NCBI RefSeq assembly: GCF_014174155.1 | Contig: NZ_JABEQM010000005.1 | Span: 124,001-188,000 of the forward strand | Length of the DNA: 64,000 nt | Source: Gluconacetobacter tumulisoli | GTDB lineage: Bacteria; Pseudomonadota; Alphaproteobacteria; Acetobacterales; Acetobacteraceae | Reading direction: 5' to 3' | In this document: positions 1-64,000 of the stretch, one piece after another | Numbering within the stretch: position 1 is the stretch's first letter | How the letters are laid out: every line of letters starts with the position of its first letter | Translations under genes and position numbers: made by a program | Notes under the pieces: generated by a model | Database searches by the model: none | What the model was told of the DNA's origin: nothing | The model's input: only the letters and a program-made list of their open reading frames with translations

Positions 1-1251
1 ATCGCCATAGATTTCCGGACGGCGCGGCAGGAAGGGCGCGCCGAAGCAGGTGCTGAAGGTGGCCTGCGGGGTCTTGCCCAGCCCCTTCTCGGTCCCGGCG
101 ATGCGGGCGGTATAGCCCGACAGAAAATGATAGACCGCCTGTTCCGACGTCAGCCGCGACAGCGGCGGCAGCACGCCGAATGCATCGGCCGTCAGCATCA
201 CCACATGGCGCGGCACGCCGCCGCGGCCGTCCGGGCTGGCATTGTCGACAAAATCGATCGGATAGCAGGCCCGCGTATTCTCGGTCAGGCTGCCATCCGC
301 GAAATCGGGAACGCCGTTCCCGTCGGCCACGACATTTTCCAGGACCGCGCCGAAGCGGTGGGATGCATCCCAGATCTCGGGTTCGGCCTCGCGCCGCAGG
401 CCGATCACCTTGGCGTAGCAGCCCCCCTCGAAATTGAAGACCCCGTCCGGGGACCAGCCATGTTCGTCGTCGCCGATCAGGGTCCGAGACGCATCCGACG
501 ACAGGGTGGTCTTGCCGGTGCCCGACAGCCCGAAGAACAGCGCCACCTCGCCATCCGGCCCGATATTGGCCGAGCAATGCATCGGCATCACGTCCTGGTC
601 CGGCAACAGCCAGTTCATGACGGTGAAGATCGATTTCTTGATCTCGCCGGCATATTGGGTACCGGCAATGACGACCAGCCGCTGCGTCAGCGACAGGATG
701 ACGGCGGTCGTGCCGCGCACGCCATGCGCCACCGGGTCCATCGGCAGGTCCGGCGCATGCAGGATCACATAGTCCGGCACGAACGACTCCAGTTCCTCCG
801 CCGGCGGGCGGATGAACATGTTGCGGGCGAACAGGGCATGCCACGCGTGCGTGGTCACCAGCCGGATACGGACGCGATGGCGCGGATCCGCGCCGGCATA
901 CAGGTCCTGGGTGAACAGTTCCTGCCCGTCCAGATAGCCACGCACATGGTCGCAGCACCGCTGGAAGGCATCGATCGACAGGCGCGTATTGATCTCGCCC
1001 CACCAGATATCGGCACTGACGCCCGGTTCGTCGACGATGAACTTGTCCCGCACGGATCGGCCGGTATGCAGGCCGGTCCGTACCATCAGCGCACCGCCCG
1101 ACGACAGGCTGCCCTCGCGCCGGCGGATCGCGATCTCGGTCAGTTCAGGGGCGTGGAGATTGGCATGGACGGGATCGATGCGGCGCAGGCCGGTATCTTT
1201 CAGTGCGCCGTCCGGGCCAGAAGGCCGGAAATCATTATTATTGTTGTTCAT
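1..1251 (-). CDS. pckA: Phosphoenolpyruvate carboxykinase (ATP), 3' end cut by window edge
   Basis: Converts oxaloacetate plus ATP to phosphoenolpyruvate, ADP and CO2, the entry step of gluconeogenesis in the cytoplasm. The 417 codons visible from ATG 1251 cover about three quarters of a ~530-residue enzyme. A kinase P-loop GLSGTGKTTLS lies at residues 241-251, and downstream are the family segments around GDDEHGWSPDGVFNFEGGCYA (residues 260-280) and the LGKTPQATFS stretch near the cut end. The N-terminus starts with a run of five asparagines after Met, which is unusual but in frame. The gene is divergent from a sugar porter, fitting a locus where sugar uptake and gluconeogenesis are oppositely needed. 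Family identity is very secure; the C-terminus is outside the window. Confidence 0.97.
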   Translation of the reverse strand, partial: MNNNNNDFRPSGPDGALKDTGLRRIDPVHANLHAPELTEIAIRRREGSLSSGGALMVRTGLHTGRSVRDKFIVDEPGVSADIWWGEINTRLSIDAFQRCCDHVRGYLDGQELFTQDLYAGADPRHRVRIRLVTTHAWHALFARNMFIRPPAEELESFVPDYVILHAPDLPMDPVAHGVRGTTAVILSLTQRLVVIAGTQYAGEIKKSIFTVMNWLLPDQDVMPMHCSANIGPDGEVALFFGLSGTGKTTLSSDASRTLIGDDEHGWSPDGVFNFEGGCYAKVIGLRREAEPEIWDASHRFGAVLENVVADGNGVPDFADGSLTENTRACYPIDFVDNASPDGRGGVPRHVVMLTADAFGVLPPLSRLTSEQAVYHFLSGYTARIAGTEKGLGKTPQATFSTCFGAPFLPRRPEIYGD

Positions 1252-1509
1252 TTTCCGTTTTCCGAATGTGTCGTTGTCCCGGTCGCTCCCGGGACGCGGC
1301 AGTTTCGCGCGATCAGCATGGCAATTCCCTGACCAACACCCATGCGCACGATCACAAATGCGCGATCTCGACAGGACGTAGCGCGGGGCGAGACAACGCA
1401 GAGCGGAACGAGGAAGGATCGTCCCCTCAGGCGACAATCAAAAAGTTCCCAGGGAATTTCGCCAAAGCAATCAAAAAAATGTTTCGGCGCGACGGCAAAA
1501 CAATATGGT

Positions 1510-1537
1510 TTGATCTTGGTCGAAATTTTTGCATAAT
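1510..1537 (+). promoter_or_regulatory. Candidate promoter of the sugar porter, possibly leaderless
   Basis: TTGATC (1510-1515) and CATAAT (1532-1537) are separated by 16 bases. The predicted transcription start would fall at or beside the ATG at 1544. There is no Shine-Dalgarno sequence before that ATG, so a leaderless message is possible. This is inference from sequence only. Confidence 0.4.
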
Positions 1538-1543
1538 ATTACC

Positions 1544-2902
1544 ATGAGCGAATTAGAACGACCAGAATCAAACCTTATTGTTGATGTCGTGGCCGGAATA
1601 TCAGCTGCCGGCGGCCTGTTGTTTGGATATGATACGGGAATTATTTCCGCCGCCCTGTTGCAGATTTCGCAGCAATTCCATCTGGGCACCGGTGGGCAGC
1701 AGATCGTGACCTCCGCGATCATCGCTGGCGCACTGCTGGGCTGCATGGGCGCCGCCCCCCTGTCGGACCGGGGCGGCCGGCGACGCACCGTCATGGTGGC
1801 CGCCGCGGTCTTCATCGTCGGCACGATCATGGCCTCCCTTGCCGACAGCGTCTGGCTGCTGACGCTCGCGCGGTTCGTGCTGGGGCTGGCCGTGGGCGCG
1901 GCCTCGCAGATCGTGCCGGTCTATATTTCGGAACTGGCCCCTGCCCGGCGGCGCGGACGGCTGGTCGGCATGTTCCAGCTGGCGGTGGTGACGGGGGTGC
2001 TGATCTCGTTCATCGCCGGCTATCTGCTGCGCCATGACAGCTGGCGGATCATGTTCGCCCTGGGCGCCGTGCCCGCCGTCGTGCTGCTGCTGGGCATGGC
2101 CTTCCTGCCCAACAGCCCGCGCTGGCTGGCGATGCGGGGCGATTTCGAGGGCGCGCGCGCCGTCCTGCGCCGGGTGCGCGGCAGCCACCGGCGGGCCGAC
2201 CGCGAATTGCAGGAGATCATCGACGCGCATGACGCCCAGGCGCCGTGGTCCGAACTGGCCCAGCCCTGGGTCCGCCCCGCGCTGGTCGCGGCCGTGGGCA
2301 TCGGCCTGCTGTGCCAGCTGAGCGGGATCAACGCCGTCCTGTATTATGCGCCCACCATCTTCTCGGGCGCCGGCTTCGGCGAAGGCTCGGCGCTGCTGAC
2401 CTCGGTCGCGGTCGGGGTGGCCATGATCGTGGCGACCCTGTTCGGAAGCTGGGCGGTCGAGGCGATCGGGCGGCGCACGCTGATGCTGTGGCTGCTGCCG
2501 GGGGCCAGCCTGGCGCTGTTCGCGCTGTCCGCCCTGTTCCACATGGGCGCCACCAGCGGGCCGAATGCCTGGATGACGGTCGTCGCCCTGCTGGTCTATG
2601 CGATCCTGAATGTCGGCAGCCTGTCGGTCACGATCTGGATCGTCGGCGCCGAAGTCTTCCCCCTGTCCTGCCGCGGCAAGGGCATGAGCCTGGTGGCGGC
2701 ATCCCACTGGGGGGCGGACCTGCTGATTTCACTTACGACCCTGTCGATGGTGCAGGCGTTCGGGGCCGGGGGCACCTTCCTGCTGTTCGCCTGCGTCAAC
2801 GCCTTCGCCTTCTTCTTCGTGTTCCGGTACGTGCCGGAAACCCGCGGACGGTCGCTGGAGGAAATCGAGGATCGCCTGCGTCGCGGCGTGTTCGCCAGAT
2901 AA
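1544..2902 (+). CDS. MFS sugar porter family transporter (sugar:H+ symporter)
   Basis: A 452-residue, 12-helix inner-membrane transporter of the sugar porter family (XylE/GalP/AraE relatives) that would import a monosaccharide with protons. Visible family signatures are GYDTGIIS after the first helix, GGRRRT in the loop between helices 2 and 3, PNSPRWL before the central loop, QLSGINAVLYYAP in helix 7 and VPETRGRSLEEIE at the end. I chose ATG 1544; a TTG at 1529 is also in frame, but neither start has a clear ribosome-binding site. The gene is divergent from pckA. The exact sugar cannot be read from sequence. Confidence 0.93.
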   Translation: MSELERPESNLIVDVVAGISAAGGLLFGYDTGIISAALLQISQQFHLGTGGQQIVTSAIIAGALLGCMGAAPLSDRGGRRRTVMVAAAVFIVGTIMASLADSVWLLTLARFVLGLAVGAASQIVPVYISELAPARRRGRLVGMFQLAVVTGVLISFIAGYLLRHDSWRIMFALGAVPAVVLLLGMAFLPNSPRWLAMRGDFEGARAVLRRVRGSHRRADRELQEIIDAHDAQAPWSELAQPWVRPALVAAVGIGLLCQLSGINAVLYYAPTIFSGAGFGEGSALLTSVAVGVAMIVATLFGSWAVEAIGRRTLMLWLLPGASLALFALSALFHMGATSGPNAWMTVVALLVYAILNVGSLSVTIWIVGAEVFPLSCRGKGMSLVAASHWGADLLISLTTLSMVQAFGAGGTFLLFACVNAFAFFFVFRYVPETRGRSLEEIEDRLRRGVFAR

Positions 2903-2933
2903 GGGGCAGCCGGACATACTGTCCGCCGAATCC

Positions 2934-2961
2934 GGGGCCGTCTGCCGTTGCAGGCGGCCCC
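2934..2961. terminator. Bidirectional stem-loop between convergent genes
   Basis: GGGGCCGTCTGC (2934-2945) pairs with GCAGGCGGCCCC (2950-2961) across a CGTT loop, with one T-G pair. It sits between the convergent ends of the sugar porter (2902) and the M81 hydrolase (2969), so it could end transcription from both sides. No long T tract follows on either strand. Confidence 0.6.
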
Positions 2962-2968
2962 CGGCGCA

Positions 2969-4456
2969 TCAGGATGCCGTCGCACCCCCGTGCGGATCGT
3001 CGATCCTGGGCCAGATCTCGCGCCGCAGGCGGGTGTAATTGGTCTGCAGCGGGTCGGACGGGTACTGCGTCCCGGCGTCGACATACAGGATCTCGGCCGC
3101 CTGGGGCCGGAACGCGGCGTAGAAATGGTTGGTCGATTTGACGATCACATAACGCTTCGCCGCCATGTCGACCCCCAGATTGGCAAAGATATCAGGATCG
3201 AAGGTCTGCGTCCTGTTGGTGTTCAGGATGACGTCGATCCGGCTGCCGCACAGGCGCACCACCGCCGTCGGCCCCAACGGTACGCGGCTGCTGCCGAAGC
3301 TCTGCCACGATTGCTCGACGGCGCGGATCACCTCGACCTCGGCGTCGATCGGCTCGCCGCCGTCGGGACCGGATTTGCCGCCGAAGCGCAAGCTGATCCG
3401 CGCGCCCTCGCCCGCCGCACGGCAGAACACCACAGCCATGGGGTCCCAGATCGTCGCCACCCCGATATCGTCCAGCCCGGCCGCCATCATCGCCCGAAGG
3501 ATCAGCGTCCCGTCGCCCGCGACACCGCCGCCGGGATTGTCCCAGATATCCGCCAGCACCACCGGCCGGTCGGGATGACGGGCCGCGATCGCCCGTGCGT
3601 CGCGCAGGGCGGCGGGGATGTCATGCTGGCGCATGCGCGTGGTGCCGCGAAGCCCGAAGACCTCCAGCCCCAGGCGCCGTGCCAATGCAGATCCGGCCGC
3701 CGGATCGCCATCGGTCACGACGGCGACCTGCGTGCCCAGTTCCGGGACGTCGCCGGCCAGGAAGCCATGGATCAGCGACACCGACAGGATGCCATCCTGT
3801 CCCTCCTGGGCCTTCAGCCGATCGACAAAGCCGCGAATCGGTTCCTGGCTGGTCGGCAGGATGTCGATCATCCGGCAATCGAAGGTTGAAATGACCGGGC
3901 GGATTTCACCCCGGGCCGCGCGCACCACCAGATCGACAACCTGTTCGGCGCGTTCGACGAAATCGGTATGGGGAAATTCCAGGAAGGCGTTCAGCACGTC
4001 CAGGCTGCGCACGCGCAGCGCCGTCAGGTGGCTGTGCGGGTCGAAGGTGGCACCCACCACGACATCCGGCCCCACGATGGCGCGAACCCGCGCCAGCAGG
4101 TCGCCCTCGCAATCGTCATAGCCCTGCGCGACCATCGCGCCATGCAGGCCCATCACCACCGCATCGACCGGCAGCGCGACGCGCAGCTGGTCCAGAATCT
4201 CGTCGCGCAGGGCCTCGTACGTCTGGCGCTGCACCAGGCCGCCGGGCTCTGCCCAGGTGGCGGTGCCCTCGACAAGGGTGAAGCCTTCGGCCACCGCACG
4301 ATCGCGCAGGACGACGAACGCGGCCGAGCACAGGGTGGGGGCCGGCGGATGCTGCCCCGGCGGCGCGTAGAAGGCGGAATCGAAACACGCCCGGTCGGTC
4401 GGCACCGGTGAGAACGTGTTGGTCTCGGTCGCCAGGGAGGCCACGAAAACCCTCAT
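2969..4456 (-). CDS. M81 family metallohydrolase (MlrC-like)
   Basis: A 495-residue member of the M81 family, whose founder MlrC cleaves linear microcystin peptides; most members act on unknown amide-like substrates. Seen here: ETNTFSP at residues 11-17, GLHGAMV at 103-109, DCEGDL at 115-120, FDPHSH at 138-143 as a likely metal-site segment, then DNPGGG and KSTNHFYAAF in the second half. There is no signal peptide, so it is probably cytoplasmic. It is the last gene of a minus-strand run and begins 12 bases after the RidA gene. By context it probably hydrolyses an amide or related bond in the compound handled by the neighbouring PLP enzymes. Microcystin as substrate is not implied. Confidence 0.85.
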   Translation of the reverse strand: MRVFVASLATETNTFSPVPTDRACFDSAFYAPPGQHPPAPTLCSAAFVVLRDRAVAEGFTLVEGTATWAEPGGLVQRQTYEALRDEILDQLRVALPVDAVVMGLHGAMVAQGYDDCEGDLLARVRAIVGPDVVVGATFDPHSHLTALRVRSLDVLNAFLEFPHTDFVERAEQVVDLVVRAARGEIRPVISTFDCRMIDILPTSQEPIRGFVDRLKAQEGQDGILSVSLIHGFLAGDVPELGTQVAVVTDGDPAAGSALARRLGLEVFGLRGTTRMRQHDIPAALRDARAIAARHPDRPVVLADIWDNPGGGVAGDGTLILRAMMAAGLDDIGVATIWDPMAVVFCRAAGEGARISLRFGGKSGPDGGEPIDAEVEVIRAVEQSWQSFGSSRVPLGPTAVVRLCGSRIDVILNTNRTQTFDPDIFANLGVDMAAKRYVIVKSTNHFYAAFRPQAAEILYVDAGTQYPSDPLQTNYTRLRREIWPRIDDPHGGATAS

Positions 4457-4468
4457 AACCGGTCCTCC

Positions 4469-4837
4469 TCAGGCGCCCGACGGCTTGTAGGCAACGGCCT
4501 CGATTTCCACCCTGATGTCGATCATCAGCCCGGCCTCGATGGTCGTGCGCGCCGGCGGCTCGATTGGGAAATACGCCGCATAGGCGGCATTGAACGCGGC
4601 GAAATCTCCGGCATCGGTCAGGATCGCGAAGGTCTTGACCACGTCGGACATCGCGCAACCCGCCAGCGCCAGCGCCGCCGCGACATTGTCCAGCACCACA
4701 CGCGTCTGCTCCGCCACGTCGGCGCCGACGATCGCACCATCGCGGACCGGCACCTGGCCGGAGACGTAGACGAAATCGCCCGCCCGCACCGCAGGCGACA
4801 GCGGCACATGGGCCGCACCATAGGCTATCCTGCTCAT
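4469..4837 (-). CDS. RidA family enamine/imine deaminase
   Basis: A 122-residue cytoplasmic protein of the RidA/YjgF family, which as a trimer hydrolyses reactive 2-aminoacrylate and related imines released by PLP enzymes. The family core VSGQVP lies at residues 25-30, and the catalytic arginine is present as R97 in PPARTTI. It sits 49 bases downstream of a D-serine dehydratase-fold gene. That order makes chemical sense, because beta-elimination from a hydroxy amino acid produces exactly the enamine/imine that RidA clears. The family is secure; the substrate is inferred from context. Confidence 0.92.
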   Translation of the reverse strand: MSRIAYGAAHVPLSPAVRAGDFVYVSGQVPVRDGAIVGADVAEQTRVVLDNVAAALALAGCAMSDVVKTFAILTDAGDFAAFNAAYAAYFPIEPPARTTIEAGLMIDIRVEIEAVAYKPSGA

Positions 4838-4886
4838 GCCATCGAATCCTTCCTTTTCATGTCGTCGATCTTGGAAATCAGGTCCG

Positions 4887-5948
4887 TCAGGTCACGCAGC
4901 CGCGGGCGGCCACGGGAACGGCATCCAGCACTGTGTCCCCCGACACGAAATAGACGCGGTCGAACATGTTGCTGACGACGCAGGCGTGGTTGGGCACGAT
5001 CCGGACACGCTCGCCCAGCGCCGGCAGAACCTCCGCGTCGGCCTGGATCACGCCGTGCTCCTCGCTCAACGCATCGACCCGCGCCGACGGGCACGACAGG
5101 ACATGACCGAACCCGTCCAAGCCCAGAAGGTCGCTGGTCAGCGTCTTGGTGCCCGCGTCCAGCACCGCGCGCGTCTCGGACGGGCGGCTGACGACCGTGG
5201 CCTGCACCGTCAGCGCGCACTCGTCCAGCGTCGCCGCCCCGGCGGCAACCTGCGAGCGGTCCATATAGATGTAGGTCCCCGGCCGATATTCGGTCACGCC
5301 CGGCACCAGGTGGGCGCGCCACATGTCAGGCGTGCCGCCGCTGGACACCACCGGCACCGCCATCCCCGCCCGCGCGAACAGATCCAGCGCGCCCGCGATC
5401 CACGCCGCGGTCTGTTCGGTGCCGCCAGCCTTGGGATAGGTCATCAGGCCGCCGAACCGCGCATGCGACGCCCCCTCCAGCCGGCGCGCCAGGTCCAGTG
5501 CCGCATCGGCCGTGGCGACGCCGCAGCGTCCGGCCCCGGTGTCGCATTCGACCAGTACCGTCAGCGTCACGTCCGCCGCCCGCGCCGCGTCGATATAACC
5601 GCTGACGGTGTAGGCGCTGTCGGCCGCGACCGACAGGGTGATGCGCCGCGCCAGCGCGGTTAGGCGCGACAGCTTGTCGGCGCCGACAATATTGTAGCTG
5701 ATGAAAATATCCGACAGGCCCGCGTCGGCCATCACCTCGGCCTCGCTCAGCTTCTGGCAGGTGATGCCGCAGGCGCCCAATTCCACCTGCAGGCGCGCCA
5801 GCGCCGGGACCTTGTGCGTCTTGATATGCGGACGCAGCCGCAGCCCATGCGTGTCGGCATAATCCTGCGCCCGCCGCAGGTTGGCGCGGACACGGTCGAT
5901 ATCGATCAGGACCGACGGTGTCGCGAGTTTGTCAATTGTCAGGGACAT
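4887..5948 (-). CDS. D-serine dehydratase / D-threonine aldolase-fold PLP enzyme
   Basis: A 353-residue fold-type III (alanine racemase-like) PLP enzyme. RPHIKTHK at residues 39-46 carries the PLP lysine, most likely K43. Near the C-terminus PNHACVVSN gives a metal pair H321-x-C323. In the family a His-x-Cys zinc pair is described for D-serine dehydratases such as the chicken enzyme, while D-threonine aldolases have His-x-Asp, so dehydratase chemistry is favoured here. D-glucosaminate dehydratase activity is also reported for this family. The gene lies between a GntP permease and RidA on the same strand. Cytoplasmic. The exact D-amino acid is unknown. Confidence 0.85.
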   Translation of the reverse strand: MSLTIDKLATPSVLIDIDRVRANLRRAQDYADTHGLRLRPHIKTHKVPALARLQVELGACGITCQKLSEAEVMADAGLSDIFISYNIVGADKLSRLTALARRITLSVAADSAYTVSGYIDAARAADVTLTVLVECDTGAGRCGVATADAALDLARRLEGASHARFGGLMTYPKAGGTEQTAAWIAGALDLFARAGMAVPVVSSGGTPDMWRAHLVPGVTEYRPGTYIYMDRSQVAAGAATLDECALTVQATVVSRPSETRAVLDAGTKTLTSDLLGLDGFGHVLSCPSARVDALSEEHGVIQADAEVLPALGERVRIVPNHACVVSNMFDRVYFVSGDTVLDAVPVAARGCVT

Positions 5949-5970
5949 GAATGGTTTCTCCAGCCCCGGC

Positions 5971-5995
5971 CGTCACCCGGCCCGCCCGGGTGACG
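5971..5995 (-). promoter_or_regulatory. Intercistronic stem-loop between GntP and the PLP enzyme
   Basis: CGTCACCCGG (5971-5980) and CCGGGTGACG (5986-5995) form a perfect 10-bp stem with a five-base loop, inside the 179-base gap between the GntP stop and the next start. It may act as an attenuator or as a 3'-end stabiliser that sets different expression for permease and enzyme. No T tract follows it. Confidence 0.5.
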
Positions 5996-6127
5996 CCTCC
6001 CTGGGCGTCAGCAGTGCTCGCGTCAGAATCGACATCTCATGCGACAAGGGTTCCGTATCTACAGGTTCGGAAAGGCGATCATTCGCTGAATCGCCCCGAA
6101 ATTCCGACCAGATTCGAAATAATCCTG

Positions 6128-7465
6128 TTAAAACATGGATAGAATGCAGACAGACCCCAGGACCATCAACGAGATGATGGTTTCGATCACCGACCATGTC
6201 AGCAGGGTCTGCGTCACCGACAGGCCAAGATATTCCTTGATCTGCCAGAATACCGGGTCGGTCACCGGTCCGAACGCGACCGATCCTGCCCCGGTGGCCA
6301 GCACCAGCAACGCCGGCTGCGTGCCGCCCACCTGCAGAAAGACGGGGGCGAGAATGTTCGCCGCCGTGCTCATCGCCACCGTGGCCGAGCCGGTGGCCAG
6401 GCGCACGATCGCCGCAAGGCCCCAGCCCATCAGCAGCATCGAGGCGTGCATCCTGACAGCAACGCCGGTCAGAACGGAGGAAATGCCCGTGTCGATCAGG
6501 GCGCGTCCGAAGCCACCGCCCGCCCCCACAAGCAGGACGACGAAGGCGATGGGCCCCAGGCTGCTGTGCAGATAGTACGCCAGGACCTTTCCCTTCATCC
6601 CCCGGGCAAGGCCCAGCACCACGCAGGCGAAGACCGTCGACAGCGCCAGCGCGATATCGGTATTGCCGACAACCTGCCCTACACGTGCGACCGGGCCGTC
6701 CGTCGAACCGACACGCTGCATCATCGCGCCGCCCAAGATCAGCAGGACCGGCATCAGCACCGACAGCAGGCTGACGGCGAACGAAGGCGGCGTCCCCGAT
6801 GTATCGCGCTCCAGAAACTGATTTTCCAGGGACGATGTGCCCGTCATGCGCAAACGGGGCACGACGAGCCGGGCGAATAGCGGCCCTGCGACCACCGCCG
6901 TGGGGATCATGACCAGCAAGCCGGTCATGATGGTCCGGCCGATGTTCGCCTGATACGCCTGCACGGCAAGCATGATGGCCGGATGCGGCGGCATCAGCGC
7001 ATGGGCGATCGACAGGCTGGACGCCAGAGGCAGCGCCGCCATCAGGATGGGCCGTCCCGCCCGCCGGGCGGCAACGAAGGCCAGCGGCGCCAGCAGCACG
7101 AAGCCCACGTCGAAGAAGACCGGCAGCCCCACCACTAGCCCGATGACGGTCATCGCCCAATGGATGTTCCGGGCCCCGAACAGGCGGATCAGCGTATCGG
7201 CGATTCGGTCCGCGGCGCCGGATTCCGCCACGATCCGGCCCATCATGGTGCCGAAGGCGATGATGAAGGCGATATGGCCCAGGGCATGGCCGGCTCCGGC
7301 CTCGAAGGAGGCGACGCCGGCCGCCGGCCCCTGGCCCGCCGCCAGCGCGACCGCGACGGACACCCCGAACAGGACCAGCAGCGGTTCGCAGCGGAATCGG
7401 GCAATCAGCACGATGATCGCCGCGATGGAGAAGACGCCCAGGAAGACGGCATAGCCGACAGTCAT
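6128..7465 (-). CDS. GntP family permease (gluconate / D-serine type)
   Basis: A 445-residue inner-membrane symporter of the GntP family, which includes gluconate and D-serine (DsdX) carriers. Family features are visible: GRIVAESGAADRIA, GLPVFFDVGFVLLAP, a PPHPA segment in the middle, and FGPVTDPVFW near the end, with roughly a dozen hydrophobic segments. It is followed by the D-serine dehydratase-like enzyme, RidA and the M81 hydrolase, and preceded by a SelA-like PLP enzyme, so it probably imports the substrate of this cluster. A hydroxylated acid or amino acid is likely. Gluconate itself cannot be excluded. Confidence 0.9.
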   Translation of the reverse strand: MTVGYAVFLGVFSIAAIIVLIARFRCEPLLVLFGVSVAVALAAGQGPAAGVASFEAGAGHALGHIAFIIAFGTMMGRIVAESGAADRIADTLIRLFGARNIHWAMTVIGLVVGLPVFFDVGFVLLAPLAFVAARRAGRPILMAALPLASSLSIAHALMPPHPAIMLAVQAYQANIGRTIMTGLLVMIPTAVVAGPLFARLVVPRLRMTGTSSLENQFLERDTSGTPPSFAVSLLSVLMPVLLILGGAMMQRVGSTDGPVARVGQVVGNTDIALALSTVFACVVLGLARGMKGKVLAYYLHSSLGPIAFVVLLVGAGGGFGRALIDTGISSVLTGVAVRMHASMLLMGWGLAAIVRLATGSATVAMSTAANILAPVFLQVGGTQPALLVLATGAGSVAFGPVTDPVFWQIKEYLGLSVTQTLLTWSVIETIISLMVLGSVCILSMF

Positions 7466-7489
7466 ACACCGGTTAATCCATAATAATAT

Positions 7490-7507
7490 AACAACGTCCG
7501 TTATTAG
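7490..7507. promoter_or_regulatory. Near-palindrome upstream of the GntP gene
   Basis: TAACAACGTCCGTTATTA is an 18-base near-perfect inverted repeat (one mismatched pair) about 25 bases upstream of the GntP start, in an AT-rich patch between two minus-strand genes. It could be an operator for the local IclR regulator. Inference only. Confidence 0.35.
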
Positions 7508-7563
7508 ATATCATGGATCCATTTCACTTTCGTGCCAAGCCGAAAGGACCGATGCGACGGCAA

Positions 7564-8757
7564 TCAGTCCGGCCAGCGCATCAACGCCGCGATGCGCCGG
7601 TCTGCCCGCGCGGCGAAGGGGGTGAAGATGCCGTGGGGATGGGCCGCCGCCCGCCGCAGTTCGTCGGCCAGCCGGCGGGCCACGATCGCCGCCTGTCCCG
7701 GATGCAGATTGCAGGGGTCGAGGTGAAAATGACCCAGTTCCAGTTCGTGGTCGCGCACCATCACCGCCGGGTCGCCCGCCGCCAGCGCGTCGGCCAGATC
7801 CCACGCGGTGATGCGGGCCTGAGCCGGCTGGACCGATATTTTCAACCGGTCGAGCGGATTGCCGGTCGGATCGGGCTCGCTACAGGTCTGCACGCCTGCG
7901 AACGGCGCCAGCGCCTGCTGCCAGGACGACAGGATGTCGGCCTCGCGCGCACGGATCGCGGCGTGGTCGCGCAAGCCCCATGCGCGCAGGGCGGCAATCA
8001 GCCCGGCAATGCCTTCCTTGCCCACCTTCATGCCCCGGCCGATTCCCAGATTTTGCAGGAAGAGGTCGCGGACCAGCCTCCGCCGCCCGGCGACGAGGCC
8101 CGAGGTCGGACCGCCGAGAAATTTATGGCCCGAATAGACGACCAGATCGGCGCCCGCCGCGACGAAGCGCCGCAGGTCATATTCCGACGCCGCATCGACG
8201 ATGACGGGCACGCCGCATGCATGCGCGACATCCAGCACCGTCTCCAGCGCCGGCAGCCCGTACTGCACCGTGTGATGGGATACGACGAACAGCAGGGCGG
8301 CCGTTCGTTCGGTGATCGCGCCATCCAGGTGATAACGCTGCGCCGACGTCACCTGGCCGGCCAGGACGACCCGCGCGCCGGACAGGCGCACGGTCTGTTC
8401 GACCGGCGCGCCGAAATTGACCGCGTGCCCCGCCAGCAATACGACCTCATCGCGCAATCCGGTCGTCACGGGCAGGCGCTCGATGGCCGCAAGGTCCCCA
8501 CCGGTCATGCAGGCCGCGACGGCCAGCGTGATCCCGGCGGCGCAGGACGCGGTGACGCACCCGGCCTCGGCCCCCGTCGCGTCGGCGATGGCGGCGCTCG
8601 CCTTGCGTTGCAGGTCGTTGATATCGACGAAACATGGCAGGATCGCCTCCGCGGCGCGGACTACCTCCGGAACCGCGATCGAGGCGCCGAGCCCTGTCAT
8701 GGTGCCCGAGACGTTGACAAGCGGGCGAAGCCCGAAATCCTCAAGCCTATCGTCCAT
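7564..8757 (-). CDS. SelA-like PLP-dependent lyase (DgaE-type family)
   Basis: A 397-residue fold-type I PLP enzyme of the family that includes selenocysteine synthase SelA and D-glucosaminate-6-phosphate ammonia-lyase DgaE. The PLP lysine is in YSGHKFLGGPTSG. The N-terminus LRPLVNVSGTMTGLG is typical of SelA-like lyases rather than true SelA. I chose ATG 8757, preceded by GGGA, over an in-frame start 75 bases upstream. No selB, selD or tRNA-Sec is nearby, so a role in catabolism is more likely than in selenocysteine synthesis. It is first in a minus-strand run with GntP, the D-serine dehydratase-like enzyme, RidA and M81, and divergent from an IclR regulator. Confidence 0.82.
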   Translation of the reverse strand: MDDRLEDFGLRPLVNVSGTMTGLGASIAVPEVVRAAEAILPCFVDINDLQRKASAAIADATGAEAGCVTASCAAGITLAVAACMTGGDLAAIERLPVTTGLRDEVVLLAGHAVNFGAPVEQTVRLSGARVVLAGQVTSAQRYHLDGAITERTAALLFVVSHHTVQYGLPALETVLDVAHACGVPVIVDAASEYDLRRFVAAGADLVVYSGHKFLGGPTSGLVAGRRRLVRDLFLQNLGIGRGMKVGKEGIAGLIAALRAWGLRDHAAIRAREADILSSWQQALAPFAGVQTCSEPDPTGNPLDRLKISVQPAQARITAWDLADALAAGDPAVMVRDHELELGHFHLDPCNLHPGQAAIVARRLADELRRAAAHPHGIFTPFAARADRRIAALMRWPD

Positions 8758-8848
8758 GATCGTTCCCAATGGGCCCGTGCGCAAAATCCCGCCGGCTCCG
8801 GTCCGGGGGTTCTTGGGTCCAGAGCTCCTCAATTCTGGTATCTATGGT

Positions 8849-8856
8849 ATTATAAT
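8849..8856. promoter_or_regulatory. Shared palindromic -10 box for divergent promoters
   Basis: ATTATAAT is its own reverse complement and supplies a perfect TATAAT on both strands: 8851-8856 for the IclR gene and 8854-8849 for the SelA-like gene. Neither side has a good -35 hexamer at 16-18 bases, so both promoters may need a regulator. The 8758-8903 gap is where an IclR protein would be expected to bind. Confidence 0.45.
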
Positions 8857-8903
8857 GTGATAGCCTTGCACAGGCGGAAACACCTGCGACGAGGGAGTGT
8901 ATT

Positions 8904-9761
8904 TTGGCCCCGAAACTATCATCGTCCCGGGCGAAGGACGGGACGACGACGGATGGCCGGCGCTCTCGCGTCAGCGGCATCGATCGCGCCCTGCAGATCC
9001 TGGATCACCTGCACGGCCGGGGCGAAGCCGACGGTGCCTACAGCATCGCGAAGGCCATCGGCGCGCCGCTGTCCACCGTCTACGTCATCGTCGACGATCT
9101 GCTGGAGAAGAATCTGCTGGCCCGCACGCCGGACGGGTCGGTCTGGCTGGGTGAACGCCTGTATCATTACGGCCTGGCTTACGCCCGGTCGCTGGACCTG
9201 ATGAAGGTCGCGCGGGACGAGATGCACGTCCTGCGCACCGAGGCCGGCGAGACGGTGCAGATCTGCGGCCGGGACGGCGATTTCATGGTGGTGCTGGACA
9301 TGGCCGACGGGCCTGACCATTTCCAGGTCGCCTCGCGCATCGGTACGCGCGTGCCCCTCAACTGGACCGCGTCGGGCCGACTGCTGGTCGCCCACCTGCC
9401 GGAGCAGGAGCGACTGGACCTGTTCCGCCGCTGCACGACGGCATCGCCGACCGGCAAGGCCGAAACCGATCCCGAAGCGCTGTCGCGGGCCTCGGTCCGG
9501 GCCTTTGGGTCGCGGATCAGCATCCAGGCCGGGGAATCCGACTTCGCGGTGGCGTGCATCGCGTCGCCGATCTGCGACGCGCGGGGCGATTGCCGGGCGA
9601 CGATTTCCATCGTGCTGCCGGCCACCAAGGCGCAACGCGACAGCGAACGGTACGGTGCCCTCGTCCGCCATGCCGCACAGCGGATCGAGGAACGGATGGG
9701 GTGGCGCCCCCTGCACGCCGTCCTGGAAAACGATCCCATGCCCGTGACGGATGACCCGTGA
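8904..9761 (+). CDS. IclR family transcriptional regulator
   Basis: A 285-residue cytoplasmic DNA-binding regulator. A winged helix occupies about residues 22-85, seen as IDRALQILDHL, the STVYVIVDDL recognition helix and a wing, followed by the IclR effector-binding domain to about residue 270. The start is TTG at 8904, supported by a strong GAGGGAG ribosome-binding site six bases upstream. It is divergent from the SelA-like/GntP/dehydratase/RidA/M81 run and overlaps the following aminotransferase frame by a few bases, so it is the likely local regulator, sensing the substrate or an intermediate. Confidence 0.9.
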   Translation: MAPKLSSSRAKDGTTTDGRRSRVSGIDRALQILDHLHGRGEADGAYSIAKAIGAPLSTVYVIVDDLLEKNLLARTPDGSVWLGERLYHYGLAYARSLDLMKVARDEMHVLRTEAGETVQICGRDGDFMVVLDMADGPDHFQVASRIGTRVPLNWTASGRLLVAHLPEQERLDLFRRCTTASPTGKAETDPEALSRASVRAFGSRISIQAGESDFAVACIASPICDARGDCRATISIVLPATKAQRDSERYGALVRHAAQRIEERMGWRPLHAVLENDPMPVTDDP

Positions 9762-11058
9762 CGGAGGAAACGGAGGAATAGATATCGCATCGTCATGGAA
9801 TGGCGCGGCCATGACCCCGGGAAGTGCGGAGGACCCGCCGGGGCGGCGCCTTGCCAGCGGCCGACCGACCGACTATGCCGCCCGCTGGCGTCCCCTTACG
9901 GATCCACTGCCCATGACCGTCCCCCGGATCGATCCCTTCCACGCCATCGGCATCAGCACCATCGCCCATCGCATGGCCGCCGAGGGACATGACATCATCC
10001 ATATGGAATTCGGCCAGCCCTCGACCGGCGCGCCGCGCGCGGCGATCGCGACGGCGCACCGGGTGCTGGACAGCGACGCCATGGGATATTGGGAGAGCAT
10101 GCCGCTGAAGACGCGGATCGCCCGTCATTACCACGACAGCTACGGCGTGACGATCCAGCCCGACCAGGTGATCCTGACCTGCGGGGCGTCGCCCGCCCTG
10201 GTCCTGGCGCTCGGCTCCTGTTTCGCGCCGGGCGCGCGGGTCGCGCTGGCACGCCCGGGTTATGTCGCCTATCGCAACGCGCTGCGTGCGCTGCATCTGG
10301 AACCGGTGGAAATCGCCTGCGGCCCCGCCGAACGGTACCAGTTGACCTCCGCCGCCGTCGCGGCCCTGGATCCGGCGCCCGACGGGCTGATCGTTGCCAG
10401 CCCCGCCAACCCGACCGGCACGATCCTGCCGGCCGAGGAGATGCAGGCCATCGTGCAGGTCTGCCGCGCGCGCGGCATCCGCATCATCTCGGACGAGATC
10501 TATCACGGGCTGAGTTATATCGCGCCGGCACGTTCCATCCTGCAGGACGACCCCGACGCGCTGGTGGTCAACAGCTTCTCGAAATATTTCAGCATGGCGG
10601 GCTGGCGGCTGGGCTGGCTGGTGGTGCCCCCGTCGCTGATCGAGGCCGCGCGGGCGCGCGTGGGCAATCTGTTCCTGACACCGCCGTCGCTCAGCCAGCA
10701 TGCGGGCCTGGTCGCCTTCGACTGTCGCGACGAGCTGGAAGGACATGTGCGGACCTACCGGCACAATCGCGACCTGATGCTGGACCGCCTGCCCGCGATG
10801 GGGCTGGACCGGATCGCGCCCCCGGACGGGGCCTTCTATATCTACGCCGATATCGGCCACCTGACGGACGACAGCCTGGCATTCTGCACCCAACTGCTGG
10901 CAGACACCGGCATCGCCACCGCGCCGGGCCTGGATTTCGACCCCGTCGACGGCCATCGCTTCATGCGCTTCAGCTTCGCGGTTTCGACCGACCGCGTGGA
11001 AGACGCGCTGGCCCGCATGGCCCCCTGGTTCGACGCCGCCCACGCCCGGCGGTCCTGA
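9751..11058 (+). CDS. Class I/II PLP-dependent aminotransferase
   Basis: A fold-type I aminotransferase of the AspC-like group. Seen are IIHMEFGQPSTGAP near the N-terminus, the PANPTGT substrate-binding loop, SDEIYHGL, the PLP lysine in NSFSKYFSMAGWRLGW and the C-terminal RFSFA segment. It would transfer an amino group between an amino acid and a 2-oxo acid. The start is uncertain: ATG 9751 overlaps the IclR stop, while ATGs at 9811 and 9913 would give a length closer to the family norm (~390). A GGAGGAAACGGAGGA run at 9763-9777 may serve translation from this junction. Context ties it to the same amino-compound pathway. Confidence 0.88.
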   Translation: MTRDGGNGGIDIASSWNGAAMTPGSAEDPPGRRLASGRPTDYAARWRPLTDPLPMTVPRIDPFHAIGISTIAHRMAAEGHDIIHMEFGQPSTGAPRAAIATAHRVLDSDAMGYWESMPLKTRIARHYHDSYGVTIQPDQVILTCGASPALVLALGSCFAPGARVALARPGYVAYRNALRALHLEPVEIACGPAERYQLTSAAVAALDPAPDGLIVASPANPTGTILPAEEMQAIVQVCRARGIRIISDEIYHGLSYIAPARSILQDDPDALVVNSFSKYFSMAGWRLGWLVVPPSLIEAARARVGNLFLTPPSLSQHAGLVAFDCRDELEGHVRTYRHNRDLMLDRLPAMGLDRIAPPDGAFYIYADIGHLTDDSLAFCTQLLADTGIATAPGLDFDPVDGHRFMRFSFAVSTDRVEDALARMAPWFDAAHARRS

Positions 11059-11064
11059 CGTGGC

Positions 11065-11091
11065 ATCAAAGGCCGTCTGAACCGTTTTTTT
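11065..11091 (+). terminator. Weak terminator after the aminotransferase
   Basis: A short imperfect stem (GGC/GCC and GAC/GTC with a bulge) lies just after the aminotransferase stop, followed about eight bases later by seven T residues (11085-11091). The stem is weak, so this is tentative. Confidence 0.3.
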
Positions 11092-11206
11092 GCCAAGCAA
11101 GAGTTCCGCGCAACGGCACGCCCGGTGTGTGCTTCCGAGCATCGAGCGGAACGGCCTTCATGGCCGCGCGCGCCGGATCGCCGGCAGAAAACGTTTTAAG
11201 ATGGAA

Positions 11207-12103
11207 TCACGACATCGGTTCGGGGGTGGGGCGTGGGGCCTCCGGCAAGGGGATGAATTCGTCCCGGTCATGCACCGGCAGGATCATGCGTCCGGCCTGC
11301 CAGTCGGCTTTCGCCTGTTCCAGCCGATCCTGGGACGACGAGACGAAATTCCAGAACAGGAACCGCTCGCCCAGCGGCTCCCCGCCCAACGCCATCGCGG
11401 TCGTGGGCTCCAGCGCCGTCAGTTCTGCCGGGGCGCCGGAGGAAAACAGGATCATCTCCCCGGCGCCGAAGCGCTGTCCCTCGATTTCGACCTGGCCCTG
11501 GGCGACATGCACCGCACGGTCGGTGTGGCCCTCCGGCAGCGCCACCTTGGCGCCGGCCTCCAGTTGCCAATGCAGGTAGAACAGCGGCGACAGGGTTGGC
11601 ACCGCCGCGCGCAGGCCGAACGCCGTCCCGGCAAGCAGGCGGGTCGTGGCCTTGCCCTCCTGCCAGGCCGGCAGATCGTCCAGGCCCTGGTGGTGATGGA
11701 AGGATGGGGCGATCTCCTCCTGCCCGTCAGGCAGGGCGACCCAGGCCTGGATGCCATGCAGATGGTCGCCGGCGATCCGCGCGTGCTCGAACCGTTCGCT
11801 GTGGGTGATGCCGCGCCCCGCCGTCATCCAGTTGATCTCGGCCGGGCGGATCGGCTGTTCCGATCCCACGCTGTCGCGATGCATGATCTCGCCCGCGAAC
11901 AGGTAGGTCACGGTCGACAGCCCGATATGCGGATGCGGCCGCACGTCGGCGTGGCGGGCGTCGGCAGCGGCCAGGTCCAGCGGTCCCATATGGTCGAAGA
12001 ACACGAAGGGCCCGACCATCCGGCGCCGGGCAAAGGGCAGCACGCGTCCGACCTCGAATCCGCCGAGGCTGCGGCGGCGCTGAGGAATTACCATTTCGAT
12101 CAT
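11207..12103 (-). CDS. Pirin family protein
   Basis: A 298-residue bicupin of the pirin family. The metal site is visible in the N-terminal cupin as RPHPHIGLSTVTYLF, followed by the conserved MTAGRGITHSE. Members bind iron; some oxidise quercetin-like flavonoids and others act as redox-sensitive partners. No signal peptide, so cytoplasmic. The start at 12103 has GAGGAG eight bases upstream. It follows a Na+/H+ antiporter gene on the same strand by 47 bases. It is one of two pirins within 3.3 kb. The specific role cannot be read from sequence. Confidence 0.9.
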   Translation of the reverse strand: MIEMVIPQRRRSLGGFEVGRVLPFARRRMVGPFVFFDHMGPLDLAAADARHADVRPHPHIGLSTVTYLFAGEIMHRDSVGSEQPIRPAEINWMTAGRGITHSERFEHARIAGDHLHGIQAWVALPDGQEEIAPSFHHHQGLDDLPAWQEGKATTRLLAGTAFGLRAAVPTLSPLFYLHWQLEAGAKVALPEGHTDRAVHVAQGQVEIEGQRFGAGEMILFSSGAPAELTALEPTTAMALGGEPLGERFLFWNFVSSSQDRLEQAKADWQAGRMILPVHDRDEFIPLPEAPRPTPEPMS

Positions 12104-12150
12104 CAGACGTTCTCCTCGGATCCCGGATTTTTACCCGACGTCCCGCGCCG

Positions 12151-13743
12151 TCATTCGTTCCCCCGGGCCCCCTCCGCCGCCAGCTGCTGGAGATCGAGCT
12201 CGTTCTCCAGCCGGCGGAGGACATGATCGTGGATCATGCCGCCCCGGTGCAGGCGCAGCAATTCCGCGCGCCCGGCCTCGATCGTCTCCAGCAGGACGGC
12301 GAAATGCGCGTCGCGATCCTTGCGAAGCGTCTCGGCCTCGTTGCTGAAGCGTGCCGCCACCCGGGCGCGATAGCGATATTGTTCCAGCAGACGGGGATGC
12401 AGGATGGTGCCGTCCGGCGCGTGCGCCAGTCGCTCCACCGTCTGCCGCTGCGCGTACGCCAGGCGCGCCCGCGCCTGCGGCTCCGTCAGATGATCCGCCT
12501 GCGGTATGGCCTGCCCGGCGACACCGGTCCAGCGGATGACCATGCCGATGGTGGCCCCCTGCCCCAGGACCGTCACCAGGATGACGGCGAACGTCGCGAG
12601 CAGGATGAAATCGCGGCCGGGCATGGCCGCGGGCAGCGAAAGCGCCACCGCCAGGCTGACCACGCCGCGCATCCCCGCCCAGCCCAGGACGGTCGCGCGG
12701 CCCATCGCATCGGTGGGTGTGGGACGGGTCTCGGCGGGGGCCAGCATCCATTCCAGGAGGGCGGCGCCGTACATCCATGCGAACCGGGCCGCGATCGTCG
12801 CCACCACCACGCCCGCGACCGGGCCGGCCAGATGCCATAGCGACCCGGCGGCGCCCTGGTGGGGGTGCAGCGCGCCGCGCAGCGACAGGCCGATCAGGAT
12901 GAAGATCAGCGATTCCAGGATGAAGGTCAGCACGGACCACACGGCGGTGGCGCGCAGCCTGACATCGGCGCCGAAGATCTCATGCTGGTGCCAGCCGATC
13001 AGCAGTCCGGCGGTCACGGTGGCCATGACGCCCGACACGCCGACCCGTTCGCCCATGATATAGACGATCCACGGCGTCAGCAGGGTCAGGCTGATGACCA
13101 GCATCGAGTCATGGATCCGGCGCAGGATCTGCAGGACGATCCAGCCGGACGCGCCCCCCAGGACCACGCCCCCCACCGCCAGGACGCCGAAGGAGACCGT
13201 CGCGTGCAGCAGGTTGAAGCTGCCGGTCAGCACCGCCGCCACGGCGAAGCGGTACACCACCAGGCTGGTCGCATCGTTCAGCAGGCTTTCGCCTTCCAGC
13301 ATGACCGCGAGTTTTTCCGGAAGATGCACCCGCTCCAGCACGCTCTTGGCCGCCACCGCGTCGGGCGGTGCGACGATCGCCCCCAGGGCGAAGCAGGCAG
13401 CCCAGGGCAGCGACGGCACCAGCCAGTGTGCCGCCGCCCCCACCGCCAGGGTCGTGAACAGCACCGTCCCGACCGCAAGCTGGAGGATGGGCCCGAGATT
13501 GAGGCGAAAGGCCGGCCAGACGGTGAAATAGGCCCCCGACAGCAGCAGCGGCGGCAGGAACGCGACCAGCACCAGTTCGGGATCGAGGTCGACCTCCGGC
13601 ATGCCTGGGATCAGGGCCAGCGCGATGCCGCCGACGATCAGTGCCGCCGAAGTCGGAAGCCGCAGCAGTTGGGCCGCCAACGCCAAGGCGACGATGGCCA
13701 CGACCAGCACCAGGATGAATTCAAAACGACCGACGTCCGACAC
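12151..13743 (-). CDS. CPA1 family Na+/H+ antiporter
   Basis: A 530-residue inner-membrane antiporter: about twelve hydrophobic segments over residues 1-410, then a ~120-residue cytoplasmic tail. Ion-site signatures of CPA1 proteins are present: GAIVAPPDAVAA in the discontinuous helix and LEGESLLNDATSLV after it, plus WAGMRGVVSLAVA in the later helices. It exports Na+ (or K+) in exchange for protons. The start is GTG 13743 with GGGAGG upstream; an ATG two bases further upstream is out of frame. A pirin gene follows on the same strand. Confidence 0.92.
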   Translation of the reverse strand: MSDVGRFEFILVLVVAIVALALAAQLLRLPTSAALIVGGIALALIPGMPEVDLDPELVLVAFLPPLLLSGAYFTVWPAFRLNLGPILQLAVGTVLFTTLAVGAAAHWLVPSLPWAACFALGAIVAPPDAVAAKSVLERVHLPEKLAVMLEGESLLNDATSLVVYRFAVAAVLTGSFNLLHATVSFGVLAVGGVVLGGASGWIVLQILRRIHDSMLVISLTLLTPWIVYIMGERVGVSGVMATVTAGLLIGWHQHEIFGADVRLRATAVWSVLTFILESLIFILIGLSLRGALHPHQGAAGSLWHLAGPVAGVVVATIAARFAWMYGAALLEWMLAPAETRPTPTDAMGRATVLGWAGMRGVVSLAVALSLPAAMPGRDFILLATFAVILVTVLGQGATIGMVIRWTGVAGQAIPQADHLTEPQARARLAYAQRQTVERLAHAPDGTILHPRLLEQYRYRARVAARFSNEAETLRKDRDAHFAVLLETIEAGRAELLRLHRGGMIHDHVLRRLENELDLQQLAAEGARGNE

Positions 13744-13792
13744 ATGAGCCTCCCTGCCTCGCCGGCCACGACGCCGTCGCCGCGTTCCGCCC

Positions 13793-14351
13793 TTATACCG
13801 GCGGAGCCAGACGGGTGGCGAGAGCGACCAGACGGGCCAGCCGGTCGCGCAGCACGTTTCGCGTCGCCTCGTCGGTCAGGACCCCGTTCGCGTCGAATTT
13901 GGCGCCGGCGCCCCCGACCAGGATTTCCGCCCCCGGCAGCACCAGCACGCCGACGATCGAGAGGACCTGCCGCAAATGATAATTAGCCAGGCCGGTACCC
14001 AGCGCGCCCGGACTGGCGCCCATGATCGCCGCCACCTTGCCGTCGAAGGGCTGAAGCGGCGGGCGCGAAACCCAGTCGATCGCGTTCTTCAGCACCCCCG
14101 AAAACGAGCGGTTATATTCCGGGGTCGCGAACAGCAGCGCATCGGCCTCATGCACCCGGCGGCGCAAATCTTCCACGGCAGGCGGATAGCCCCGCCACGC
14201 GCACGTCGTCGTCATAGGGCGGGATATCGCGCAGCCCTTCATAGATCTCCACCTGGACGCCGTCGGGCGCCAGGGCGCGGGCGGCCAGCAGCAGGCCGGT
14301 ATTGAACGAGGCCCGTCGCAGGCTGCCGGAAAGGCCGAGGATCCTGATCAT
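13793..14351 (-). pseudogene. NADPH-dependent FMN reductase, frameshifted
   Basis: From ATG 14351 (ribosome-binding site GGAAGG upstream) the first frame reads MIRILGLSGSLRRASFNTG, the FMN-binding start of the ChrR/YieF-like NADPH:FMN reductase family, and continues to DDDVRVAG. The family continues in another frame from YPPAVEDLRRRV through LLFATPEYNRSFSGVLKNAIDW to the stop at 13793. The switch maps to a GGGG run (minus strand; C run 14190-14193), where removing one base restores the usual AGYPPAVE junction and a normal 185-residue protein. Either the gene is inactivated by a one-base insertion or the base is a sequencing error. Everything else about the gene looks intact. Confidence 0.85.
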
Positions 14352-14420
14352 GCGCCTGCCTTCCCGCTGATTATCTGGTCGGTATATCTGGTCGACGGAT
14401 GGGGGCCGGGACCGGGAACC

Positions 14421-14458
14421 GGGTGAAGGGCATCGGATGGAACCGATGCCCTTCACCC
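14421..14458 (-). terminator. Perfect 16-bp stem-loop after the second pirin gene
   Basis: GGGTGAAGGGCATCGG (14421-14436) pairs perfectly with CCGATGCCCTTCACCC (14443-14458) around a six-base loop. It begins 15 bases beyond the pirin stop and precedes the FMN reductase gene, so it should end pirin transcription. It lacks a T tract. Confidence 0.7.
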
Positions 14459-14472
14459 CCGAAACGCGTCCG

Positions 14473-15342
14473 TCAGGCCGGGATCATCTGGCCGAAGCGA
14501 CCGTCCTGGAAATCGGCGATGGCCTGCCGGATTTCGGCCTCGCTGTTCATCACGAACGGACCGCGCCCGACGATCGGCTCGTCGATCGGCTCCCCCGTCA
14601 GGACCAGTACCGTCGCGTCGCCATCGGCATGGACCGCCACGCCGGCGCCCTTCCGGTCCAGCAGCACCATCTCGGCCTCGCCCGCCGCCTGCGTGCCGTT
14701 GACCGTGACATGACCACCCAGGACCACCAGCATGCTGGTGTGTCCTTCCGGCAGGTCCAGCGTGACGTCCGCATCACGGGTCAACCGCATGTCCCAGACA
14801 TTGACCGGCGTGAAACTGTGCGCCGGTCCGGCATGGCCGCCGAACGCCCCCGCGATGACACGGACCCGGCCGGCACCGGCCGGCAGGTCGACCACCGGGA
14901 TATCGGCATCCAGGATCGACTGGTATCCCGGGGCCGTCATCTTGTCCCGGGCCGGCAGGTTGACCCACAATTGCACCATGCGGAACGGGCCACCGGTACG
15001 GGTGAAGCCCCTGGAATGATATTCCTGGTGCAGGATGCCGCCGCCGGCCGTCATCCACTGCACGTCGCCCGGCCCGATCACACCGCCCTGACCGGTGGAA
15101 TCGCGATGTTCGACCTCGCCGTCATAGACGATCGTCACCGTCTCGAACCCGCGATGCGGATGGATGCCCACGCCGCGCGGCCGGTCGGCCGGATTGAACC
15201 GGTAGGGGCCGGCATAATCCAGCAGCAGGAACGGACTGGCATGCTGCCCCAGCGTGTCATAGGAAAACAGCGAGCGAACCGGGAATCCGTCGCCCACCCA
15301 GTGGCCGTCAGTGTTGCCGTAAACGCCAAGGATCTTCTTCAT
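14473..15342 (-). CDS. Pirin family protein (YhaK-like)
   Basis: A 289-residue bicupin of the pirin family. GIHPHRGFETVTIVYDGEVEHRDS carries the metal-binding histidines and glutamate (seen as HPHRG and EHRD), and MTAGGGILHQE follows. No signal peptide. It differs clearly from the pirin at 11207-12103, so the pair is not a recent duplication. It is divergent from a LysR regulator, the arrangement of yhaK and yhaJ in Escherichia coli, which suggests control by that regulator in response to an aromatic or electrophilic compound. A strong stem-loop follows its stop. Confidence 0.88.
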   Translation of the reverse strand: MKKILGVYGNTDGHWVGDGFPVRSLFSYDTLGQHASPFLLLDYAGPYRFNPADRPRGVGIHPHRGFETVTIVYDGEVEHRDSTGQGGVIGPGDVQWMTAGGGILHQEYHSRGFTRTGGPFRMVQLWVNLPARDKMTAPGYQSILDADIPVVDLPAGAGRVRVIAGAFGGHAGPAHSFTPVNVWDMRLTRDADVTLDLPEGHTSMLVVLGGHVTVNGTQAAGEAEMVLLDRKGAGVAVHADGDATVLVLTGEPIDEPIVGRGPFVMNSEAEIRQAIADFQDGRFGQMIPA

Positions 15343-15469
15343 GATAACACTCCCGCGCCGAGGGGCGCCTGTTCGGACGGGCGTCGTTCGCCGTCAGGGG
15401 AAAAGGTAATCCGGGAACGATCGATCCGGCAGATTGTAAAATAGCACGGAGCGTCCTACTGACAGGACG

Positions 15470-16426
15470 ATGCAGGATCTCAACGACCTCTATTATTTCG
15501 TGCAGATCGTCGACCATGGGGGCTTCGCGCCGGCCGCACGGGCGCTCGGCGTGCAGAAATCGAGGTTGAGCCGCCGGATCGCCCTGCTGGAAGACCGGTT
15601 GGGCGTGCGGCTGATCCACCGGTCGACACGGCGCTTTTCGGTCACCGAGATCGGCCAGGATTATTACCGCCGCTGCGTCGCCATGCTGGTCGAAGCCGAC
15701 GCGGCGCAACAGGTGATCGACCAGATCCGCGCCGGGCCGCAGGGCGTGATCCGCATGGCCTGCCCGACAACCCTGGTGAACTTCCAGTTCGGCGCCCTGA
15801 TCGCCCGCTTCATGGCCGAAAACCCGCGTGTCGACATCCATCTGGACAGCACCAACCGCCGGGTCGACGTCATCGGCGAAGGGTTCGACCTGGCCATCCG
15901 CGTCCGCTTCCCGCCGATCGAGCCCACCGACCTCGTCATGAAGAAGCTGGACGACAGCACGCAGAGCCTCGTCGCCTGCCCCGCCCTGCTGGAAGGTCGC
16001 GCAGCGCCCGCCGTGCCGGCCGACCTGGGGGGATGGCCCAGCCTCGATATGGGGCCATCGCACCGCGACCATGCCTGGCAGCTGGAACACCGCGACGGCC
16101 AGACCGCACGGGTACCGCACACGCCGCGCCTGGTCACCGACGACATGAGCGCCCTGCGCGAGGCCGCGCTGGCCGGCATCGGCATCGTCCAGTTGCCGAC
16201 CCTGATGGCATGGACGGATATCCGGGACGGACGCCTGGTCCCCCTGCTGCCCGACTGGACGCCGCCCAGCGGGATCGTGCACGCCGTCTTCCCGACCCGG
16301 CGCGGGCTGCTGCCCTCCGTCCGCGCGCTGGTCGATTTCCTGGCCGATCACTGCGCCAACCAGCGCGCCCTGATCGGATCCCGGCCCGGCAGCGCCGCAG
16401 CTTCAACGGACCGGCCTGGCGCATAA
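15470..16426 (+). CDS. LysR family transcriptional regulator (YhaJ-like context)
   Basis: A 318-residue regulator. The N-terminal winged helix spans residues 1-60, with FVQIVDHGGFAPAARALGVQKSRLSRRI as the helix-turn-helix region, and a LysR substrate-binding domain follows (about residues 90-300). The start ATG 15470 has AGGA four bases upstream. It is divergent from the second pirin across a 127-base gap that should hold the operator. LysR proteins usually activate the divergent gene when bound to a small ligand. Confidence 0.9.
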   Translation: MQDLNDLYYFVQIVDHGGFAPAARALGVQKSRLSRRIALLEDRLGVRLIHRSTRRFSVTEIGQDYYRRCVAMLVEADAAQQVIDQIRAGPQGVIRMACPTTLVNFQFGALIARFMAENPRVDIHLDSTNRRVDVIGEGFDLAIRVRFPPIEPTDLVMKKLDDSTQSLVACPALLEGRAAPAVPADLGGWPSLDMGPSHRDHAWQLEHRDGQTARVPHTPRLVTDDMSALREAALAGIGIVQLPTLMAWTDIRDGRLVPLLPDWTPPSGIVHAVFPTRRGLLPSVRALVDFLADHCANQRALIGSRPGSAAASTDRPGA

Positions 16427-16602
16427 TCCGATCCGATACCGGAGGGAGCCGCCTGGAATTTCCACCTCGACCGAAATCTGCGCCATTCTGACCATCACCA
16501 TGAAGGCCGACAGTCATGAGCCCTATCGTCCGATTCCGACGCCAAGCCATTGCGGCGAGCGCGTTGGCATGGGCCGCCGGACGACGACCGAACGGAAGGG
16601 TC

Positions 16603-17460
16603 TTAGCCCACCCCGTCCAATGGACTGCCGATCGCCCGCACCAGGCTCTGCAGGCCTTCGAGCAACCGGGCATGACGCTGCTGGTCGAACGTGACCTTCA
16701 CCGAACTGACGGACACGCCCATTTTGGGGCCATTGACGCCGCGCGTGGGTACCGCGATCCCCAGGCACATCACGCCAGGCGTAGCTTCCTCGTCTTCGAT
16801 CGCATAGCCGCGCAGACGCGTTTCCTTCAACTCCTTGCGAAGCTGCGTAACGGTCCGGATCGAATGCTCCGTCATGACCGGAAGAATCTTGACCCCGGTG
16901 AACATCTTCTGCACGTCCTCATCGTCCAGGCGCGAGACGATCGCCTTGCCGACCGCGCATAGGGACACCGGCATATGGTCCCCGATATTCGACGTGAGAT
17001 GAATGGCGGGATGCCCTTCGTAGCGGGCGATATAGATGATTTCATTCCGGTCCAGGATGGCGATCCGGACGGTTTCGTCCTTCAGGATATCCGAATTGGA
17101 GCAGAACCGGTAAAATTCCTGGACCGGATCGAATTTCCGCAGATAGGCGCTGGCCAGCGTGACGATCTTGCGGCCCAGCGAATAATCGTTCCCCATCCGC
17201 TCGACCAGGCCGCATTCCTCCAATGCGCTGAGAAGGTTCGCGGTCGAGGAGCGCGGCAGGCCCATCTGCTGCGTGATATCCGCCCGCGACAGCACCGGTG
17301 AGCGTGCATTGGCCAGCAGGTCGAGGATGTCGTAGGAGCGGTTGATGGCAGGCGACTTGGATTTCGAGCCCGAGGCGGTTTCGTCCGCCTTGTGGATAAG
17401 CGGCTCCGCAAGCGGCTTTTCCGCAGAAAATCTGGTCGATCTCTGACCTGGTGGCGCCAT
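16603..17460 (-). CDS. IclR family transcriptional regulator
   Basis: A 285-residue regulator with winged helix at about residues 35-95 (INRSYDILDLLANA, then the SSTANLLSALEE recognition helix) and an IclR effector domain after residue 110. I chose ATG 17460; the open frame continues 171 bases upstream but through the promoter palindrome and without family similarity. It lies 112 bases downstream of the MFS gene stop, with its own palindrome (17495-17516) upstream. It is the likely regulator of the TonB receptor to MFS operon and of the divergent dehydrogenase. Confidence 0.9.
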   Translation of the reverse strand: MAPPGQRSTRFSAEKPLAEPLIHKADETASGSKSKSPAINRSYDILDLLANARSPVLSRADITQQMGLPRSSTANLLSALEECGLVERMGNDYSLGRKIVTLASAYLRKFDPVQEFYRFCSNSDILKDETVRIAILDRNEIIYIARYEGHPAIHLTSNIGDHMPVSLCAVGKAIVSRLDDEDVQKMFTGVKILPVMTEHSIRTVTQLRKELKETRLRGYAIEDEEATPGVMCLGIAVPTRGVNGPKMGVSVSSVKVTFDQQRHARLLEGLQSLVRAIGSPLDGVG

Positions 17461-17494
17461 GACGGTCCTGTCGCTCCGTGTTGCCGGTCGATTG

Positions 17495-17516
17495 ATATCT
17501 GTATCATACAGAATAT
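17495..17516. promoter_or_regulatory. Candidate IclR operator upstream of the iclR-type gene
   Basis: ATATCTGTATCATACAGAATAT contains the perfect palindrome CTGTATCATACAG (17499-17511) with AT-rich ATAT flanks. It lies 35 bases upstream of the regulator start. The half-site ATATTCTGTAT (minus strand) matches ATATGCTGTAT at 23155-23183 in 10 of 11 positions, suggesting autoregulation and a shared regulon. Confidence 0.5.
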
Positions 17517-17572
17517 AGACAACCGTACCAAACACGATAGCGGAGTTCCAACCGCGAGGAAACCTGACCCGG

Positions 17573-18841
17573 TCAGTCGGGCACGCCCGATGCAACCGCC
17601 AGCCCGCCGCCATCGTCGCGCGCCGATACACCGCCCGCGCGTCCCCTCGGCCGAAGGCACATCGAAAACAGGATATATAGCGCCATACATGTCAGGAAAT
17701 ACCCGTACAGCGCGCCGTAGCCCCAATTTTTCACGATCCACCCGGACACGATGCCGACCGCGATCCCCCCGAACGTCCCGGAAAAATTCAGGATGCCTCC
17801 GACCAGTCCCATACGGCCTTCCGGCGCGATCGCGGCCGGAATAACCCAATAGATCCCCCCGAACATATAGAAGAACAGGCCCACTACTAGCGTCGCCGCG
17901 CAGGCCGCAAGGTTACCGATGGCATTCGCGGCCACCAGCGCCGCCAAGCCGACCGAACCCGACAGGCCGATCGTCATCCGAAGGGCGGAATCGAACCCCC
18001 TGCGACGCCGCAGGCGGCCGAAGACGGCCCCGCCGACGATCTCGCCGGCGCCGGCGGCGACGAACATCAGGGCCGTGATGATCCCGGCGGTTTCGAGGCT
18101 GATATGGCGGCGTGCGATCAGCAGCGACGGTGCCCAGGAGGCAAAGCCGAAGAACACATTGGCAAAGGCGATCCGGCCCAGGCACATATAGAGGACGTCC
18201 CGCGTCAGCACGCCGCGAAACCCGGCAGGGGCGCCCCGTCCGCCTGACGGGAGGGCAAGAGGCCGGCCGGCCGTTCCGTTCCCGACCAGCCGCCGCCACG
18301 CCAGGGGCGCCAGACAGACCGCCGCACCGCCGGTGAGCAGGAAGGCAAGTCGCCAGGATCCCGTAGCGGCGACGACCGCCGATGCCACATATGAACCGAC
18401 GGCGGCGCCGAACGCGGCCCCGCTGTCGATGATCGTGATTCGACCCTGGCGGGCCGAGCCACCCGCCGTCCGCTCGACGATGAGATTGGCGGCGGGCATG
18501 AATGGCGCCTCGAACAAACCCAGCATCAGGCGCGAAGCCAGCAGCGTTCCGAACCCCACCGCCGCGCCAGAGAGCGCGGCCGCGATTCCCCAGCATGCCA
18601 CGGCCGCCACGATCACCACCGACGGCACCACCATGTCCAGCATCAGGCCGGACGGCACCTGGAACAGGCAATAAGTCCAGAAGAAACTGCTGAACAGAAC
18701 GCCCTCCTGCATCGGCGAAAAATGGTAGTGGTCGGCAAGGAGCGGCATGGCGATCGACAGGCAGACCCGATCGATCCCATTGACCGTGTACAGGACGAAC
18801 AGCAGGCTGACGGTGGCGGTCTCTTTGGCGATACGCGGCAT
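17573..18841 (-). CDS. MFS transporter, anion:cation symporter-like
   Basis: A 422-residue, 12-helix major facilitator protein. The N-terminus NGIDRVCLSIAMPLLADHYHF and the FSSFFWTYCLFQVPSGLMLD segment are typical of the ACS subfamily (phthalate, hexuronate, nitrate-like organic anion importers). The start is supported by GGGGAG five bases upstream. It is the last structural gene of the TonB receptor, MOSC, reductase, RidA-like run, beginning 22 bases after the RidA-like gene, so it probably carries the same compound across the inner membrane. The substrate is unknown, most likely an organic anion. Confidence 0.88.
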   Translation of the reverse strand: MPRIAKETATVSLLFVLYTVNGIDRVCLSIAMPLLADHYHFSPMQEGVLFSSFFWTYCLFQVPSGLMLDMVVPSVVIVAAVACWGIAAALSGAAVGFGTLLASRLMLGLFEAPFMPAANLIVERTAGGSARQGRITIIDSGAAFGAAVGSYVASAVVAATGSWRLAFLLTGGAAVCLAPLAWRRLVGNGTAGRPLALPSGGRGAPAGFRGVLTRDVLYMCLGRIAFANVFFGFASWAPSLLIARRHISLETAGIITALMFVAAGAGEIVGGAVFGRLRRRRGFDSALRMTIGLSGSVGLAALVAANAIGNLAACAATLVVGLFFYMFGGIYWVIPAAIAPEGRMGLVGGILNFSGTFGGIAVGIVSGWIVKNWGYGALYGYFLTCMALYILFSMCLRPRGRAGGVSARDDGGGLAVASGVPD

Positions 18842-18863
18842 GTCGCTCCCCTTCCGGAATGAA

Positions 18864-19259
18864 TTACAGTACCACGAACGCTTCCGCCTCGAAGAGAAAG
18901 TCCGGACTGGCCAGGGCCCTCACCTCGACGAATGTGTTGGCCGGCGGCTTGTCCATCCCGATATAGGTCGGCCGGATCCGGCGCATCAGCGGCAACGCCG
19001 CTTTTATATCGGTTGCGTAATATGTCAATTTGACGACATGCTCGAACCCGGCATTGATCGCCTCCAGGCATGCGGCTAGATTCCGGTAAACCTGGTGGAT
19101 CTGCGCCTCGATGTCGTCCTTTCCCACCAGGCGACCTTCGGCATCTACCGAGACCTGACCCGAAATGGCGACGAAGGTCCCCGACGCCACCACCACGTGG
19201 CTCCAGCCACTTCCGGGGGGAACGTTCGGGGGAGCGATGATATGTGTCGTGCTGTCCAT
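18864..19259 (-). CDS. RidA-like protein lacking the catalytic arginine
   Basis: A 131-residue Rid-superfamily protein. The core AISGQVSVD lies at residues 31-39. At the position of the deaminase arginine (PPARTT in RidA) it has PPANTF, so N108 replaces Arg. Members without this residue fall in the Rid2-7 groups, which generally lack 2-iminopropionate deaminase activity and are tied to specific catabolic pathways. I chose ATG 19259, preceded by AAAGG eight bases upstream. It sits between a VanB-type reductase and an ACS transporter. A pathway-specific hydrolase or ligand-binding role is likely. Confidence 0.85.
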   Translation of the reverse strand: MDSTTHIIAPPNVPPGSGWSHVVVASGTFVAISGQVSVDAEGRLVGKDDIEAQIHQVYRNLAACLEAINAGFEHVVKLTYYATDIKAALPLMRRIRPTYIGMDKPPANTFVEVRALASPDFLFEAEAFVVL

Positions 19260-19293
19260 GACAATGCCTTTCTTGTTGAGATATGTTCGATTT

Positions 19294-20232
19294 TCAGATG
19301 GAATTGATGACGATCCTACCCCGCCCGCGTGAGACACAGGGTGTCATCACTGTCCGACGTTCATCCTCGGTCAGGCATTGGTCCCGGTGGATGATCTCGC
19401 CTTCGATCACATCCACGATGCAGCTCCGGCAGACACCGGCCTCGCAGGCGTAGTCGATGTCGACGCCGTCCTCGAGCAGGACGTCCAGCATGCTCCGGTC
19501 CGAGGGAATATCCAGCACGTGACGACTGCGCGGCAGGTCCACCACGAATGGCTCGCCCAGATACCCGGCCTTGACCCCCGACACGAAGGATTCCACCTGG
19601 ATGGTCCCCAGTCCCAGGGACTCCGCTGCCCCCTGCACCCCGGCGACGAACGGCGCGCTCCCGCAGCAATAGATCGCGTCGCCTCGCGATCCGTCCAGCA
19701 GGTCCTCGAAACTTGCCCGCCCACCCTGGGCCGAATTGAAAATTTCGACCTGCGGACACAAGGCGCGGATCTCCTGCTCGAACGGAACGGCGCCGTCGGC
19801 ACGGACGAAGTAGCAGAGCCGGATCCGGCACGTCCGACCCTGCAGCGCATAAAGAAAGGACAGCATCGGGGTAATGCCGACGCCGCCCGCGAAGAAGCTG
19901 TAGGACGGCCGGTCCGGGTCCAGCAGAAAGTCGGGCTGGGGATAGGACAGGTAGAAGATATCGCCGACGTGCGCAGATTCATGCATGAAGCGCGATCCGC
20001 CACGCCCGGCCGGATCGAGACGGATCGCAAGACGATAGCGCCGATCCCCGGGTGGTGCGCACAGCGAATACTGGCGCATCATCCCCTTCGTCACCCGGAG
20101 CAATGTATGGGCGCCGGGCAGGACGGGCGGGAACTGCCTGCGATCCTCGGGTCTGAAATAAAAGGACCGGATGCCGCCTCCTTCGTCGACGATCTGATCG
20201 ACGCTCACCTTCATCAACAGCCGCACCGCCAT
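19294..20232 (-). CDS. PDR/VanB family ferredoxin-type oxidoreductase
   Basis: A 312-residue reductase with the phthalate dioxygenase reductase layout: FMN-binding beta barrel (RQYSLCAPP at about residues 53-61), NAD-binding domain (FFAGGVGITPMLSF) and C-terminal plant-type [2Fe-2S] ferredoxin with CEAGVCRSC and a later cysteine. It passes electrons from NAD(P)H to a partner oxygenase or other redox enzyme. No oxygenase is in this operon. The immediate partner is a MOSC protein whose stop lies one base before this start. It could also serve the Rieske oxygenase 8 kb away, which has no reductase of its own. Confidence 0.9.
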   Translation of the reverse strand: MAVRLLMKVSVDQIVDEGGGIRSFYFRPEDRRQFPPVLPGAHTLLRVTKGMMRQYSLCAPPGDRRYRLAIRLDPAGRGGSRFMHESAHVGDIFYLSYPQPDFLLDPDRPSYSFFAGGVGITPMLSFLYALQGRTCRIRLCYFVRADGAVPFEQEIRALCPQVEIFNSAQGGRASFEDLLDGSRGDAIYCCGSAPFVAGVQGAAESLGLGTIQVESFVSGVKAGYLGEPFVVDLPRSRHVLDIPSDRSMLDVLLEDGVDIDYACEAGVCRSCIVDVIEGEIIHRDQCLTEDERRTVMTPCVSRGRGRIVINSI

Positions 20233-20233
20233 C

Positions 20234-20701
20234 CTAGAGGACCCTCTCGATACGGTCGCCCAGCCGAACGATGCCGCCCGAGATGACCTGGCAGTTCAGG
20301 CCGGACCGACCAAGCAGGCTGGCCATTACCTGCTTGTCGATCAGACGCTCGAGATACTTGCAGGGGTGATTCAGCTTCTCGACGTAAACCAGGGCATTTT
20401 TTCCGACCCGGATCGTCTGTCCCAGAAAATCGTTCAGGCGCACGCCGCAGGTAATGATATTCCTTCTGGTTTCACGCGGAGTAAGCACCACGCCGGTTTC
20501 ATCGTAGATCTGATGAAGGACCTCCAGTTCGATGAAGGAGATCTGATGTTCCGTCTTGGGGCGATCCGACCATCGCCCGATACGCCTGGCATAGCGGTCG
20601 CCCTCGATTCCGACATTCGCCAGCAGACGGCATTCGTGGCCTTCCATCATTTCCTGCGCGGCGACCTCGGCGGTATATATCCCGCAGACACGACCGGTCA
20701 T
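20234..20701 (-). CDS. MOSC domain protein
   Basis: A 155-residue single-domain MOSC protein. ETRRNIITCGVRLNDFLG and the late GRSGLNCQVISGG segment are the family hallmarks; the conserved cysteine is in the NCQVISGG part. MOSC domains bind the molybdenum cofactor and occur in mARC/YcbX/YiiM proteins, which reduce N-hydroxylated compounds. YcbX carries a ferredoxin domain in the same chain; here a separate flavin/[2Fe-2S] reductase follows one base downstream, suggesting a two-protein version of the same electron path. The ribosome-binding site is AGAGGA. A TonB receptor gene lies 34 bases upstream. Confidence 0.85.
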   Translation of the reverse strand: MTGRVCGIYTAEVAAQEMMEGHECRLLANVGIEGDRYARRIGRWSDRPKTEHQISFIELEVLHQIYDETGVVLTPRETRRNIITCGVRLNDFLGQTIRVGKNALVYVEKLNHPCKYLERLIDKQVMASLLGRSGLNCQVISGGIVRLGDRIERVL

Positions 20702-20735
20702 GCTCTCTCATTCCTCTTTGTTACCCGGCCGACTT

Positions 20736-23069
20736 TCAGAAATCGTAGCGCATCGTGGCACCGACGAATCTTGGCGCGCCGGGGATGCCGTAGAATGAGT
20801 TGTAACCATTGTCCTTCGTGATCACGTAGCGACGGTCCAGAAGATTCGACACATACACTCCGACGGACCATCGCCCGCGATGCGGTGCGACGGTCAGGCT
20901 CATGCCCATCAGGAAATAGGCCGGCAGCCGGTAGATTTCGTTGCCAGGCACATCGAGCTGCGAGCCGCGATAGGAGTAATCGCCCTGCCAGGTGACGTCC
21001 CACGCACGGGTCGGGTGCATCATGTAACTGACGCTGCCGTTTAGCGTTAATTTCGGAATGCCGGAATCGTATCCATCATAGCTGGTATAGGCCGGAGAAA
21101 AAACGCCGGTCTTGGCGTAATTGGCATAGACGGCAGTCGTATTGAGAAATTTCAAATCGTCGTATCGGCCCCTCTGATAGCCGAAATGCTGTTCCAGAAG
21201 CAGACCAGGGATCGGGTTCGCATCGATCTCGCCTTCCAGCCCCCAGATCGTCGATTTGGGAATATTCACGAAGTCGCCTACCAGTCCGTAATTCTGAACC
21301 AGTTCCAGGCTCAGGATCTGCTGGTCGTGATAATCGTAATAGAAACCGTCGAAATTCACCCGCAGGCGGTGTTTCAACCAGTCACTCTTGATCCCGCCTT
21401 CATAGGCCAGAAGGGATTCCGGCTTGTAGGGGTTGAGCTGCTGGGAAATGACGGTGTTGTTGGCCGTGAATCCCCCTGGCTTGAATCCCTTGCGGACGTC
21501 GGCGAAGACCAGGAAATTCGGCGCCGCCTGGAAGTCGATCTCGCCCTTTCCGCCGAACTCGTTCGTCAATGCACCATGCGTCGGGAAGCGGACGTCGCTG
21601 AAACCATACTGTATGGTTTCGAGATTCGAGAGATGTCGGTCGTCGGCTTCATGATTGACCGAGGCCGAGATCTTCCAGCGTGGCGCGAGACGGTAGGACG
21701 CGGTCGCGTACTGGTTGAAGGTCTGGATGTCCTGATTGTAACTGGTCGCCTCGATATACGGGCGCAGGGCAGGCCCCGACCCGGAAAAATCATAGAAGAA
21801 CCGCGCCTTGGTCGCCGTTCGCGCATAATAGGCGCCGATCGTCCACTGGAAGCGACGCGGCCGGTTTTCGTTCGACAGGCGTAATTCCTGCGAGAAGACA
21901 TTGGAGTTGTTTGTGAAATATTGGTCGTCCGTCGCAACATTGGTCGAATCGAGATCCAACAGATTGTGAACGTACATCGCTTCGTAGGCGCTGATCGACC
22001 GGAATTCCGCCCATCCGAAATCATGGCGACCCGTCAGGTCAATGCCCCAGGTCGTATCGTTGCGAAATGGCTTGGTATTGGCGGCCACACCGATCATCTT
22101 GGTGAATGCCGGGCGGAATCCCCATCCCGTAAGCAGATTGTTATTGTCCGGCGCAATAAAGGGCGTAACCAGATCGCTGACGTTGAATACGCCCGGCGTG
22201 TCGGAATCGTCCTGAGCCCAGTGCCCCGTCACATTAATGCTGGTACGGGAATCGACGTCCCAGTCCAGCTTGCCCCGCAACGCGCCGTCATTGGCATCGC
22301 CGAGATGCTCGCCGTTATAGCGGTTGACCTGGTACCCGCCGCCATGGGCGGTATAGCCGGACACGCGATAACGCAGCCGGTCCGAAAGCGGCCCGGATAC
22401 ATAGAGCGCGGTACGACTTCTGGAATAGCTGGCGATATCCTGGGACACACCGGCATGAAACGTGTCGGTCGGACCGTTGGTCGTGATATTGACCTCACCG
22501 GCGGTCACGGCCTGGCCATGGGTGTATCCCACCGGTCCCGGCATCACGTCGACCCCGGCCAGATCATACATCAGGCCGGACGTCATGAAGCCGATCGGAT
22601 AGGCGATCCCGTCAACATATGTCATCACCGAGGGCGTGTTGTTCGATGTGAAATCCTTGAAGCCCACGCCGCGCAGGCTGAAATTATTGTTCGCCGTTGC
22701 TCCCTGGGGCTGAATCGTCAGGTTCGGCACCAGATTTTGAATATTCTGCAGCGTCTCGACATGATGCGTCGCCAGATCCGCCGAACTGATATGCGTGACT
22801 ACTTCGCCGACATGCTGCGACTTGCGCAGGCTCAGCGGGGAATTCCGCAGACCATCGACGGTGATCGCCTCATCCGTCACGGGCCTTGGATGAGCCGCGC
22901 GCCGGACAGGCGCATGGGGCACCGCACGGATCGGATATTTCGGGGTCATGGTGTCGGCACGGGCGGGACGGTGCGCAATCGTGGCGGCCGAGCAGCAGAG
23001 TGCCGCAAGCAGGGCCCGGTGGCCGTCATTCCTTATTCGAATCAATATATTATGTCTCAGAATCGTCAT
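20736..23069 (-). CDS. TonB-dependent outer membrane receptor
   Basis: A 777-residue receptor: signal region in residues 1-40 (hydrophobic ALLAALCCSAA), a plug domain with LQNIQNLVPNLTIQPQG and NFSLRGVGF, then a 22-strand-type barrel rich in aromatic residues ending in MRYDF, the normal terminal Phe. It imports a scarce or bulky substrate with TonB energy. The start has GGAGGG six bases upstream. It heads the MOSC, reductase, RidA-like and ACS transporter genes, so its cargo is probably an organic compound used as nutrient rather than just a siderophore. It resembles the sphingomonad-like receptors for aromatic or sugar compounds more than BtuB. Confidence 0.92.
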   Translation of the reverse strand: MTILRHNILIRIRNDGHRALLAALCCSAATIAHRPARADTMTPKYPIRAVPHAPVRRAAHPRPVTDEAITVDGLRNSPLSLRKSQHVGEVVTHISSADLATHHVETLQNIQNLVPNLTIQPQGATANNNFSLRGVGFKDFTSNNTPSVMTYVDGIAYPIGFMTSGLMYDLAGVDVMPGPVGYTHGQAVTAGEVNITTNGPTDTFHAGVSQDIASYSRSRTALYVSGPLSDRLRYRVSGYTAHGGGYQVNRYNGEHLGDANDGALRGKLDWDVDSRTSINVTGHWAQDDSDTPGVFNVSDLVTPFIAPDNNNLLTGWGFRPAFTKMIGVAANTKPFRNDTTWGIDLTGRHDFGWAEFRSISAYEAMYVHNLLDLDSTNVATDDQYFTNNSNVFSQELRLSNENRPRRFQWTIGAYYARTATKARFFYDFSGSGPALRPYIEATSYNQDIQTFNQYATASYRLAPRWKISASVNHEADDRHLSNLETIQYGFSDVRFPTHGALTNEFGGKGEIDFQAAPNFLVFADVRKGFKPGGFTANNTVISQQLNPYKPESLLAYEGGIKSDWLKHRLRVNFDGFYYDYHDQQILSLELVQNYGLVGDFVNIPKSTIWGLEGEIDANPIPGLLLEQHFGYQRGRYDDLKFLNTTAVYANYAKTGVFSPAYTSYDGYDSGIPKLTLNGSVSYMMHPTRAWDVTWQGDYSYRGSQLDVPGNEIYRLPAYFLMGMSLTVAPHRGRWSVGVYVSNLLDRRYVITKDNGYNSFYGIPGAPRFVGATMRYDF

Positions 23070-23154
23070 TCGGCGCCCTCCAGTTCAAGGTTGCGGAGAA
23101 CGGATAGCCATCACGCGGACCAGCCCAGTCGACGCCCATACAATGGCAGACCGT

Positions 23155-23183
23155 CAATATGCTGTATCGTGGACAGCATATTG
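23155..23183. promoter_or_regulatory. Perfect 11-bp inverted repeat between divergent genes
   Basis: CAATATGCTGT (23155-23165) and ACAGCATATTG (23173-23183) form a perfect inverted repeat with a seven-base spacer, midway between the TonB receptor start (23069) and the dehydrogenase start (23245). The half-site resembles that of the palindrome upstream of the IclR gene at 17495-17516. A shared IclR operator is the simplest reading. Confidence 0.6.
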
Positions 23184-23244
23184 TCTTTCGTCAATCGAAA
23201 TGTTCTGGCATGATCGCTCCCACATGAAATGGGGGAGGACGACG

Positions 23245-24177
23245 ATGGCGAGCCTGGGAATCAAGGTGGTTTCTGTTCCGGACATGGTGCTGAAGGCGTA
23301 TCTTGAAGAACGCTGTCCAAATCTTGATTTTATTCTCTGGAGAGATGAGGAGTATCCGTCCGTCGAGGATCTTTCCGTCATCGACGCCGTCATTACCCCC
23401 TACGCGCATTCCAGCCTGACGGTCGAACGCCTGGCATTGCTGCCGAATCTCAAGCTGGTACAGACGCAGAGTACAGGGGTGGACAATTTGGTCGGCAAGG
23501 TTCCCCCCGGCGTAGTGCTGTGCAGCGCGCGCGGGGTGCATGCTGCATCAACGGCCGAACTGGCTGTTGGCCTTGCCATTGCATCGTTGCGTGGGATTGA
23601 TATCGCCGCCCGCAACATGACCCGCCGCGTCTGGCAGGAGGAACGTCGCCTTACCCTGACCGACCGCAAGGTAGCACTGCTGGGGTACGGCAGCATCGGG
23701 CAGGAACTTCACCGCAAGCTTTCGGCGTTCGATGTCGAAATCGTTCGGATCGGCCAGACCGCACGTCGGGACCAGCACGGCGACATCCATGGAATGGAGG
23801 ACCTCCTGGGGCTTCTGCCCCAGACGGATATCCTGATCAGCAGTCTGCCTATGACGCCACGCACCGGGCACCTCATCAATCGGCCTGTTCTGTCTGCGAT
23901 GAAGGACGGCGCCCTGTTCATCAATGTCGGACGCGGCAGCGTCGTCGACCAGGATGCCCTCGCGGCCGAACTTTATTCCGGACGCATTTCCGCGGCGGTG
24001 GATGTGACCGACCCGGAGCCGTTGCCCGAGGATCATCCGCTATGGAGCGCGCCTCATTTTCTCCTGACGCCCCATCTTGGCGGCAATACGTCGGCCTTCC
24101 TGCCACGCATTCGCACATTCCTCGCGGACCAGATGAAACGGATCGCGGATGACCAGCCCGTCATCAATCAGTCGTAA
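23245..24177 (+). CDS. D-isomer-specific 2-hydroxyacid dehydrogenase
   Basis: A 310-residue NAD(P)-dependent oxidoreductase interconverting a 2-oxo acid and a D-2-hydroxy acid in the cytoplasm. The nucleotide-binding loop is GYGSIGQEL, the catalytic Arg is in NVGRGSVVD, the Glu in DPEPLPEDHPLW and the His in LTPHLGG. I chose ATG 23245, which follows a strong GGGGGAGGA site by five bases; the open frame runs further upstream through the operator. It is divergent from the TonB receptor operon and shares its palindrome, so it probably acts on an acid formed in that pathway. Confidence 0.93.
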   Translation: MASLGIKVVSVPDMVLKAYLEERCPNLDFILWRDEEYPSVEDLSVIDAVITPYAHSSLTVERLALLPNLKLVQTQSTGVDNLVGKVPPGVVLCSARGVHAASTAELAVGLAIASLRGIDIAARNMTRRVWQEERRLTLTDRKVALLGYGSIGQELHRKLSAFDVEIVRIGQTARRDQHGDIHGMEDLLGLLPQTDILISSLPMTPRTGHLINRPVLSAMKDGALFINVGRGSVVDQDALAAELYSGRISAAVDVTDPEPLPEDHPLWSAPHFLLTPHLGGNTSAFLPRIRTFLADQMKRIADDQPVINQS

Positions 24178-24412
24178 TGCAGGCAGATGACAAACGGCAT
24201 TCCCGGCCGGATATGTGCGATGCCGATTTATGACGGATTGCGACGGAACCGTTGATCCCCGCTCGGGTGGCCGTGGCGAGGAAGGGATCGCCGGCGACAT
24301 CATCGGTGTCCAGGTAAAGGGATAGATACCGTCGTATGATTTTCCTGTCGGCAGGAGAAGTCGGCGGGGTGGCGCCTTCAAGGACGGAGGAGTTCACCCG
24401 CCGCCGCCCGCA

Positions 24413-25189
24413 TCATTCGTGAATAGACCGGACGAAATCCGCCAGGCGCGCCGACCGGGGACGCTGGAAGATGTCGTCCGGGCAGCCTGATTCAACAATG
24501 CGCCCGCCGTCGCAGAAATGGACCCGGTCGGCCACGTCGCGGGCGAATTTCATTTCGTGCGTCACGATCAGCATGGTGATCCCCTGCTGTGCAAGATCGT
24601 TGATCACCCCCAGGATTCCCTTGACCAGTTGCGGGTCCAGGGCGCTGGTCGGCTCGTCGAACAGGATGACCGACGGCGCCATTGCCAGTGCGCGCGCGAT
24701 GGCGACGCGCTGTTTCTGTCCACCCGAGATCTGATCGGGATAATGATCCTCGCGGTCGGCCATGCCCACATCGCGCAGCAGGCTACGGGCCCGTTCGATC
24801 GCGGCATCCCGGTCCAGACCCAGGACCGTCACCGGCCCTTCCATCACATTTTGCAGCACCGTCCGATGGCTGAACAGGTTGAAATGCTGGAAAACCATCG
24901 GCATGCGGCTGCGCGCCCTGCGCAGGATCCGCTCCGGCGCGATATGCACACCTGCCCCATCGTCCTGGCACAGCATTTCGCCGAAAATGGAAATCGTCCC
25001 CCCGCTGGGCCGTTCCAGGAAATTCAGGCAGCGCAGCAGCGTCGATTTTCCCCCGCCGCTGGGACCGATCAGGCAGGCGACCTCCCCCCGGGCCACCGTC
25101 AGATCCACGCCGGCCAGGACCTGGACAGCGCCGTAGTTCTTGCGCAGCCCGCGCGCGACCAATACGGGTTCCGGTGCGGCCCCGGTCAT
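24413..25189 (-). CDS. Amino acid-type ABC transporter ATP-binding protein
   Basis: A 258-residue ATPase of the polar amino acid uptake (GlnQ/HisP) group: Walker A GPSGGGKST at residues 42-50, signature ISGGQKQR, Walker B VILFDEPTSALD and the H-loop in VTHEMKFA. Start ATG 25189 overlaps the permease stop by ATGA, so translation is coupled. The frame stays open about 600 bases upstream across the permease gene, but that part is shadow sequence. It energises import with the permease at 25186-25893 and the solute-binding domain of the fused protein upstream. Confidence 0.94.
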   Translation of the reverse strand: MTGAAPEPVLVARGLRKNYGAVQVLAGVDLTVARGEVACLIGPSGGGKSTLLRCLNFLERPSGGTISIFGEMLCQDDGAGVHIAPERILRRARSRMPMVFQHFNLFSHRTVLQNVMEGPVTVLGLDRDAAIERARSLLRDVGMADREDHYPDQISGGQKQRVAIARALAMAPSVILFDEPTSALDPQLVKGILGVINDLAQQGITMLIVTHEMKFARDVADRVHFCDGGRIVESGCPDDIFQRPRSARLADFVRSIHE

Positions 25190-25893
25190 GCCGCAATGCC
25201 TTTCGGATCGGACGGGATCATGGCGCCGCGTCGCTGATGGCGTGGGGTCAGCCTGCGTTCCAGCAGACCGATCAGCCGGGCGCTGCCGAAGCTCATGACG
25301 AAATAGATGAAGCCCACCATGATATAGGTGTTCATGCTGTCGAACGTATCCGCGATGACGATATTGGCATGCCGCAGCAATTCGTTGACCGAAATGAACG
25401 AAACCAGGGAACAATCCTTCAGAAGCGAGATGAAATATCCGCCCACCGTCGGCAGCGTCGCCCGGAACATCTGCGGCAGGACGACCCGGCGATAGATCGA
25501 GGCGCGCGACATGCCCAGCGACAGGGCCGCCTGCCGCTGGCCCGGGTCGATCGCGGCAATGGCCGCGCGAAACACTTCCGAGAGATAGGCCGCGAGATTG
25601 AGCGACAGCCCCATCACCCCCGCCCAGAACGCCGGCAGCGTCAGGCCGAATTCCGGCAAGGTGAAGTAGATGAACAGCAATTGTACGATCAGCGGCGTGT
25701 CGCGCCACAATTCGACATAGGCATCCAGCGGCCAGCGCACGGCCCGGTACGGGGACAGGCGCCCCAGCGCGACGGCCAGGCCGACAGCCAGCCCGCACGC
25801 CATGCTGACCAGGGAGAGCAGAAGCGTGATCCAGGCCCCTTGCAGCAGGAAGGGAAAATATTCCGGGACTTCCCTGAAGAAAAATCTGTACAC
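25186..25893 (-). CDS. Amino acid-type ABC transporter permease
   Basis: A 235-residue inner-membrane permease of the HisM/GlnP family, with about five helices and the EAA loop seen as EVFRAAIAAIDPGQRQAALSLGM. Normally such importers have two permeases or a homodimer; only one is present, so a homodimer is likely. It begins four bases after the chimeric NCS1/solute-binding gene and ends overlapping the ATPase. It belongs with the solute-binding domain fused to the NCS1 permease. Confidence 0.93.
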   Translation of the reverse strand: MYRFFFREVPEYFPFLLQGAWITLLLSLVSMACGLAVGLAVALGRLSPYRAVRWPLDAYVELWRDTPLIVQLLFIYFTLPEFGLTLPAFWAGVMGLSLNLAAYLSEVFRAAIAAIDPGQRQAALSLGMSRASIYRRVVLPQMFRATLPTVGGYFISLLKDCSLVSFISVNELLRHANIVIADTFDSMNTYIMVGFIYFVMSFGSARLIGLLERRLTPRHQRRGAMIPSDPKGIAA

Positions 25894-25897
25894 GCCC

Positions 25898-28183
25898 TTA
25901 TCGTCCCGTCGGCTGCGGCTTGATCAGATGATCCTGCACCGGTTCCCATACGCCGTTCTTCTTCAGGATCGCCTTCAGCGTCCCGTCCGCGCGCATCGCC
26001 TCCAGCGTCGTGTTCAACGCGGCCAGCAGGTCGGTGCAGGCCGGGCGCACCACGATTCCCTCGTCGCCCAGATAGTATGGCGACGCGCGCTCCGCCTCCC
26101 GCCAGGCCGGCTTGGCCTGGTAGAAGAGCGGATCGCCGACAATGCGCAGGCTCTTGAACTCGTCCTTGTGGGACAGCAGGGAATCCTGGTCGAGGACAAC
26201 GGCGTCGATCTGGCCGTTTCGCAAGGCCATGAACGGATCACCCCAGTTATTGTAATCCGAGACCGACGCCCCGTACCCCTGCGCCACCAGACCGTGCGCG
26301 ACCATGGAATCGGTCGATCCGACGACCGAGCCCAGGATCTTGCCCCGCAGATCGTCCATGGTCCGGATCGGTGAGTCGCCCAGCACGATCACGTGGTCGT
26401 ACAGGCGGAAATAGGGCGCGGAAAACAGCACGTTTCCGTCGATGATACGTTCCTGCGTGATCGCGATGTCCGACAGCACGATGTCCCACCGGCGGGCCTT
26501 CAGGCCCGGGATAAGGGTCGGCCATTCGGTGGGGATGAAACGGGCCCGGGAGACGTCCATCCGGCGCGCGATTTCAAAGAACAGGTCGGCGGTTACACCG
26601 TGATATCCACCCTCCCGGTCCTGCCACAGCGCGATCCGGTCGCCCAGCAGGCCGGTCCCGGACGTCAGCACGCCCGCCCGCCTGACATCGTCCAGGCATC
26701 CGGCGCCCGCCCGCGTAGCGGGCAGCAGCAGTCCGGCCAGGAGGACGACCGTCCAGACCCGCCGTCCGTCCCATCCGTCCGCCCCGGAAGGGGCAAAGAC
26801 GCGCAGCAGCCACAGATAGGCCGGCGTGGTCAGCGACAGCCCCACGATCCATGAGATATCCACTCCGTGCAGCAGCGGCACCGCCGGCCCGGTATAATAT
26901 CCGTTCGTCATGAACGGGAACTGCACCACCAGCCCGAACCCGTAGGCCAACAAGGCGGCGACGTTGAAGCGCCCGTAGATGCCGCCATCGGCACGAAAGA
27001 ACGAGGCCACGTCATACGCGCCCCGCCGGACCAGATAGTAATCCACCAGATTGACCGCCGTCCACGGCACCAGGAACGCCATCAGCATTTCGAGGAAAGC
27101 GGTATAGGACTGGAAGAAATGCCGTTCCGCCAGCAGCGCGACCCCCAGCGACAGCAGCAGGATGGCCGCCGTCAGCCCCAGCCGGACGGCCCGGCCGGGG
27201 CGCCAGCCGGCGACGAAGGTCTGGATGATCGTGATGCTCGACAGGGCGGCACAATAGATGTTCATGGCGGTCGAGATCGCGATGCCGAGTGCAAGCACAC
27301 TCAGGACCGGTACCGCATGTGGCGACACCAGGCCCGCCAGCGATCCGGTCACGTCATCCTGCCGTACGAATGGCCCCAGCAGCGCGCCGACCACCATGGG
27401 CAGGACCGACCCGGTGACGCTGCCGGCATAGCACGCGGCGAACGCCCGCCGGCCGCCATCCGTCGTGGCCGGCAGGTAACGCGAGGAATCGGACACGTTC
27501 GGCGCATAGGCGATCTGCCACAGCGCCGCGGTCGACAGCGCCCCCAGGAATCCCAGGAACGACCCATGCCGGGGCAACGCCGCCAGGTGCGCCAGCAGCG
27601 GCAGGCCCCGCGCCAGCGCATACAGGATCGCCAGCCCGCCCAGCCAGGTCAGGACGCGCGCGCCGGCATGGATGCCGCGATAGCCGAAGATGGTCGGCGC
27701 CATGCTGCACACGCCGATGGCCAGGACCGCCGGAACACGCCCCAGGCCCGGCAGCGCCACGCGCAGCGTCTCGCCGCCCAGGACGAGGTTCGACGCCGTG
27801 AAGCCCAGATACATCAGGGTGGCCAGGACCATGATCGGCACGGCACCCACCGATCCGAACTGACCCCGTGTCTGGACCATCTGCGGCACGCCCAGCATAG
27901 GCCCCTGCGCCGCATGCAGCGCCATCACGACACCGCCGACCAGACTGCCTAGCACGATGGCCAGCAGCGCCGGGCCGATCGACAGGCCGAACAGGCCGGT
28001 GGACAGCGCCCCTGTGACGATCGTCAGCATCATCATGTTCGACCCGCACCAGACGGTGAACAGGTCGCGGGTCCGGCCGTGACGCCGGTCATGGGGAATG
28101 GGAAAGATCGTCTCGGCCTCGATGACCGGGCCGGCGGGGGAATCGCCTGGGGCGCCGGCAACGGGGCGGGACGACGCCGTCAT
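25898..28183 (-). CDS. Chimera: NCS1 permease fused to a family 3 solute-binding domain
   Basis: A single uninterrupted 761-residue frame. Residues 30-465 are a nucleobase:cation symporter-1 (cytosine/allantoin/hydantoin permease) with about twelve helices. After a short basic linker (RR at 474-475) comes one more hydrophobic stretch (476-493), which resembles a signal peptide, then residues 496-745 form a bacterial extracellular solute-binding protein of family 3 (GVTADLFFEIARRM, WDIVLSDIAITQER and GQIDAVVLDQDSLL are recognisable). By the positive-inside rule the extra helix would put the binding domain in the periplasm, tethered to the symporter. There is no stop or good start codon at the junction. 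The ATGA start overlaps the Rieske gene, and the ABC permease follows four bases later. Both halves look full length. Confidence 0.88.
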   Translation of the reverse strand: MTASSRPVAGAPGDSPAGPVIEAETIFPIPHDRRHGRTRDLFTVWCGSNMMMLTIVTGALSTGLFGLSIGPALLAIVLGSLVGGVVMALHAAQGPMLGVPQMVQTRGQFGSVGAVPIMVLATLMYLGFTASNLVLGGETLRVALPGLGRVPAVLAIGVCSMAPTIFGYRGIHAGARVLTWLGGLAILYALARGLPLLAHLAALPRHGSFLGFLGALSTAALWQIAYAPNVSDSSRYLPATTDGGRRAFAACYAGSVTGSVLPMVVGALLGPFVRQDDVTGSLAGLVSPHAVPVLSVLALGIAISTAMNIYCAALSSITIIQTFVAGWRPGRAVRLGLTAAILLLSLGVALLAERHFFQSYTAFLEMLMAFLVPWTAVNLVDYYLVRRGAYDVASFFRADGGIYGRFNVAALLAYGFGLVVQFPFMTNGYYTGPAVPLLHGVDISWIVGLSLTTPAYLWLLRVFAPSGADGWDGRRVWTVVLLAGLLLPATRAGAGCLDDVRRAGVLTSGTGLLGDRIALWQDREGGYHGVTADLFFEIARRMDVSRARFIPTEWPTLIPGLKARRWDIVLSDIAITQERIIDGNVLFSAPYFRLYDHVIVLGDSPIRTMDDLRGKILGSVVGSTDSMVAHGLVAQGYGASVSDYNNWGDPFMALRNGQIDAVVLDQDSLLSHKDEFKSLRIVGDPLFYQAKPAWREAERASPYYLGDEGIVVRPACTDLLAALNTTLEAMRADGTLKAILKKNGVWEPVQDHLIKPQPTGR

Positions 28184-29340
28184 GCCCCGCCGGCCGGTCC
28201 GGACGCAGGATCGAAACCGACCGTCCGCCCGGCAAGATACCGGGTGAAATCATACAGCGGCCGTTCCAGGTGGGACAGCCGGCCCGGCGTCGCCCGGGTG
28301 GCCTGCATGCCGCGGAACACCTTTTCGGTGCAGCGGCGATCCTCGACATTGACGGCGTCCAGCAGCGCCTTCAACGCCGCAACGTACTCCTGCCCCTGGG
28401 GATCGTCGATGAATTCGGGCGACAGGCCGCCACCGAAGATCATCCTGACCTTGCCCACGCCCTCGGGATGGAGGGACAGGTACCAGAAATAACCGGGGGT
28501 CAGCGTGATCAGGTGCGACGGATAGATGGTGATCAGGCCGGTGGTCCGGCGCCAGTGCCCGGTCAGCCGCGTATTGGCGGGATGGGCATTACCGATCGCC
28601 AGCGACGCTTCCTTGGTGATCCAATGGTAGTTGAATGCCGCAAGGCCGGGCGGGCAGTCCATTTCCTCCAGCTTCGAATGCGGGCCGACGGTGCGCGCAT
28701 GGCAAACCGGCAAATGGTAGCTTTCCATGAAATTCTCGGCCAGGATCTTCCAATTGGTGTCCCAGACATGGGTTTCCCGAAAGCATTCGACGTACCGCTC
28801 CATGCCGTAGGGCGCGATCATCTGCTCCAGAGGGCGCAGGCGGTCCGCCACCGGCACCGCGTCGGCGTCCAGCGTCACATAGATCCAGCCCAGCCAGTCC
28901 TCGCACCGGATGTCGGGCAGCCGGTACTCGTCCTTGCAGAAACCCGGGCGCCCGTTCATCAGCGGCGCGCCCCGCATCGTGCCGTCCAGATTGTACGACC
29001 AGGCATGATAGGGACAGACGATGGCCCGGACGTTCCCCGCGCCCTCCAGCAAGGTGGACATGCGGTGCAGGCAGACATTCGACATTGCCCGCAACCGTCC
29101 GTCCCGGTCGCGCAGGACGATGATGGGCTGCCCCGCGATCTCGCAGGTCAGGTAATCGCCGGCCATCGCCAGCGCGGATGCCCGCCCGACGCAGATCCAT
29201 TCCCGCGCGAAGATCGTCTCGACCTCGCGCGCCAGGAACGCCTCGCTCGTATAGGGCTCGGGGGACATGGCGACCGCCTCGTCGAACGGACGCGACGCCG
29301 TCCGCAGCAGGGCCGTCCCGGCCGGATCCATGAAGGTCAT
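28180..29340 (-). CDS. Rieske non-heme iron oxygenase, alpha subunit
   Basis: A 386-residue aromatic-ring-hydroxylating-type oxygenase. The Rieske [2Fe-2S] ligands are C90, H92, C109 and H112. The mononuclear iron ligands are H209 and H214 in ESYHLPVCH. The residue bridging the two centres, Asp in most members (D205-x2-H208 in naphthalene dioxygenase), is Glu206 here, as reported for carnitine oxygenase CntA. This hints at a quaternary-ammonium or similar polar N-substrate rather than an arene. I chose ATG 29340 (GGAG upstream); an in-frame start at 29412 would overlap the monooxygenase gene. It needs a reductase that is not in this operon. It overlaps the NCS1 chimera by ATGA. Confidence 0.9.
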   Translation of the reverse strand: MTFMDPAGTALLRTASRPFDEAVAMSPEPYTSEAFLAREVETIFAREWICVGRASALAMAGDYLTCEIAGQPIIVLRDRDGRLRAMSNVCLHRMSTLLEGAGNVRAIVCPYHAWSYNLDGTMRGAPLMNGRPGFCKDEYRLPDIRCEDWLGWIYVTLDADAVPVADRLRPLEQMIAPYGMERYVECFRETHVWDTNWKILAENFMESYHLPVCHARTVGPHSKLEEMDCPPGLAAFNYHWITKEASLAIGNAHPANTRLTGHWRRTTGLITIYPSHLITLTPGYFWYLSLHPEGVGKVRMIFGGGLSPEFIDDPQGQEYVAALKALLDAVNVEDRRCTEKVFRGMQATRATPGRLSHLERPLYDFTRYLAGRTVGFDPASGPAGGA

Positions 29341-29395
29341 GAGGTGCGCTCCGTCACAAGGGATGCAGGCAGACAGTTCCGGCATGGGACCATGA

Positions 29396-30733
29396 TCAGT
29401 CCGCAGGCGCATGGCGGTTGCGCGGACGGGCCAGCCCCAGATTCTCGCGCAGGGTCGTGCCCTGGTAGTCGGTGCGGAACAGTCCGCGCCGCTGCAGCTC
29501 CGGCACCACCTTTTCCGTGATGTCGGTCAGGCTTTCCGGCAGGACCGGCAGCGCCATCATGAATCCGTCGCTGGCGCCGGCCGCAACCCATTCCTCCATC
29601 CGGTCGGCGATCTGCCGGGCGGTGCCGTAGAAGATCGCCTTGCTGCGGTTGTAGCGCTTGCAGACCTGGCGCAAGGTCAGGCCCTGGCGGATCAGTCCGG
29701 CGATTTCCTGAAAATAGACCTGATGGAAATTAGATTTTTCCGGAATCCGATGCTCCGGAACCGGTTCGTCCAACGGCAGGTCGGACAAATCGGTTTCCAG
29801 GTCGGTCTTCAGGTACATCAGCCCGATATCGATATGGATCATCTCCTGCCAGGCGGCCCATTTCTCGCGCGCATGCTCCTCGCTCTCGCCCAGGACGATG
29901 GACACGCCGGACAGCACCTTCAGTTCGTCCGGATGACGGCCGTGGCGCGGCATGCGTCCCTTCAGGTCCTGGTAGAATGCCACGGCCTCGGACATCGAGG
30001 CCCCGGTTCCGAACACCACCTCGGCGGTCCGCGCCGCGAATTCCCTGCCGGTTTCCGATGCCCCCGCCTGGAAGATGACCGGCTGCCCCTGCGGCGAGCG
30101 CGCCATGTTCAACCCGCCCTGCACCCGGAAGAATTCACCCTGGTGGTCCAGGACATGGAATTTCTTCGGGTCGAACATCCGCACGTTCGTCTTGTCGTGG
30201 ATGAAGGCGTCGTCTTCCCAGGTGTCCCACAAGGCCTGCACGACGCCCAGGAATTCCCCGGCCCGGTCATAGCGCCGATGATGCGGCGGCAACGCGTCCA
30301 GGCCGAAATTGCGCGCGGCGTAATCGTTGGCGGTGGTCACGACGTTCCACGCGGCGCGGCCATGGCTGATATGGTCCAGCGACGCGAACAGGCGGGCGAT
30401 ATTATAGGGTTCATAGAAGCTGGTGGAGGCCGTGGCGCCAAGGCCGATATGCGACGTCGATCCGGCGATGGCCGACAGCAGGGTGATCGGCTCCATCATG
30501 TTCATGTAGAGCGGCGCCCGCGTCCAGGCGTCGAGGTTTTCGGTCCGCGCCGCCGGCGTATCGGCCAGGAAGAAGAAATCCAGCTTTCCCCGTTCCGCCG
30601 TCTGGACGATGCGGCGGAAATAATCGATGTCGGTCGCCGCCCCATCCTGCGCGCCGGGCATCAGCCACGCCGCGGAATGATAGCCGTTGGCCTCGAACAG
30701 GCCGCCCAGAACGATATGTCGTCGCGCACCCAA
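29396..30733 (-). CDS. NtaA/SnaA/DszA-type FMN-dependent monooxygenase
   Basis: A 445-residue bacterial luciferase-like flavin monooxygenase of the long NtaA/SnaA/DszA branch, which hydroxylates N- or S-containing compounds using FMNH2 supplied by a reductase. Typical segments are GYHSAAWLMP near the start, GKLDFFFLADTPA, AWNVVTTANDYAARNFG and VIFQAGASETGREFAA. The start is TTG 30733 with GGAGGAG seven bases upstream (no ATG fits the family N-terminus). It is the first gene of the Rieske, NCS1 chimera and ABC operon. The substrate is probably a small nitrogenous or chelator-like molecule. No flavin reductase gene adjoins it. Confidence 0.92.
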   Translation of the reverse strand: MGARRHIVLGGLFEANGYHSAAWLMPGAQDGAATDIDYFRRIVQTAERGKLDFFFLADTPAARTENLDAWTRAPLYMNMMEPITLLSAIAGSTSHIGLGATASTSFYEPYNIARLFASLDHISHGRAAWNVVTTANDYAARNFGLDALPPHHRRYDRAGEFLGVVQALWDTWEDDAFIHDKTNVRMFDPKKFHVLDHQGEFFRVQGGLNMARSPQGQPVIFQAGASETGREFAARTAEVVFGTGASMSEAVAFYQDLKGRMPRHGRHPDELKVLSGVSIVLGESEEHAREKWAAWQEMIHIDIGLMYLKTDLETDLSDLPLDEPVPEHRIPEKSNFHQVYFQEIAGLIRQGLTLRQVCKRYNRSKAIFYGTARQIADRMEEWVAAGASDGFMMALPVLPESLTDITEKVVPELQRRGLFRTDYQGTTLRENLGLARPRNRHAPAD

Positions 30734-30747
30734 TATGCTGCTCCTCC

Positions 30748-30921
30748 AGAGGCTGGTTTAACATTCGCCCTTTCGACGATCAGACGCGGTTTGCCCACGC
30801 TTCTCGGCGGGCGGCGGACAGACCGCTTCGCTCCGATGCGCGAAAATCACGCCGGGCATGCCGTTGCACGGCACTCTTGCCCAACAGGACGCCCAACAGG
30901 ACGAATGTTAAACCAGCCTCT
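30748..30921. repeat. 174-base stretch bounded by perfect 20-bp inverted repeats
   Basis: The 20 bases at 30748-30767 are exactly the reverse complement of those at 30902-30921, with 134 bases between. The left arm abuts the ribosome-binding site of the flavin monooxygenase; the right arm begins 24 bases after the aldolase stop. Inside, CCCAACAGGACG is repeated twice in tandem (30880-30903). No coding capacity and no clear target-site duplication. It could be a MITE-like remnant with terminal inverted repeats or a long-loop regulatory structure. Confidence 0.65.
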
Positions 30922-30945
30922 CAGGCGTGTAGCGCCTGCGGGGCG

Positions 30946-31677
30946 TCAGTCGGCGTAGGACGGATCCTCGTGGTCGAGAATCCGCTTCATTTCCTCGAAA
31001 TGGGCGATGGAGAAATCGCGGATGCCTTCCCAGTCGCGGGCGGTCTTTTCCGCCACGTCGTCGTCCAGGATCTTCAGCGGCTGGCCCGTGGCATAGGCGG
31101 TGACCAGGATCTGGCAGGCCCGTTCCAGGGTATAGATATCGTCGAAGGCCTCGCCGACCGTCGGCGCGGTGACCAGCACGCCGTGATTGCCCATCATCAG
31201 CCGCGACCGGTTGCCCAGCAGGCCGGCCAGGCGCGCGCCCTCGGCCCCCGTATCGGCCATGCCGCCATACAGCGTGTCCGTGGCGACCCGGTTGAAATAG
31301 CGCGCGGTGTTCTGCTCGATCGGCTTGATGGCCGGGTCCGCGAGGCAGGCGATGGTGGTGGCATGGACCGGATGCAGGTGCATGGCCACGCGCACCTGCG
31401 GCAGCAGGCGATGGATCTGGCCGTGGATGGCCCAGGCCGTCGGATCGATGTCGGCGCGATGACGCGCGTCCTCGTCCTCGGCATCCAGCAGCACCAGGTC
31501 GCTGGCCCGGATGCGCGAAAAATGCCGCCATTTCGGGTTCAGCAGGAACCACCGGCCATCCGGAGACACCGCCGCGCTGAAATGATTGGCGACGGCTTCA
31601 TGCAGGCCAAGCCGCGCCACGATGCGAAACGCTGCCGCGAGGTCGACGCGGATCCGGCCTTCGTCCTGTAAGGTCAT
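30946..31677 (-). CDS. Class II aldolase/adducin family protein
   Basis: A 243-residue zinc-dependent class II aldolase-fold protein (fuculose-phosphate aldolase/RhaD/adducin head family). The zinc histidines are likely in MHLHPVHATT, with the later GNHGVLV loop and a C-terminal region as in non-sugar-phosphate members. I chose ATG 31677; the frame is open for another kilobase upstream but only through the glycosyltransferase gene. It may be a decarboxylase or aldolase acting on a product of the adjacent oxygenases, but the inverted repeat between them suggests separate transcription. Confidence 0.85.
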   Translation of the reverse strand: MTLQDEGRIRVDLAAAFRIVARLGLHEAVANHFSAAVSPDGRWFLLNPKWRHFSRIRASDLVLLDAEDEDARHRADIDPTAWAIHGQIHRLLPQVRVAMHLHPVHATTIACLADPAIKPIEQNTARYFNRVATDTLYGGMADTGAEGARLAGLLGNRSRLMMGNHGVLVTAPTVGEAFDDIYTLERACQILVTAYATGQPLKILDDDVAEKTARDWEGIRDFSIAHFEEMKRILDHEDPSYAD

Positions 31678-31751
31678 GCCCTGCTCTTGTCCTGCCCTGC
31701 GACAGGATGAACGGAGGCACGGCGACAGGTAAACCCGGTTTTTCCGATCCA

Positions 31752-32960
31752 TTACCTCGCCGAATCGGTTGCAGTGCCTCCATCGGAGAGCAGACACGCA
31801 GGCGAAGGTGCCTGCCACCCGCCCCGCTGCGCCGGCCTGATGGCGTCGGGTCGCGCCCGCATCATGGCGTCGTGCTGCGCCCGGGCGATGGCGTCGAGAA
31901 ACATCCGCGCGCAGGCATCCCAGCCGAACCGCGCCACATATGCACGGCACATCGCCCGGTCGCCATGCAGGGCCGCCAGCACGTTGCGCCGCAGATCCGG
32001 GCCGATCGCACCGACCGGCGACACCCCGGGGGGCAGGATGTCGCGCGGCCCCGTCACGTCGAAGGCCGCGACGGGCAGGCCGCAGGACAGGGCCTCGAGA
32101 ATCACCAGGCCGAACGTGTCCGTCAGGCTGGGAAAGACGAATACGTCGCTGGCGGCATAGGCGGCCGACAGATCGGCCCCATCCAGATAGCCCGTGAACA
32201 CCGCATCGGGATAACGCGCCGCCAGGCCCGTGCGGTCGGGCCCGTCGCCGACGACGATCTTGGTTCCCGGTACATCCAGGTCGAGAAACGCCGTCAAATT
32301 CTTCTCGACCGCCACCCGCCCGACATAGAGCAGATAGGGGCCTTTCACCCCGAACCGCGTGTGCCAGTCGCACCCCGCCTGGCCGGGCCGGAACCGGTGG
32401 GCATCCACACCCCGCGTCCAGCATTCCAGATGACGAAACCCCCGGTCGCCCAGCGCACGCAGCAGGCTGGGCGTCGGCACCAGGGTCAGGGCCGCGGCGC
32501 CATGGAACCAGCGCAGGAACCGGTAGGGCAGCCCCGTCGGAAACCCCGTCCTGGCCTGGATATATTCGGGAAAGCGCGTGTGAAAGGATGTTGTGAAGCA
32601 GCGATGGTTGCGGATCGCCCATCGCCGGGCCGCCAGGCCGAGCGGCCCTTCGGTCACCAGATGGAGCGCATCGGGGCGAAAATCCTCGATCATCCGGGCC
32701 AGGCGTCGGCCGGGCAGGACGCTCAACCGGATCTCGGGATAGGTCGGACACGGCACGGTACGGAACAGATGCGGCCCTACGACCGCCACCGTCCGGCCCG
32801 CCGCGCGCAACTCCTCGGCCAGGCGCGATACCGTCCGGACGACCCCGTTGACCTGGGGATACCAGGCATCCGTCACGATCAGGATACGTACAGGCGACGG
32901 ACGTGTCGCCCGCCCCGACAAGCGGTCCGGCGCCATGACGTGCGACACCCCGTCAGGCAT
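31752..32960 (-). CDS. GT4 family glycosyltransferase
   Basis: A 402-residue GT-B-fold glycosyltransferase of the MgtA-like group that transfers a sugar to a lipid or sugar acceptor at the inner membrane. Seen are DAWYPQVNGVVRTV near the N-terminus, TSFHTRFPEY, YVGRVAVEKN at the start of the second domain, VVGDGPDR and the donor-site segment DTFGLVILEALSCGLPVAAFD. The ATG at 32960 overlaps the stop of the LpxH-like phosphatase by eight bases, so the two are translated together. This phosphatase/glycosyltransferase pairing occurs in alphaproteobacterial envelope lipid loci. Donor and acceptor are unknown. Confidence 0.88.
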   Translation of the reverse strand: MPDGVSHVMAPDRLSGRATRPSPVRILIVTDAWYPQVNGVVRTVSRLAEELRAAGRTVAVVGPHLFRTVPCPTYPEIRLSVLPGRRLARMIEDFRPDALHLVTEGPLGLAARRWAIRNHRCFTTSFHTRFPEYIQARTGFPTGLPYRFLRWFHGAAALTLVPTPSLLRALGDRGFRHLECWTRGVDAHRFRPGQAGCDWHTRFGVKGPYLLYVGRVAVEKNLTAFLDLDVPGTKIVVGDGPDRTGLAARYPDAVFTGYLDGADLSAAYAASDVFVFPSLTDTFGLVILEALSCGLPVAAFDVTGPRDILPPGVSPVGAIGPDLRRNVLAALHGDRAMCRAYVARFGWDACARMFLDAIARAQHDAMMRARPDAIRPAQRGGWQAPSPACLLSDGGTATDSAR

Positions 32961-33780
32961 GGGCCGGAGACAGCACGGTCCCCAGGTGCCGCGGCGCGGC
33001 AACGCGCCACCGCACGTCCGTCATGTCCAGAAGCTGCATGCTGCCGTCATGATGTTCCACCAGCGCGCTGCAGCTTTCCACCCAGTCGCCGTCATTCATG
33101 TAGAGGATGCCGCCCACGTCCTTGATAACCGCATGGTGGATATGTCCGCAGATGACGCCGTCCATGCCACGCCGCCTGGCCTCGTCCGCCACCGCGGTCT
33201 CGAACCGGTCGATGGCCATGACGGCGCCCTTGACCTGCCGTTTCAGCCAGGCCGACAGCGAACGATAGGGCAGGCCCATCCGGCGGCGCACGATGTTGAA
33301 CCAGCGGTTGACGACCAGGGCGGCGGAATAGGCCCGGTCGCCCAGCACGGCCAGGAAGGGCGCGTAACGTACCACGCTGTCGAATTCGTCGCCGTGCAGC
33401 ACCAGGAATCGCTGCCCCGTGACCGTCACATGTTCGGCCTGTTCGCACAGGCGAATGCCCGCGACCTCCAGCCTGTGGGGAAGCCAGCGACGGAATATCT
33501 CGTCATGATTTCCGGGGATATAGAAAACCTCGGTCCCGCCGCGGGCCATGCGCAGGATCAGGTTCAGGACGTCATCGTGATGATCGTTCCAGAACCAGGA
33601 CCGTTTCAGTTTCCATCCGTCGACGATGTCGCCGACAAGATACAGCCGCCGGCAGGACAGGCCGCGCAGGAAATCGGCCAGAAGGTCGGCCCGGCAATCC
33701 CGCGTGCCCAGATGCACGTCGGACAGAAAGACGGCCCGATAATCGTGGGAGGGGATACGATCATGAAGAATCACGTTCAT
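32953..33780 (-). CDS. LpxH-like metallophosphoesterase (UDP-2,3-diacylglucosamine diphosphatase family)
   Basis: A 275-residue calcineurin-like phosphoesterase with a dinuclear metal site: SDVHLG, GDIVDGW, GNHDE, HGDEFD and GHIHHA in order. This matches the LpxH family, which splits UDP-diacylglucosamine to lipid X in lipid A synthesis, but also its paralogues of unrelated substrate in alphaproteobacteria (which mostly use LpxI). The partner glycosyltransferase overlaps its end. A role in envelope glycolipid metabolism is likely; true LpxH function is not certain. Confidence 0.85.
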   Translation of the reverse strand: MNVILHDRIPSHDYRAVFLSDVHLGTRDCRADLLADFLRGLSCRRLYLVGDIVDGWKLKRSWFWNDHHDDVLNLILRMARGGTEVFYIPGNHDEIFRRWLPHRLEVAGIRLCEQAEHVTVTGQRFLVLHGDEFDSVVRYAPFLAVLGDRAYSAALVVNRWFNIVRRRMGLPYRSLSAWLKRQVKGAVMAIDRFETAVADEARRRGMDGVICGHIHHAVIKDVGGILYMNDGDWVESCSALVEHHDGSMQLLDMTDVRWRVAAPRHLGTVLSPAHA

Positions 33781-33880
33781 CGCGGTCAGGCACCCCTGAT
33801 GAAAGACGGCCCCCTTCTAACCGTATCCATCCGTTTCTTTTGTGTATCTTTCGTGAAATCCCGAAAAAGGGCACGCGATG

Positions 33881-34648
33881 TCAGTCCTGCGGGCCGGCAA
33901 GCGCCCAGGGGATGACGGCGTCCTCCACCCGACGGACCTCCACCCCGTAGACGGCGCGCATGGCGGCATCCGTCAGCACGTCGGCCGGTTGGCCCTGCGC
34001 CACGACACGCCCCGCCCGCATCAGGACCAGCCGGTCGCAGAACCGCGCGGCCAGCATCAGGTCGTGCAGCACCACCACCAGCCCGGTGCCGCCGGCCGCC
34101 AGGCGGCGGAACGACGCCATGACCGCCAGGGCATGGGCCGGATCAAGGGCCGCGACCGGTTCGTCGGCCAGCAGGTACGCCGCCTCCACCGCCAGCGCCC
34201 GCGCCAGGCGCATGCGTGCGCGCTCGCCGCCCGACAGCTGGCTTCCGGGACGATCGCGCAGGGCCAGGAGGTCGGTTTCCGCCAGCGCCCGCGTGACGGC
34301 TGCGCTGTCGCGCGCGCGGTCCGGATGCCCGCGATGCGGCAGGCGGCCCAGCGCCACCAGGTCCGCGACGCGCATGGGCGGGGGCGGCACCTCGTCCTGC
34401 GGCAGGAAGGACAGGGTACGCGCCCGCCAGGTCCGCCCGGCCGTTGCCAGGGACCGGCCGTCCAGCACGATTTCGCCCTCGTCCGGGGCCTGCATGCCCC
34501 CCAGCACCCGCAGCAGCGTGCTCTTGCCCGCGCCGTTGGGGCCGATCAGGCCCACCAGTTCGCCCGGCGCGACCCGCACCGACGACGGGTGCAGGACCGC
34601 CCTCCCACCCAGCGACAGCGCGACGTCATGGGCGGCAAGACCGGTCAC
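33881..34648 (-). CDS. Cobalamin-type ABC transporter ATP-binding protein (BtuD/FecE family)
   Basis: A 255-residue ATPase of the B12/siderophore/heme uptake group: Walker A GPNGAGKST at residues 36-44, LSGGERAR signature, Walker B in YLLADEPVAALD and H-loop VVLHDLMLA. The start is GTG 34648, overlapping the permease stop by GTGA; the open frame extends further upstream only as a shadow. It is last in the minus-strand cobalamin uptake set controlled from the riboswitch side, so cobalamin or a corrinoid precursor is the likely cargo. Confidence 0.93.
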   Translation of the reverse strand: MTGLAAHDVALSLGGRAVLHPSSVRVAPGELVGLIGPNGAGKSTLLRVLGGMQAPDEGEIVLDGRSLATAGRTWRARTLSFLPQDEVPPPPMRVADLVALGRLPHRGHPDRARDSAAVTRALAETDLLALRDRPGSQLSGGERARMRLARALAVEAAYLLADEPVAALDPAHALAVMASFRRLAAGGTGLVVVLHDLMLAARFCDRLVLMRAGRVVAQGQPADVLTDAAMRAVYGVEVRRVEDAVIPWALAGPQD

Positions 34649-35649
34649 GACGTTGCCCGCCGCATCTGCAGGACGCGGAAGAAGAAGACCGGCGCGCCGG
34701 CCAGGGCCGTCAGCACGCCGATCTGGATTTCCGTTCCGGTGGACAGGACCCTGACCGCCGCATCGGCGACCAGCAGCAGCACTGCCCCGCCCAGAAAGGA
34801 CGGCAGCAGCAGCCGCGACGGCTGGTGGCCGGTCAGCGGGCGCAGCAGATGCGGAATGACCAGCCCCACGAACCCGATCGCCCCGGCCACGGCGACGCAT
34901 GACCCGACCGACAGGGCGGCGCCCAGCACCACCCGCGCCTGCACCCCGACGGGGCCGCGCAGGCGGAATCCCAGGCTTTCCGCCACCTCGTCACCCAGTG
35001 CCAGCGCATCCAGCGCGCGCGCCGTCGTCAGCATCAGCAGGCAGCCCAGTATCGTGCCGGGCAGGCTGATCCAGACATGGGTGAAGGTCCGGTCGGTCAG
35101 CGAGCCCATGACCCAGTGCATGATTTCGAACGACGCATAGGGGCTGGGCATCAGATTGAGCGCCAGCGCCGTCAGCGCGGCGGCGAAACTGCTGAGCGCC
35201 GCCCCCGCCAGCAGCAGCACCAGCGCCCCCCCCTGCCCGACCAGCCCCATCAGCAGCAGTACCGCCAGCAACGCCCCCGCCAGGCCGCCCAGAGGCAGCA
35301 TCGCGACCGACAGGCCCATCAGGCCGGTATAGAACACCAGCACCGCCCCCAGCGCCGCGCCGCCGGAAACGCCCAGCACTCCCGGATCGGCCAGCGGATT
35401 GCGCAGATATCCCTGCAATGCCGCCCCGGACAGGCCCAGCGCCCCACCCACCGTCACCGCCAGGATGGCGCGTGGCAGGCGCAGCTGGCCCAGGATCACC
35501 GCCCCCGCACTGTGCCGTCCGGCCAGCAGGTCGGCGCAGGCCGGCCCGAACGCGATCGCGGATTCTCCCCAGGCCAGGGACAGGACGAACAGCAGGACCA
35601 CCGTCCCGGCCAGGGCGGCGATCAACATCATGTCACGGCAATCGGTCAT
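34645..35649 (-). CDS. Cobalamin-type ABC transporter permease (BtuC/FecD family)
   Basis: A 334-residue inner-membrane permease of the FecCD/BtuC type with about ten helices. Visible signatures are LRLPRAILAVTVGGALGLSG, GYLRNPLADPGVLGVSGGA and GFVGLVIPHLLRPLTG. The start at 35649 overlaps the binding-protein stop by ATGA, and its end overlaps the ATPase start by GTGA. Works as a homodimer with the ATPase and periplasmic binding protein. Confidence 0.94.
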   Translation of the reverse strand: MTDCRDMMLIAALAGTVVLLFVLSLAWGESAIAFGPACADLLAGRHSAGAVILGQLRLPRAILAVTVGGALGLSGAALQGYLRNPLADPGVLGVSGGAALGAVLVFYTGLMGLSVAMLPLGGLAGALLAVLLLMGLVGQGGALVLLLAGAALSSFAAALTALALNLMPSPYASFEIMHWVMGSLTDRTFTHVWISLPGTILGCLLMLTTARALDALALGDEVAESLGFRLRGPVGVQARVVLGAALSVGSCVAVAGAIGFVGLVIPHLLRPLTGHQPSRLLLPSFLGGAVLLLVADAAVRVLSTGTEIQIGVLTALAGAPVFFFRVLQMRRATS

Positions 35650-36518
35650 CGATCCTGCCTTTCCAGGGCGTCGCGCGCCCGTACCAGCCGGTCCAGCGCA
35701 TCCAGCGTCTGCGGCAGCCCGCAGAGCCACAGCCGCGTGGGAATCGTCACCTGATGGGCACCGGGAAAGGCGTCGCGCAGGGCCGGATGGTCCAGCATGG
35801 ATTGCGCCAGCGACCTTCCGACGCCGGACCTGTCGACCACCAGCAGGTCGGGCGGACGGGCGACCAGCGTTTCGATCGGCAGGAAATGCGCGCCGCCCAC
35901 CCCGGCGACGGTGGTGAAATTGCGCAGGCCGGCATGGGTCAGGACGTCGTCGGAAAGCGATCCCTTGCCGGTGACGAAGCCGTTGGCGCCATAGATCGCG
36001 GCGACCGGATCGGTGGGGGATGCCATGCGCCGCAGCGCATCCAGGCGCCGCGTGAACGCCGCGGCCAGTTCGTCCCCGCGTTCGGGAACGCCGACGGCCC
36101 GCGCAATCTCGCGGATCTGCCGGGGAATGTCGTCGAGGCGTTCGGCGGGGGACAGCTGCATCACCGGCAGCCCGGTTTCCCGGGCGGCCAGGATGGCGGT
36201 GGCGGCGGTGTACACCCCCCCCAGCACCAGGTCCGGCCGCGCGGCGATGACGGCCTCGGCGGTCTGGCGAATGACGGGAATCCGCCGCGCCGCGTCGCAC
36301 ATCACCGAATTGGAACAATCCGCGGCCAGGGGTGTGACGCCCGCGATATCCTGCGGCGGAACCAGAAGCAGCAGCATCTCGTCCGTACAGAGATTGAGCG
36401 ACACGATCCTGTGCCGGGTCTGTGCCCACGCGCCACCCCCGGCCAGGCACATCCCGACCACGCTCAGCGCGACCAGGGTCGGGACGATCAGGCGCAACAG
36501 GCGCGGCAGCCAGCACAT
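35646..36518 (-). CDS. Periplasmic cobalamin-binding protein (BtuF-like)
   Basis: A 290-residue class III solute-binding protein. The signal peptide ends near AWA-Q at residue 30, and the mature protein begins with RIVSLNLCTDEML, the usual start of BtuF-type proteins. I chose ATG 36518, which has GGGA six bases upstream; longer frames begin at 36542 or beyond but push the signal peptide inward. It delivers corrinoid from the outer-membrane BtuB to the permease encoded next (ATGA overlap). Confidence 0.9.
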   Translation of the reverse strand: MCWLPRLLRLIVPTLVALSVVGMCLAGGGAWAQTRHRIVSLNLCTDEMLLLLVPPQDIAGVTPLAADCSNSVMCDAARRIPVIRQTAEAVIAARPDLVLGGVYTAATAILAARETGLPVMQLSPAERLDDIPRQIREIARAVGVPERGDELAAAFTRRLDALRRMASPTDPVAAIYGANGFVTGKGSLSDDVLTHAGLRNFTTVAGVGGAHFLPIETLVARPPDLLVVDRSGVGRSLAQSMLDHPALRDAFPGAHQVTIPTRLWLCGLPQTLDALDRLVRARDALERQDR

Positions 36519-36602
36519 GTCATCCCAACCCGCTTCGTTCATGGCACGGCAGCGCCCCCGCCAAAGACCGTCCTCCCTTGAAAACCTGTTCATGATCGGG
36601 GT

Positions 36603-36621
36603 CCAGGGCCTCAGGCCCTGG
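36603..36621 (-). terminator. GC-rich hairpin between btuB and the binding-protein gene
   Basis: CCAGGGCC and GGCCCTGG pair perfectly around a TCA loop, 38 bases after the btuB stop and about 85 before the next start. It may reduce read-through into the ABC genes or protect the btuB message end. No T tract follows. Confidence 0.45.
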
Positions 36622-36658
36622 TGGGTTCGGGCAAGGCCCGACCTTCCCCCGCCCGCTC

Positions 36659-38644
36659 TCAATAGGCCAGCGTCACGCCGCCATATCCGGCCCGGCCCGG
36701 CTGCAGATAGCCGATCGGGTTCTCGAACTGCCGGTTCAGAAGATTGTCCGCCCGCGCAAACACGGTGACGTAGCGATTGACGCGATACTGCGCCGCCAGG
36801 TCGATGGTGAAATAGCCATGCGCCTTCACGTCGCTGTCCATCCCGTAGCGATCCACGTCGCGCCAATGGCTGACATACAGGATGGTGGGCGTGAATGTCA
36901 GGCCGGGCGTCGCCGTCCAGACCGCGCTGAAACTGAATTTATGCCGCGGACGACGCTGCAGTTCCTGTCCGGTCTGCATGTCCTTCGCCACCGTCCAGGT
37001 GTAGTTCGCGGTCAGGTCCAGCGTGTCCAGCGCCTTCCAGTCCACGAAGGATTCAACCCCGTAGAGCCGCGCCCGCGCGACGTTGACATAGGTGTAGTCA
37101 TAGCCCGACAGGCCGGTATTGATCAGATTGTCGACCTTGCTCTCGTACCATGTCGCGCCGAAATTCAGGCGGCCCTGCAGCAGGGTCTGCTGCACGCCGG
37201 CATCGTATCCCAGCAGGCGTTCGGCCTTCAGGTTGGGATTGGCCACGAAGAAATAGGCCGGATAGCTGACGAACAGCTGGTTCAGCGACGGGCCGTGATA
37301 GCCGGACCCGGCGCTGGCCTTGATGACCGTTCCGGTATGCGGCACGTGGATCGCCGGCGCCACGCGCCAGGTGACGTAATTTCCGTACCGGGAATTGGAA
37401 TCGTAGCGCACGTTCGCCGCCCCGAACAGGATGTGTCGCCATTGTCCCTGATACTGGCCATATCCGGCGTTGGTATCGGTATGGGCGGTGATCGGGCTGT
37501 TCCAGATCACTTCGTGGATATGCTCCGCGCCGACCAGCAGGGTGCCGGCCCGGCCCAGGTCGGTGGTGCCGTGCCAGTCGATCTTCACCCGTCCGCCGCG
37601 ATTATAGGCCGGGTTGCCGATGTCGGTGCCCTGCGCCTCGCCCGCCGTCAGGTCGCGGCGGCGATAGACCGAGTAGCCAAGGCCGATGATCTGGTCGAAC
37701 CGGCCACCGAACGACCGCAGGTGCGCCGTGCCGCGCACCACGGCCTGGTTCAGGTTCGAGGTGCTGCGATCGGCCATCGGCACCGGCGGATAGACATTGT
37801 AGTTGTCGCCCACATAGCGATAGGTGCCCTGCGTCAGATGCGCGGTCAGGCCCAGGTCGAAATTGTCCGTGACGTCATAGCCCAGCCGCACGTTCGCCGA
37901 ACGGTTGTCGTTGCGGCTGCCCGGGATCTTCACCCCCTGCGGGATCAGCCGGGGCGGCGTGACCTGCACATCCTCCACCCGGGAATGGGTGGCATAGACC
38001 GCGTAATGGAATCGCCCCGCCCCGCCGCGCACGCCCAGCATCTGGTTGAAGGTGCCGAAGCTGCCGCCCTCGATCCGGCCCATGGCCTTCATCGGCCCGT
38101 CGCCCCGGATGCTGGTGATATCGATGACACCGCCCATCGCATCCGCACCGTACAACCCGCTTTGCGGGCCGCGCAGGATTTCCACCCGGCCGATTCCATC
38201 GGTCAGGAACTGCGCCGGGTCGAATGCGCCGCCCGGGGTGCTGGGGTCGTTGATATCCATGCCGTCCAGACGCACCTTGACCTCGTTTGCGTTGGTGCCG
38301 CGCATGAAGATCGACGTCGTGCCACCCGGGCCGCCGGTCTGGACCAGGTTCAGGCCGGGCTGGGTCTTCAGCAGGTCGGGCAGGGTCCGGCGCTGGCGAA
38401 GCTGGATGTCCTGCTCCGTGATGATGCTCAGGCTCGTGCCGATTTCATCCGCGCGGACCGGGCGCCGGGCGGCGCTGACGGTAATGGTTTCGGGAAGGGT
38501 GGCCTGCCCTGGCGACACCGTGACGCGGGCCGCCTTTCCGTTCTTCGGCGCCGCCGGGTCGGACGGGTCCTGGGCCAGCGCGTCAGCGACGCCCAATCCC
38601 GTGAAAAGGGTCGATATGGAAAGGAAATGTCGAAGAAAATACAT
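36659..38644 (-). CDS. btuB: TonB-dependent vitamin B12 receptor
   Basis: A 661-residue outer-membrane receptor. The signal peptide ends at ALAQ near residue 24, a TonB-box/plug start follows as TITVSAARRP, then LPDLLKTQPGLNLVQTGG and the plug signature RVEILRGPQSGLYGADAMGGVIDI; the barrel ends with VTLAY. This architecture matches BtuB. The start ATG 38644 was chosen because upstream codons run into the riboswitch. A cobalamin riboswitch sits directly upstream, and BtuF-, BtuC- and BtuD-like genes follow. Imports cobalamin with TonB energy. Confidence 0.95.
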   Translation of the reverse strand: MYFLRHFLSISTLFTGLGVADALAQDPSDPAAPKNGKAARVTVSPGQATLPETITVSAARRPVRADEIGTSLSIITEQDIQLRQRRTLPDLLKTQPGLNLVQTGGPGGTTSIFMRGTNANEVKVRLDGMDINDPSTPGGAFDPAQFLTDGIGRVEILRGPQSGLYGADAMGGVIDITSIRGDGPMKAMGRIEGGSFGTFNQMLGVRGGAGRFHYAVYATHSRVEDVQVTPPRLIPQGVKIPGSRNDNRSANVRLGYDVTDNFDLGLTAHLTQGTYRYVGDNYNVYPPVPMADRSTSNLNQAVVRGTAHLRSFGGRFDQIIGLGYSVYRRRDLTAGEAQGTDIGNPAYNRGGRVKIDWHGTTDLGRAGTLLVGAEHIHEVIWNSPITAHTDTNAGYGQYQGQWRHILFGAANVRYDSNSRYGNYVTWRVAPAIHVPHTGTVIKASAGSGYHGPSLNQLFVSYPAYFFVANPNLKAERLLGYDAGVQQTLLQGRLNFGATWYESKVDNLINTGLSGYDYTYVNVARARLYGVESFVDWKALDTLDLTANYTWTVAKDMQTGQELQRRPRHKFSFSAVWTATPGLTFTPTILYVSHWRDVDRYGMDSDVKAHGYFTIDLAAQYRVNRYVTVFARADNLLNRQFENPIGYLQPGRAGYGGVTLAY

Positions 38645-38652
38645 CGCAGGCC

Positions 38653-38685
38653 GTTCTCGTGACTGTTCACGGCTGCCACGAGAAC
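38653..38685 (-). promoter_or_regulatory. Hairpin next to the btuB start (candidate expression platform)
   Basis: GTTCTCGTG (38653-38661) and CACGAGAAC (38677-38685) form a perfect 9-bp stem eight bases upstream of the btuB ATG. It would hide the purine-rich region before the start, as expected for a translational switch coupled to the riboswitch. Confidence 0.5.
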
Positions 38686-38779
38686 ACGGACCCGCCCGGA
38701 TCGCCGGACACCCGTACGATCCAGGACCATGCCCGCCCGCCAGATCACCCCGCCTGACGGTTCCCGGTCGCAACCAGTG

Positions 38780-38970
38780 CTGACGGCAGGTCTCCTGGCT
38801 CGCGACGTCGCATCCCGCATTGCCTTCCCGGGGACGAGAACCCCAGTGGCCCGGACCATGACGCCCGGCGATACGTGGACATGCCGCTTACAGTTGCGGG
38901 GACAGCCGCAGGGTTGGACCACCCGGTCCGCACTGCGTTCCCTTTTAATCCTCTCGAAAGAGGAACCATC
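38780..38970 (-). promoter_or_regulatory. Cobalamin riboswitch
   Basis: Read on the minus strand, the region starts with GGTTCC, then AAAAGGGAA, the CCCCGCAACTGTAA core, the B12-box GCCACTG (38844-38850) followed by GGGAAGGC, and ends with GCCAGGAGACCTGCC. These are the conserved landmarks of the adenosylcobalamin aptamer in the correct order and spacing. It precedes btuB by about 135 bases and would shut down receptor synthesis when cobalamin is plentiful. Confidence 0.95.
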
Positions 38971-39111
38971 GCGCCCTTCATATAAGGTGCGCCCGGCCTG
39001 TCAAGAAACCGTGACCCTGGCTGGCAACAACAACCCTTGCGCCCGCCGTCGCTTTGACACCTCATCATGCAGACACGGTCGCATGGACGCCGTGACCCCG
39101 GGGAGACGCAG

Positions 39112-39711
39112 GTGGATTGTCCCGCCATCGACATTATGCCCGCCCCGCTCGCCATCCTCCTGACGCGCCATCCCCCCGTCGACGTGCCGCCCGGCACCTG
39201 CTACGGCAGGCACGACGTCGCCCTGCTGCCGGGCTGGCAGGGCCGCGCCGACGGGCTGGCCGTCCTGGCGCGCGGGGCCGGCTGCCGTGTCATCCATGCC
39301 TCGCCTGCCGGCCGCTGCCGGCTGGTGGCCGAACGGATCGCCGCGCGCGCCGGGATCGCGCTGCACGCCGACCCGCGCCTCGCCGAACTGGATTTCGGCG
39401 CGTGGGAAGGTCGATCCTGGCAGGATATCGATCGCGCGACCCTGGACGACTGGGCGGCCGATCCCGAAGGGTTCGCGCCTCCCGGCGGCGAGACCGGCCG
39501 AGACCTGCGCCAACGTGTCCAGTCATTCTGGCAGGATCTGCTGGCACAGGGTGTGCCGGCCTGCGTGCTGTCGCATGGCGGCCCGTTGCGGCTGATGGAA
39601 GGACTGGCGGCGGGTCGGCGCCCGGATCTGCTGGCCCCCGCCATGCGGCAAGGGGGCGCGCGCCTCCATGCCGTGCCGTGCCGAAACCTGGTGCCGGAGC
39701 CTACCGGATGA
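39112..39711 (+). CDS. Histidine phosphatase, alpha-ribazole phosphatase-like (CobC family)
   Basis: A 199-residue histidine phosphatase superfamily protein. The catalytic N-terminal motif is LLTRHPPVD, with proline in place of the usual RHG glycine, and the second histidine is in CVLSHGGPLR; LAELDFGAWEG follows family pattern. Such proteins remove phosphate from alpha-ribazole-5'-phosphate in cobalamin lower-ligand assembly. I chose GTG 39112, which has GGGGAG six bases upstream; ATG 39136 is the alternative. It is divergent from the riboswitch/btuB side and overlaps bluB tail to tail, strengthening the B12 assignment. Confidence 0.82.
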   Translation: MDCPAIDIMPAPLAILLTRHPPVDVPPGTCYGRHDVALLPGWQGRADGLAVLARGAGCRVIHASPAGRCRLVAERIAARAGIALHADPRLAELDFGAWEGRSWQDIDRATLDDWAADPEGFAPPGGETGRDLRQRVQSFWQDLLAQGVPACVLSHGGPLRLMEGLAAGRRPDLLAPAMRQGGARLHAVPCRNLVPEPTG

Positions 39712-40339
39712 TCCAGCCGCGCCGGTCCGGATCGCGCCGCTCCCATCCCTGGCGTTCCAGTTCGGGCGTGTCCGCGTGCTCCTGCGGATATCCGACGCAG
39801 AGATAGGCCAGGAACGTCCAGTCGGGATCCGCGTCCAGGATCCGCGCGATTCGTTCGGGGTCCAGGATCGACACCCAGCCCACCCCCACCCCGGCTGCGG
39901 TCGCGGCCAGCCAGAACGTATGGATGGCCATCACCGCCGACCAGATCGTGGTCTCGGGCATCGTCATCCGGCCGAGCCCCCGTCCCTGGAGGGGATCGGC
40001 GTCGCAGAATACCGCGACATGATGCGGCGCCCGGTCCAGCCCGGCGAGTTTGAGGGCCGCGTACCGACCATTGTCATCCCCGGTCCGCGCGGCCAGGGCG
40101 CGGGCGTTGCAGCGCGCGAAATCCGCCCGCACGGCCGCGCGCCGGTCGGGGCAATCGACCCGCATGAAACGCCATGGCTCGCTCAGCCCCACCGACGGAG
40201 CCAGGCAGGCGGTCGCCAGCAATCCGTCCAGCGTCGCCTCCGCCACCGGATCGGTGCGGAAATGCCGCACGTCCCGGCGCCAGAGAAACAGCCGGTCGAG
40301 CATGTCGCGAAAATCGGTCGAAAAGACGGGGCAATCCAT
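39701..40339 (-). CDS. bluB: 5,6-dimethylbenzimidazole synthase
   Basis: A 212-residue flavin-destroying enzyme of the nitroreductase fold that cuts FMNH2 with oxygen to make 5,6-dimethylbenzimidazole, the lower ligand of cobalamin. Family segments visible are RRDVRHFRTDPV, LATACLAPSVGLSEPWRFM and GVGVGWVSILDPERI. I chose ATG 40339; in-frame starts lie at 40396 and 40435. Its end overlaps the CobC-like phosphatase by 11 bases in convergent orientation. It follows mntH by 126 bases on the same strand. Confidence 0.93.
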   Translation of the reverse strand: MDCPVFSTDFRDMLDRLFLWRRDVRHFRTDPVAEATLDGLLATACLAPSVGLSEPWRFMRVDCPDRRAAVRADFARCNARALAARTGDDNGRYAALKLAGLDRAPHHVAVFCDADPLQGRGLGRMTMPETTIWSAVMAIHTFWLAATAAGVGVGWVSILDPERIARILDADPDWTFLAYLCVGYPQEHADTPELERQGWERRDPDRRGWIIR

Positions 40340-40465
40340 CGGCGAACCAGAAAGAAGAGGGCCAGGAGCGGCCCGGTCCGGTCCGCACGCCGTCATAGCC
40401 GCGCGGCTCCGGAACTCAAGGGGTCCGGAACGCAAGGGACATCGTCCGGGCAGGCCCCTGGACTC

Positions 40466-41752
40466 TTACCCGTTGCCCAGGACCATGTCCCAGAGCAGCT
40501 TGCCGTTCAGGACCAGGATCACCCCTGCCACCAGCCAGGACAGCGCGGCCATGCGGCGCGAAATGGCGAAGGGCCCCATCATCCGCCGGTCGGACACGAA
40601 CATCACCAGCGGAATCACCGCGAAGGGCAGTTGCATCGACAGGATCACCTGGCTGAACACCAGCAGCCGGTCGGTCCCCCCGGGGCCGTAGAGGGCGGTC
40701 ACCACCACGACCGGCACGATGGCCAGGCCGCGCGTCAGCATCCGCCGCGCCCAGTGCGGCAGGCGCAGGTGCAGGAACCCCTCCATGATGATCTGGCCCG
40801 CCAGCGTGCCGGTAATCGTCGAATTCATGCCCGCCGCCAGCAACGCCACGGCAAACAATGTCGAGGCGACCCCCAGCCCCAGCAACGGCGAGATCAGGCG
40901 ATAGGCCTGCGCGATCTCGACCACGTCGCGATGGCCGCTATCGTGGAAGGCGGCGGCGGCGACGATCAGGATGGCCGCGTTGATGAACAGCGCCAGCGTC
41001 AGCGCCAGCGTGCTGTCCCAGGTCGACCAGCGGATCGCGTCGCGTCGCCCGGCCTCGGTCCGGTCATAGGCGCGGGTCTGCACGATCGAGGAATGAAGGT
41101 AGAGGTTATGCGGCATGACCGTGGCGCCGATGATGCCGATGGCGACATACAGCATGCCATGGTTCGTCAGGATCGCGGGCGACGGGACGATGCCCCGCAG
41201 GATCGCGGCCACGGGGGGCGCCGCCGCCACGACCTGCACCAGGAAGCAGGTCGCGATGACGACCAGCAGCCCGATCACGAACGCCTCGAGATGACGGACG
41301 CCGCGATTCATCAGCAGCAGGACGATGACGGCGTCCAGCGCGGTGATCACCGCGCCCAGCAGCAGGGGAATGCCGAACAGCAATTGCAGCGCGATGGCGG
41401 TACCGATGACCTCGGCCAGGTCGCAGGCGATGATCGCGGCCTCGCACGCCAGCCACAGCGCGACATTCACCGGCATCGAAAACCGGTCCCGGCAGGCCTG
41501 CGCCAGGTCGCGCCCGGTCGCGATCCCCAGCCGGGCCGACAGCGCCTGCAACAGGATCGCCATCATGTTCGACAGCATGATGACCGACAGCAGCGTATAG
41601 CCGAACCCCGCCCCCCCGGCGAGGTCGGTCGCCCAGTTGCCCGGGTCCATGTATCCGACCGACACCAGGTATCCCGGCCCGATGAACGCCAGAAGCCGCC
41701 GCCATCCGGTGGCGTCGCGCGGCACGCTGACCGTCGCGTTGACCTCGGACAT
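40466..41752 (-). CDS. mntH: Nramp family Mn2+/divalent metal transporter
   Basis: A 428-residue inner-membrane proton-coupled Mn2+ importer. The metal-binding motif DPGN occurs in [10 protein letters not shown], and the second signature is in [14 protein letters not shown]; eleven or so helices follow the family pattern. I chose ATG 41752 with AGGAG upstream, though a GTG 12 bases earlier is in frame. It is divergent from a DtxR-type MntR repressor, so expression should fall when manganese is sufficient. Confidence 0.95.
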
Positions 41753-41942
41753 GCTGGACGACACTCCTGACTGCTGGCGCGGATGCGGGACGGCCCAGCG
41801 TAAGGCCCGCCGCCGAAAATATGCAATATGCTATATGATGTGGCCAAGGCGATCTGGTATATGCTCACGTCAGTTTGTGCGGTCCCGGCGGGCAAGGCCT
41901 TCGCCGCGACACGGAATTGAGGCAGGACGGAAGTCCGGTATA

Positions 41943-42029
41943 AAAGTCTGTCTGCAAACGCGGTTTGCCGGGCGAAGATGCCGCGCGCTCGCAGACCGTG
42001 CTTGCAGACCGTGCTTGCAGACAGACTTT
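41943..42029. promoter_or_regulatory. Nested repeats in the mntH-mntR gap
   Basis: AAAGTCTGTCTGCAA (41943-41957) is the exact reverse complement of 42015-42029. Inside it lie the palindrome GCAAACGCGGTTTGC (41954-41968) and two direct copies of GCAGACCGTGCTT (41991-42016). The block lies 43 bases before the mntR start; the 41753-41942 part nearer mntH has three ATATG repeats (about 41819-41838) and otherwise nothing I recognise. A metalloregulator binding region is plausible. Confidence 0.55.
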
Positions 42030-42072
42030 GGGGGCAGCGTCCCCGGCAGACGATTCACAGGAGGTCCCGGCG

Positions 42073-42588
42073 GTGAAGAACGCCCGCTCAGCGCGCAAGC
42101 CGGTCGAGACCATGCCCGACCCCGACATCCAGTCCGAAGGCTTCCGCCAGGCGCGCGAGGCCCGGCGAACCGCGCTGGTCGAGGATTATGTCGAACTGAT
42201 CGCCGACCTGCTGGCCGAAGGGCGCGAGGCCCGGCAGGTCGACATCGCCTGCCGGCTGGGCGTGTCGCAGCCGACCGTCGCCAAGATGCTGGCACGGTTG
42301 GCCGCCGACGGATTGGTGACGCGCCGCCCCTATCGCGGGATCTTCCTGACCGAATCCGGGCAGAAAATGGCCGAGGACAGCCGGATCCGCCATCGGGTCG
42401 TCGAGGCCTTCCTGCGCGCGCTGGGCATCAGCGCCGACACCGCCCGCATCGATGCCGAAGGCATGGAACATTACGTGGGCATGGAAACCCTGGCTGCCTT
42501 CCGGCGCGCCATCGACGCGGGGCTGGCGGATTTTCTCGCCGGCCGGCCCGGCTCGGGAAAGGTGCCTGATGCATCGAGAGAGTTGTAA
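42073..42588 (+). CDS. mntR: DtxR-family manganese-responsive regulator
   Basis: A 171-residue iron/manganese-dependent repressor. The winged helix spans about residues 35-95 ([23 protein letters not shown]), and the metal-binding dimerisation part contains [14 protein letters not shown]. The start is GTG 42073, with AGGAGGT six bases upstream; the open frame extends further but through the repeat block. It is divergent from mntH, its expected main target. Confidence 0.92.
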
Positions 42589-42653
42589 AATCCGCGACGC
42601 CGGGTTTCAGTAGCCTGACAGGGCCGGCGGGCGGCCCGGGTGGGGATGGTGTC

Positions 42654-43127
42654 GTGAAGAAAATCCTGTTCGGGGTCCTGGCACTCTGCGGTGCAGCACT
42701 CGGCGACGCCTCGACCGGCATGGCGGCCACGGCACCGACCGTGCCCACCGCCGCGGACGCGGCGACGACGGGACAGATTTCGTTCTCCCTCAAGGAACTC
42801 GATGTCGGGGCAGGCTTCACCTGGGGGCGGGGCCGCCTGGTCTATGGGGGGCGAACCTATGATTTCACCATTTCGGGGGGCGGCCTCGTCGGGGTCGGCT
42901 TCTCGCGGATCGAGGCAAGCGGCACCATCCGCAACCTGACCCGCCTGCGCGATTTCGACGGCACCTACTGGGCCGTGCAGGCCGAGGCGACGATGGGCCG
43001 GGGCCGTGGCGGCAAGGTGATGGAAAACAATCACGGCGTCGATATCAGCCTGACGACCAGCACGCGCGGCGCCCGCCTGGCCGCCGAGGCGATGCGCGTG
43101 ACCCTGCATCTGCGCCAGGTCGCCTGA
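42654..43127 (+). CDS. Small exported protein of unknown function
   Basis: A 157-residue protein starting at GTG 42654. A signal peptide is evident (MKKILFGVLALCGAALG, cleavage probably near MAA at residues 23-25). The mature part is rich in Gly and Thr with alternating beta-type segments (FTWGRGRLVYGG, TYDFTISGGG, GTIRNL) and no cysteines or histidine clusters. I do not recognise a named family, although similar small periplasmic proteins are common in Proteobacteria. It follows mntR by 65 bases on the same strand and is convergent with the OprB porin gene. Confidence 0.7.
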   Translation: MKKILFGVLALCGAALGDASTGMAATAPTVPTAADAATTGQISFSLKELDVGAGFTWGRGRLVYGGRTYDFTISGGGLVGVGFSRIEASGTIRNLTRLRDFDGTYWAVQAEATMGRGRGGKVMENNHGVDISLTTSTRGARLAAEAMRVTLHLRQVA

Positions 43128-43145
43128 TCAAGGCCGGCTGCCCGC

Positions 43146-44492
43146 CTAAAATGCCACGCTGGAATGCAGTCCGAAGATCGCCGCGTTTCCCACGCGACGC
43201 CCGGCGGTATCCAGCACGCCGCCGCTGGGTTCGATCAGGCCCTGCAGATCGGGCTGGACCGCCATCCAGCTGGTAACCTGGACCGTATAGGTCAATTCGA
43301 GGTGATATTCGCGGCCCTGCCCCGGCAGGCCGGCCGCGCGATCGGCCCGGCGCAGCAGCGGGCTGGCCGCCCCCATCCCGAACCCTAGGCCGACCGCATC
43401 CCCTGGCCGCCCGAAGGGACCGCGCAGCAGAACACCGGCATCGATACCATAGACGACCTGATTCCGGTCCTGGGCGCCGGTCCAGTTTCCACGTACGAAA
43501 CCGTCCAGTTCCTGCCGGTTGCCCATCCGGTACAGCGTCTGGTCGCCCACGACATACACGGCCCAGTTGGTCCGGTGCAGGCGCGTGGTGTCCATCTGGT
43601 CGGGGAAACGGCCGGTATCGACGTAATCGCCGATCCGATATGTGCCCGTCCGGCCGCCGATCCGGGTGCGGTACTGGATTTCCGTCATGATCAGCGCCCC
43701 GGTGCGAAAGCTGAACCGAGTTCCCCCCGGGTCCTGGTTCTGGTTCCACGGATCGTCCGGGTTGATGAAATGACGCGCGCCCACCGGATTGTCGTCTCCC
43801 ACCCCCAGCAAAAACGTCCAGGCCTGACCCGGGTGGTAGCGCAGACGCACCGCGGGCGTCGCCAGGGGCGCGCTGGGCCCCTGCGCATACAGATCGTTGC
43901 TGGGCATGATGGGCCAGGAAAACGAGCTGTTCAGGAAAGTCTGGGCATAGGTGCTGGCCGTGAAATCCTGCCCCAAGTCCAACTTGCCGATCCGTAGCGA
44001 CAGCCGGGAATCGAGGAAAGAGCGGCTATAGGCCAGCTCGTACAGCCGTAGATTGTCGTCCGCCTCGATCGACGAGGTCTGGTTGAAGGCATAGAGGGGT
44101 ACATTGCTGAACGGCCGGCCCCGGATGTCCATCATGCTGACCTCCAGCCTGCCCAGCGCCTGTCCTGTCAGCCGCCCGGGATCGAAGTCCAGCTCCACCG
44201 TCGTGGCGCCCAGATAGGCATTCGACGACTGCCCGCCGCCCGTCGGGAACGCCCAGAATTCGTCGACGTCGGTGACATGCAGGCTGACGCCCCGGTCAGC
44301 CATGCGCCGTTGCAGGTCCCGCCAACGGGACAGGATGCCCATCGGACCGACGTCCTCTGCCGCGGCGGGGATGTCCAGGGCAGGGACACGGGGGACTGGA
44401 TCGCCCATGGCCGGATCGCCGGGTGTCAGGCATGACACCGCCGTCATCAGCCAGGGCAGCATTGCCTTGCGCCACGGACGGTCGAACGCCAT
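43146..44492 (-). CDS. OprB family carbohydrate porin
   Basis: A 448-residue outer-membrane porin of the OprB family, which lets glucose and other sugars cross the outer membrane. A hydrophobic signal region occupies the first ~35 residues, and the barrel shows LGKLDLG-type turns (RIGKLDLGQDF), FLNSSFSW and repeated DNPVG/NQDPGG loops, ending with the aromatic VAF. I chose ATG 44492 with GAGG upstream. It lies 99 bases after the P19 gene on the same strand, but its role points to sugar uptake rather than iron. The porin family is common in acetic acid bacteria. Confidence 0.88.
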   Translation of the reverse strand: MAFDRPWRKAMLPWLMTAVSCLTPGDPAMGDPVPRVPALDIPAAAEDVGPMGILSRWRDLQRRMADRGVSLHVTDVDEFWAFPTGGGQSSNAYLGATTVELDFDPGRLTGQALGRLEVSMMDIRGRPFSNVPLYAFNQTSSIEADDNLRLYELAYSRSFLDSRLSLRIGKLDLGQDFTASTYAQTFLNSSFSWPIMPSNDLYAQGPSAPLATPAVRLRYHPGQAWTFLLGVGDDNPVGARHFINPDDPWNQNQDPGGTRFSFRTGALIMTEIQYRTRIGGRTGTYRIGDYVDTGRFPDQMDTTRLHRTNWAVYVVGDQTLYRMGNRQELDGFVRGNWTGAQDRNQVVYGIDAGVLLRGPFGRPGDAVGLGFGMGAASPLLRRADRAAGLPGQGREYHLELTYTVQVTSWMAVQPDLQGLIEPSGGVLDTAGRRVGNAAIFGLHSSVAF

Positions 44493-44591
44493 TCCACCTC
44501 GCCACACGCCATCGTGTGAGGGAAATGGAACGTCCGTTCGTGTCAGGCCATAGCCCTATCCCGCATGGCTGCCATCACCCGCGGCGGGGGA

Positions 44592-45122
44592 TTATTTCTG
44601 CGGATAGGAAAAGGTGAATTTTTCCGTGAAGGACGTCCAGAATCCGGGCGTCCCGGTTTCGGCGTCCACATGACGCATGAAGCCGTTCCGTTCCGGCGAG
44701 GAATAACGCAGTTCGACCGTATAGGTCCCCGGCCCGTCCATCATGACGTTATCGGCGTAATGCGGCCCGTCCTTGGCCGTCATGGCATGCATCACGCCGG
44801 ACGCCTTCCACGCGCTGCCGGCCCGGGTAAGGGTATAGTCGATGGTCAGGTAGGGCACCCAGGCCCCATCCGAAAAACCCCACACATTGTCGGCGGTGGC
44901 GTGGATGTCGGTTTCCAGATGAATGGAATTCGGGCCCGTGGGCATGCCTGCCATCATCGGCGCGACTTCGACCCCCACCAGGTAATTGGCGGCGATTTCC
45001 ATGTCGTGCGCATAGACCGGACCGCCGATCGGATATTCGCGCGCCACCGCGCGCGACAGCGGCGAAAACCCGATGGCGGCGCCGGCGACGACGGCAGTGG
45101 CGAGAATTATCCTGTCGGTCAT
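44592..45122 (-). CDS. P19 family periplasmic iron-binding protein (FtrA/Tp34-like)
   Basis: A 176-residue periplasmic protein with signal peptide to about residue 28. GGPVYAHDMEIAANYL and the later GVMHAMTAKDGPHYADN segments supply the conserved methionines and histidines of the P19/Tp34 metal site. In known systems it works beside an FTR1 permease and a cupredoxin in high-affinity ferrous iron uptake. Here FTR1 lies 106 bases upstream and the cupredoxin beyond it. Confidence 0.88.
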   Translation of the reverse strand: MTDRIILATAVVAGAAIGFSPLSRAVAREYPIGGPVYAHDMEIAANYLVGVEVAPMMAGMPTGPNSIHLETDIHATADNVWGFSDGAWVPYLTIDYTLTRAGSAWKASGVMHAMTAKDGPHYADNVMMDGPGTYTVELRYSSPERNGFMRHVDAETGTPGFWTSFTEKFTFSYPQK

Positions 45123-45228
45123 CGTTCCATTTCCGGCTGAGGCAGGGCGCGGCCTGGCCGGACACCCGGCCGCGCGCAGAAAATCATCGAAGAACAGTCT
45201 CTAAAACAGGGTGACGTGGCAAGATCGG

Positions 45229-46050
45229 TCATGCACGGGCGGGGCCGGTCCGGCGGCCGACCCGATGACCCGCCACCGTCAGGATCAGCAGGGTCACAAC
45301 CCAGGTGATGACCTGGATGCCGGTGGGCCGGTCGGAATAGCCGGCCAGGGCCTTGGCGGCACGCCCGGCCATGCTGCCGTCCGACAGCAGCCACGACGAA
45401 TCCCAGATATCATAGCCCAGCGCCGGGATCAGGTCGTCGTTCGCCAGCAGCGCCGCCGCCTGGCTGGCCATGCCGGCCGCCAGCACGGCGACCAGCAGGC
45501 CGGTAACGGCAAAGAGATGCTTCATCGGGATCACTACCAGCCCCCGATACAGCGCCCAGGACAGGGCGGCCCCCGCCGCCACGCCCAGCAGCCCGCCCGT
45601 CAGCATCGGGACCAGTCCCGCACCGGTCGAGACCGCAATGCCGTAGAGGAACAGCGCGACCTCCACCCCCTCGCGCAGGACGGCGACGGCCACCACGACG
45701 GCCAGGGCGGCCAGCGAACGGCCGCCGCTGGCCACCGACGCGCCGACGGCGCGCATGTCGCGTGCCATCTCCCGCCCGTGCCGCGACATCCATATGATGT
45801 GCCAGCCCAGCATCAGCACGGCCAGGCACAGGATGCTGGCGGAAAACACGTCCTGCCCGTTGCCCGACAGCGATTGCGACAGCGCGCCGGCGAACAGGGC
45901 GACGATCGCGGCCCCCACGACGCCCGCGCCGATCCCGCCAGCGACCCACAGGCCCCGGCCGGCGATGCCACGCGTCGCGGCCAGTACGATGCCGACGATC
46001 AGGCCGGCCTCCATCACCTCGCGGAATACGATCAGCAGGCTGCCCAGCAT
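45229..46050 (-). CDS. FTR1 family iron permease
   Basis: A 273-residue inner-membrane permease with about seven helices. The two REXXE-type iron motifs are REVME at residues 10-14 and REGVE at 126-130. I chose ATG 46050, which begins one base after the cupredoxin stop; the frame continues upstream but without family similarity. It moves iron, probably oxidised by the cupredoxin partner, into the cytoplasm. Confidence 0.92.
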   Translation of the reverse strand: MLGSLLIVFREVMEAGLIVGIVLAATRGIAGRGLWVAGGIGAGVVGAAIVALFAGALSQSLSGNGQDVFSASILCLAVLMLGWHIIWMSRHGREMARDMRAVGASVASGGRSLAALAVVVAVAVLREGVEVALFLYGIAVSTGAGLVPMLTGGLLGVAAGAALSWALYRGLVVIPMKHLFAVTGLLVAVLAAGMASQAAALLANDDLIPALGYDIWDSSWLLSDGSMAGRAAKALAGYSDRPTGIQVITWVVTLLILTVAGHRVGRRTGPARA

Positions 46051-46051
46051 G

Positions 46052-46387
46052 TCAGTTCGCCTCGACCGCGGTGACCGTGCCGGTGGCCGTGTCGGGGTGG
46101 TAGTCATCGAAGAATTTGTAGGTACCGGGATGCAGGGGCCCCGCATGAACCCTGATCGTGGCGCCCTGGACGACGATCTTCTCGAACTTCATGTCGTAGC
46201 TCTCGAACTCATCCACCGTGTCGTCCTGGTTCGTCAGTTCGATCAGGAAGCGTTGGCCCGCCGGCACCGTCACATGGTCGGGGGTGAAGCGGTGAGCCTT
46301 CACGACGAGGCGAATCGGGTCCTGCGCCCATGCCCCTGCCGCAGAGGACAGAAGCACCGGCACCATCAGCAACAGTGCGGTACGCAT
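46052..46387 (-). CDS. Cupredoxin-domain periplasmic protein (FtrB-like)
   Basis: A 111-residue exported protein: signal peptide to AWAQ near residue 22, then a cupredoxin-like fold with FTPDHVTVPAGQRFLIELTN and KFFDDYHPDTATGTV. In FtrABCD-type systems the cupredoxin oxidises ferrous iron for the FTR1 permease. Conserved copper ligands are not fully visible (H in YHPD), so it may be a redox partner of unusual type. I chose ATG 46387; ATG 46399 is possible. First gene of the iron uptake set; a palindrome lies upstream. Confidence 0.82.
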   Translation of the reverse strand: MRTALLLMVPVLLSSAAGAWAQDPIRLVVKAHRFTPDHVTVPAGQRFLIELTNQDDTVDEFESYDMKFEKIVVQGATIRVHAGPLHPGTYKFFDDYHPDTATGTVTAVEAN

Positions 46388-46420
46388 AGGTGAATCCATC
46401 AGGAATATATTCAAGCAGCT

Positions 46421-46439
46421 AGTGCGACTGGTTCGCACT
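46421..46439. promoter_or_regulatory. TGCGA/TCGCA palindrome upstream of the iron uptake genes
   Basis: AGTGCGA (46421-46427) and TCGCACT (46433-46439) form a perfect inverted repeat around CTGGT, in the 104-base gap between the divergent cupredoxin and membrane-protein genes. Form and position suit a Fur-like metalloregulator box. Inference only. Confidence 0.5.
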
Positions 46440-46491
46440 GTCAACTCGTCATGCTATGCACCGGCCTGAACCGACGATCCGGAAGATGCCG

Positions 46492-47007
46492 ATGTCCCAT
46501 CCCCTGGCGTTCATGCGCCTGCCCTATGCCGTGCTGATCATGCTCGACAGCCGTATGTACCATTACTGGATGCAGCCGGTCCATTACCTGGTGCGCACGG
46601 TACATATGATCAGCATGGCGGGCTTCTTCGGCATCGACGTGGTGTTCGACGCGGCGCTGTTCCGGCATGGGGGACAGCAGGCCCTGGCGGCGGTATCGCG
46701 CCTGATCGTGCCGTGGATCCATACCCTGTTCGCCGTCGCGATGGTCACCGGGGTTGCGCTGTTCTTCTACGACCCGGTCCATATCGGCAGTCGCGGCTAT
46801 CTGACGCCGAAGCTGCTGCTGATCGCCATGGCCGTGGGGCTGGCCGCTTTCTCCCACCGCAAGATCTACCTGCCCGCGCTGGGCGGCCGGCCCGCCGGGA
46901 CGACGCAGGCGCGGCTGGTCGCGGGGACGTCGCTGCTGCTGTGGACCGGGGTAATCATCATGTCGTGCCTGAACAGCGAAGGCGTGCCGAAGGTCTTCCT
47001 GCGCTGA
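46492..47007 (+). CDS. Four-helix membrane protein of unknown function
   Basis: A 171-residue integral membrane protein with about four hydrophobic segments and several histidines near helix ends (HYWMQPVHYL, TVHMISMAGF, HTLFAVAMV, SHRKIYLP). Such a pattern is common in heme-binding or metal-linked small membrane proteins, but I do not recognise the family. I chose ATG 46492, with GGAAG six bases upstream; ATGs at 46456 and 46486 are in frame. It is divergent from the iron uptake genes across a candidate metalloregulator palindrome, so a link to iron is possible. Confidence 0.7.
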   Translation: MSHPLAFMRLPYAVLIMLDSRMYHYWMQPVHYLVRTVHMISMAGFFGIDVVFDAALFRHGGQQALAAVSRLIVPWIHTLFAVAMVTGVALFFYDPVHIGSRGYLTPKLLLIAMAVGLAAFSHRKIYLPALGGRPAGTTQARLVAGTSLLLWTGVIIMSCLNSEGVPKVFLR

Positions 47008-47035
47008 TCCCCAAGCCTCCGGGCGAGCCCGGCCG

Positions 47036-47491
47036 TCAGAACGGCAGGTCCCGGATGTCCGGCGCGCACCACCCCCGCCGCGCGGCGACCGAAAACAGGA
47101 CCGGCCGCGTCCAGTAGGTCAGCAGCCAGTCGCTGCGGCCGAACGGCGAGGCCATCAGCGTGTTGCAGGTCGCGAAAAGTGGACGGGACGGATCTTCCGC
47201 CAGAATCGCGCGCGCCGCCCGGATCGATGCCTGGGTGATCGTTTCGTGATACCCGCTGGTGTCGGTATTGGTCCCGCCGACCGCCAGGTTATAGACGCGG
47301 ATCAGGTCGGGCATCTCGCGCGGCAGATCCATGTCGGGCCGCGTCCGCAGCAGCCAGAGCGTGGCGGCGAAATGGGCGGCATGGGTCCACGCCGCCTTCG
47401 GCAGGGTGCGGTCCAGCAACCCGCGACCGATCGCGGCGATCGCGTCGTCCGAGGCAAACGGGGGTGGGACGGCAGGCGGCGGGGAGGTCAT
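47036..47491 (-). CDS. Uncharacterised conserved protein
   Basis: A 151-residue cytoplasmic protein without a signal peptide or membrane segment. It shows a distinctive set: WTHAAHFAATLWLL, then VYNLAVGGTNTDTSGYHETIT and PFGRSDWLLTYW. The conserved-looking His residues (H38 and H41 by count from Met) and Asn/His of the middle part could form an active or metal site, but no function is known to me. I chose ATG 47491, with GGAA upstream. It is convergent with the small membrane protein and divergent from the SCO gene. Confidence 0.7.
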   Translation of the reverse strand: MTSPPPAVPPPFASDDAIAAIGRGLLDRTLPKAAWTHAAHFAATLWLLRTRPDMDLPREMPDLIRVYNLAVGGTNTDTSGYHETITQASIRAARAILAEDPSRPLFATCNTLMASPFGRSDWLLTYWTRPVLFSVAARRGWCAPDIRDLPF

Positions 47492-47575
47492 GAGGGTTCC
47501 GACGACGAGGCAGGCCGCGGGGATACACCGCCTGGCCGCGTTGTGAAGGGCGGCGGAAAGACGATATAAAACGCC

Positions 47576-48229
47576 ATGGCGCGACGCAACGACCAGCAGG
47601 ACAGGATACGGGCGCACGACCGGCGCGCCCGCCGGGCGATCATCGCGGTCGCCGCCCTTCTGCTGGGCGGTGCGGCGCTGTACCGGACGGTCGTCGGCCT
47701 GTTGCCGCATGCGCGGATCGGCGGCGATTATACCCTGGTGGACGATCGGGGCCGGACGGTGTCCCAGGACATGTTCCGGGGCAGATATACCCTGATCTAT
47801 TTCGGCTATACCCATTGCATCGACGTCTGTCCGCTCACCCTCGCCACCGTCACGGCGGCGCTGGCCGAGCTGGGGCCGCGACAGGACGAGATCGTGCCGC
47901 TGTTCATTTCGGTCGACCCGGCGCGCGACACGCCCGATGTCGTGCATCGCTATGTCGCGTCCTTCTCGCCCCGGATCGTCGGCCTGACCGGCAGCGATGC
48001 CGAAATCGGGCGCACCCTGGCGGAATTCCACGCCCTGGCCCGCAGGCGTCCCGAACCGCACCAGGCGGACGGCTACCTGATGGACCATAGTTCGGTCCTG
48101 TACCTCATGGATGGCGACAACCGCCTGGTCTCGCTGTTTCCAGTGGACTCCAGCGCCCCGGATATCGCGCTGCGGCTGCGGCGCCTGCTGCCGCCGATCC
48201 GACCAGGCCAGGAACGACACGCGGCATAG
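47576..48229 (+). CDS. SCO1/SenC family copper chaperone / thiol reductase
   Basis: A 217-residue membrane-anchored thioredoxin-fold protein. One N-terminal helix (about residues 20-38) anchors it on the periplasmic side. The copper/redox ligands are C81 and C85 in THCIDVCPLT and H171 in MDHSSV. SCO proteins deliver copper to the CuA site of cytochrome c oxidase or act as thiol reductases. No oxidase gene is nearby, and acetic acid bacteria often rely on quinol oxidases without CuA, so a redox or copper-handling role is open. Confidence 0.92.
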   Translation: MARRNDQQDRIRAHDRRARRAIIAVAALLLGGAALYRTVVGLLPHARIGGDYTLVDDRGRTVSQDMFRGRYTLIYFGYTHCIDVCPLTLATVTAALAELGPRQDEIVPLFISVDPARDTPDVVHRYVASFSPRIVGLTGSDAEIGRTLAEFHALARRRPEPHQADGYLMDHSSVLYLMDGDNRLVSLFPVDSSAPDIALRLRRLLPPIRPGQERHAA

Positions 48230-48342
48230 CCCACTGGCATTGGGAATAATTTAGCCCATATCCGCTGGACGCGCCCACATACGGGCGCGGACCATCGGCC
48301 CATGGAAAACGTCGTGTCCCACCGCGCCGCAAGGCGCCCGGC

Positions 48343-51300
48343 ATGAATATAACCGGCCTGTTCATCCGTCGGCCGGTGGCGACGACGCTGCTGGCCCTGG
48401 CCTGTGTCCTGTGCGGCGTTGTCGGCTACCTGACGTTGCCGGTGGCAGACCTGCCGAACATCGACTTCCCGGTGATCCAGGTTCAGGCCCAGCAACCCGG
48501 CGGATCGCCCGAACAGATCGCCAGCTCCATCGCCGAACCGCTGGAACGGCATCTGGGCCAGATCGCCGACCTGACGGAAATGACGTCGCAATCCAGCCAG
48601 GGCCAGCTGCGCATGACGTTGCAGTTCGCGCTGTCGCGCGACATCAACGGCGCCGCCCGGGACGTGGCCGCCGCGATCCAGGCGGCGCGCGCCGACCTGC
48701 CGACGACGCTGCGCCAGAATCCCAGCTATTCGAAGGCCAACCCGAACGATCCCCCTGCCCTGATCGTGGCCCTGACCTCGGACACACGGCCGCTGACGCA
48801 GGTCTACGACCAGGCGTCCAACCTGATCCTGCCTCGCCTGTCGCAGGTCAAGGGCGTCGGGCTGGTCCAGGTCAGCGGCAGCGCCCTGCCGGCGGTGCGG
48901 GTCGAGATGAATCCGCTGCCGCTGTACAAGTTCGGCATCGGGTTCGAGGACGTGCGTGCGGCACTGGCTTCGGCCAACGCCCATACACCCAAGGGCTTCA
49001 TCGACCAGGACGGCCAGCGCTTCACCCTGGACACCAACGACCAGGCCCGCGACGCCCAGGCCTATCGCGACCTGATCGTGGCCTATCGCAACGGTCGCCC
49101 GGTTCGCCTGACGGATGTGGCCCAGGTCACCGACGGGGTCGAGGACCTCCGCAATGCCGGCTATTACAACCGCAAGCCGGCCATCGTCGTGCAGGTCTTC
49201 ATGCAGGCCGGGGCGAACGTCGTGCAGGCGCTGGACCAGATCAACGCCGAACTGCCCTATCTGAACACGACCCTGCCGGCGGGGATCGCGATGCAAACCG
49301 TCATGGACCGGTCGCTGACGATCCGCGCGTCGCTGGCCGACACCCGCCGCACCCTGATCCTGGCGGTTGTCCTGGTCGTGGCGACGGTGCTGCTGTTCCT
49401 CGGCACGCTGCGCGCCACCATGATCCCGGCCATCGTCATCCCGGCCTCGATCATGGGCACGCTGGGCGTCATCAGCGTGCTGGGCTATTCGCTGGACAAC
49501 ATGTCGCTGATGGCGCTGACCATCTCGACCGGTTTCGTCGTCGACGACGCCATCGTCGTGCTGGAAAACATCACCCGGCATGTCGAGGACGGCCTGCCGC
49601 CGTTCGAGGCCGCGCTGCGCGGCGCGGCCGAGGTCGCGTTCACCGTGACGTCCATCACCCTGTCGCTGATCGCCGTGTTCCTGCCGATCCTGCTGATGGG
49701 GGGTATCGCGGGGCGCCTGTTCCACGAATTCGCCGTAACGGTGTCCGTCACGCTGGGCGTGTCGCTGGTCCTGTCTCTGAGCCTGACGCCGATGCTGTGT
49801 GCGCGCGTAACCGGCCGTCCGACCGGTCCCGGGCACCCGCCGGGGCGCCTGGCCGGCTGGGTGGAGACCGCGCATGCCGCCATGCTGGGCGCCTATGCGC
49901 GCTGCCTCGACTGGGCGCTGGCCCATCGCGCGATCATGCTGCTGTCGCTGCCGGCCACGATCGGACTGACGGTGCTGGTCTATGCCCATATGCCGCAGGG
50001 CCTGTTCCCCGACGAGGACACCGGCATGCTGCTGGGCCGGCTGATGGGGGACCAGGCGATTTCGTTCCAGGCCATGGAACGGAAGATGGACCAGACCCAG
50101 GCCGCCCTGCTGCGCGACCCCGACGTGGCGGGGGTCGCGGGGTTCCTGGGCGGACGCGGGTCGTCGAACCAGGGCAACCTCTTTATCCGCTTGACGGACA
50201 AGTCACGGCGCGGCGATCCGCCGTCGACCACCATCGCGCATCTCAATGCCCGCCTGCGGGACATGACCGGCGCGCGGTTCTACGCCCTGCAGCGCGGGGC
50301 GATCCGGATCGGCGCCCGGCCCAGCAACGCCGCGTATCAATATACCCTGCAGGACGACAGCAGCCCGGCGGAGCTGTATGCCTGGACACAGAAGCTGGTG
50401 ACCGCGCTGTCGCCCCACCCCGAGCTGACGGACATCTCGTCCGACGTCCTGCTGGGGGGACACACGCAGAATATCGGGATCGACCGCGCCACCGGCGCCC
50501 GGATGCAGATCACGCCGCAGCTGGTGTCCAACACCCTGTACGACGCCTATGGCCAGCGGGCGGCGTCGATCATTTATAACAGCATGAACCAGTATCGCGT
50601 GGTGATGGAGGTCGAACCCCGATTCTGGCAGGACCCCTCATCCCTGCAACAGGCCTGGGTCAGCGTCGCGGGCGGCAGCCCCCAGGGCGGCACCCTGGCC
50701 AACACCATCCGCGTCGTCACCACGACGACGGCAACGGCGGATGCGGGGCTGAGCGCGCAATCCTTCCGCAACCAGATCGCCAACACGCTGGCCGGCGGTC
50801 ATTCGACCTCGACCGGGTCGGCGGTGTCGACCACCGCCGAGACGATGGTGCCCCTGTCGATGGTCGCCCGGACAACACCGGGCCTGACCCCGCTCTCGAT
50901 CAATCACCAGGGCCAGGCCGTCGCCGCCACCATTTCGTTCAACCTGCCCACCGGCGTCCCGCTGGGCCGCGCGATGGAGGTCGTCGACGCCACCATCCGC
51001 CAGCTTCACCCGCCGCCAAGCATCCACGGCGCCTTCTCCGGCAATGCCGCGCAGTTGCAAAGCTCGTCCAGCAGCGAACCGCTGCTGATCCTGGCCGCGC
51101 TGGCGGCGGTCTACATGACATTGGGGATCCTGTATGAAAGCGTCGTCCATCCGCTGACGATCCTGTCCACCCTGCCGTCGGCCGGCGTCGGCGCGCTGAT
51201 GGCGCTCTGGGCCTTCGGCGAGGAATTTTCGCTGATGGCCATGATCGGGGTGATCCTGCTGATCGGCATCGTGAAGAAGAATGCGATCATGCTGGTCGAT

Positions 51301-51627
51301 TTCGCGATCGACGCCGAACGCCACCATCGTCTCTCCCCCGACGAGGCGATCCGCCAGGCCTGTCTGCTGCGATTCCGCCCGATCATGATGACGAGTTTCG
51401 CGGCGGCGCTGGGCGCGTTGCCCCTGGTGCTGGGGCATGGGTACGGGTCGGAACTGCGGCGGCCGCTGGGCATCGCCATCATCGGCGGGCTGGCCGTCAG
51501 CCAGGCCCTGACCCTGTTCACCACGCCCGTCGTCTATATCTGCCTGGACCGGATCGCCCTGTCCGTCGCCCGGTGGCGGGCGGAACGCGCGTCGCGCCTT
51601 CACGCACCGACCCATCCGGCCCGCTGA
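48343..51627 (+). CDS. RND efflux pump, HAE1 type (MdtC-like)
   Basis: A 1094-residue inner-membrane pump. Residues 1-30 show the usual first helix (FIRRPVATTLLALA); the proton-relay pair lies in STGFVVDDAIVVLEN; the tail is DRI..RWRAER. It exports hydrophobic drugs or similar compounds with a periplasmic adaptor and a TolC-type channel. Neither is adjacent: the only adaptor and channel nearby belong to the convergent metal-type operon. It follows a SCO gene by 113 bases. Confidence 0.93.
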   Translation: MNITGLFIRRPVATTLLALACVLCGVVGYLTLPVADLPNIDFPVIQVQAQQPGGSPEQIASSIAEPLERHLGQIADLTEMTSQSSQGQLRMTLQFALSRDINGAARDVAAAIQAARADLPTTLRQNPSYSKANPNDPPALIVALTSDTRPLTQVYDQASNLILPRLSQVKGVGLVQVSGSALPAVRVEMNPLPLYKFGIGFEDVRAALASANAHTPKGFIDQDGQRFTLDTNDQARDAQAYRDLIVAYRNGRPVRLTDVAQVTDGVEDLRNAGYYNRKPAIVVQVFMQAGANVVQALDQINAELPYLNTTLPAGIAMQTVMDRSLTIRASLADTRRTLILAVVLVVATVLLFLGTLRATMIPAIVIPASIMGTLGVISVLGYSLDNMSLMALTISTGFVVDDAIVVLENITRHVEDGLPPFEAALRGAAEVAFTVTSITLSLIAVFLPILLMGGIAGRLFHEFAVTVSVTLGVSLVLSLSLTPMLCARVTGRPTGPGHPPGRLAGWVETAHAAMLGAYARCLDWALAHRAIMLLSLPATIGLTVLVYAHMPQGLFPDEDTGMLLGRLMGDQAISFQAMERKMDQTQAALLRDPDVAGVAGFLGGRGSSNQGNLFIRLTDKSRRGDPPSTTIAHLNARLRDMTGARFYALQRGAIRIGARPSNAAYQYTLQDDSSPAELYAWTQKLVTALSPHPELTDISSDVLLGGHTQNIGIDRATGARMQITPQLVSNTLYDAYGQRAASIIYNSMNQYRVVMEVEPRFWQDPSSLQQAWVSVAGGSPQGGTLANTIRVVTTTTATADAGLSAQSFRNQIANTLAGGHSTSTGSAVSTTAETMVPLSMVARTTPGLTPLSINHQGQAVAATISFNLPTGVPLGRAMEVVDATIRQLHPPPSIHGAFSGNAAQLQSSSSSEPLLILAALAAVYMTLGILYESVVHPLTILSTLPSAGVGALMALWAFGEEFSLMAMIGVILLIGIVKKNAIMLVDFAIDAERHHRLSPDEAIRQACLLRFRPIMMTSFAAALGALPLVLGHGYGSELRRPLGIAIIGGLAVSQALTLFTTPVVYICLDRIALSVARWRAERASRLHAPTHPAR

Positions 51628-51663
51628 CGGCGACCGGCCGGTGCCCCCGGTCCGACGCGACGA

Positions 51664-54600
51664 TCAGCCCGCCTGTCCCGGGCCGCGCCGCCGCGTTCCG
51701 CCCCCCGCGATCCGCATATACAACGACGGCAGGACCAGCAGCGTCAGCGCGGTGCACGATATCAGGCCGCCGATCACCACGGTGGCCAGGGGCTTTTCGA
51801 CCTCGCCGCCCTCGCTGAGGGAAAAGGCCATCGGGAAAAAACCCAGGCAGGCCACGGTGGCGGTCGCCATCACCGGGCGGAACCGCTCCTTCGCCGCGCT
51901 GGTCGCGGCCTCGGCCACGCCCATGCCCGCCTGGCGCTTCTGGCGGATATAGCTGACCAGCACGACGCCGTTCAGGACGGCGACGCCGAACAGGGCGATG
52001 AAGCCGATCCCGGCGGAAATGCTGAACGGCATGCCCCGGATATAGAGGGCGACGATCCCGCCTGTGGCGGCGAAGGGCAGGTTGATGAAGACCAGCCCCG
52101 CCAGGCGCAATTCGCCCAGCGCGACCGTCAGCAGGCAGAAAATCAGGAACAGCGCCACCGGCACGACGATGCCCAGCCGCGCCACGGCGGATTGCATGTT
52201 CCTGAACTGGCCGCTCCATTCGATCCGGTAGCCGTGCGGCAACACGACCTCCCGGGCGACGCGGCGCTGGGCCTCGGCCACGAACGATCCCAGGTCGCGA
52301 CCGCGCACATTGGCCTGCACCATCATCCGCCGCTGCCCCTGGTCGCGCCGGATGGCGGCGGGACCGTCCTCCAGCACCACCGACGCCACCTGCGACAGGC
52401 GCACCACATGGTCGTTGCGCGTCAGGACCGGCAGGTTGCGGATCTTCTCCACCGTGTTCCCGGCATCGTCGGCGAAGCGGACCTGGGTGGGGATCAGCGC
52501 GCCGTCCAGCACGACCGGCGGTCCGATATGCCCGCCCAGCGCCTCGACGACATCCATGATCTCGGTCGTGTCGACATTCAGGCGGGCCGCCGCCGTGCGG
52601 TCGACGTCGATATGCAGGAACGCGATCGTGCCGACATCCTGGGGCGCCACGTCGGCGGCGCCGGGAATGTCGGCGATCAGCGCCGAGGCCTGCGCCGCCA
52701 GGCGGCCCAGGGTCGGCAGGTCGTCGCCATAGATCCCGACCGCGATCTGCGAACGCACGCCCGACAGCATGTCGTCCATGCGCATCTGGATCGGCTGGCT
52801 CCAGGAAAACAGCGACGCGGGCACGTTGCGCTGCAAGGCCGCCGTAAAGGCGCGCACCAGCCCCTCCTGCGTCGTTGCGGTCTTCCACGCCGCGCGCGGT
52901 TTCAGCAGGATGAAGCTGTCGGTCTGCTCCCATCCCTGGGGATCGGTGGGAATGGCCGCCGTGCCGGTGTTGCTGACGACCGTCTGGATATCGGGAAACT
53001 CGCGCAGGGTCTTCTCGATGGCGGTGACGGCCCGGATCGAGGCGTCGAGCGAAATGCTCGGCAGGCGCGTCGAGGTCACCACAAGGTCGCCTTCCTGCAA
53101 CTGGGGAATGAATTCGCCGCCCAGGCGCATCGCCAGCCCGCCCGAGCCCACCAGCAGCGCCAGCGCCAGGCAGATGACGATGGTGGAATGGGCGGTGCAC
53201 CAGGCGAAGGCGGGTTCGTAATACCGCCGGCAGAACCGGATGAAGGCCGTGTCGTGATGGCCCTTCGGCACGCGCACCAGCAAATGCGTCAGCACCGGCA
53301 CACAGACCAGCGAGAAGACCAGCGATGCGACCAGTGCCAGGATCACGGTCTGGGCCATCGGGCGGAACATCCGTCCTTCCACCCCCTGGAGGGTCAGGAT
53401 CGGCAGGTAGACCATGACGATGACCAGGATCGCGAAGGTGACCGGGCGCACCACCTGCGACAGCGCGGTCGCGATCAGCTCGGCCATGGAGGTGCGTCGA
53501 TGGGTCTGCATGCTGATGACGCTCTCGACGATCACCAGCGAACTGTCGACCACCATGCCGAAATCGATCGCGCCCAGGCTGAGCAGGTTCGCCGAGATAC
53601 CCAGGTGATGCATGCCCACCATCGCGGCGATCAGCGCGAACGGGATGACCGAGATGATGACGACCGACGCCCGCCAGTCCCCGATCACAACCAGCAGGAC
53701 CACCAGTACCAGCACCGCGCCCAGCGCCAGGTTTTCCTTGACCGTGCCGATCGTCGAGTCGGTCAGTTCGGACCGGCTGTAATAGACGTCCAGCGACGTG
53801 CCGGGCGGCAGGGCCCGCTGGATGCCGGGCAGGGCATTATCGATCCGCGCCAGCGTGGCCTTGGCGCTGGCGCCCTGTTGCAGCAGCACGACCGCGTTGA
53901 CGATTTCGCCCTGTCCGTCACGGGTGACGGCGCCCAGCCGCGGGCGCGCCCCGCGCGAGACGGTGCCGAGATCGCGCACATGGATGACCTCGCCATTGGG
54001 GCCGGAGCGGACCTGGATCTCGCCGAATTCGGCCAGATCGTCGATCAGCGTCCGGCCGACGATGACGCGCTGTTCGTCATTATGCTCGATCCAGGCGCCG
54101 CCCGCCGCCGCGTTTCCCTTGTCCACCGCCTCGAACACGTCGGACACGGACACGCCGTACTGCTGCAGCCGGGCGGGATCCAGGGCGACCTTGAAGGATT
54201 CCTCGGCGCCGCCATTGACGTTGACGTCGGTCACGCCGGGAATCAGCTTCATGCGCGGCACGACCTGCCACGTCATGATCCGGTTCAGTTCCGGCAGCGA
54301 CAGGCGCGGCCCGCGCAGCTGGAACTGCATGATCTCGCCCATCCCGGTGGCCATCGGCCCCATGGTGAACGACAGCCCGTTGACGAAGATGTGCGACCGG
54401 GCCTCGGCCATGCGCTGGGACACCAGGGTACGGTCCAGATAGATGTCCGACCCGCTCGCAAACTGAAGATAGACGACGGCGACGCCGGTACGCGACACCG
54501 AGCGCATGCCGGTCATCCCCGGGATACCGGCCATCGCGACCTCGACCGGGAAGGTGACCAGTTTCTCGACCTCCTGGGTCGGCAGGCCGGGCGCCAGCAC

Positions 54601-54744
54601 GGACAGCATCACCTGCGTGGGCGAGATATCGGGAACCGGCTCGACCGGCAGGGTCCGCAGGTCGGCGATGCCCACCAGGGTCAGCAGCGCCATCAGCCCC
54701 AGCACGATGCTGCGGCTGCGCAACAAGGCGTGAATCAGCTTCAT
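51664..54744 (-). CDS. Heavy-metal-type RND efflux pump (CzcA/CusA family)
   Basis: A 1026-residue inner-membrane RND pump of the heavy metal efflux branch, seen from VEPVPDISPTQVMLSVLAPGLPTQEVEKLVTFPVE at the start and FGVAVLNGVVLVSYIRQ near the end. The helix-4 motif reads DFGMVVDSSLVIVES, with the central Asp conserved but DSS and VES differing from the DG and VEN of CzcA-type and from the AIG of CusA-type pumps, so the metal is uncertain. Adaptor and channel genes precede it in the same operon (the adaptor stop lies one base before its start). Confidence 0.92.
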   Translation of the reverse strand: MKLIHALLRSRSIVLGLMALLTLVGIADLRTLPVEPVPDISPTQVMLSVLAPGLPTQEVEKLVTFPVEVAMAGIPGMTGMRSVSRTGVAVVYLQFASGSDIYLDRTLVSQRMAEARSHIFVNGLSFTMGPMATGMGEIMQFQLRGPRLSLPELNRIMTWQVVPRMKLIPGVTDVNVNGGAEESFKVALDPARLQQYGVSVSDVFEAVDKGNAAAGGAWIEHNDEQRVIVGRTLIDDLAEFGEIQVRSGPNGEVIHVRDLGTVSRGARPRLGAVTRDGQGEIVNAVVLLQQGASAKATLARIDNALPGIQRALPPGTSLDVYYSRSELTDSTIGTVKENLALGAVLVLVVLLVVIGDWRASVVIISVIPFALIAAMVGMHHLGISANLLSLGAIDFGMVVDSSLVIVESVISMQTHRRTSMAELIATALSQVVRPVTFAILVIVMVYLPILTLQGVEGRMFRPMAQTVILALVASLVFSLVCVPVLTHLLVRVPKGHHDTAFIRFCRRYYEPAFAWCTAHSTIVICLALALLVGSGGLAMRLGGEFIPQLQEGDLVVTSTRLPSISLDASIRAVTAIEKTLREFPDIQTVVSNTGTAAIPTDPQGWEQTDSFILLKPRAAWKTATTQEGLVRAFTAALQRNVPASLFSWSQPIQMRMDDMLSGVRSQIAVGIYGDDLPTLGRLAAQASALIADIPGAADVAPQDVGTIAFLHIDVDRTAAARLNVDTTEIMDVVEALGGHIGPPVVLDGALIPTQVRFADDAGNTVEKIRNLPVLTRNDHVVRLSQVASVVLEDGPAAIRRDQGQRRMMVQANVRGRDLGSFVAEAQRRVAREVVLPHGYRIEWSGQFRNMQSAVARLGIVVPVALFLIFCLLTVALGELRLAGLVFINLPFAATGGIVALYIRGMPFSISAGIGFIALFGVAVLNGVVLVSYIRQKRQAGMGVAEAATSAAKERFRPVMATATVACLGFFPMAFSLSEGGEVEKPLATVVIGGLISCTALTLLVLPSLYMRIAGGGTRRRGPGQAG

Positions 54745-54745
54745 G

Positions 54746-55939
54746 TTACGGCCCGCCGCCGGGTCGCGCGAGCATCAGCTGCGATTTCAGGGTGAAGCTG
54801 CCATGGGTGACAACGGTGTCGCCGGCGGACAGGCCCTGCGTGACCACCGCCCGTCCATCGGCGGTGGGGCCGACCTGCACATCGCGGGCGGCATAGCGTT
54901 CCGGGGCGATGCGCACGAAGACGACGAACCGGCCATCGATGGTCTGGATCGCACTGTCGGGGACGATGATGCCGGATACCGGCACCGACCTGAACAGCGC
55001 GGTCGTGACCAGCATGCCCGGACGCAGCCGCCGCGCGTGGTTATCGACCAGGCTGCGCACCAGAAGCAGGCGTGTCTGCACATCGACGGAGCCGTCGATG
55101 GTGTTGATCCGCGATTCGATCCGCCCGGCCGGATCGCTGCCCGGGAAGGTCAATTGCGGGTTCCCCGGCGCAAGCTGCGTGGCGTCGCGATCCATGACCT
55201 GCGACACGACCCAGACGGACGACAGATCGTCTATTTCGACCAGCGGCAACGGACCGGAGGCAGTGCTGTCGCCCGCCGCCACATTGACCGCGCGCACCAC
55301 GCCCGCGACCGGCGACACGATCAGCGAGCGATGGCCGTCGGGACGTTCGGTGCGCGACGAAAACTGGGCCAGCCGCATGCGGACATTATCCAGCAGCGCC
55401 TGCTGCTCGCGGACCGCGCCCTCGGCATGGCGCAGTACCATCCGGCGCCGCTCCACCTCGCCGGCGGCCAGCGCGCCACCGCGCAGGGCATCGGCCCGCC
55501 GTGCCGCCAGCGCCGCGCCGTCGCGGGTGGCCTGCGCCTCCTCCAGCGTCGCCTCGGCGGCACGGACCTGCTGCTGGACGTCGGTCAGGGTATAATCGTC
55601 GTACTCCATCAGGACCTGGCCCGCGGACACGATCTGGCCGGGATAGGTCCGGACCTGCAGGATCCGGCCCTGCCCGACCGCATGGATGCGCGCGACGGCC
55701 CGGTCGTCGGGCACCACATAGGCCGGACAGGTCACATGGCCGCGCAGGCTCCCCGTCACGGCCTGGGCGGTGCCGATCTCCATCTTCTTCAGGGCGTCGG
55801 GGGAAATCGTCACCACCCGATCGGCCGCCACCGCCTGGAATACCCCCAGCCCGGACAGCAGGACGGCACACGCCACAAGCGGCAGGACGGAAAGGCAGCC
55901 CCGTCCGCGGGAAACACGGGTTTTCAATCGAGACCTCAC
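54746..55939 (-). CDS. RND efflux periplasmic adaptor (membrane fusion protein)
   Basis: A 397-residue adaptor. A signal/anchor occupies about residues 10-35. A lipoyl-type hairpin follows, with the coiled-coil seen as EATLEEAQATRDGAALAARRADAL and the barrel part near VSPVAGVVRAVNVAAGD and GRFVVFVRIAPERYAARDVQVG. The start is GTG 55939, which overlaps the channel-gene stop by GTGA. It joins the CzcA/CusA-like pump and the TolC-type channel. It lacks an obvious N-terminal histidine-rich metal site. Confidence 0.9.
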   Translation of the reverse strand: MRSRLKTRVSRGRGCLSVLPLVACAVLLSGLGVFQAVAADRVVTISPDALKKMEIGTAQAVTGSLRGHVTCPAYVVPDDRAVARIHAVGQGRILQVRTYPGQIVSAGQVLMEYDDYTLTDVQQQVRAAEATLEEAQATRDGAALAARRADALRGGALAAGEVERRRMVLRHAEGAVREQQALLDNVRMRLAQFSSRTERPDGHRSLIVSPVAGVVRAVNVAAGDSTASGPLPLVEIDDLSSVWVVSQVMDRDATQLAPGNPQLTFPGSDPAGRIESRINTIDGSVDVQTRLLLVRSLVDNHARRLRPGMLVTTALFRSVPVSGIIVPDSAIQTIDGRFVVFVRIAPERYAARDVQVGPTADGRAVVTQGLSAGDTVVTHGSFTLKSQLMLARPGGGP

Positions 55940-57195
55940 GGCGTGGATCCGGCGGAAATCATGATGCGGGCAATGGCGCTGTGCCAGGCGACCGAGGCCG
56001 TGCGCTCCTGCTCCTGCGCGGCCAGCGCATCGCGGCGCGCCCGCAGATATTCGATGACCGACACCTCGCCGACCTCCCATGCCTTTTGCAGGTCGTCCAC
56101 CCGCGACGCCAGGGCCTTCCGCTTGGACGTCGCATGCGACAGGATCGTGACGGCGGACGCCAGGCGCACGCGCGTGCGGGTATATTCCGCGCGGATCATG
56201 CGCTGCGCCGTCTGCACGTCACGATCCGCCGCCGCGATCTCGCGCACAGCCTTCATCCGCATAGGCACGTTGCGCGCGGCGCTGGGCAACGGGACGCTGA
56301 CCTGCACCCCCACCCGCGTATTCCAGGGGCTGCCATATTGTTTTTCGTGAATCGCGTCGACGCCCAGTTCGGGATTGGGCATGAACGATGCCTGGACAAG
56401 ATTGTCCTCGGCCCGCGCCGCGGCCAGCTGCGCCTGGGCCAGGCGCAGGCGCGGGTCGCGCCCGATCGCCAGGTCCAGATTGCCCGGATGGGCCGCCACC
56501 AGGGTCTGGCCGGTAATGTCCGACAGGTCCGGAACGTCGTCGCGCCCGGTCAGCTCCTCCAGCCCCGCGCGCGCGTCGGCCAGCTGCTCCTGCGCGTTCG
56601 CCAGCCGGTTCTCGACATCCTCGCGCTCGCCGGACACGGCGTGGCTGTCCGCGGCCGAGACCTCGCCCGCCCCCAGCAGCCGCTGCATGGTCCCCTCGAC
56701 GGTATCCAGCGCCCGCCGCTCGTCCGCCAGCGCCTGGACCTGCGCGGCACACAATGCCGCGGTCGTCGCCAGGTCCAGCACCCGGACGGCAATGGCCATG
56801 CGTTCCACCTCCAGGCGCGCCCGGGCCACATCCTGGTCGGCCAGGGCGCTCCGGACCGTGGCCGTGCCCTGGCCGGGCAGCCACAGCGGCACGGATACCC
56901 CGGTCTGGTAGGTCGTGTAGCCCTGGTTGCTGCCGATGAAATGGTCGTCGTAATATTGCCCCGAAACGGTCGGACCGCCGGGAAACCACGATCGCGCGGC
57001 CTCCGCGTTCCGGCCGGCGGCGTGGCCGTCGATCGTCAGGGAATGGCGCAGCGGGTCCTGGGCCCAGGCCTGGCGGATCGCCTCATGCAGGGATGTGGCA
57101 CATGCGGGACGGGCCATCCCGATCAATGGCAGCAGCACGGCCAAGGCCAGCGGCGTGCCCCGTATACCTCGTATGACCCGTGTGCCGTCTGACAT
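55936..57195 (-). CDS. TolC family outer membrane efflux channel
   Basis: A 419-residue outer-membrane factor with signal peptide ending near ACA-T (about residue 34), then two OEP repeats: SLHEAIRQAWAQDP at the first and RDPRLRLAQAQLAAARA at the second, each with long coiled-coil stretches. I chose ATG 57195 because it gives a normal signal peptide; longer starts exist at 57234 and 57267. First gene of the metal-type RND operon. A perfect 8-bp palindrome lies upstream. Confidence 0.88.
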   Translation of the reverse strand: MSDGTRVIRGIRGTPLALAVLLPLIGMARPACATSLHEAIRQAWAQDPLRHSLTIDGHAAGRNAEAARSWFPGGPTVSGQYYDDHFIGSNQGYTTYQTGVSVPLWLPGQGTATVRSALADQDVARARLEVERMAIAVRVLDLATTAALCAAQVQALADERRALDTVEGTMQRLLGAGEVSAADSHAVSGEREDVENRLANAQEQLADARAGLEELTGRDDVPDLSDITGQTLVAAHPGNLDLAIGRDPRLRLAQAQLAAARAEDNLVQASFMPNPELGVDAIHEKQYGSPWNTRVGVQVSVPLPSAARNVPMRMKAVREIAAADRDVQTAQRMIRAEYTRTRVRLASAVTILSHATSKRKALASRVDDLQKAWEVGEVSVIEYLRARRDALAAQEQERTASVAWHSAIARIMISAGSTP

Positions 57196-57252
57196 GCGTC
57201 GGACAATGGAAGAAGAAAAACCGGATTCCTGCATGGCTCCATGGATATCGCT

Positions 57253-57274
57253 CGCGTAAGACGCCACTTACGCG
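57253..57274. promoter_or_regulatory. Perfect inverted repeat upstream of the RND operon
   Basis: CGCGTAAG (57253-57260) and CTTACGCG (57267-57274) flank a six-base spacer, about 58 bases before the channel-gene start chosen here. It could bind a metal- or drug-responsive repressor. No regulator gene adjoins the operon. The in-frame longer start at 57267 would place the repeat inside the coding frame, which supports the shorter start. Confidence 0.45.
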
Positions 57275-57584
57275 CCCATCAAGCGATCAAGCTTACCGCA
57301 ACGAGATCGATCCATTCAGACAAAGCATGTCCAGCTTGTAAATAAGAATTTACCGTCCACCGGCTTGCCCGCATCATCGCATTTCATTTTTATTTCGTTA
57401 TGATAGTGCCGTCCGAAGCATCCGCATGCCGGATCCCCCCAACCGGACGCGCCACGGCGTCTCCGCCAACGGCTGCCGGAAATTCCTTCGCCATTTCGGC
57501 GCATTTCATATCACACGCGCCATGCCGCCGGAACGATGGTCCGGACGCGATTCGGGCGCACGGCGCCCTGCCCACCGGCCGCAG
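57275..57584. other. Intergenic stretch with no recognisable gene
   Basis: Lies between the 5' side of the TolC-type gene and the 3' end of the cytochrome c gene. It is more AT-rich around 57300-57410 than its surroundings, consistent with promoter DNA for the RND operon. Short open frames exist, but none has a ribosome-binding site or family similarity that I can see. Confidence 0.5.
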
Positions 57585-58088
57585 CTATTTCGGGGCGGAC
57601 AGGCTTTGCAGATAGGCGATGATGTCCGTGCGGTCGAGGTTCGATTCCACGCCTTCGAAACCCATGCGGGTTCCCGGGGCGAAGACCGCGGGATCTTTCA
57701 GCCATGCCGACAATGTCCCGACCGTCCAGACCTCCCGCCGGTGGGCCCGCAGGGCCGGCGAGAAATCATAGCCCGCGGTCCCGGCCACGGGCCTTCCCAC
57801 GACCCCGTACAAATCGGGACCGATCATCGCCGGTCCACCCTGTACGAACGCGTGGCAGTCGGAACAGATGCTGTCGGCCAAATCCCGTCCCCGGAGGATA
57901 TCCCCATGCAGGACCGGGGACGCGCCAGGTGGGGCGGCCCGCAATCCTGCCGGCAGCAGGCCCGTCGCCACGACGATGCCGACCATCATGGCGCCGCAGG
58001 CCGCGCCCAACGCCATTCCCCGCCGCGTCAGCCCCGCAACCGGCGTCCGCCCGACCGCCATGCCATCCTCGATTACCCGCAAGCCCAT
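57585..58088 (-). CDS. Membrane-anchored class I cytochrome c
   Basis: A 167-residue periplasmic electron carrier held by one N-terminal helix (about residues 24-47). The heme motif is C75-S-D-C78-H79 and the distal ligand is probably M142 in GTRMGF, both as in cytochrome c550/c552-type proteins. Other family signs are GPDLYGVVGRPVAG and TDIIAYLQSL. ATG 58088 and 58061 are both possible starts. No oxidase or dehydrogenase gene is adjacent, so its redox partners are unknown. Confidence 0.92.
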   Translation of the reverse strand: MGLRVIEDGMAVGRTPVAGLTRRGMALGAACGAMMVGIVVATGLLPAGLRAAPPGASPVLHGDILRGRDLADSICSDCHAFVQGGPAMIGPDLYGVVGRPVAGTAGYDFSPALRAHRREVWTVGTLSAWLKDPAVFAPGTRMGFEGVESNLDRTDIIAYLQSLSAPK

Positions 58089-58301
58089 CTATCGGCACCT
58101 TACATGGAATTTCGGATCATTCTCGATAAACAAAAGCGATCTCCTGTTCCGCCATTCTGCCATCACCGGGCCGCAAGGGGGATATGACGGATAAATTATG
58201 CTGCGACCCGACAGGAGACTGATAAATTTGCGGCCCATTCCATCGGTTGCCCGTGCAGGCGCGTCACGGCGCGTGGCGACCGTCCCCGGAGGACAGGACA
58301 G

Positions 58302-58511
58302 GTGACGGAACTGACCCCGGTCGTGGCGCGACGCCCGGTCCAGGAACATCAGGACGCCCAGGCGTGCATCCGCGAAAGCTCACCGCACGCCTCTCGCCGC
58401 CCTGCCGGCGACAGGGTGATCCGGGGAATCTGCATCGGCCTCGTCCTTTCGCTGTTTCCTTGGGCGGCGCTTTTTGGTCTTGTGGTGTTCCTGCGTCATC
58501 TGTGGGAATAG
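58302..58511 (+). CDS. Possible 69-residue single-helix membrane protein
   Basis: GTG 58302 is preceded by GGAGGA eight bases upstream. The product has a hydrophilic 40-residue N-terminus and one hydrophobic helix near the C-terminus (ICIGLVLSLFPWAALFGLVV). It is the only convincing coding signal in the 58089-58622 gap; on the other strand I see nothing supported. No family recognised. It could also be chance. Confidence 0.45.
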   Translation: MTELTPVVARRPVQEHQDAQACIRESSPHASRRPAGDRVIRGICIGLVLSLFPWAALFGLVVFLRHLWE

Positions 58512-58622
58512 AATTCGTCCGGGACAGGCAGAGCGCCGCCTCCCGGACCGGCCGGCTGGTTTCATTACCCTTCTCGAAAATATGCGCGGGCGGCAATCCG
58601 GCGTGCGGTTTCAGAAGGGCTC

Positions 58623-60404
58623 TCATCTTCTGGTTTCCGGGCCCGGCGGGGCGGGTGCAAGACGCGGTCCGACCTTCGCCCATATCGCCTCCGCCAGAAA
58701 GGCCTGCCCCAGGGCGGTGGGATGCGTATCGTCGTCCTGCCAGTACGTACGGTTTTCCACGCTGTACAGGGGCTGGCCCGCCGCGAACGGATCCACTTCC
58801 ACGTCCGCGGGGATCGCGCCCGTCCGGACAGCATCCTGGATGGGCTGCCGCGGCGCGCCGTCGGTGTTCGCCTCATCCACGATCGCGACGGTAAAACCGT
58901 ATGTCTTCAGGTTTTTCACGATCATTCCGAGAGTCGCAATCGTCTCCGCGACCGGGATATGATTCGTCTCGAGTTGATCGTTGAACCCACCGAAGATGAC
59001 CGCCACGCGTGTCGAAGCCCTCCGCGCCAGCGCATCGGCCGCCGGCAGGGCCGCGCGCATCTGCCGGGTGGTGGCGCCCGATACGGAAAAATTATAGCTC
59101 TGATAACGGGCTTTCCGCTGCATGAGGACAGGCCAGTTAAGGCCGTCCTGCACCTGATACCCTTCGGTCCGGCTGTCGCCGATGGCAATCAGGACGGATT
59201 TGAGCTGGGGCATGAAATTGCCCACCGCCGCCGCCGAGGCCCGAAAGTCGCGCAGGCTGCCATCGGATATGCCGCCGTCCGCGATGACGATGCCCGTCCA
59301 CTGACCGGTATTGCGTCCCTGGGAATACCAGCTTCCGCCATCCGCATTGTAGCCGACATAGCCCCCTGCCAGCGTGCCGGCCGGGACGGCCGACCGGTAT
59401 GAACTGATGGCGTTTCCGGACATGAGATCATACCCGCCGGGCTCTGCGGTTACGCCGAAGGCCGCCGGGCTGTTTGTCACGACCAGGCCGGTTTTCTGAT
59501 CCGGGCTGTTCGGATCGGCCAGGTGCACGAACCCGTCGAGGGTATAGCTGCCCGTGAAGAGCTTGAACGCACGCCCGCCTTTCCGTCCGCCGAGCAGTAC
59601 CGGCACCGGATAGGCGCCCGAGGCGGTATTGGACGACGCATACATGCCCGTCGTGCCGAAGAAGAAACCATTTGCAGGGACCGTCAGGCTGTCGGGAATC
59701 ACGAATCCGCCCGGACCGTTGTCCTCGCCCCACGAGATCGTTTCGTGTCCGGCGATTCGGATTGCGCCGATATGTGCGACTTCCCGCCCCGGAATGGCCG
59801 TCAGGTGATTGCCGTGACCGGACTGGTCATAGATCCGCAGGACGATCGCGTCGGTGCCGGGGTCCCTCTCCGCCAGGGCGGCGTCGAGCGCCCCGCCGTC
59901 GAACGTGCCGTCGGGACGAACGGCGATTGTCCGCGTACGACGCTGGCCGGATACCAGGACGGCCAGATCGAGCACCGGTCCGGCATATCCCGTCACCATC
60001 TGCATCGGCCCGCCGGCGAAGACCGTATGCGCGCCGAAGGCGTCCCCCGGACGCCCGGTCTTCAGCCCCACCCACCTGGCGGCCCCGGCCTGAACCGACG
60101 CGGCCCGCCAGACCTGTCCCTGCGCCTGCCACAGATCGCCCTCGGCATAGCCGGCGCGGCTGTCATCCTGCGCCGTCGGGCGGCGATCAAGCCTGGTGGA
60201 GGCATTGCCGGCGGGAATGCAGAGGGGCAGTCGCAGGCCGCCGCCATCGGCCGGACACGCCGGCGCCGCCGCACAGGCCGACCGGACGCCGACGACGGAC
60301 AGGCAGGCCAGGACGGTACGCAGGAGAGCAGTTGCGGGAAAGATCGGCGGCCGTCCCTGTCGCCGACCGATCCGCTTGCTTCGGCAGGCTACCGGGACCG
60401 GCAT
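58623..60404 (-). CDS. Secreted SGNH/GDSL hydrolase with an arabinofuranosidase-like N-domain
   Basis: A 593-residue exported protein. The signal region is in residues 25-47 (ALLRTVLACLSVVGV). Residues ~55-370 resemble the catalytic fold of AbfB-type arabinofuranosidases (DLAVLVSGQ, IYDQSGHGNHLTA). The C-terminal SGNH domain has the nucleophile S411 in GDSRTEG, N475 in GGFND and D558/H561 in DDTHPT. I chose ATG 60404 with GGGGAG eight bases upstream; a GTG at 60422 overlaps the BcsC stop by GTGA. As the gene just downstream of bcsC it may remove acyl groups from cellulose or an associated polysaccharide, like BcsX in Komagataeibacter. Confidence 0.85.
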   Translation of the reverse strand: MPVPVACRSKRIGRRQGRPPIFPATALLRTVLACLSVVGVRSACAAAPACPADGGGLRLPLCIPAGNASTRLDRRPTAQDDSRAGYAEGDLWQAQGQVWRAASVQAGAARWVGLKTGRPGDAFGAHTVFAGGPMQMVTGYAGPVLDLAVLVSGQRRTRTIAVRPDGTFDGGALDAALAERDPGTDAIVLRIYDQSGHGNHLTAIPGREVAHIGAIRIAGHETISWGEDNGPGGFVIPDSLTVPANGFFFGTTGMYASSNTASGAYPVPVLLGGRKGGRAFKLFTGSYTLDGFVHLADPNSPDQKTGLVVTNSPAAFGVTAEPGGYDLMSGNAISSYRSAVPAGTLAGGYVGYNADGGSWYSQGRNTGQWTGIVIADGGISDGSLRDFRASAAAVGNFMPQLKSVLIAIGDSRTEGYQVQDGLNWPVLMQRKARYQSYNFSVSGATTRQMRAALPAADALARRASTRVAVIFGGFNDQLETNHIPVAETIATLGMIVKNLKTYGFTVAIVDEANTDGAPRQPIQDAVRTGAIPADVEVDPFAAGQPLYSVENRTYWQDDDTHPTALGQAFLAEAIWAKVGPRLAPAPPGPETRR

Positions 60405-60418
60405 GCTGGTATCTCCCC

Positions 60419-63400
60419 TCACTGGCCGTCGAACACATAGTGAAGCAGCAGCATGCCGCTGGCCTCCGACCAGCTTCCGGCGCGGGTATATCCGCCCTCC
60501 AGGCCCAGCCTCAACTCGGGATTCACCTGGTAGGCCACGCGCGCCCGCCCTGTGCCGGCCACACCGCTTGCACCCTGCTTGCCGAAACTGTTCGGCTGCG
60601 CCGCCATCGATGCCTGTTGCAACCCGTCATCCAGCGGATAGTACGGCGCGGCGGCATCATCGTAATTCTGGTACCCGGCCTCGCCGCGCAGGAACCACGT
60701 CCAGCGGTCGACATGCCCGGAATATTCGATCGTGGGCATGATGGCGTAATAGGATTGCGGCGAGAAATACCCCCCCTGGCCCCAGGTAAAGACGTAGGCG
60801 TTCCTCTTGTAGCCAAAATACGTCAGGTCGATGCCCAGCCGCAGACGCTGACGCTGATCCATCTCCCATACCGTCGCGCTGCCGCCGAGCCCGGCCTCGA
60901 TTTCGGTATTGTCGGCAACATGGGTTCCACTGAGATACGCGAAGCCGCCGCCCGCATAGAGATTCCAGATCGGCGTCGCCCATTCCAGCGCGCCGTGGCC
61001 GCTCAGCCGCGTCACGCCGCCCCACACGCGCCCCGTGCCGGGATCGCGCATCCCGGCGTAGGAAAGCTCGCTGTCCGTCACCATGCGGCGGTCGCCGGTG
61101 ATCCGCAGGGTCAGGCCGGGCGCCAGATGCGGGGCGAATTCGACACCGCCCACGACATTGGCGATCGGGAAACCCAGCGGGGTCGATCCGACATCGGCCG
61201 AAAACCAGTGATTGACATAGCGAAGGTCCAGCCCGACCCCCTGGGCATAATAGTGATGATAGGCCGACGCCGCCGCGCCGTTGACCAGGACGGTGCCGAA
61301 CTGGCGCGCGGTGTAGGCGGCATCCAGCGGATCGCCGGTGAACAGCATGATCGGCGTCACCGAAAAACTCATCCGATGCAGCCAGGACGAAAAAGGCAGC
61401 GTCCCGGTCATCGGGATGGCCAGTTCGGTCAACTGCCCCAGCCCGCCGCTGCCCAGGCGGCTTCTGACATAGACATTGGCATCGACCTGCGGCGAGACGG
61501 AATCGCGCAGATAGACGATCTGCCGATTCACCGCCGCTGCCTGGCCGTCCTGCGGCCGATAATGGTAACTGGCCGGCAGGGCCGCGCCACGCTGGGGATC
61601 GTACGCGATGTCGATCTCGGGCCAGCGATCATCCGGCTGCCGTAGCGCATCCGCGCCGCATTCGGCGTCGGCCGCCGCGCGGCATTGCAGGTCGCGCAGA
61701 TGCCGGAGGTCCGCAAGCTGCTGCGCGTCGTGGCCATCGGCACGGTCGTTCTCGGCCCGCACCTGCCATGAAAGGGGGTTGTCAGGATCGCGCGTCGTCA
61801 GTTGCTGCGCCATCGACCGGGCCAGGGGACGATCGTTCGTGGCAAGCGCATCCAGCGCGACGGCGGCCATCGCCTCCACGCTGTCGGGCCGCATCCGCAG
61901 GGCGCCCTGGTCGGTGCGCAGCGCAAGGTCGGATTTGCCCTGCGCGCGATAGACCCGTCCCAACGCCAGCCACGCTCGCGCGGCGTCGGGATGCGCCGCG
62001 ACCACGGGCGCAATGGTGCCGTAGGCATCGTCCGGCAGTTTCTGCCCGACCAGACGGTCGGTCTTCAGGACCGCAAGGCCGACCGCCACATCCTCGCGCG
62101 CCTGGGCCTCGTCCGCCGTGGGCGACATGACCTGTTCCTGCATCAGGCGGTCGTAATCCTCCAGGAACCGCTGCGTGTCGCCGACCGATTGCAGCCGCAG
62201 GGACAGGCCGGCATAAGCCAGCCGCTGGCTGGGTCGGGGGGACGGGGTAATCGCGGCCTCATGCGCCACGACCCATCGCGCGCTGCCTACATCGTGCCCG
62301 TCCAGCAGCGCGTTCACCAGGATCGCAGCGCGATCGCCCGTGGGATCGGGCTGGTCCGCCAGGACAAGGATCGAGCGCATGTCGTTGGGCGGCAGCGCCC
62401 TGATCTGCCGGTACAGGGCAATCTGCCGCGTGATCCGCGCCATGTCGGCATTGTCCGCCGCAGGCGGCAGCCGGGCTATCAATCGTTGCGCCCAATCGAT
62501 ATCATGACCGGACATGGCAAAGATGATCCCGGCCTGGAGATTGGCCGCCGGCGCATGGACGTCCTGTGTCAGCCCGGCCATCAGGTCGCGGGCGTCCCGC
62601 GTCCGGCCGTCGCGGTACAGCGCCTGCGCAAGGCCCAGGGTCCGCCACGGATCGCCGGGCATCCTGTCCAGCGCCTGGCGCAGGAAGCCGATCCGTTCGA
62701 CGTCGGTCCTGGCATGGGCGGCACGGTCCGCATCGTCGGCCGCCTGCAGCCGCGGCAGCAGCGCCGGCCGGTCCGTCGCCAGGCGCGCCATCAGAACCCG
62801 GGCCTCGTCCCCCTGCCCGCGCTGGAACAGCAGGTCGGCCAGGTTGAAGCTGGCGTCGGGATCATGCGGACGACGACGCAGCACCTCGCGATAGATCCGT
62901 TCGGCATCGGCGACGCGTCCCTGCCGCCGGTCCAGGCCGCCCTCCATCATCAGGACGGCCAGCGCCAGTTCGGGCCGCTGCTGCGCCAGGCGGGCCAGGG
63001 CGGCACGCGCCGCGTCATACTGGCCGTCCGCCATCAGACGGGTGATCCGGACGATGTCGGGATCATCCCCCCCGACCTCGTCAAGGCTCCTGATCGCCGC
63101 GCGCCAGTGCGGCGCGCGCGCCGCGTCCGCCGCGATCGCCCGACGGAAATAACCGCGCGCCACCGCCGGCTGCCGCCGCCGCTGGGCAGTCAGCCCCAGC
63201 CCGCCCAGCACGTCCGCATCCTGCGGATTGACGGCCAGGGCACGCTGGAACGCCGCGTCGGCCGCATCCAGCCGCCCATGGGCCAGCAGCACATAGCCTT
63301 CGGTCCGGTCGTTCCCCTCGTCGATCATCGCCTGGGTGGCCCGCGCCTTCTCCAGCCGGCCGACGATCATGGCGTCGTCGGGATGCAGCGCCAGCCAGTC

Positions 63401-64000
63401 CATGTAAAGCGGGATGCTGGCACCGACGATCGGCATCCACGACAGCGTATCCCGCCACGCCCGCACCGCCAGCCCGCGAATGACCGGCGGGGCGGTGCCC
63501 AGCGCCAGCCGGCGCAGTTCCGCCAGCCCCGCCGGACGCGTGACGTCGCGATAGGTCAGGATCTGGGCCAGCGTCAGGCGCGCATCCAGATCGTGCGGAC
63601 TGCTGGCGACCAGCGCCGACAGTTTCGCGCGGGCGTCGTTATATCCCAGGATGGTCCCACCCAGGACACGGTAGTATTCCAGCGCCAGCCCGGGCGGGGG
63701 ATCGCCATTGTGAAACAGGTCGCGGTAGCGAAGCATCGCCGCCAGCATGTTGCCCGATCCGGCAAGGCGGCGTGCCTCCGCCAGCCCCTGGGGATCGACC
63801 GGACCGAACCGCAGCGCCGCGCGCAGGCGTCCCACCTGGTCCGCGCTGCCGCCCGCCCTGACGAGGCGGTCCAGCGTGTTCCGGGCGCTGTCCAGATCGC
63901 CGCCGTCGACCTGGATGATCCCCAGCATCGCCAGCGCGTCCCCATTGCCGGGCTGGATGGCGAGCGCCCGCTGGATGCTGTCCAGCGCCTTGGCGGGCTG
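60419..64000 (-). CDS. bcsC: Cellulose synthase subunit BcsC, 5' end cut by window edge
   Basis: 1193 codons are visible of a protein normally ~1300 long. The first ~800 residues are tetratricopeptide-type repeats (repeated A-rich pairs such as NPQDADVLGGLGLTAQRR and HPDAARAWLALGRVYRAQG), which line the periplasm. The last ~380 residues form the BCSC_C outer-membrane barrel (DANVYVRSRLGSGGLGQLTEL to LLHYVFDGQ). It exports the cellulose chain made by BcsAB. A secreted SGNH hydrolase gene follows with overlap. The N-terminus and the rest of the cellulose operon lie beyond the right edge. Confidence 0.95.
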   Translation of the reverse strand, partial: QPAKALDSIQRALAIQPGNGDALAMLGIIQVDGGDLDSARNTLDRLVRAGGSADQVGRLRAALRFGPVDPQGLAEARRLAGSGNMLAAMLRYRDLFHNGDPPPGLALEYYRVLGGTILGYNDARAKLSALVASSPHDLDARLTLAQILTYRDVTRPAGLAELRRLALGTAPPVIRGLAVRAWRDTLSWMPIVGASIPLYMDWLALHPDDAMIVGRLEKARATQAMIDEGNDRTEGYVLLAHGRLDAADAAFQRALAVNPQDADVLGGLGLTAQRRRQPAVARGYFRRAIAADAARAPHWRAAIRSLDEVGGDDPDIVRITRLMADGQYDAARAALARLAQQRPELALAVLMMEGGLDRRQGRVADAERIYREVLRRRPHDPDASFNLADLLFQRGQGDEARVLMARLATDRPALLPRLQAADDADRAAHARTDVERIGFLRQALDRMPGDPWRTLGLAQALYRDGRTRDARDLMAGLTQDVHAPAANLQAGIIFAMSGHDIDWAQRLIARLPPAADNADMARITRQIALYRQIRALPPNDMRSILVLADQPDPTGDRAAILVNALLDGHDVGSARWVVAHEAAITPSPRPSQRLAYAGLSLRLQSVGDTQRFLEDYDRLMQEQVMSPTADEAQAREDVAVGLAVLKTDRLVGQKLPDDAYGTIAPVVAAHPDAARAWLALGRVYRAQGKSDLALRTDQGALRMRPDSVEAMAAVALDALATNDRPLARSMAQQLTTRDPDNPLSWQVRAENDRADGHDAQQLADLRHLRDLQCRAAADAECGADALRQPDDRWPEIDIAYDPQRGAALPASYHYRPQDGQAAAVNRQIVYLRDSVSPQVDANVYVRSRLGSGGLGQLTELAIPMTGTLPFSSWLHRMSFSVTPIMLFTGDPLDAAYTARQFGTVLVNGAAASAYHHYYAQGVGLDLRYVNHWFSADVGSTPLGFPIANVVGGVEFAPHLAPGLTLRITGDRRMVTDSELSYAGMRDPGTGRVWGGVTRLSGHGALEWATPIWNLYAGGGFAYLSGTHVADNTEIEAGLGGSATVWEMDQRQRLRLGIDLTYFGYKRNAYVFTWGQGGYFSPQSYYAIMPTIEYSGHVDRWTWFLRGEAGYQNYDDAAAPYYPLDDGLQQASMAAQPNSFGKQGASGVAGTGRARVAYQVNPELRLGLEGGYTRAGSWSEASGMLLLHYVFDGQ

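Follow-up and report, generated by a model that had tools for sequence, protein, structure and literature searches.

The 64,000-nucleotide stretch of Gluconacetobacter tumulisoli DNA analysed here (the window) comes from a draft genome assembled into 49 contigs (G000, the window's own genome), where it lies on contig C5. Positions 25898-28183 of its minus strand hold a single open frame of 761 codons, with an ATG start and zero internal stops, that joins a symporter to a solute-binding protein (SBP). The parts of this fused gene and its neighbours are as follows.

24413-25189, minus strand: ABC ATPase of 258 amino acids (PF00005, scanned as 24413-25165; start taken from comparison with the second species, G009)
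25186-25893, minus strand: ABC permease with a GTG start (PF00528), beginning 4 bases past the stop of the fusion
25898-26701, minus strand: fused gene, family 3 SBP, residues 495-761 and the stop codon (PF00497; kept residues; dN/dS 0.13)
26702-26758, minus strand: fused gene, putative internal SBP signal peptide, residues 476-494, site AGA↓GC (A-X-A alignment; 15-residue uncharged run)
26759-26788, minus strand: fused gene, fast-evolving linker, residues 466-475 (16 of 30 aligned bases differ; net in-frame 9-base indel)
26789-28183, minus strand: fused gene, NCS1-type symporter half, residues 1-465 (PF02133; dN/dS; tails of relatives)
28180-29412, minus strand: Rieske oxygenase (PF00355 and PF00848; longest frame, the true start may be internal)
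29396-30733, minus strand: NtaA/DmoA-type flavin monooxygenase, LLM (TIGR03860, 520.8 bits, cut-off 279.7)

The genes are tightly packed. The stop of the Rieske gene overlaps the start of the fusion by 4 bases, and the ATPase gene overlaps the end of the permease gene by 4 bases. The permease and ATPase genes adjoin the fused SBP and give it an ABC-type gene neighbourhood, which agrees with the earlier note's statement that these are the next two genes. A class II aldolase gene, the LLM gene and the Rieske gene all lie upstream of the fusion. Together with enzymes of a cluster found in relatives (PhyH, HutD, a HisC-like aminotransferase and an M20 deacetylase), the Rieske oxygenase, the NtaA/DmoA monooxygenase and the class II aldolase suggest an amino-acid-like nitrogen compound as the substrate. 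Beyond the ABC genes, at 20736-24177, lie a TonB-dependent receptor (minus strand) and a 2-hydroxyacid dehydrogenase (plus strand); both are also present in G009, and both were unmatched in the 19.5 kb taken from the sister species G002.

Both halves of the 761-residue protein were assigned to families. Residues 28-448 match the NCS1 symporter family PF02133 with 156.7 bits (cut-off 23.5), covering positions 1-440 of the 440 in the profile, and residues 521-742 match the family 3 SBPs of PF00497 with 74.1 bits (cut-off 26.4). The symporter half falls below the cut-off of the NCBI subfamily model TIGR00800 (89.1 against 353.1 bits), so that no subfamily or substrate is assignable by it, and the SBP half falls below the NCBI named-substrate models, the best being TIGR01096 (91.5 bits, cut-off 256.35). 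When the symporter half alone was compared with the PDB by sequence, zero solved chains matched at E<=1. The tails of 18 related symporters were inspected and end 5-26 residues beyond the PF02133 match.

NCS1 proteins have 12 helices in a LeuT fold. A hydropathy scan of the symporter half gave 13 windows, two of them slightly overlapping, which is compatible with 12 helices and is no proof of them; one further window lies at the join, with residues 476-490 as its uncharged run. AlphaFold models of the two fused sequences had a mean pLDDT of 32.6 and a pTM of 0.21 and were discarded, and the topology given here rests on hydropathy and family knowledge. That topology would allow the periplasmic placement of the SBP which the earlier note had proposed. 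In the SBP half, Arg579, Asp665, Cys496 and Cys716 are present in all 14 SBPs aligned (2 fused, 12 free). We take Arg579 and Asp665 to be ligand-contacting residues, as in the LAO/HisJ type. The two cysteines are a likely disulfide, which would speak for a periplasmic SBP fold.

A second species, Gluconacetobacter azotocaptans LMG 21311, has this fusion too, with 93% identity as G009 (query residues 10-761) and 92% as L036; the two entries were treated as one genome. The uninterrupted symporter-SBP frame is thus confirmed by the open reading frame itself, by its PF02133 and PF00497 matches and by its presence in another species. The junction sequence is FAP-SGADGWDGR-RVW in the window and FAP-VQKGGT-RVW in G009, a net indel of 3 codons (9 bases) that keeps the frame. 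Between the two fused genes dN/dS was 0.10 over 438 symporter codons (residues 25-462) and 0.13 over 267 codons of the SBP, and the unfused neighbours had similar values of 0.15 (permease), 0.15 (ATPase), 0.10 (LLM) and 0.08 (aldolase). The 16 differing bases of the linker, counted over the 10 alignable codons of residues 463-475, were compared with the symporter's rate of difference and gave a binomial P of ~6e-11, assuming that the linker alignment is right. Judged from the sequences, the fused frame is retained with both halves under purifying selection while the linker drifts, and translation of the 761 residues as one chain is supported. The fast change of the linker fits a part without a precise structural role.

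The symporter-SBP fusion is rare. Within the genus it is present in 2 of 14 genomes, with any match at E<=1e-60 in 9 of the 14. A set of 60 relatives gave 44 with a match at E<=0.001; of the matches listed, only those in G000 and G009 reach across both halves. A family sample of 299 genomes, with at most 3 candidates per genome scored and G009 absent from the draw, gave 52 with a match at E<=1e-60; among the matches listed, the window's own genome alone spans both halves. The class sample (385 genomes, at most 2 candidates scored) gave 2 genomes with a match at E<=1e-40: that of the window, and one whose match is a partial symporter. The phylum sample covered 398 genomes, with no more than 4 candidates scored, and an NCS1 match at E<=1e-20 was present in 93 of them. 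Apart from the window's own, three of the matches listed lie in open frames of at least 700 codons, and zero are C-terminal fusions. Five candidates for C-terminal fusions (G1035, G982, G978, G109 and G003) were rejected, having only 34, 31, 34, 12 and 0 residues past the match; G109 and G003 were read with frames of 464 and 473 codons, against 902 and 886 in the search output. G022:C200 was also rejected: its match crosses a TGA to reach query residue 482, and its own frame ends at 461 amino acids. A plasmid collection gave 1074 matching records, of which 0 reach 80% coverage of the query; at the DNA level, the junction together with the SBP had no near match in it.

The earlier note had read an extra hydrophobic segment at the join as an added membrane anchor. 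The segment is there, but it appears to be the SBP's own signal peptide instead: fused and free SBPs share it from RVW onward, the free SBP of G002 included. Its uncharged run, 15 residues in the window and 17 in G009, is short for a stable helix. The join ends A-G-A↓GC in the window and A-R-A↓GC in G009, a site of the signal peptidase I type as judged by eye and from relatives. At the aligned place, A-X-A is found in 9 of the 12 free SBPs (G001, G002, G286, G170, G255, G115, G291, G121 and G261), and the remaining three have SRA (G096), VRA (G144) and AHS (G304). By eye, then, both fused genes carry an internal signal peptide with an A-X-A site after the many-helix part. Since the join resembles a normal signal for export and its cutting site is conserved, the protein is probably cut during export. 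In G001 (VAGC) and G115 (LAGC) the site also resembles what we take to be a lipoprotein box, and the fused forms (GAGC, RAGC) do not; the processing enzyme may therefore differ within the family.

The sister species G002 has the SBP as a free gene. Its order is phosphoesterase, glycosyltransferase, aldolase, LLM, SBP, permease, ATPase, and the Rieske oxygenase and the symporter were unmatched in the 19.5 kb taken. The LLM gene is directly upstream of the free SBP, which has a signal peptide of its own, MQRRASPACPWLRRVWAVVFLIGLLLPGPRARA. Its dN/dS against either fused gene is 0.19, so SBP and ABC genes are under constraint there without the symporter, which suggests that the SBP can persist with the ABC part alone. 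We also found the SBP and an NCS1 symporter as separate neighbouring genes in ten other genomes of the family (G001, G286, G170, G255, G096, G115, G304, G291, G121 and G261), in the order SBP, permease, ATPase, symporter where the calls are clear. The gene calls were heuristic and missed or mis-called some genes (most of L073, the SBPs of L072 and L074, and the window's ATPase and class II aldolase); absence from the gene-call list was not counted as evidence. Separate genes in close relatives, which the earlier note had offered as grounds for giving up its claim, do exist, yet they do not undo the fusion.

One further locus, L076 of G144 (another genus of the family), has an SBP 49%, a permease 65% and a nearby LLM monooxygenase 57% identical to those of the window. 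From this locus, the pairing of LLM and ABC genes may predate the fusion. The matches listed for G144, whose contig is only 14.2 kb long, include SBP and permease and no symporter.

In a tree of 42 symporter rows, nine of the ten genomes have their ABC-linked symporter in one clade (100/100), and that of G304 stands apart on a long branch. The fused symporter falls elsewhere, with 14 symporters not placed in the ABC-linked set (98/91). The tree does not support the idea that it is the same symporter as the one beside the relatives' ABC genes; from its placement, NCS1 symporters of two different subclades may have become associated with this ABC system in separate events. The flanks of 17 symporter loci, which include 12 of those 14 and were mostly 1.5 kb per side, gave no match to other proteins of the window's operon.

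Three species bear on the age of the fusion. In an rpoB-region tree of 14 genomes of the genus, G002 and G009 group together and the window's genome falls with the rest, at a bootstrap of 92 (the usual threshold being 95), and in each of the six shared locus genes that were compared no pair is closer than G009 and G002. The codons that start the G002 signal peptide (SPACPWLRR) and the last codons of the symporter (TPAYLWLLR) agree in 21 of 24 bases for G000, in the same frame. Among 500 dinucleotide shuffles 0 were as good as this, and 4 of 500 reached the 20 of 24 seen for G009; at lengths of 20 and 28, 1, 1, 1 and 2 of 500 shuffles reached the observed value. This comparison was post hoc, BLAST having already shown the likeness (E 0.002 and 0.006). 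The stretch in question, L037:9130-9194 of G002, is a candidate for a signal peptide built from a membrane protein's tail. On the simplest account, the fusion would be ancestral to the three species, and G002 would have deleted the Rieske oxygenase and the symporter, so that a scrap of the symporter now starts its signal peptide. Two separate fusions, or recombination at the short likeness, would be an alternative history, and the strong divergence of the linker leaves room for two fusion events.

We propose that the gene encodes a natural polyprotein: one chain is made and then cut at the internal signal peptide, giving an SBP for the ABC importer and a symporter that acts independently. We put the probability of this reading at roughly 0.6. 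The symporter helices would insert first. The C-terminus of NCS1 proteins is presumably cytoplasmic, so the signal peptide would have to start a new export step; an Arg-containing stretch (RR in the window, TR in G009) and the short hydrophobic run would do so, and the SBP domain would be threaded into the periplasm. Signal peptidase I would then cut at about A494-G495. The freed SBP of ~29 kDa would load the ABC importer encoded by the next two genes, and the symporter would keep a short C-terminal stub. Counted in favour of a polyprotein is also that the ABC genes lie directly downstream and are under constraint like that of the fusion. As to origin, a Rieske-symporter pair may have come to lie upstream of the SBP gene, the symporter losing its stop and the SBP its start, and the fusion was perhaps kept because both products belong to one catabolic operon.

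A precedent for such processing is FbcH, the cytochrome b/c1 polyprotein of Bradyrhizobium, in which an internal signal sequence connects a many-helix part to the periplasmic domain behind it, and signal peptidase cuts the two apart. The layout is alike here. The halves of FbcH, however, make up one complex, whereas the halves here belong to two different transporters and the cutting is predicted from sequence. If the chain is cut, a single bacterial polyprotein would supply components of two transporters unrelated to each other. The close relatives offer a natural series of separate genes, a fused gene and an apparently un-fused gene.

The earlier note had favoured a single capture domain that is permanently tethered and shared by two transport mechanisms. 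The signal peptide at the join, the separate genes in relatives and the arrangement in G002 move that claim from first place, and a polyprotein is the most likely of the two readings. An uncut receptor, its SBP anchored by the extra segment and feeding either the symporter alone or the symporter and the ABC importer together, is in our judgement improbable. The topology allows it, and NCS1 symporters of a different subclade stand near this ABC system in 10 further genomes, a hint of a shared substrate. It fits poorly, however, with a signal-peptide-like join that retains its cutting site and a linker conserved in neither length nor sequence. It also has to explain why G002 keeps the SBP with the ABC genes and without a symporter, and why the ten other genomes with both halves close together encode them separately.

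Published fusions of an SBP with a symporter of another family pair also lend the uncut receptor some weight: in the available text of PMC12344293, TAXI-GltS fusions represent a new type of secondary transporter that depends on an SBP, with 14 fused among ~10,000 GltS entries. Like these Lachnospiraceae fusions and the Bordetella pertussis system of the same paper, in which an SBP and a sodium-type secondary transporter form one chain or coupled neighbours, the protein described here has an SBP joined to a secondary transporter. The TAXI-GltS SBP is of the TAXI type and N-terminal, and no ABC genes are named as its partner in that text; here an ABC-type family 3 SBP is C-terminal, behind a signal peptide and with ABC genes adjoining. 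The families differ too, PF00497 and PF02133, with NCS1 of the LeuT fold, standing here in place of the TAXI type and GltS (ESS). The same text raises the possibility that some feature of the elevator mechanism is needed. GltS is probably an elevator. If the chain were uncut, it would bear on the question raised there, whether SBPs can serve non-elevator secondary transporters, and would test the published suggestion that the use of an SBP by a secondary transporter depends on an elevator mechanism. GlnPQ-type ABC importers (6h30) likewise carry a family 3 SBP in covalent linkage with a membrane transport protein. They join it to the ABC permease that it serves, whereas here it is joined to an unrelated symporter. 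An uncut chain, if true, would to our knowledge be the first SBP-dependent rocking-bundle secondary transporter.

The first 465 residues share PF02133 membership with the NCS1 symporters Mhp1 and CodB. We know of no SBP domain in Mhp1- and CodB-like symporters. CodB is described as a LeuT-superfamily protein in the available part of PMC9379551. The accessible portions of PMC8276074 and PMC5812351 mention fusions within TRAP, TTT or ABC systems and none with NCS1. A search of the literature by title and abstract, with most subscription journals outside its coverage, found no NCS1-SBP fusion. To this extent the earlier note's statement that the layout is undescribed stands; as a statement about SBP-secondary transporter fusions at large it is overtaken by the TAXI-GltS fusions of PMC12344293, as far as its available text goes.

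A second way to a free SBP would be overlapping coding: besides the fusion, ribosomes would start within the 3' end of the symporter and make an SBP with a signal peptide of its own. We consider this doubtful as well. G009 has a TTG at codon 452 and an ATG at codon 472. A product from the TTG would begin LRAFAPVQKGGTRVW (first residue read as Met), a typical signal peptide, which makes internal initiation possible in that species and counts against the polyprotein, and the free SBP of G002 starts in or near the homologous stretch. This TTG has a poor Shine-Dalgarno match, however (3/6, spacing 3), and G000 has a CTG in its place. Between codons 447 and 505 G000 has zero ATG, GTG or TTG codons, so that a free SBP with a whole signal peptide cannot begin there at a usual codon, and the next usual start, GTG 505, lies past the signal peptide. 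The Shine-Dalgarno match of GTG 505 is fair in G000 (5/6, spacing 6) and 4/6 in G009.

Less probable still is a degenerating or accidental fusion, in which drift removed the stop and one half is no longer functional. The restriction to few species (2 of 14 in the genus) and the apparent loss in one would agree with it, but dN/dS is 0.10-0.13 in both halves, the signature residues of the SBP are intact and the reading frame survives the linker indel. An error of sequencing or assembly at the junction, conceivable in a draft of 49 contigs, is nearly refuted by the second species, which carries the fusion with a different linker and no stop and so contradicts the stop or frameshift that the earlier note had allowed for.

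Two other sets of loci were observed. A cluster recurs in the family at L068, L069, L070, L071, L075 and L077, and also at L038, L072 and L074. One arm encodes a 2OG-Fe(II) dioxygenase, a HutD-like protein, a GlcD-like FAD oxidase and a HisC-like aminotransferase, and the divergent arm encodes a PhyH dioxygenase, SBP, permease, ATPase, NCS1 symporter and TonB receptor. An M20 deacetylase is present in several of these loci, and PhyH was not called in L038 or L074. Families were scanned in L068 alone and assigned in the others by clustering, and some genes are uncalled in some loci. In the window's genome and two sisters (L041, L047 and L048), another NCS1 paralogue lies near a strong match to L-piperidine-6-carboxylate dehydrogenase (804.6 bits, cut-off 730, in L041, the one locus scanned; all three loci share this gene cluster), a hint that the substrate of the paralogue is lysine- or pipecolate-like.
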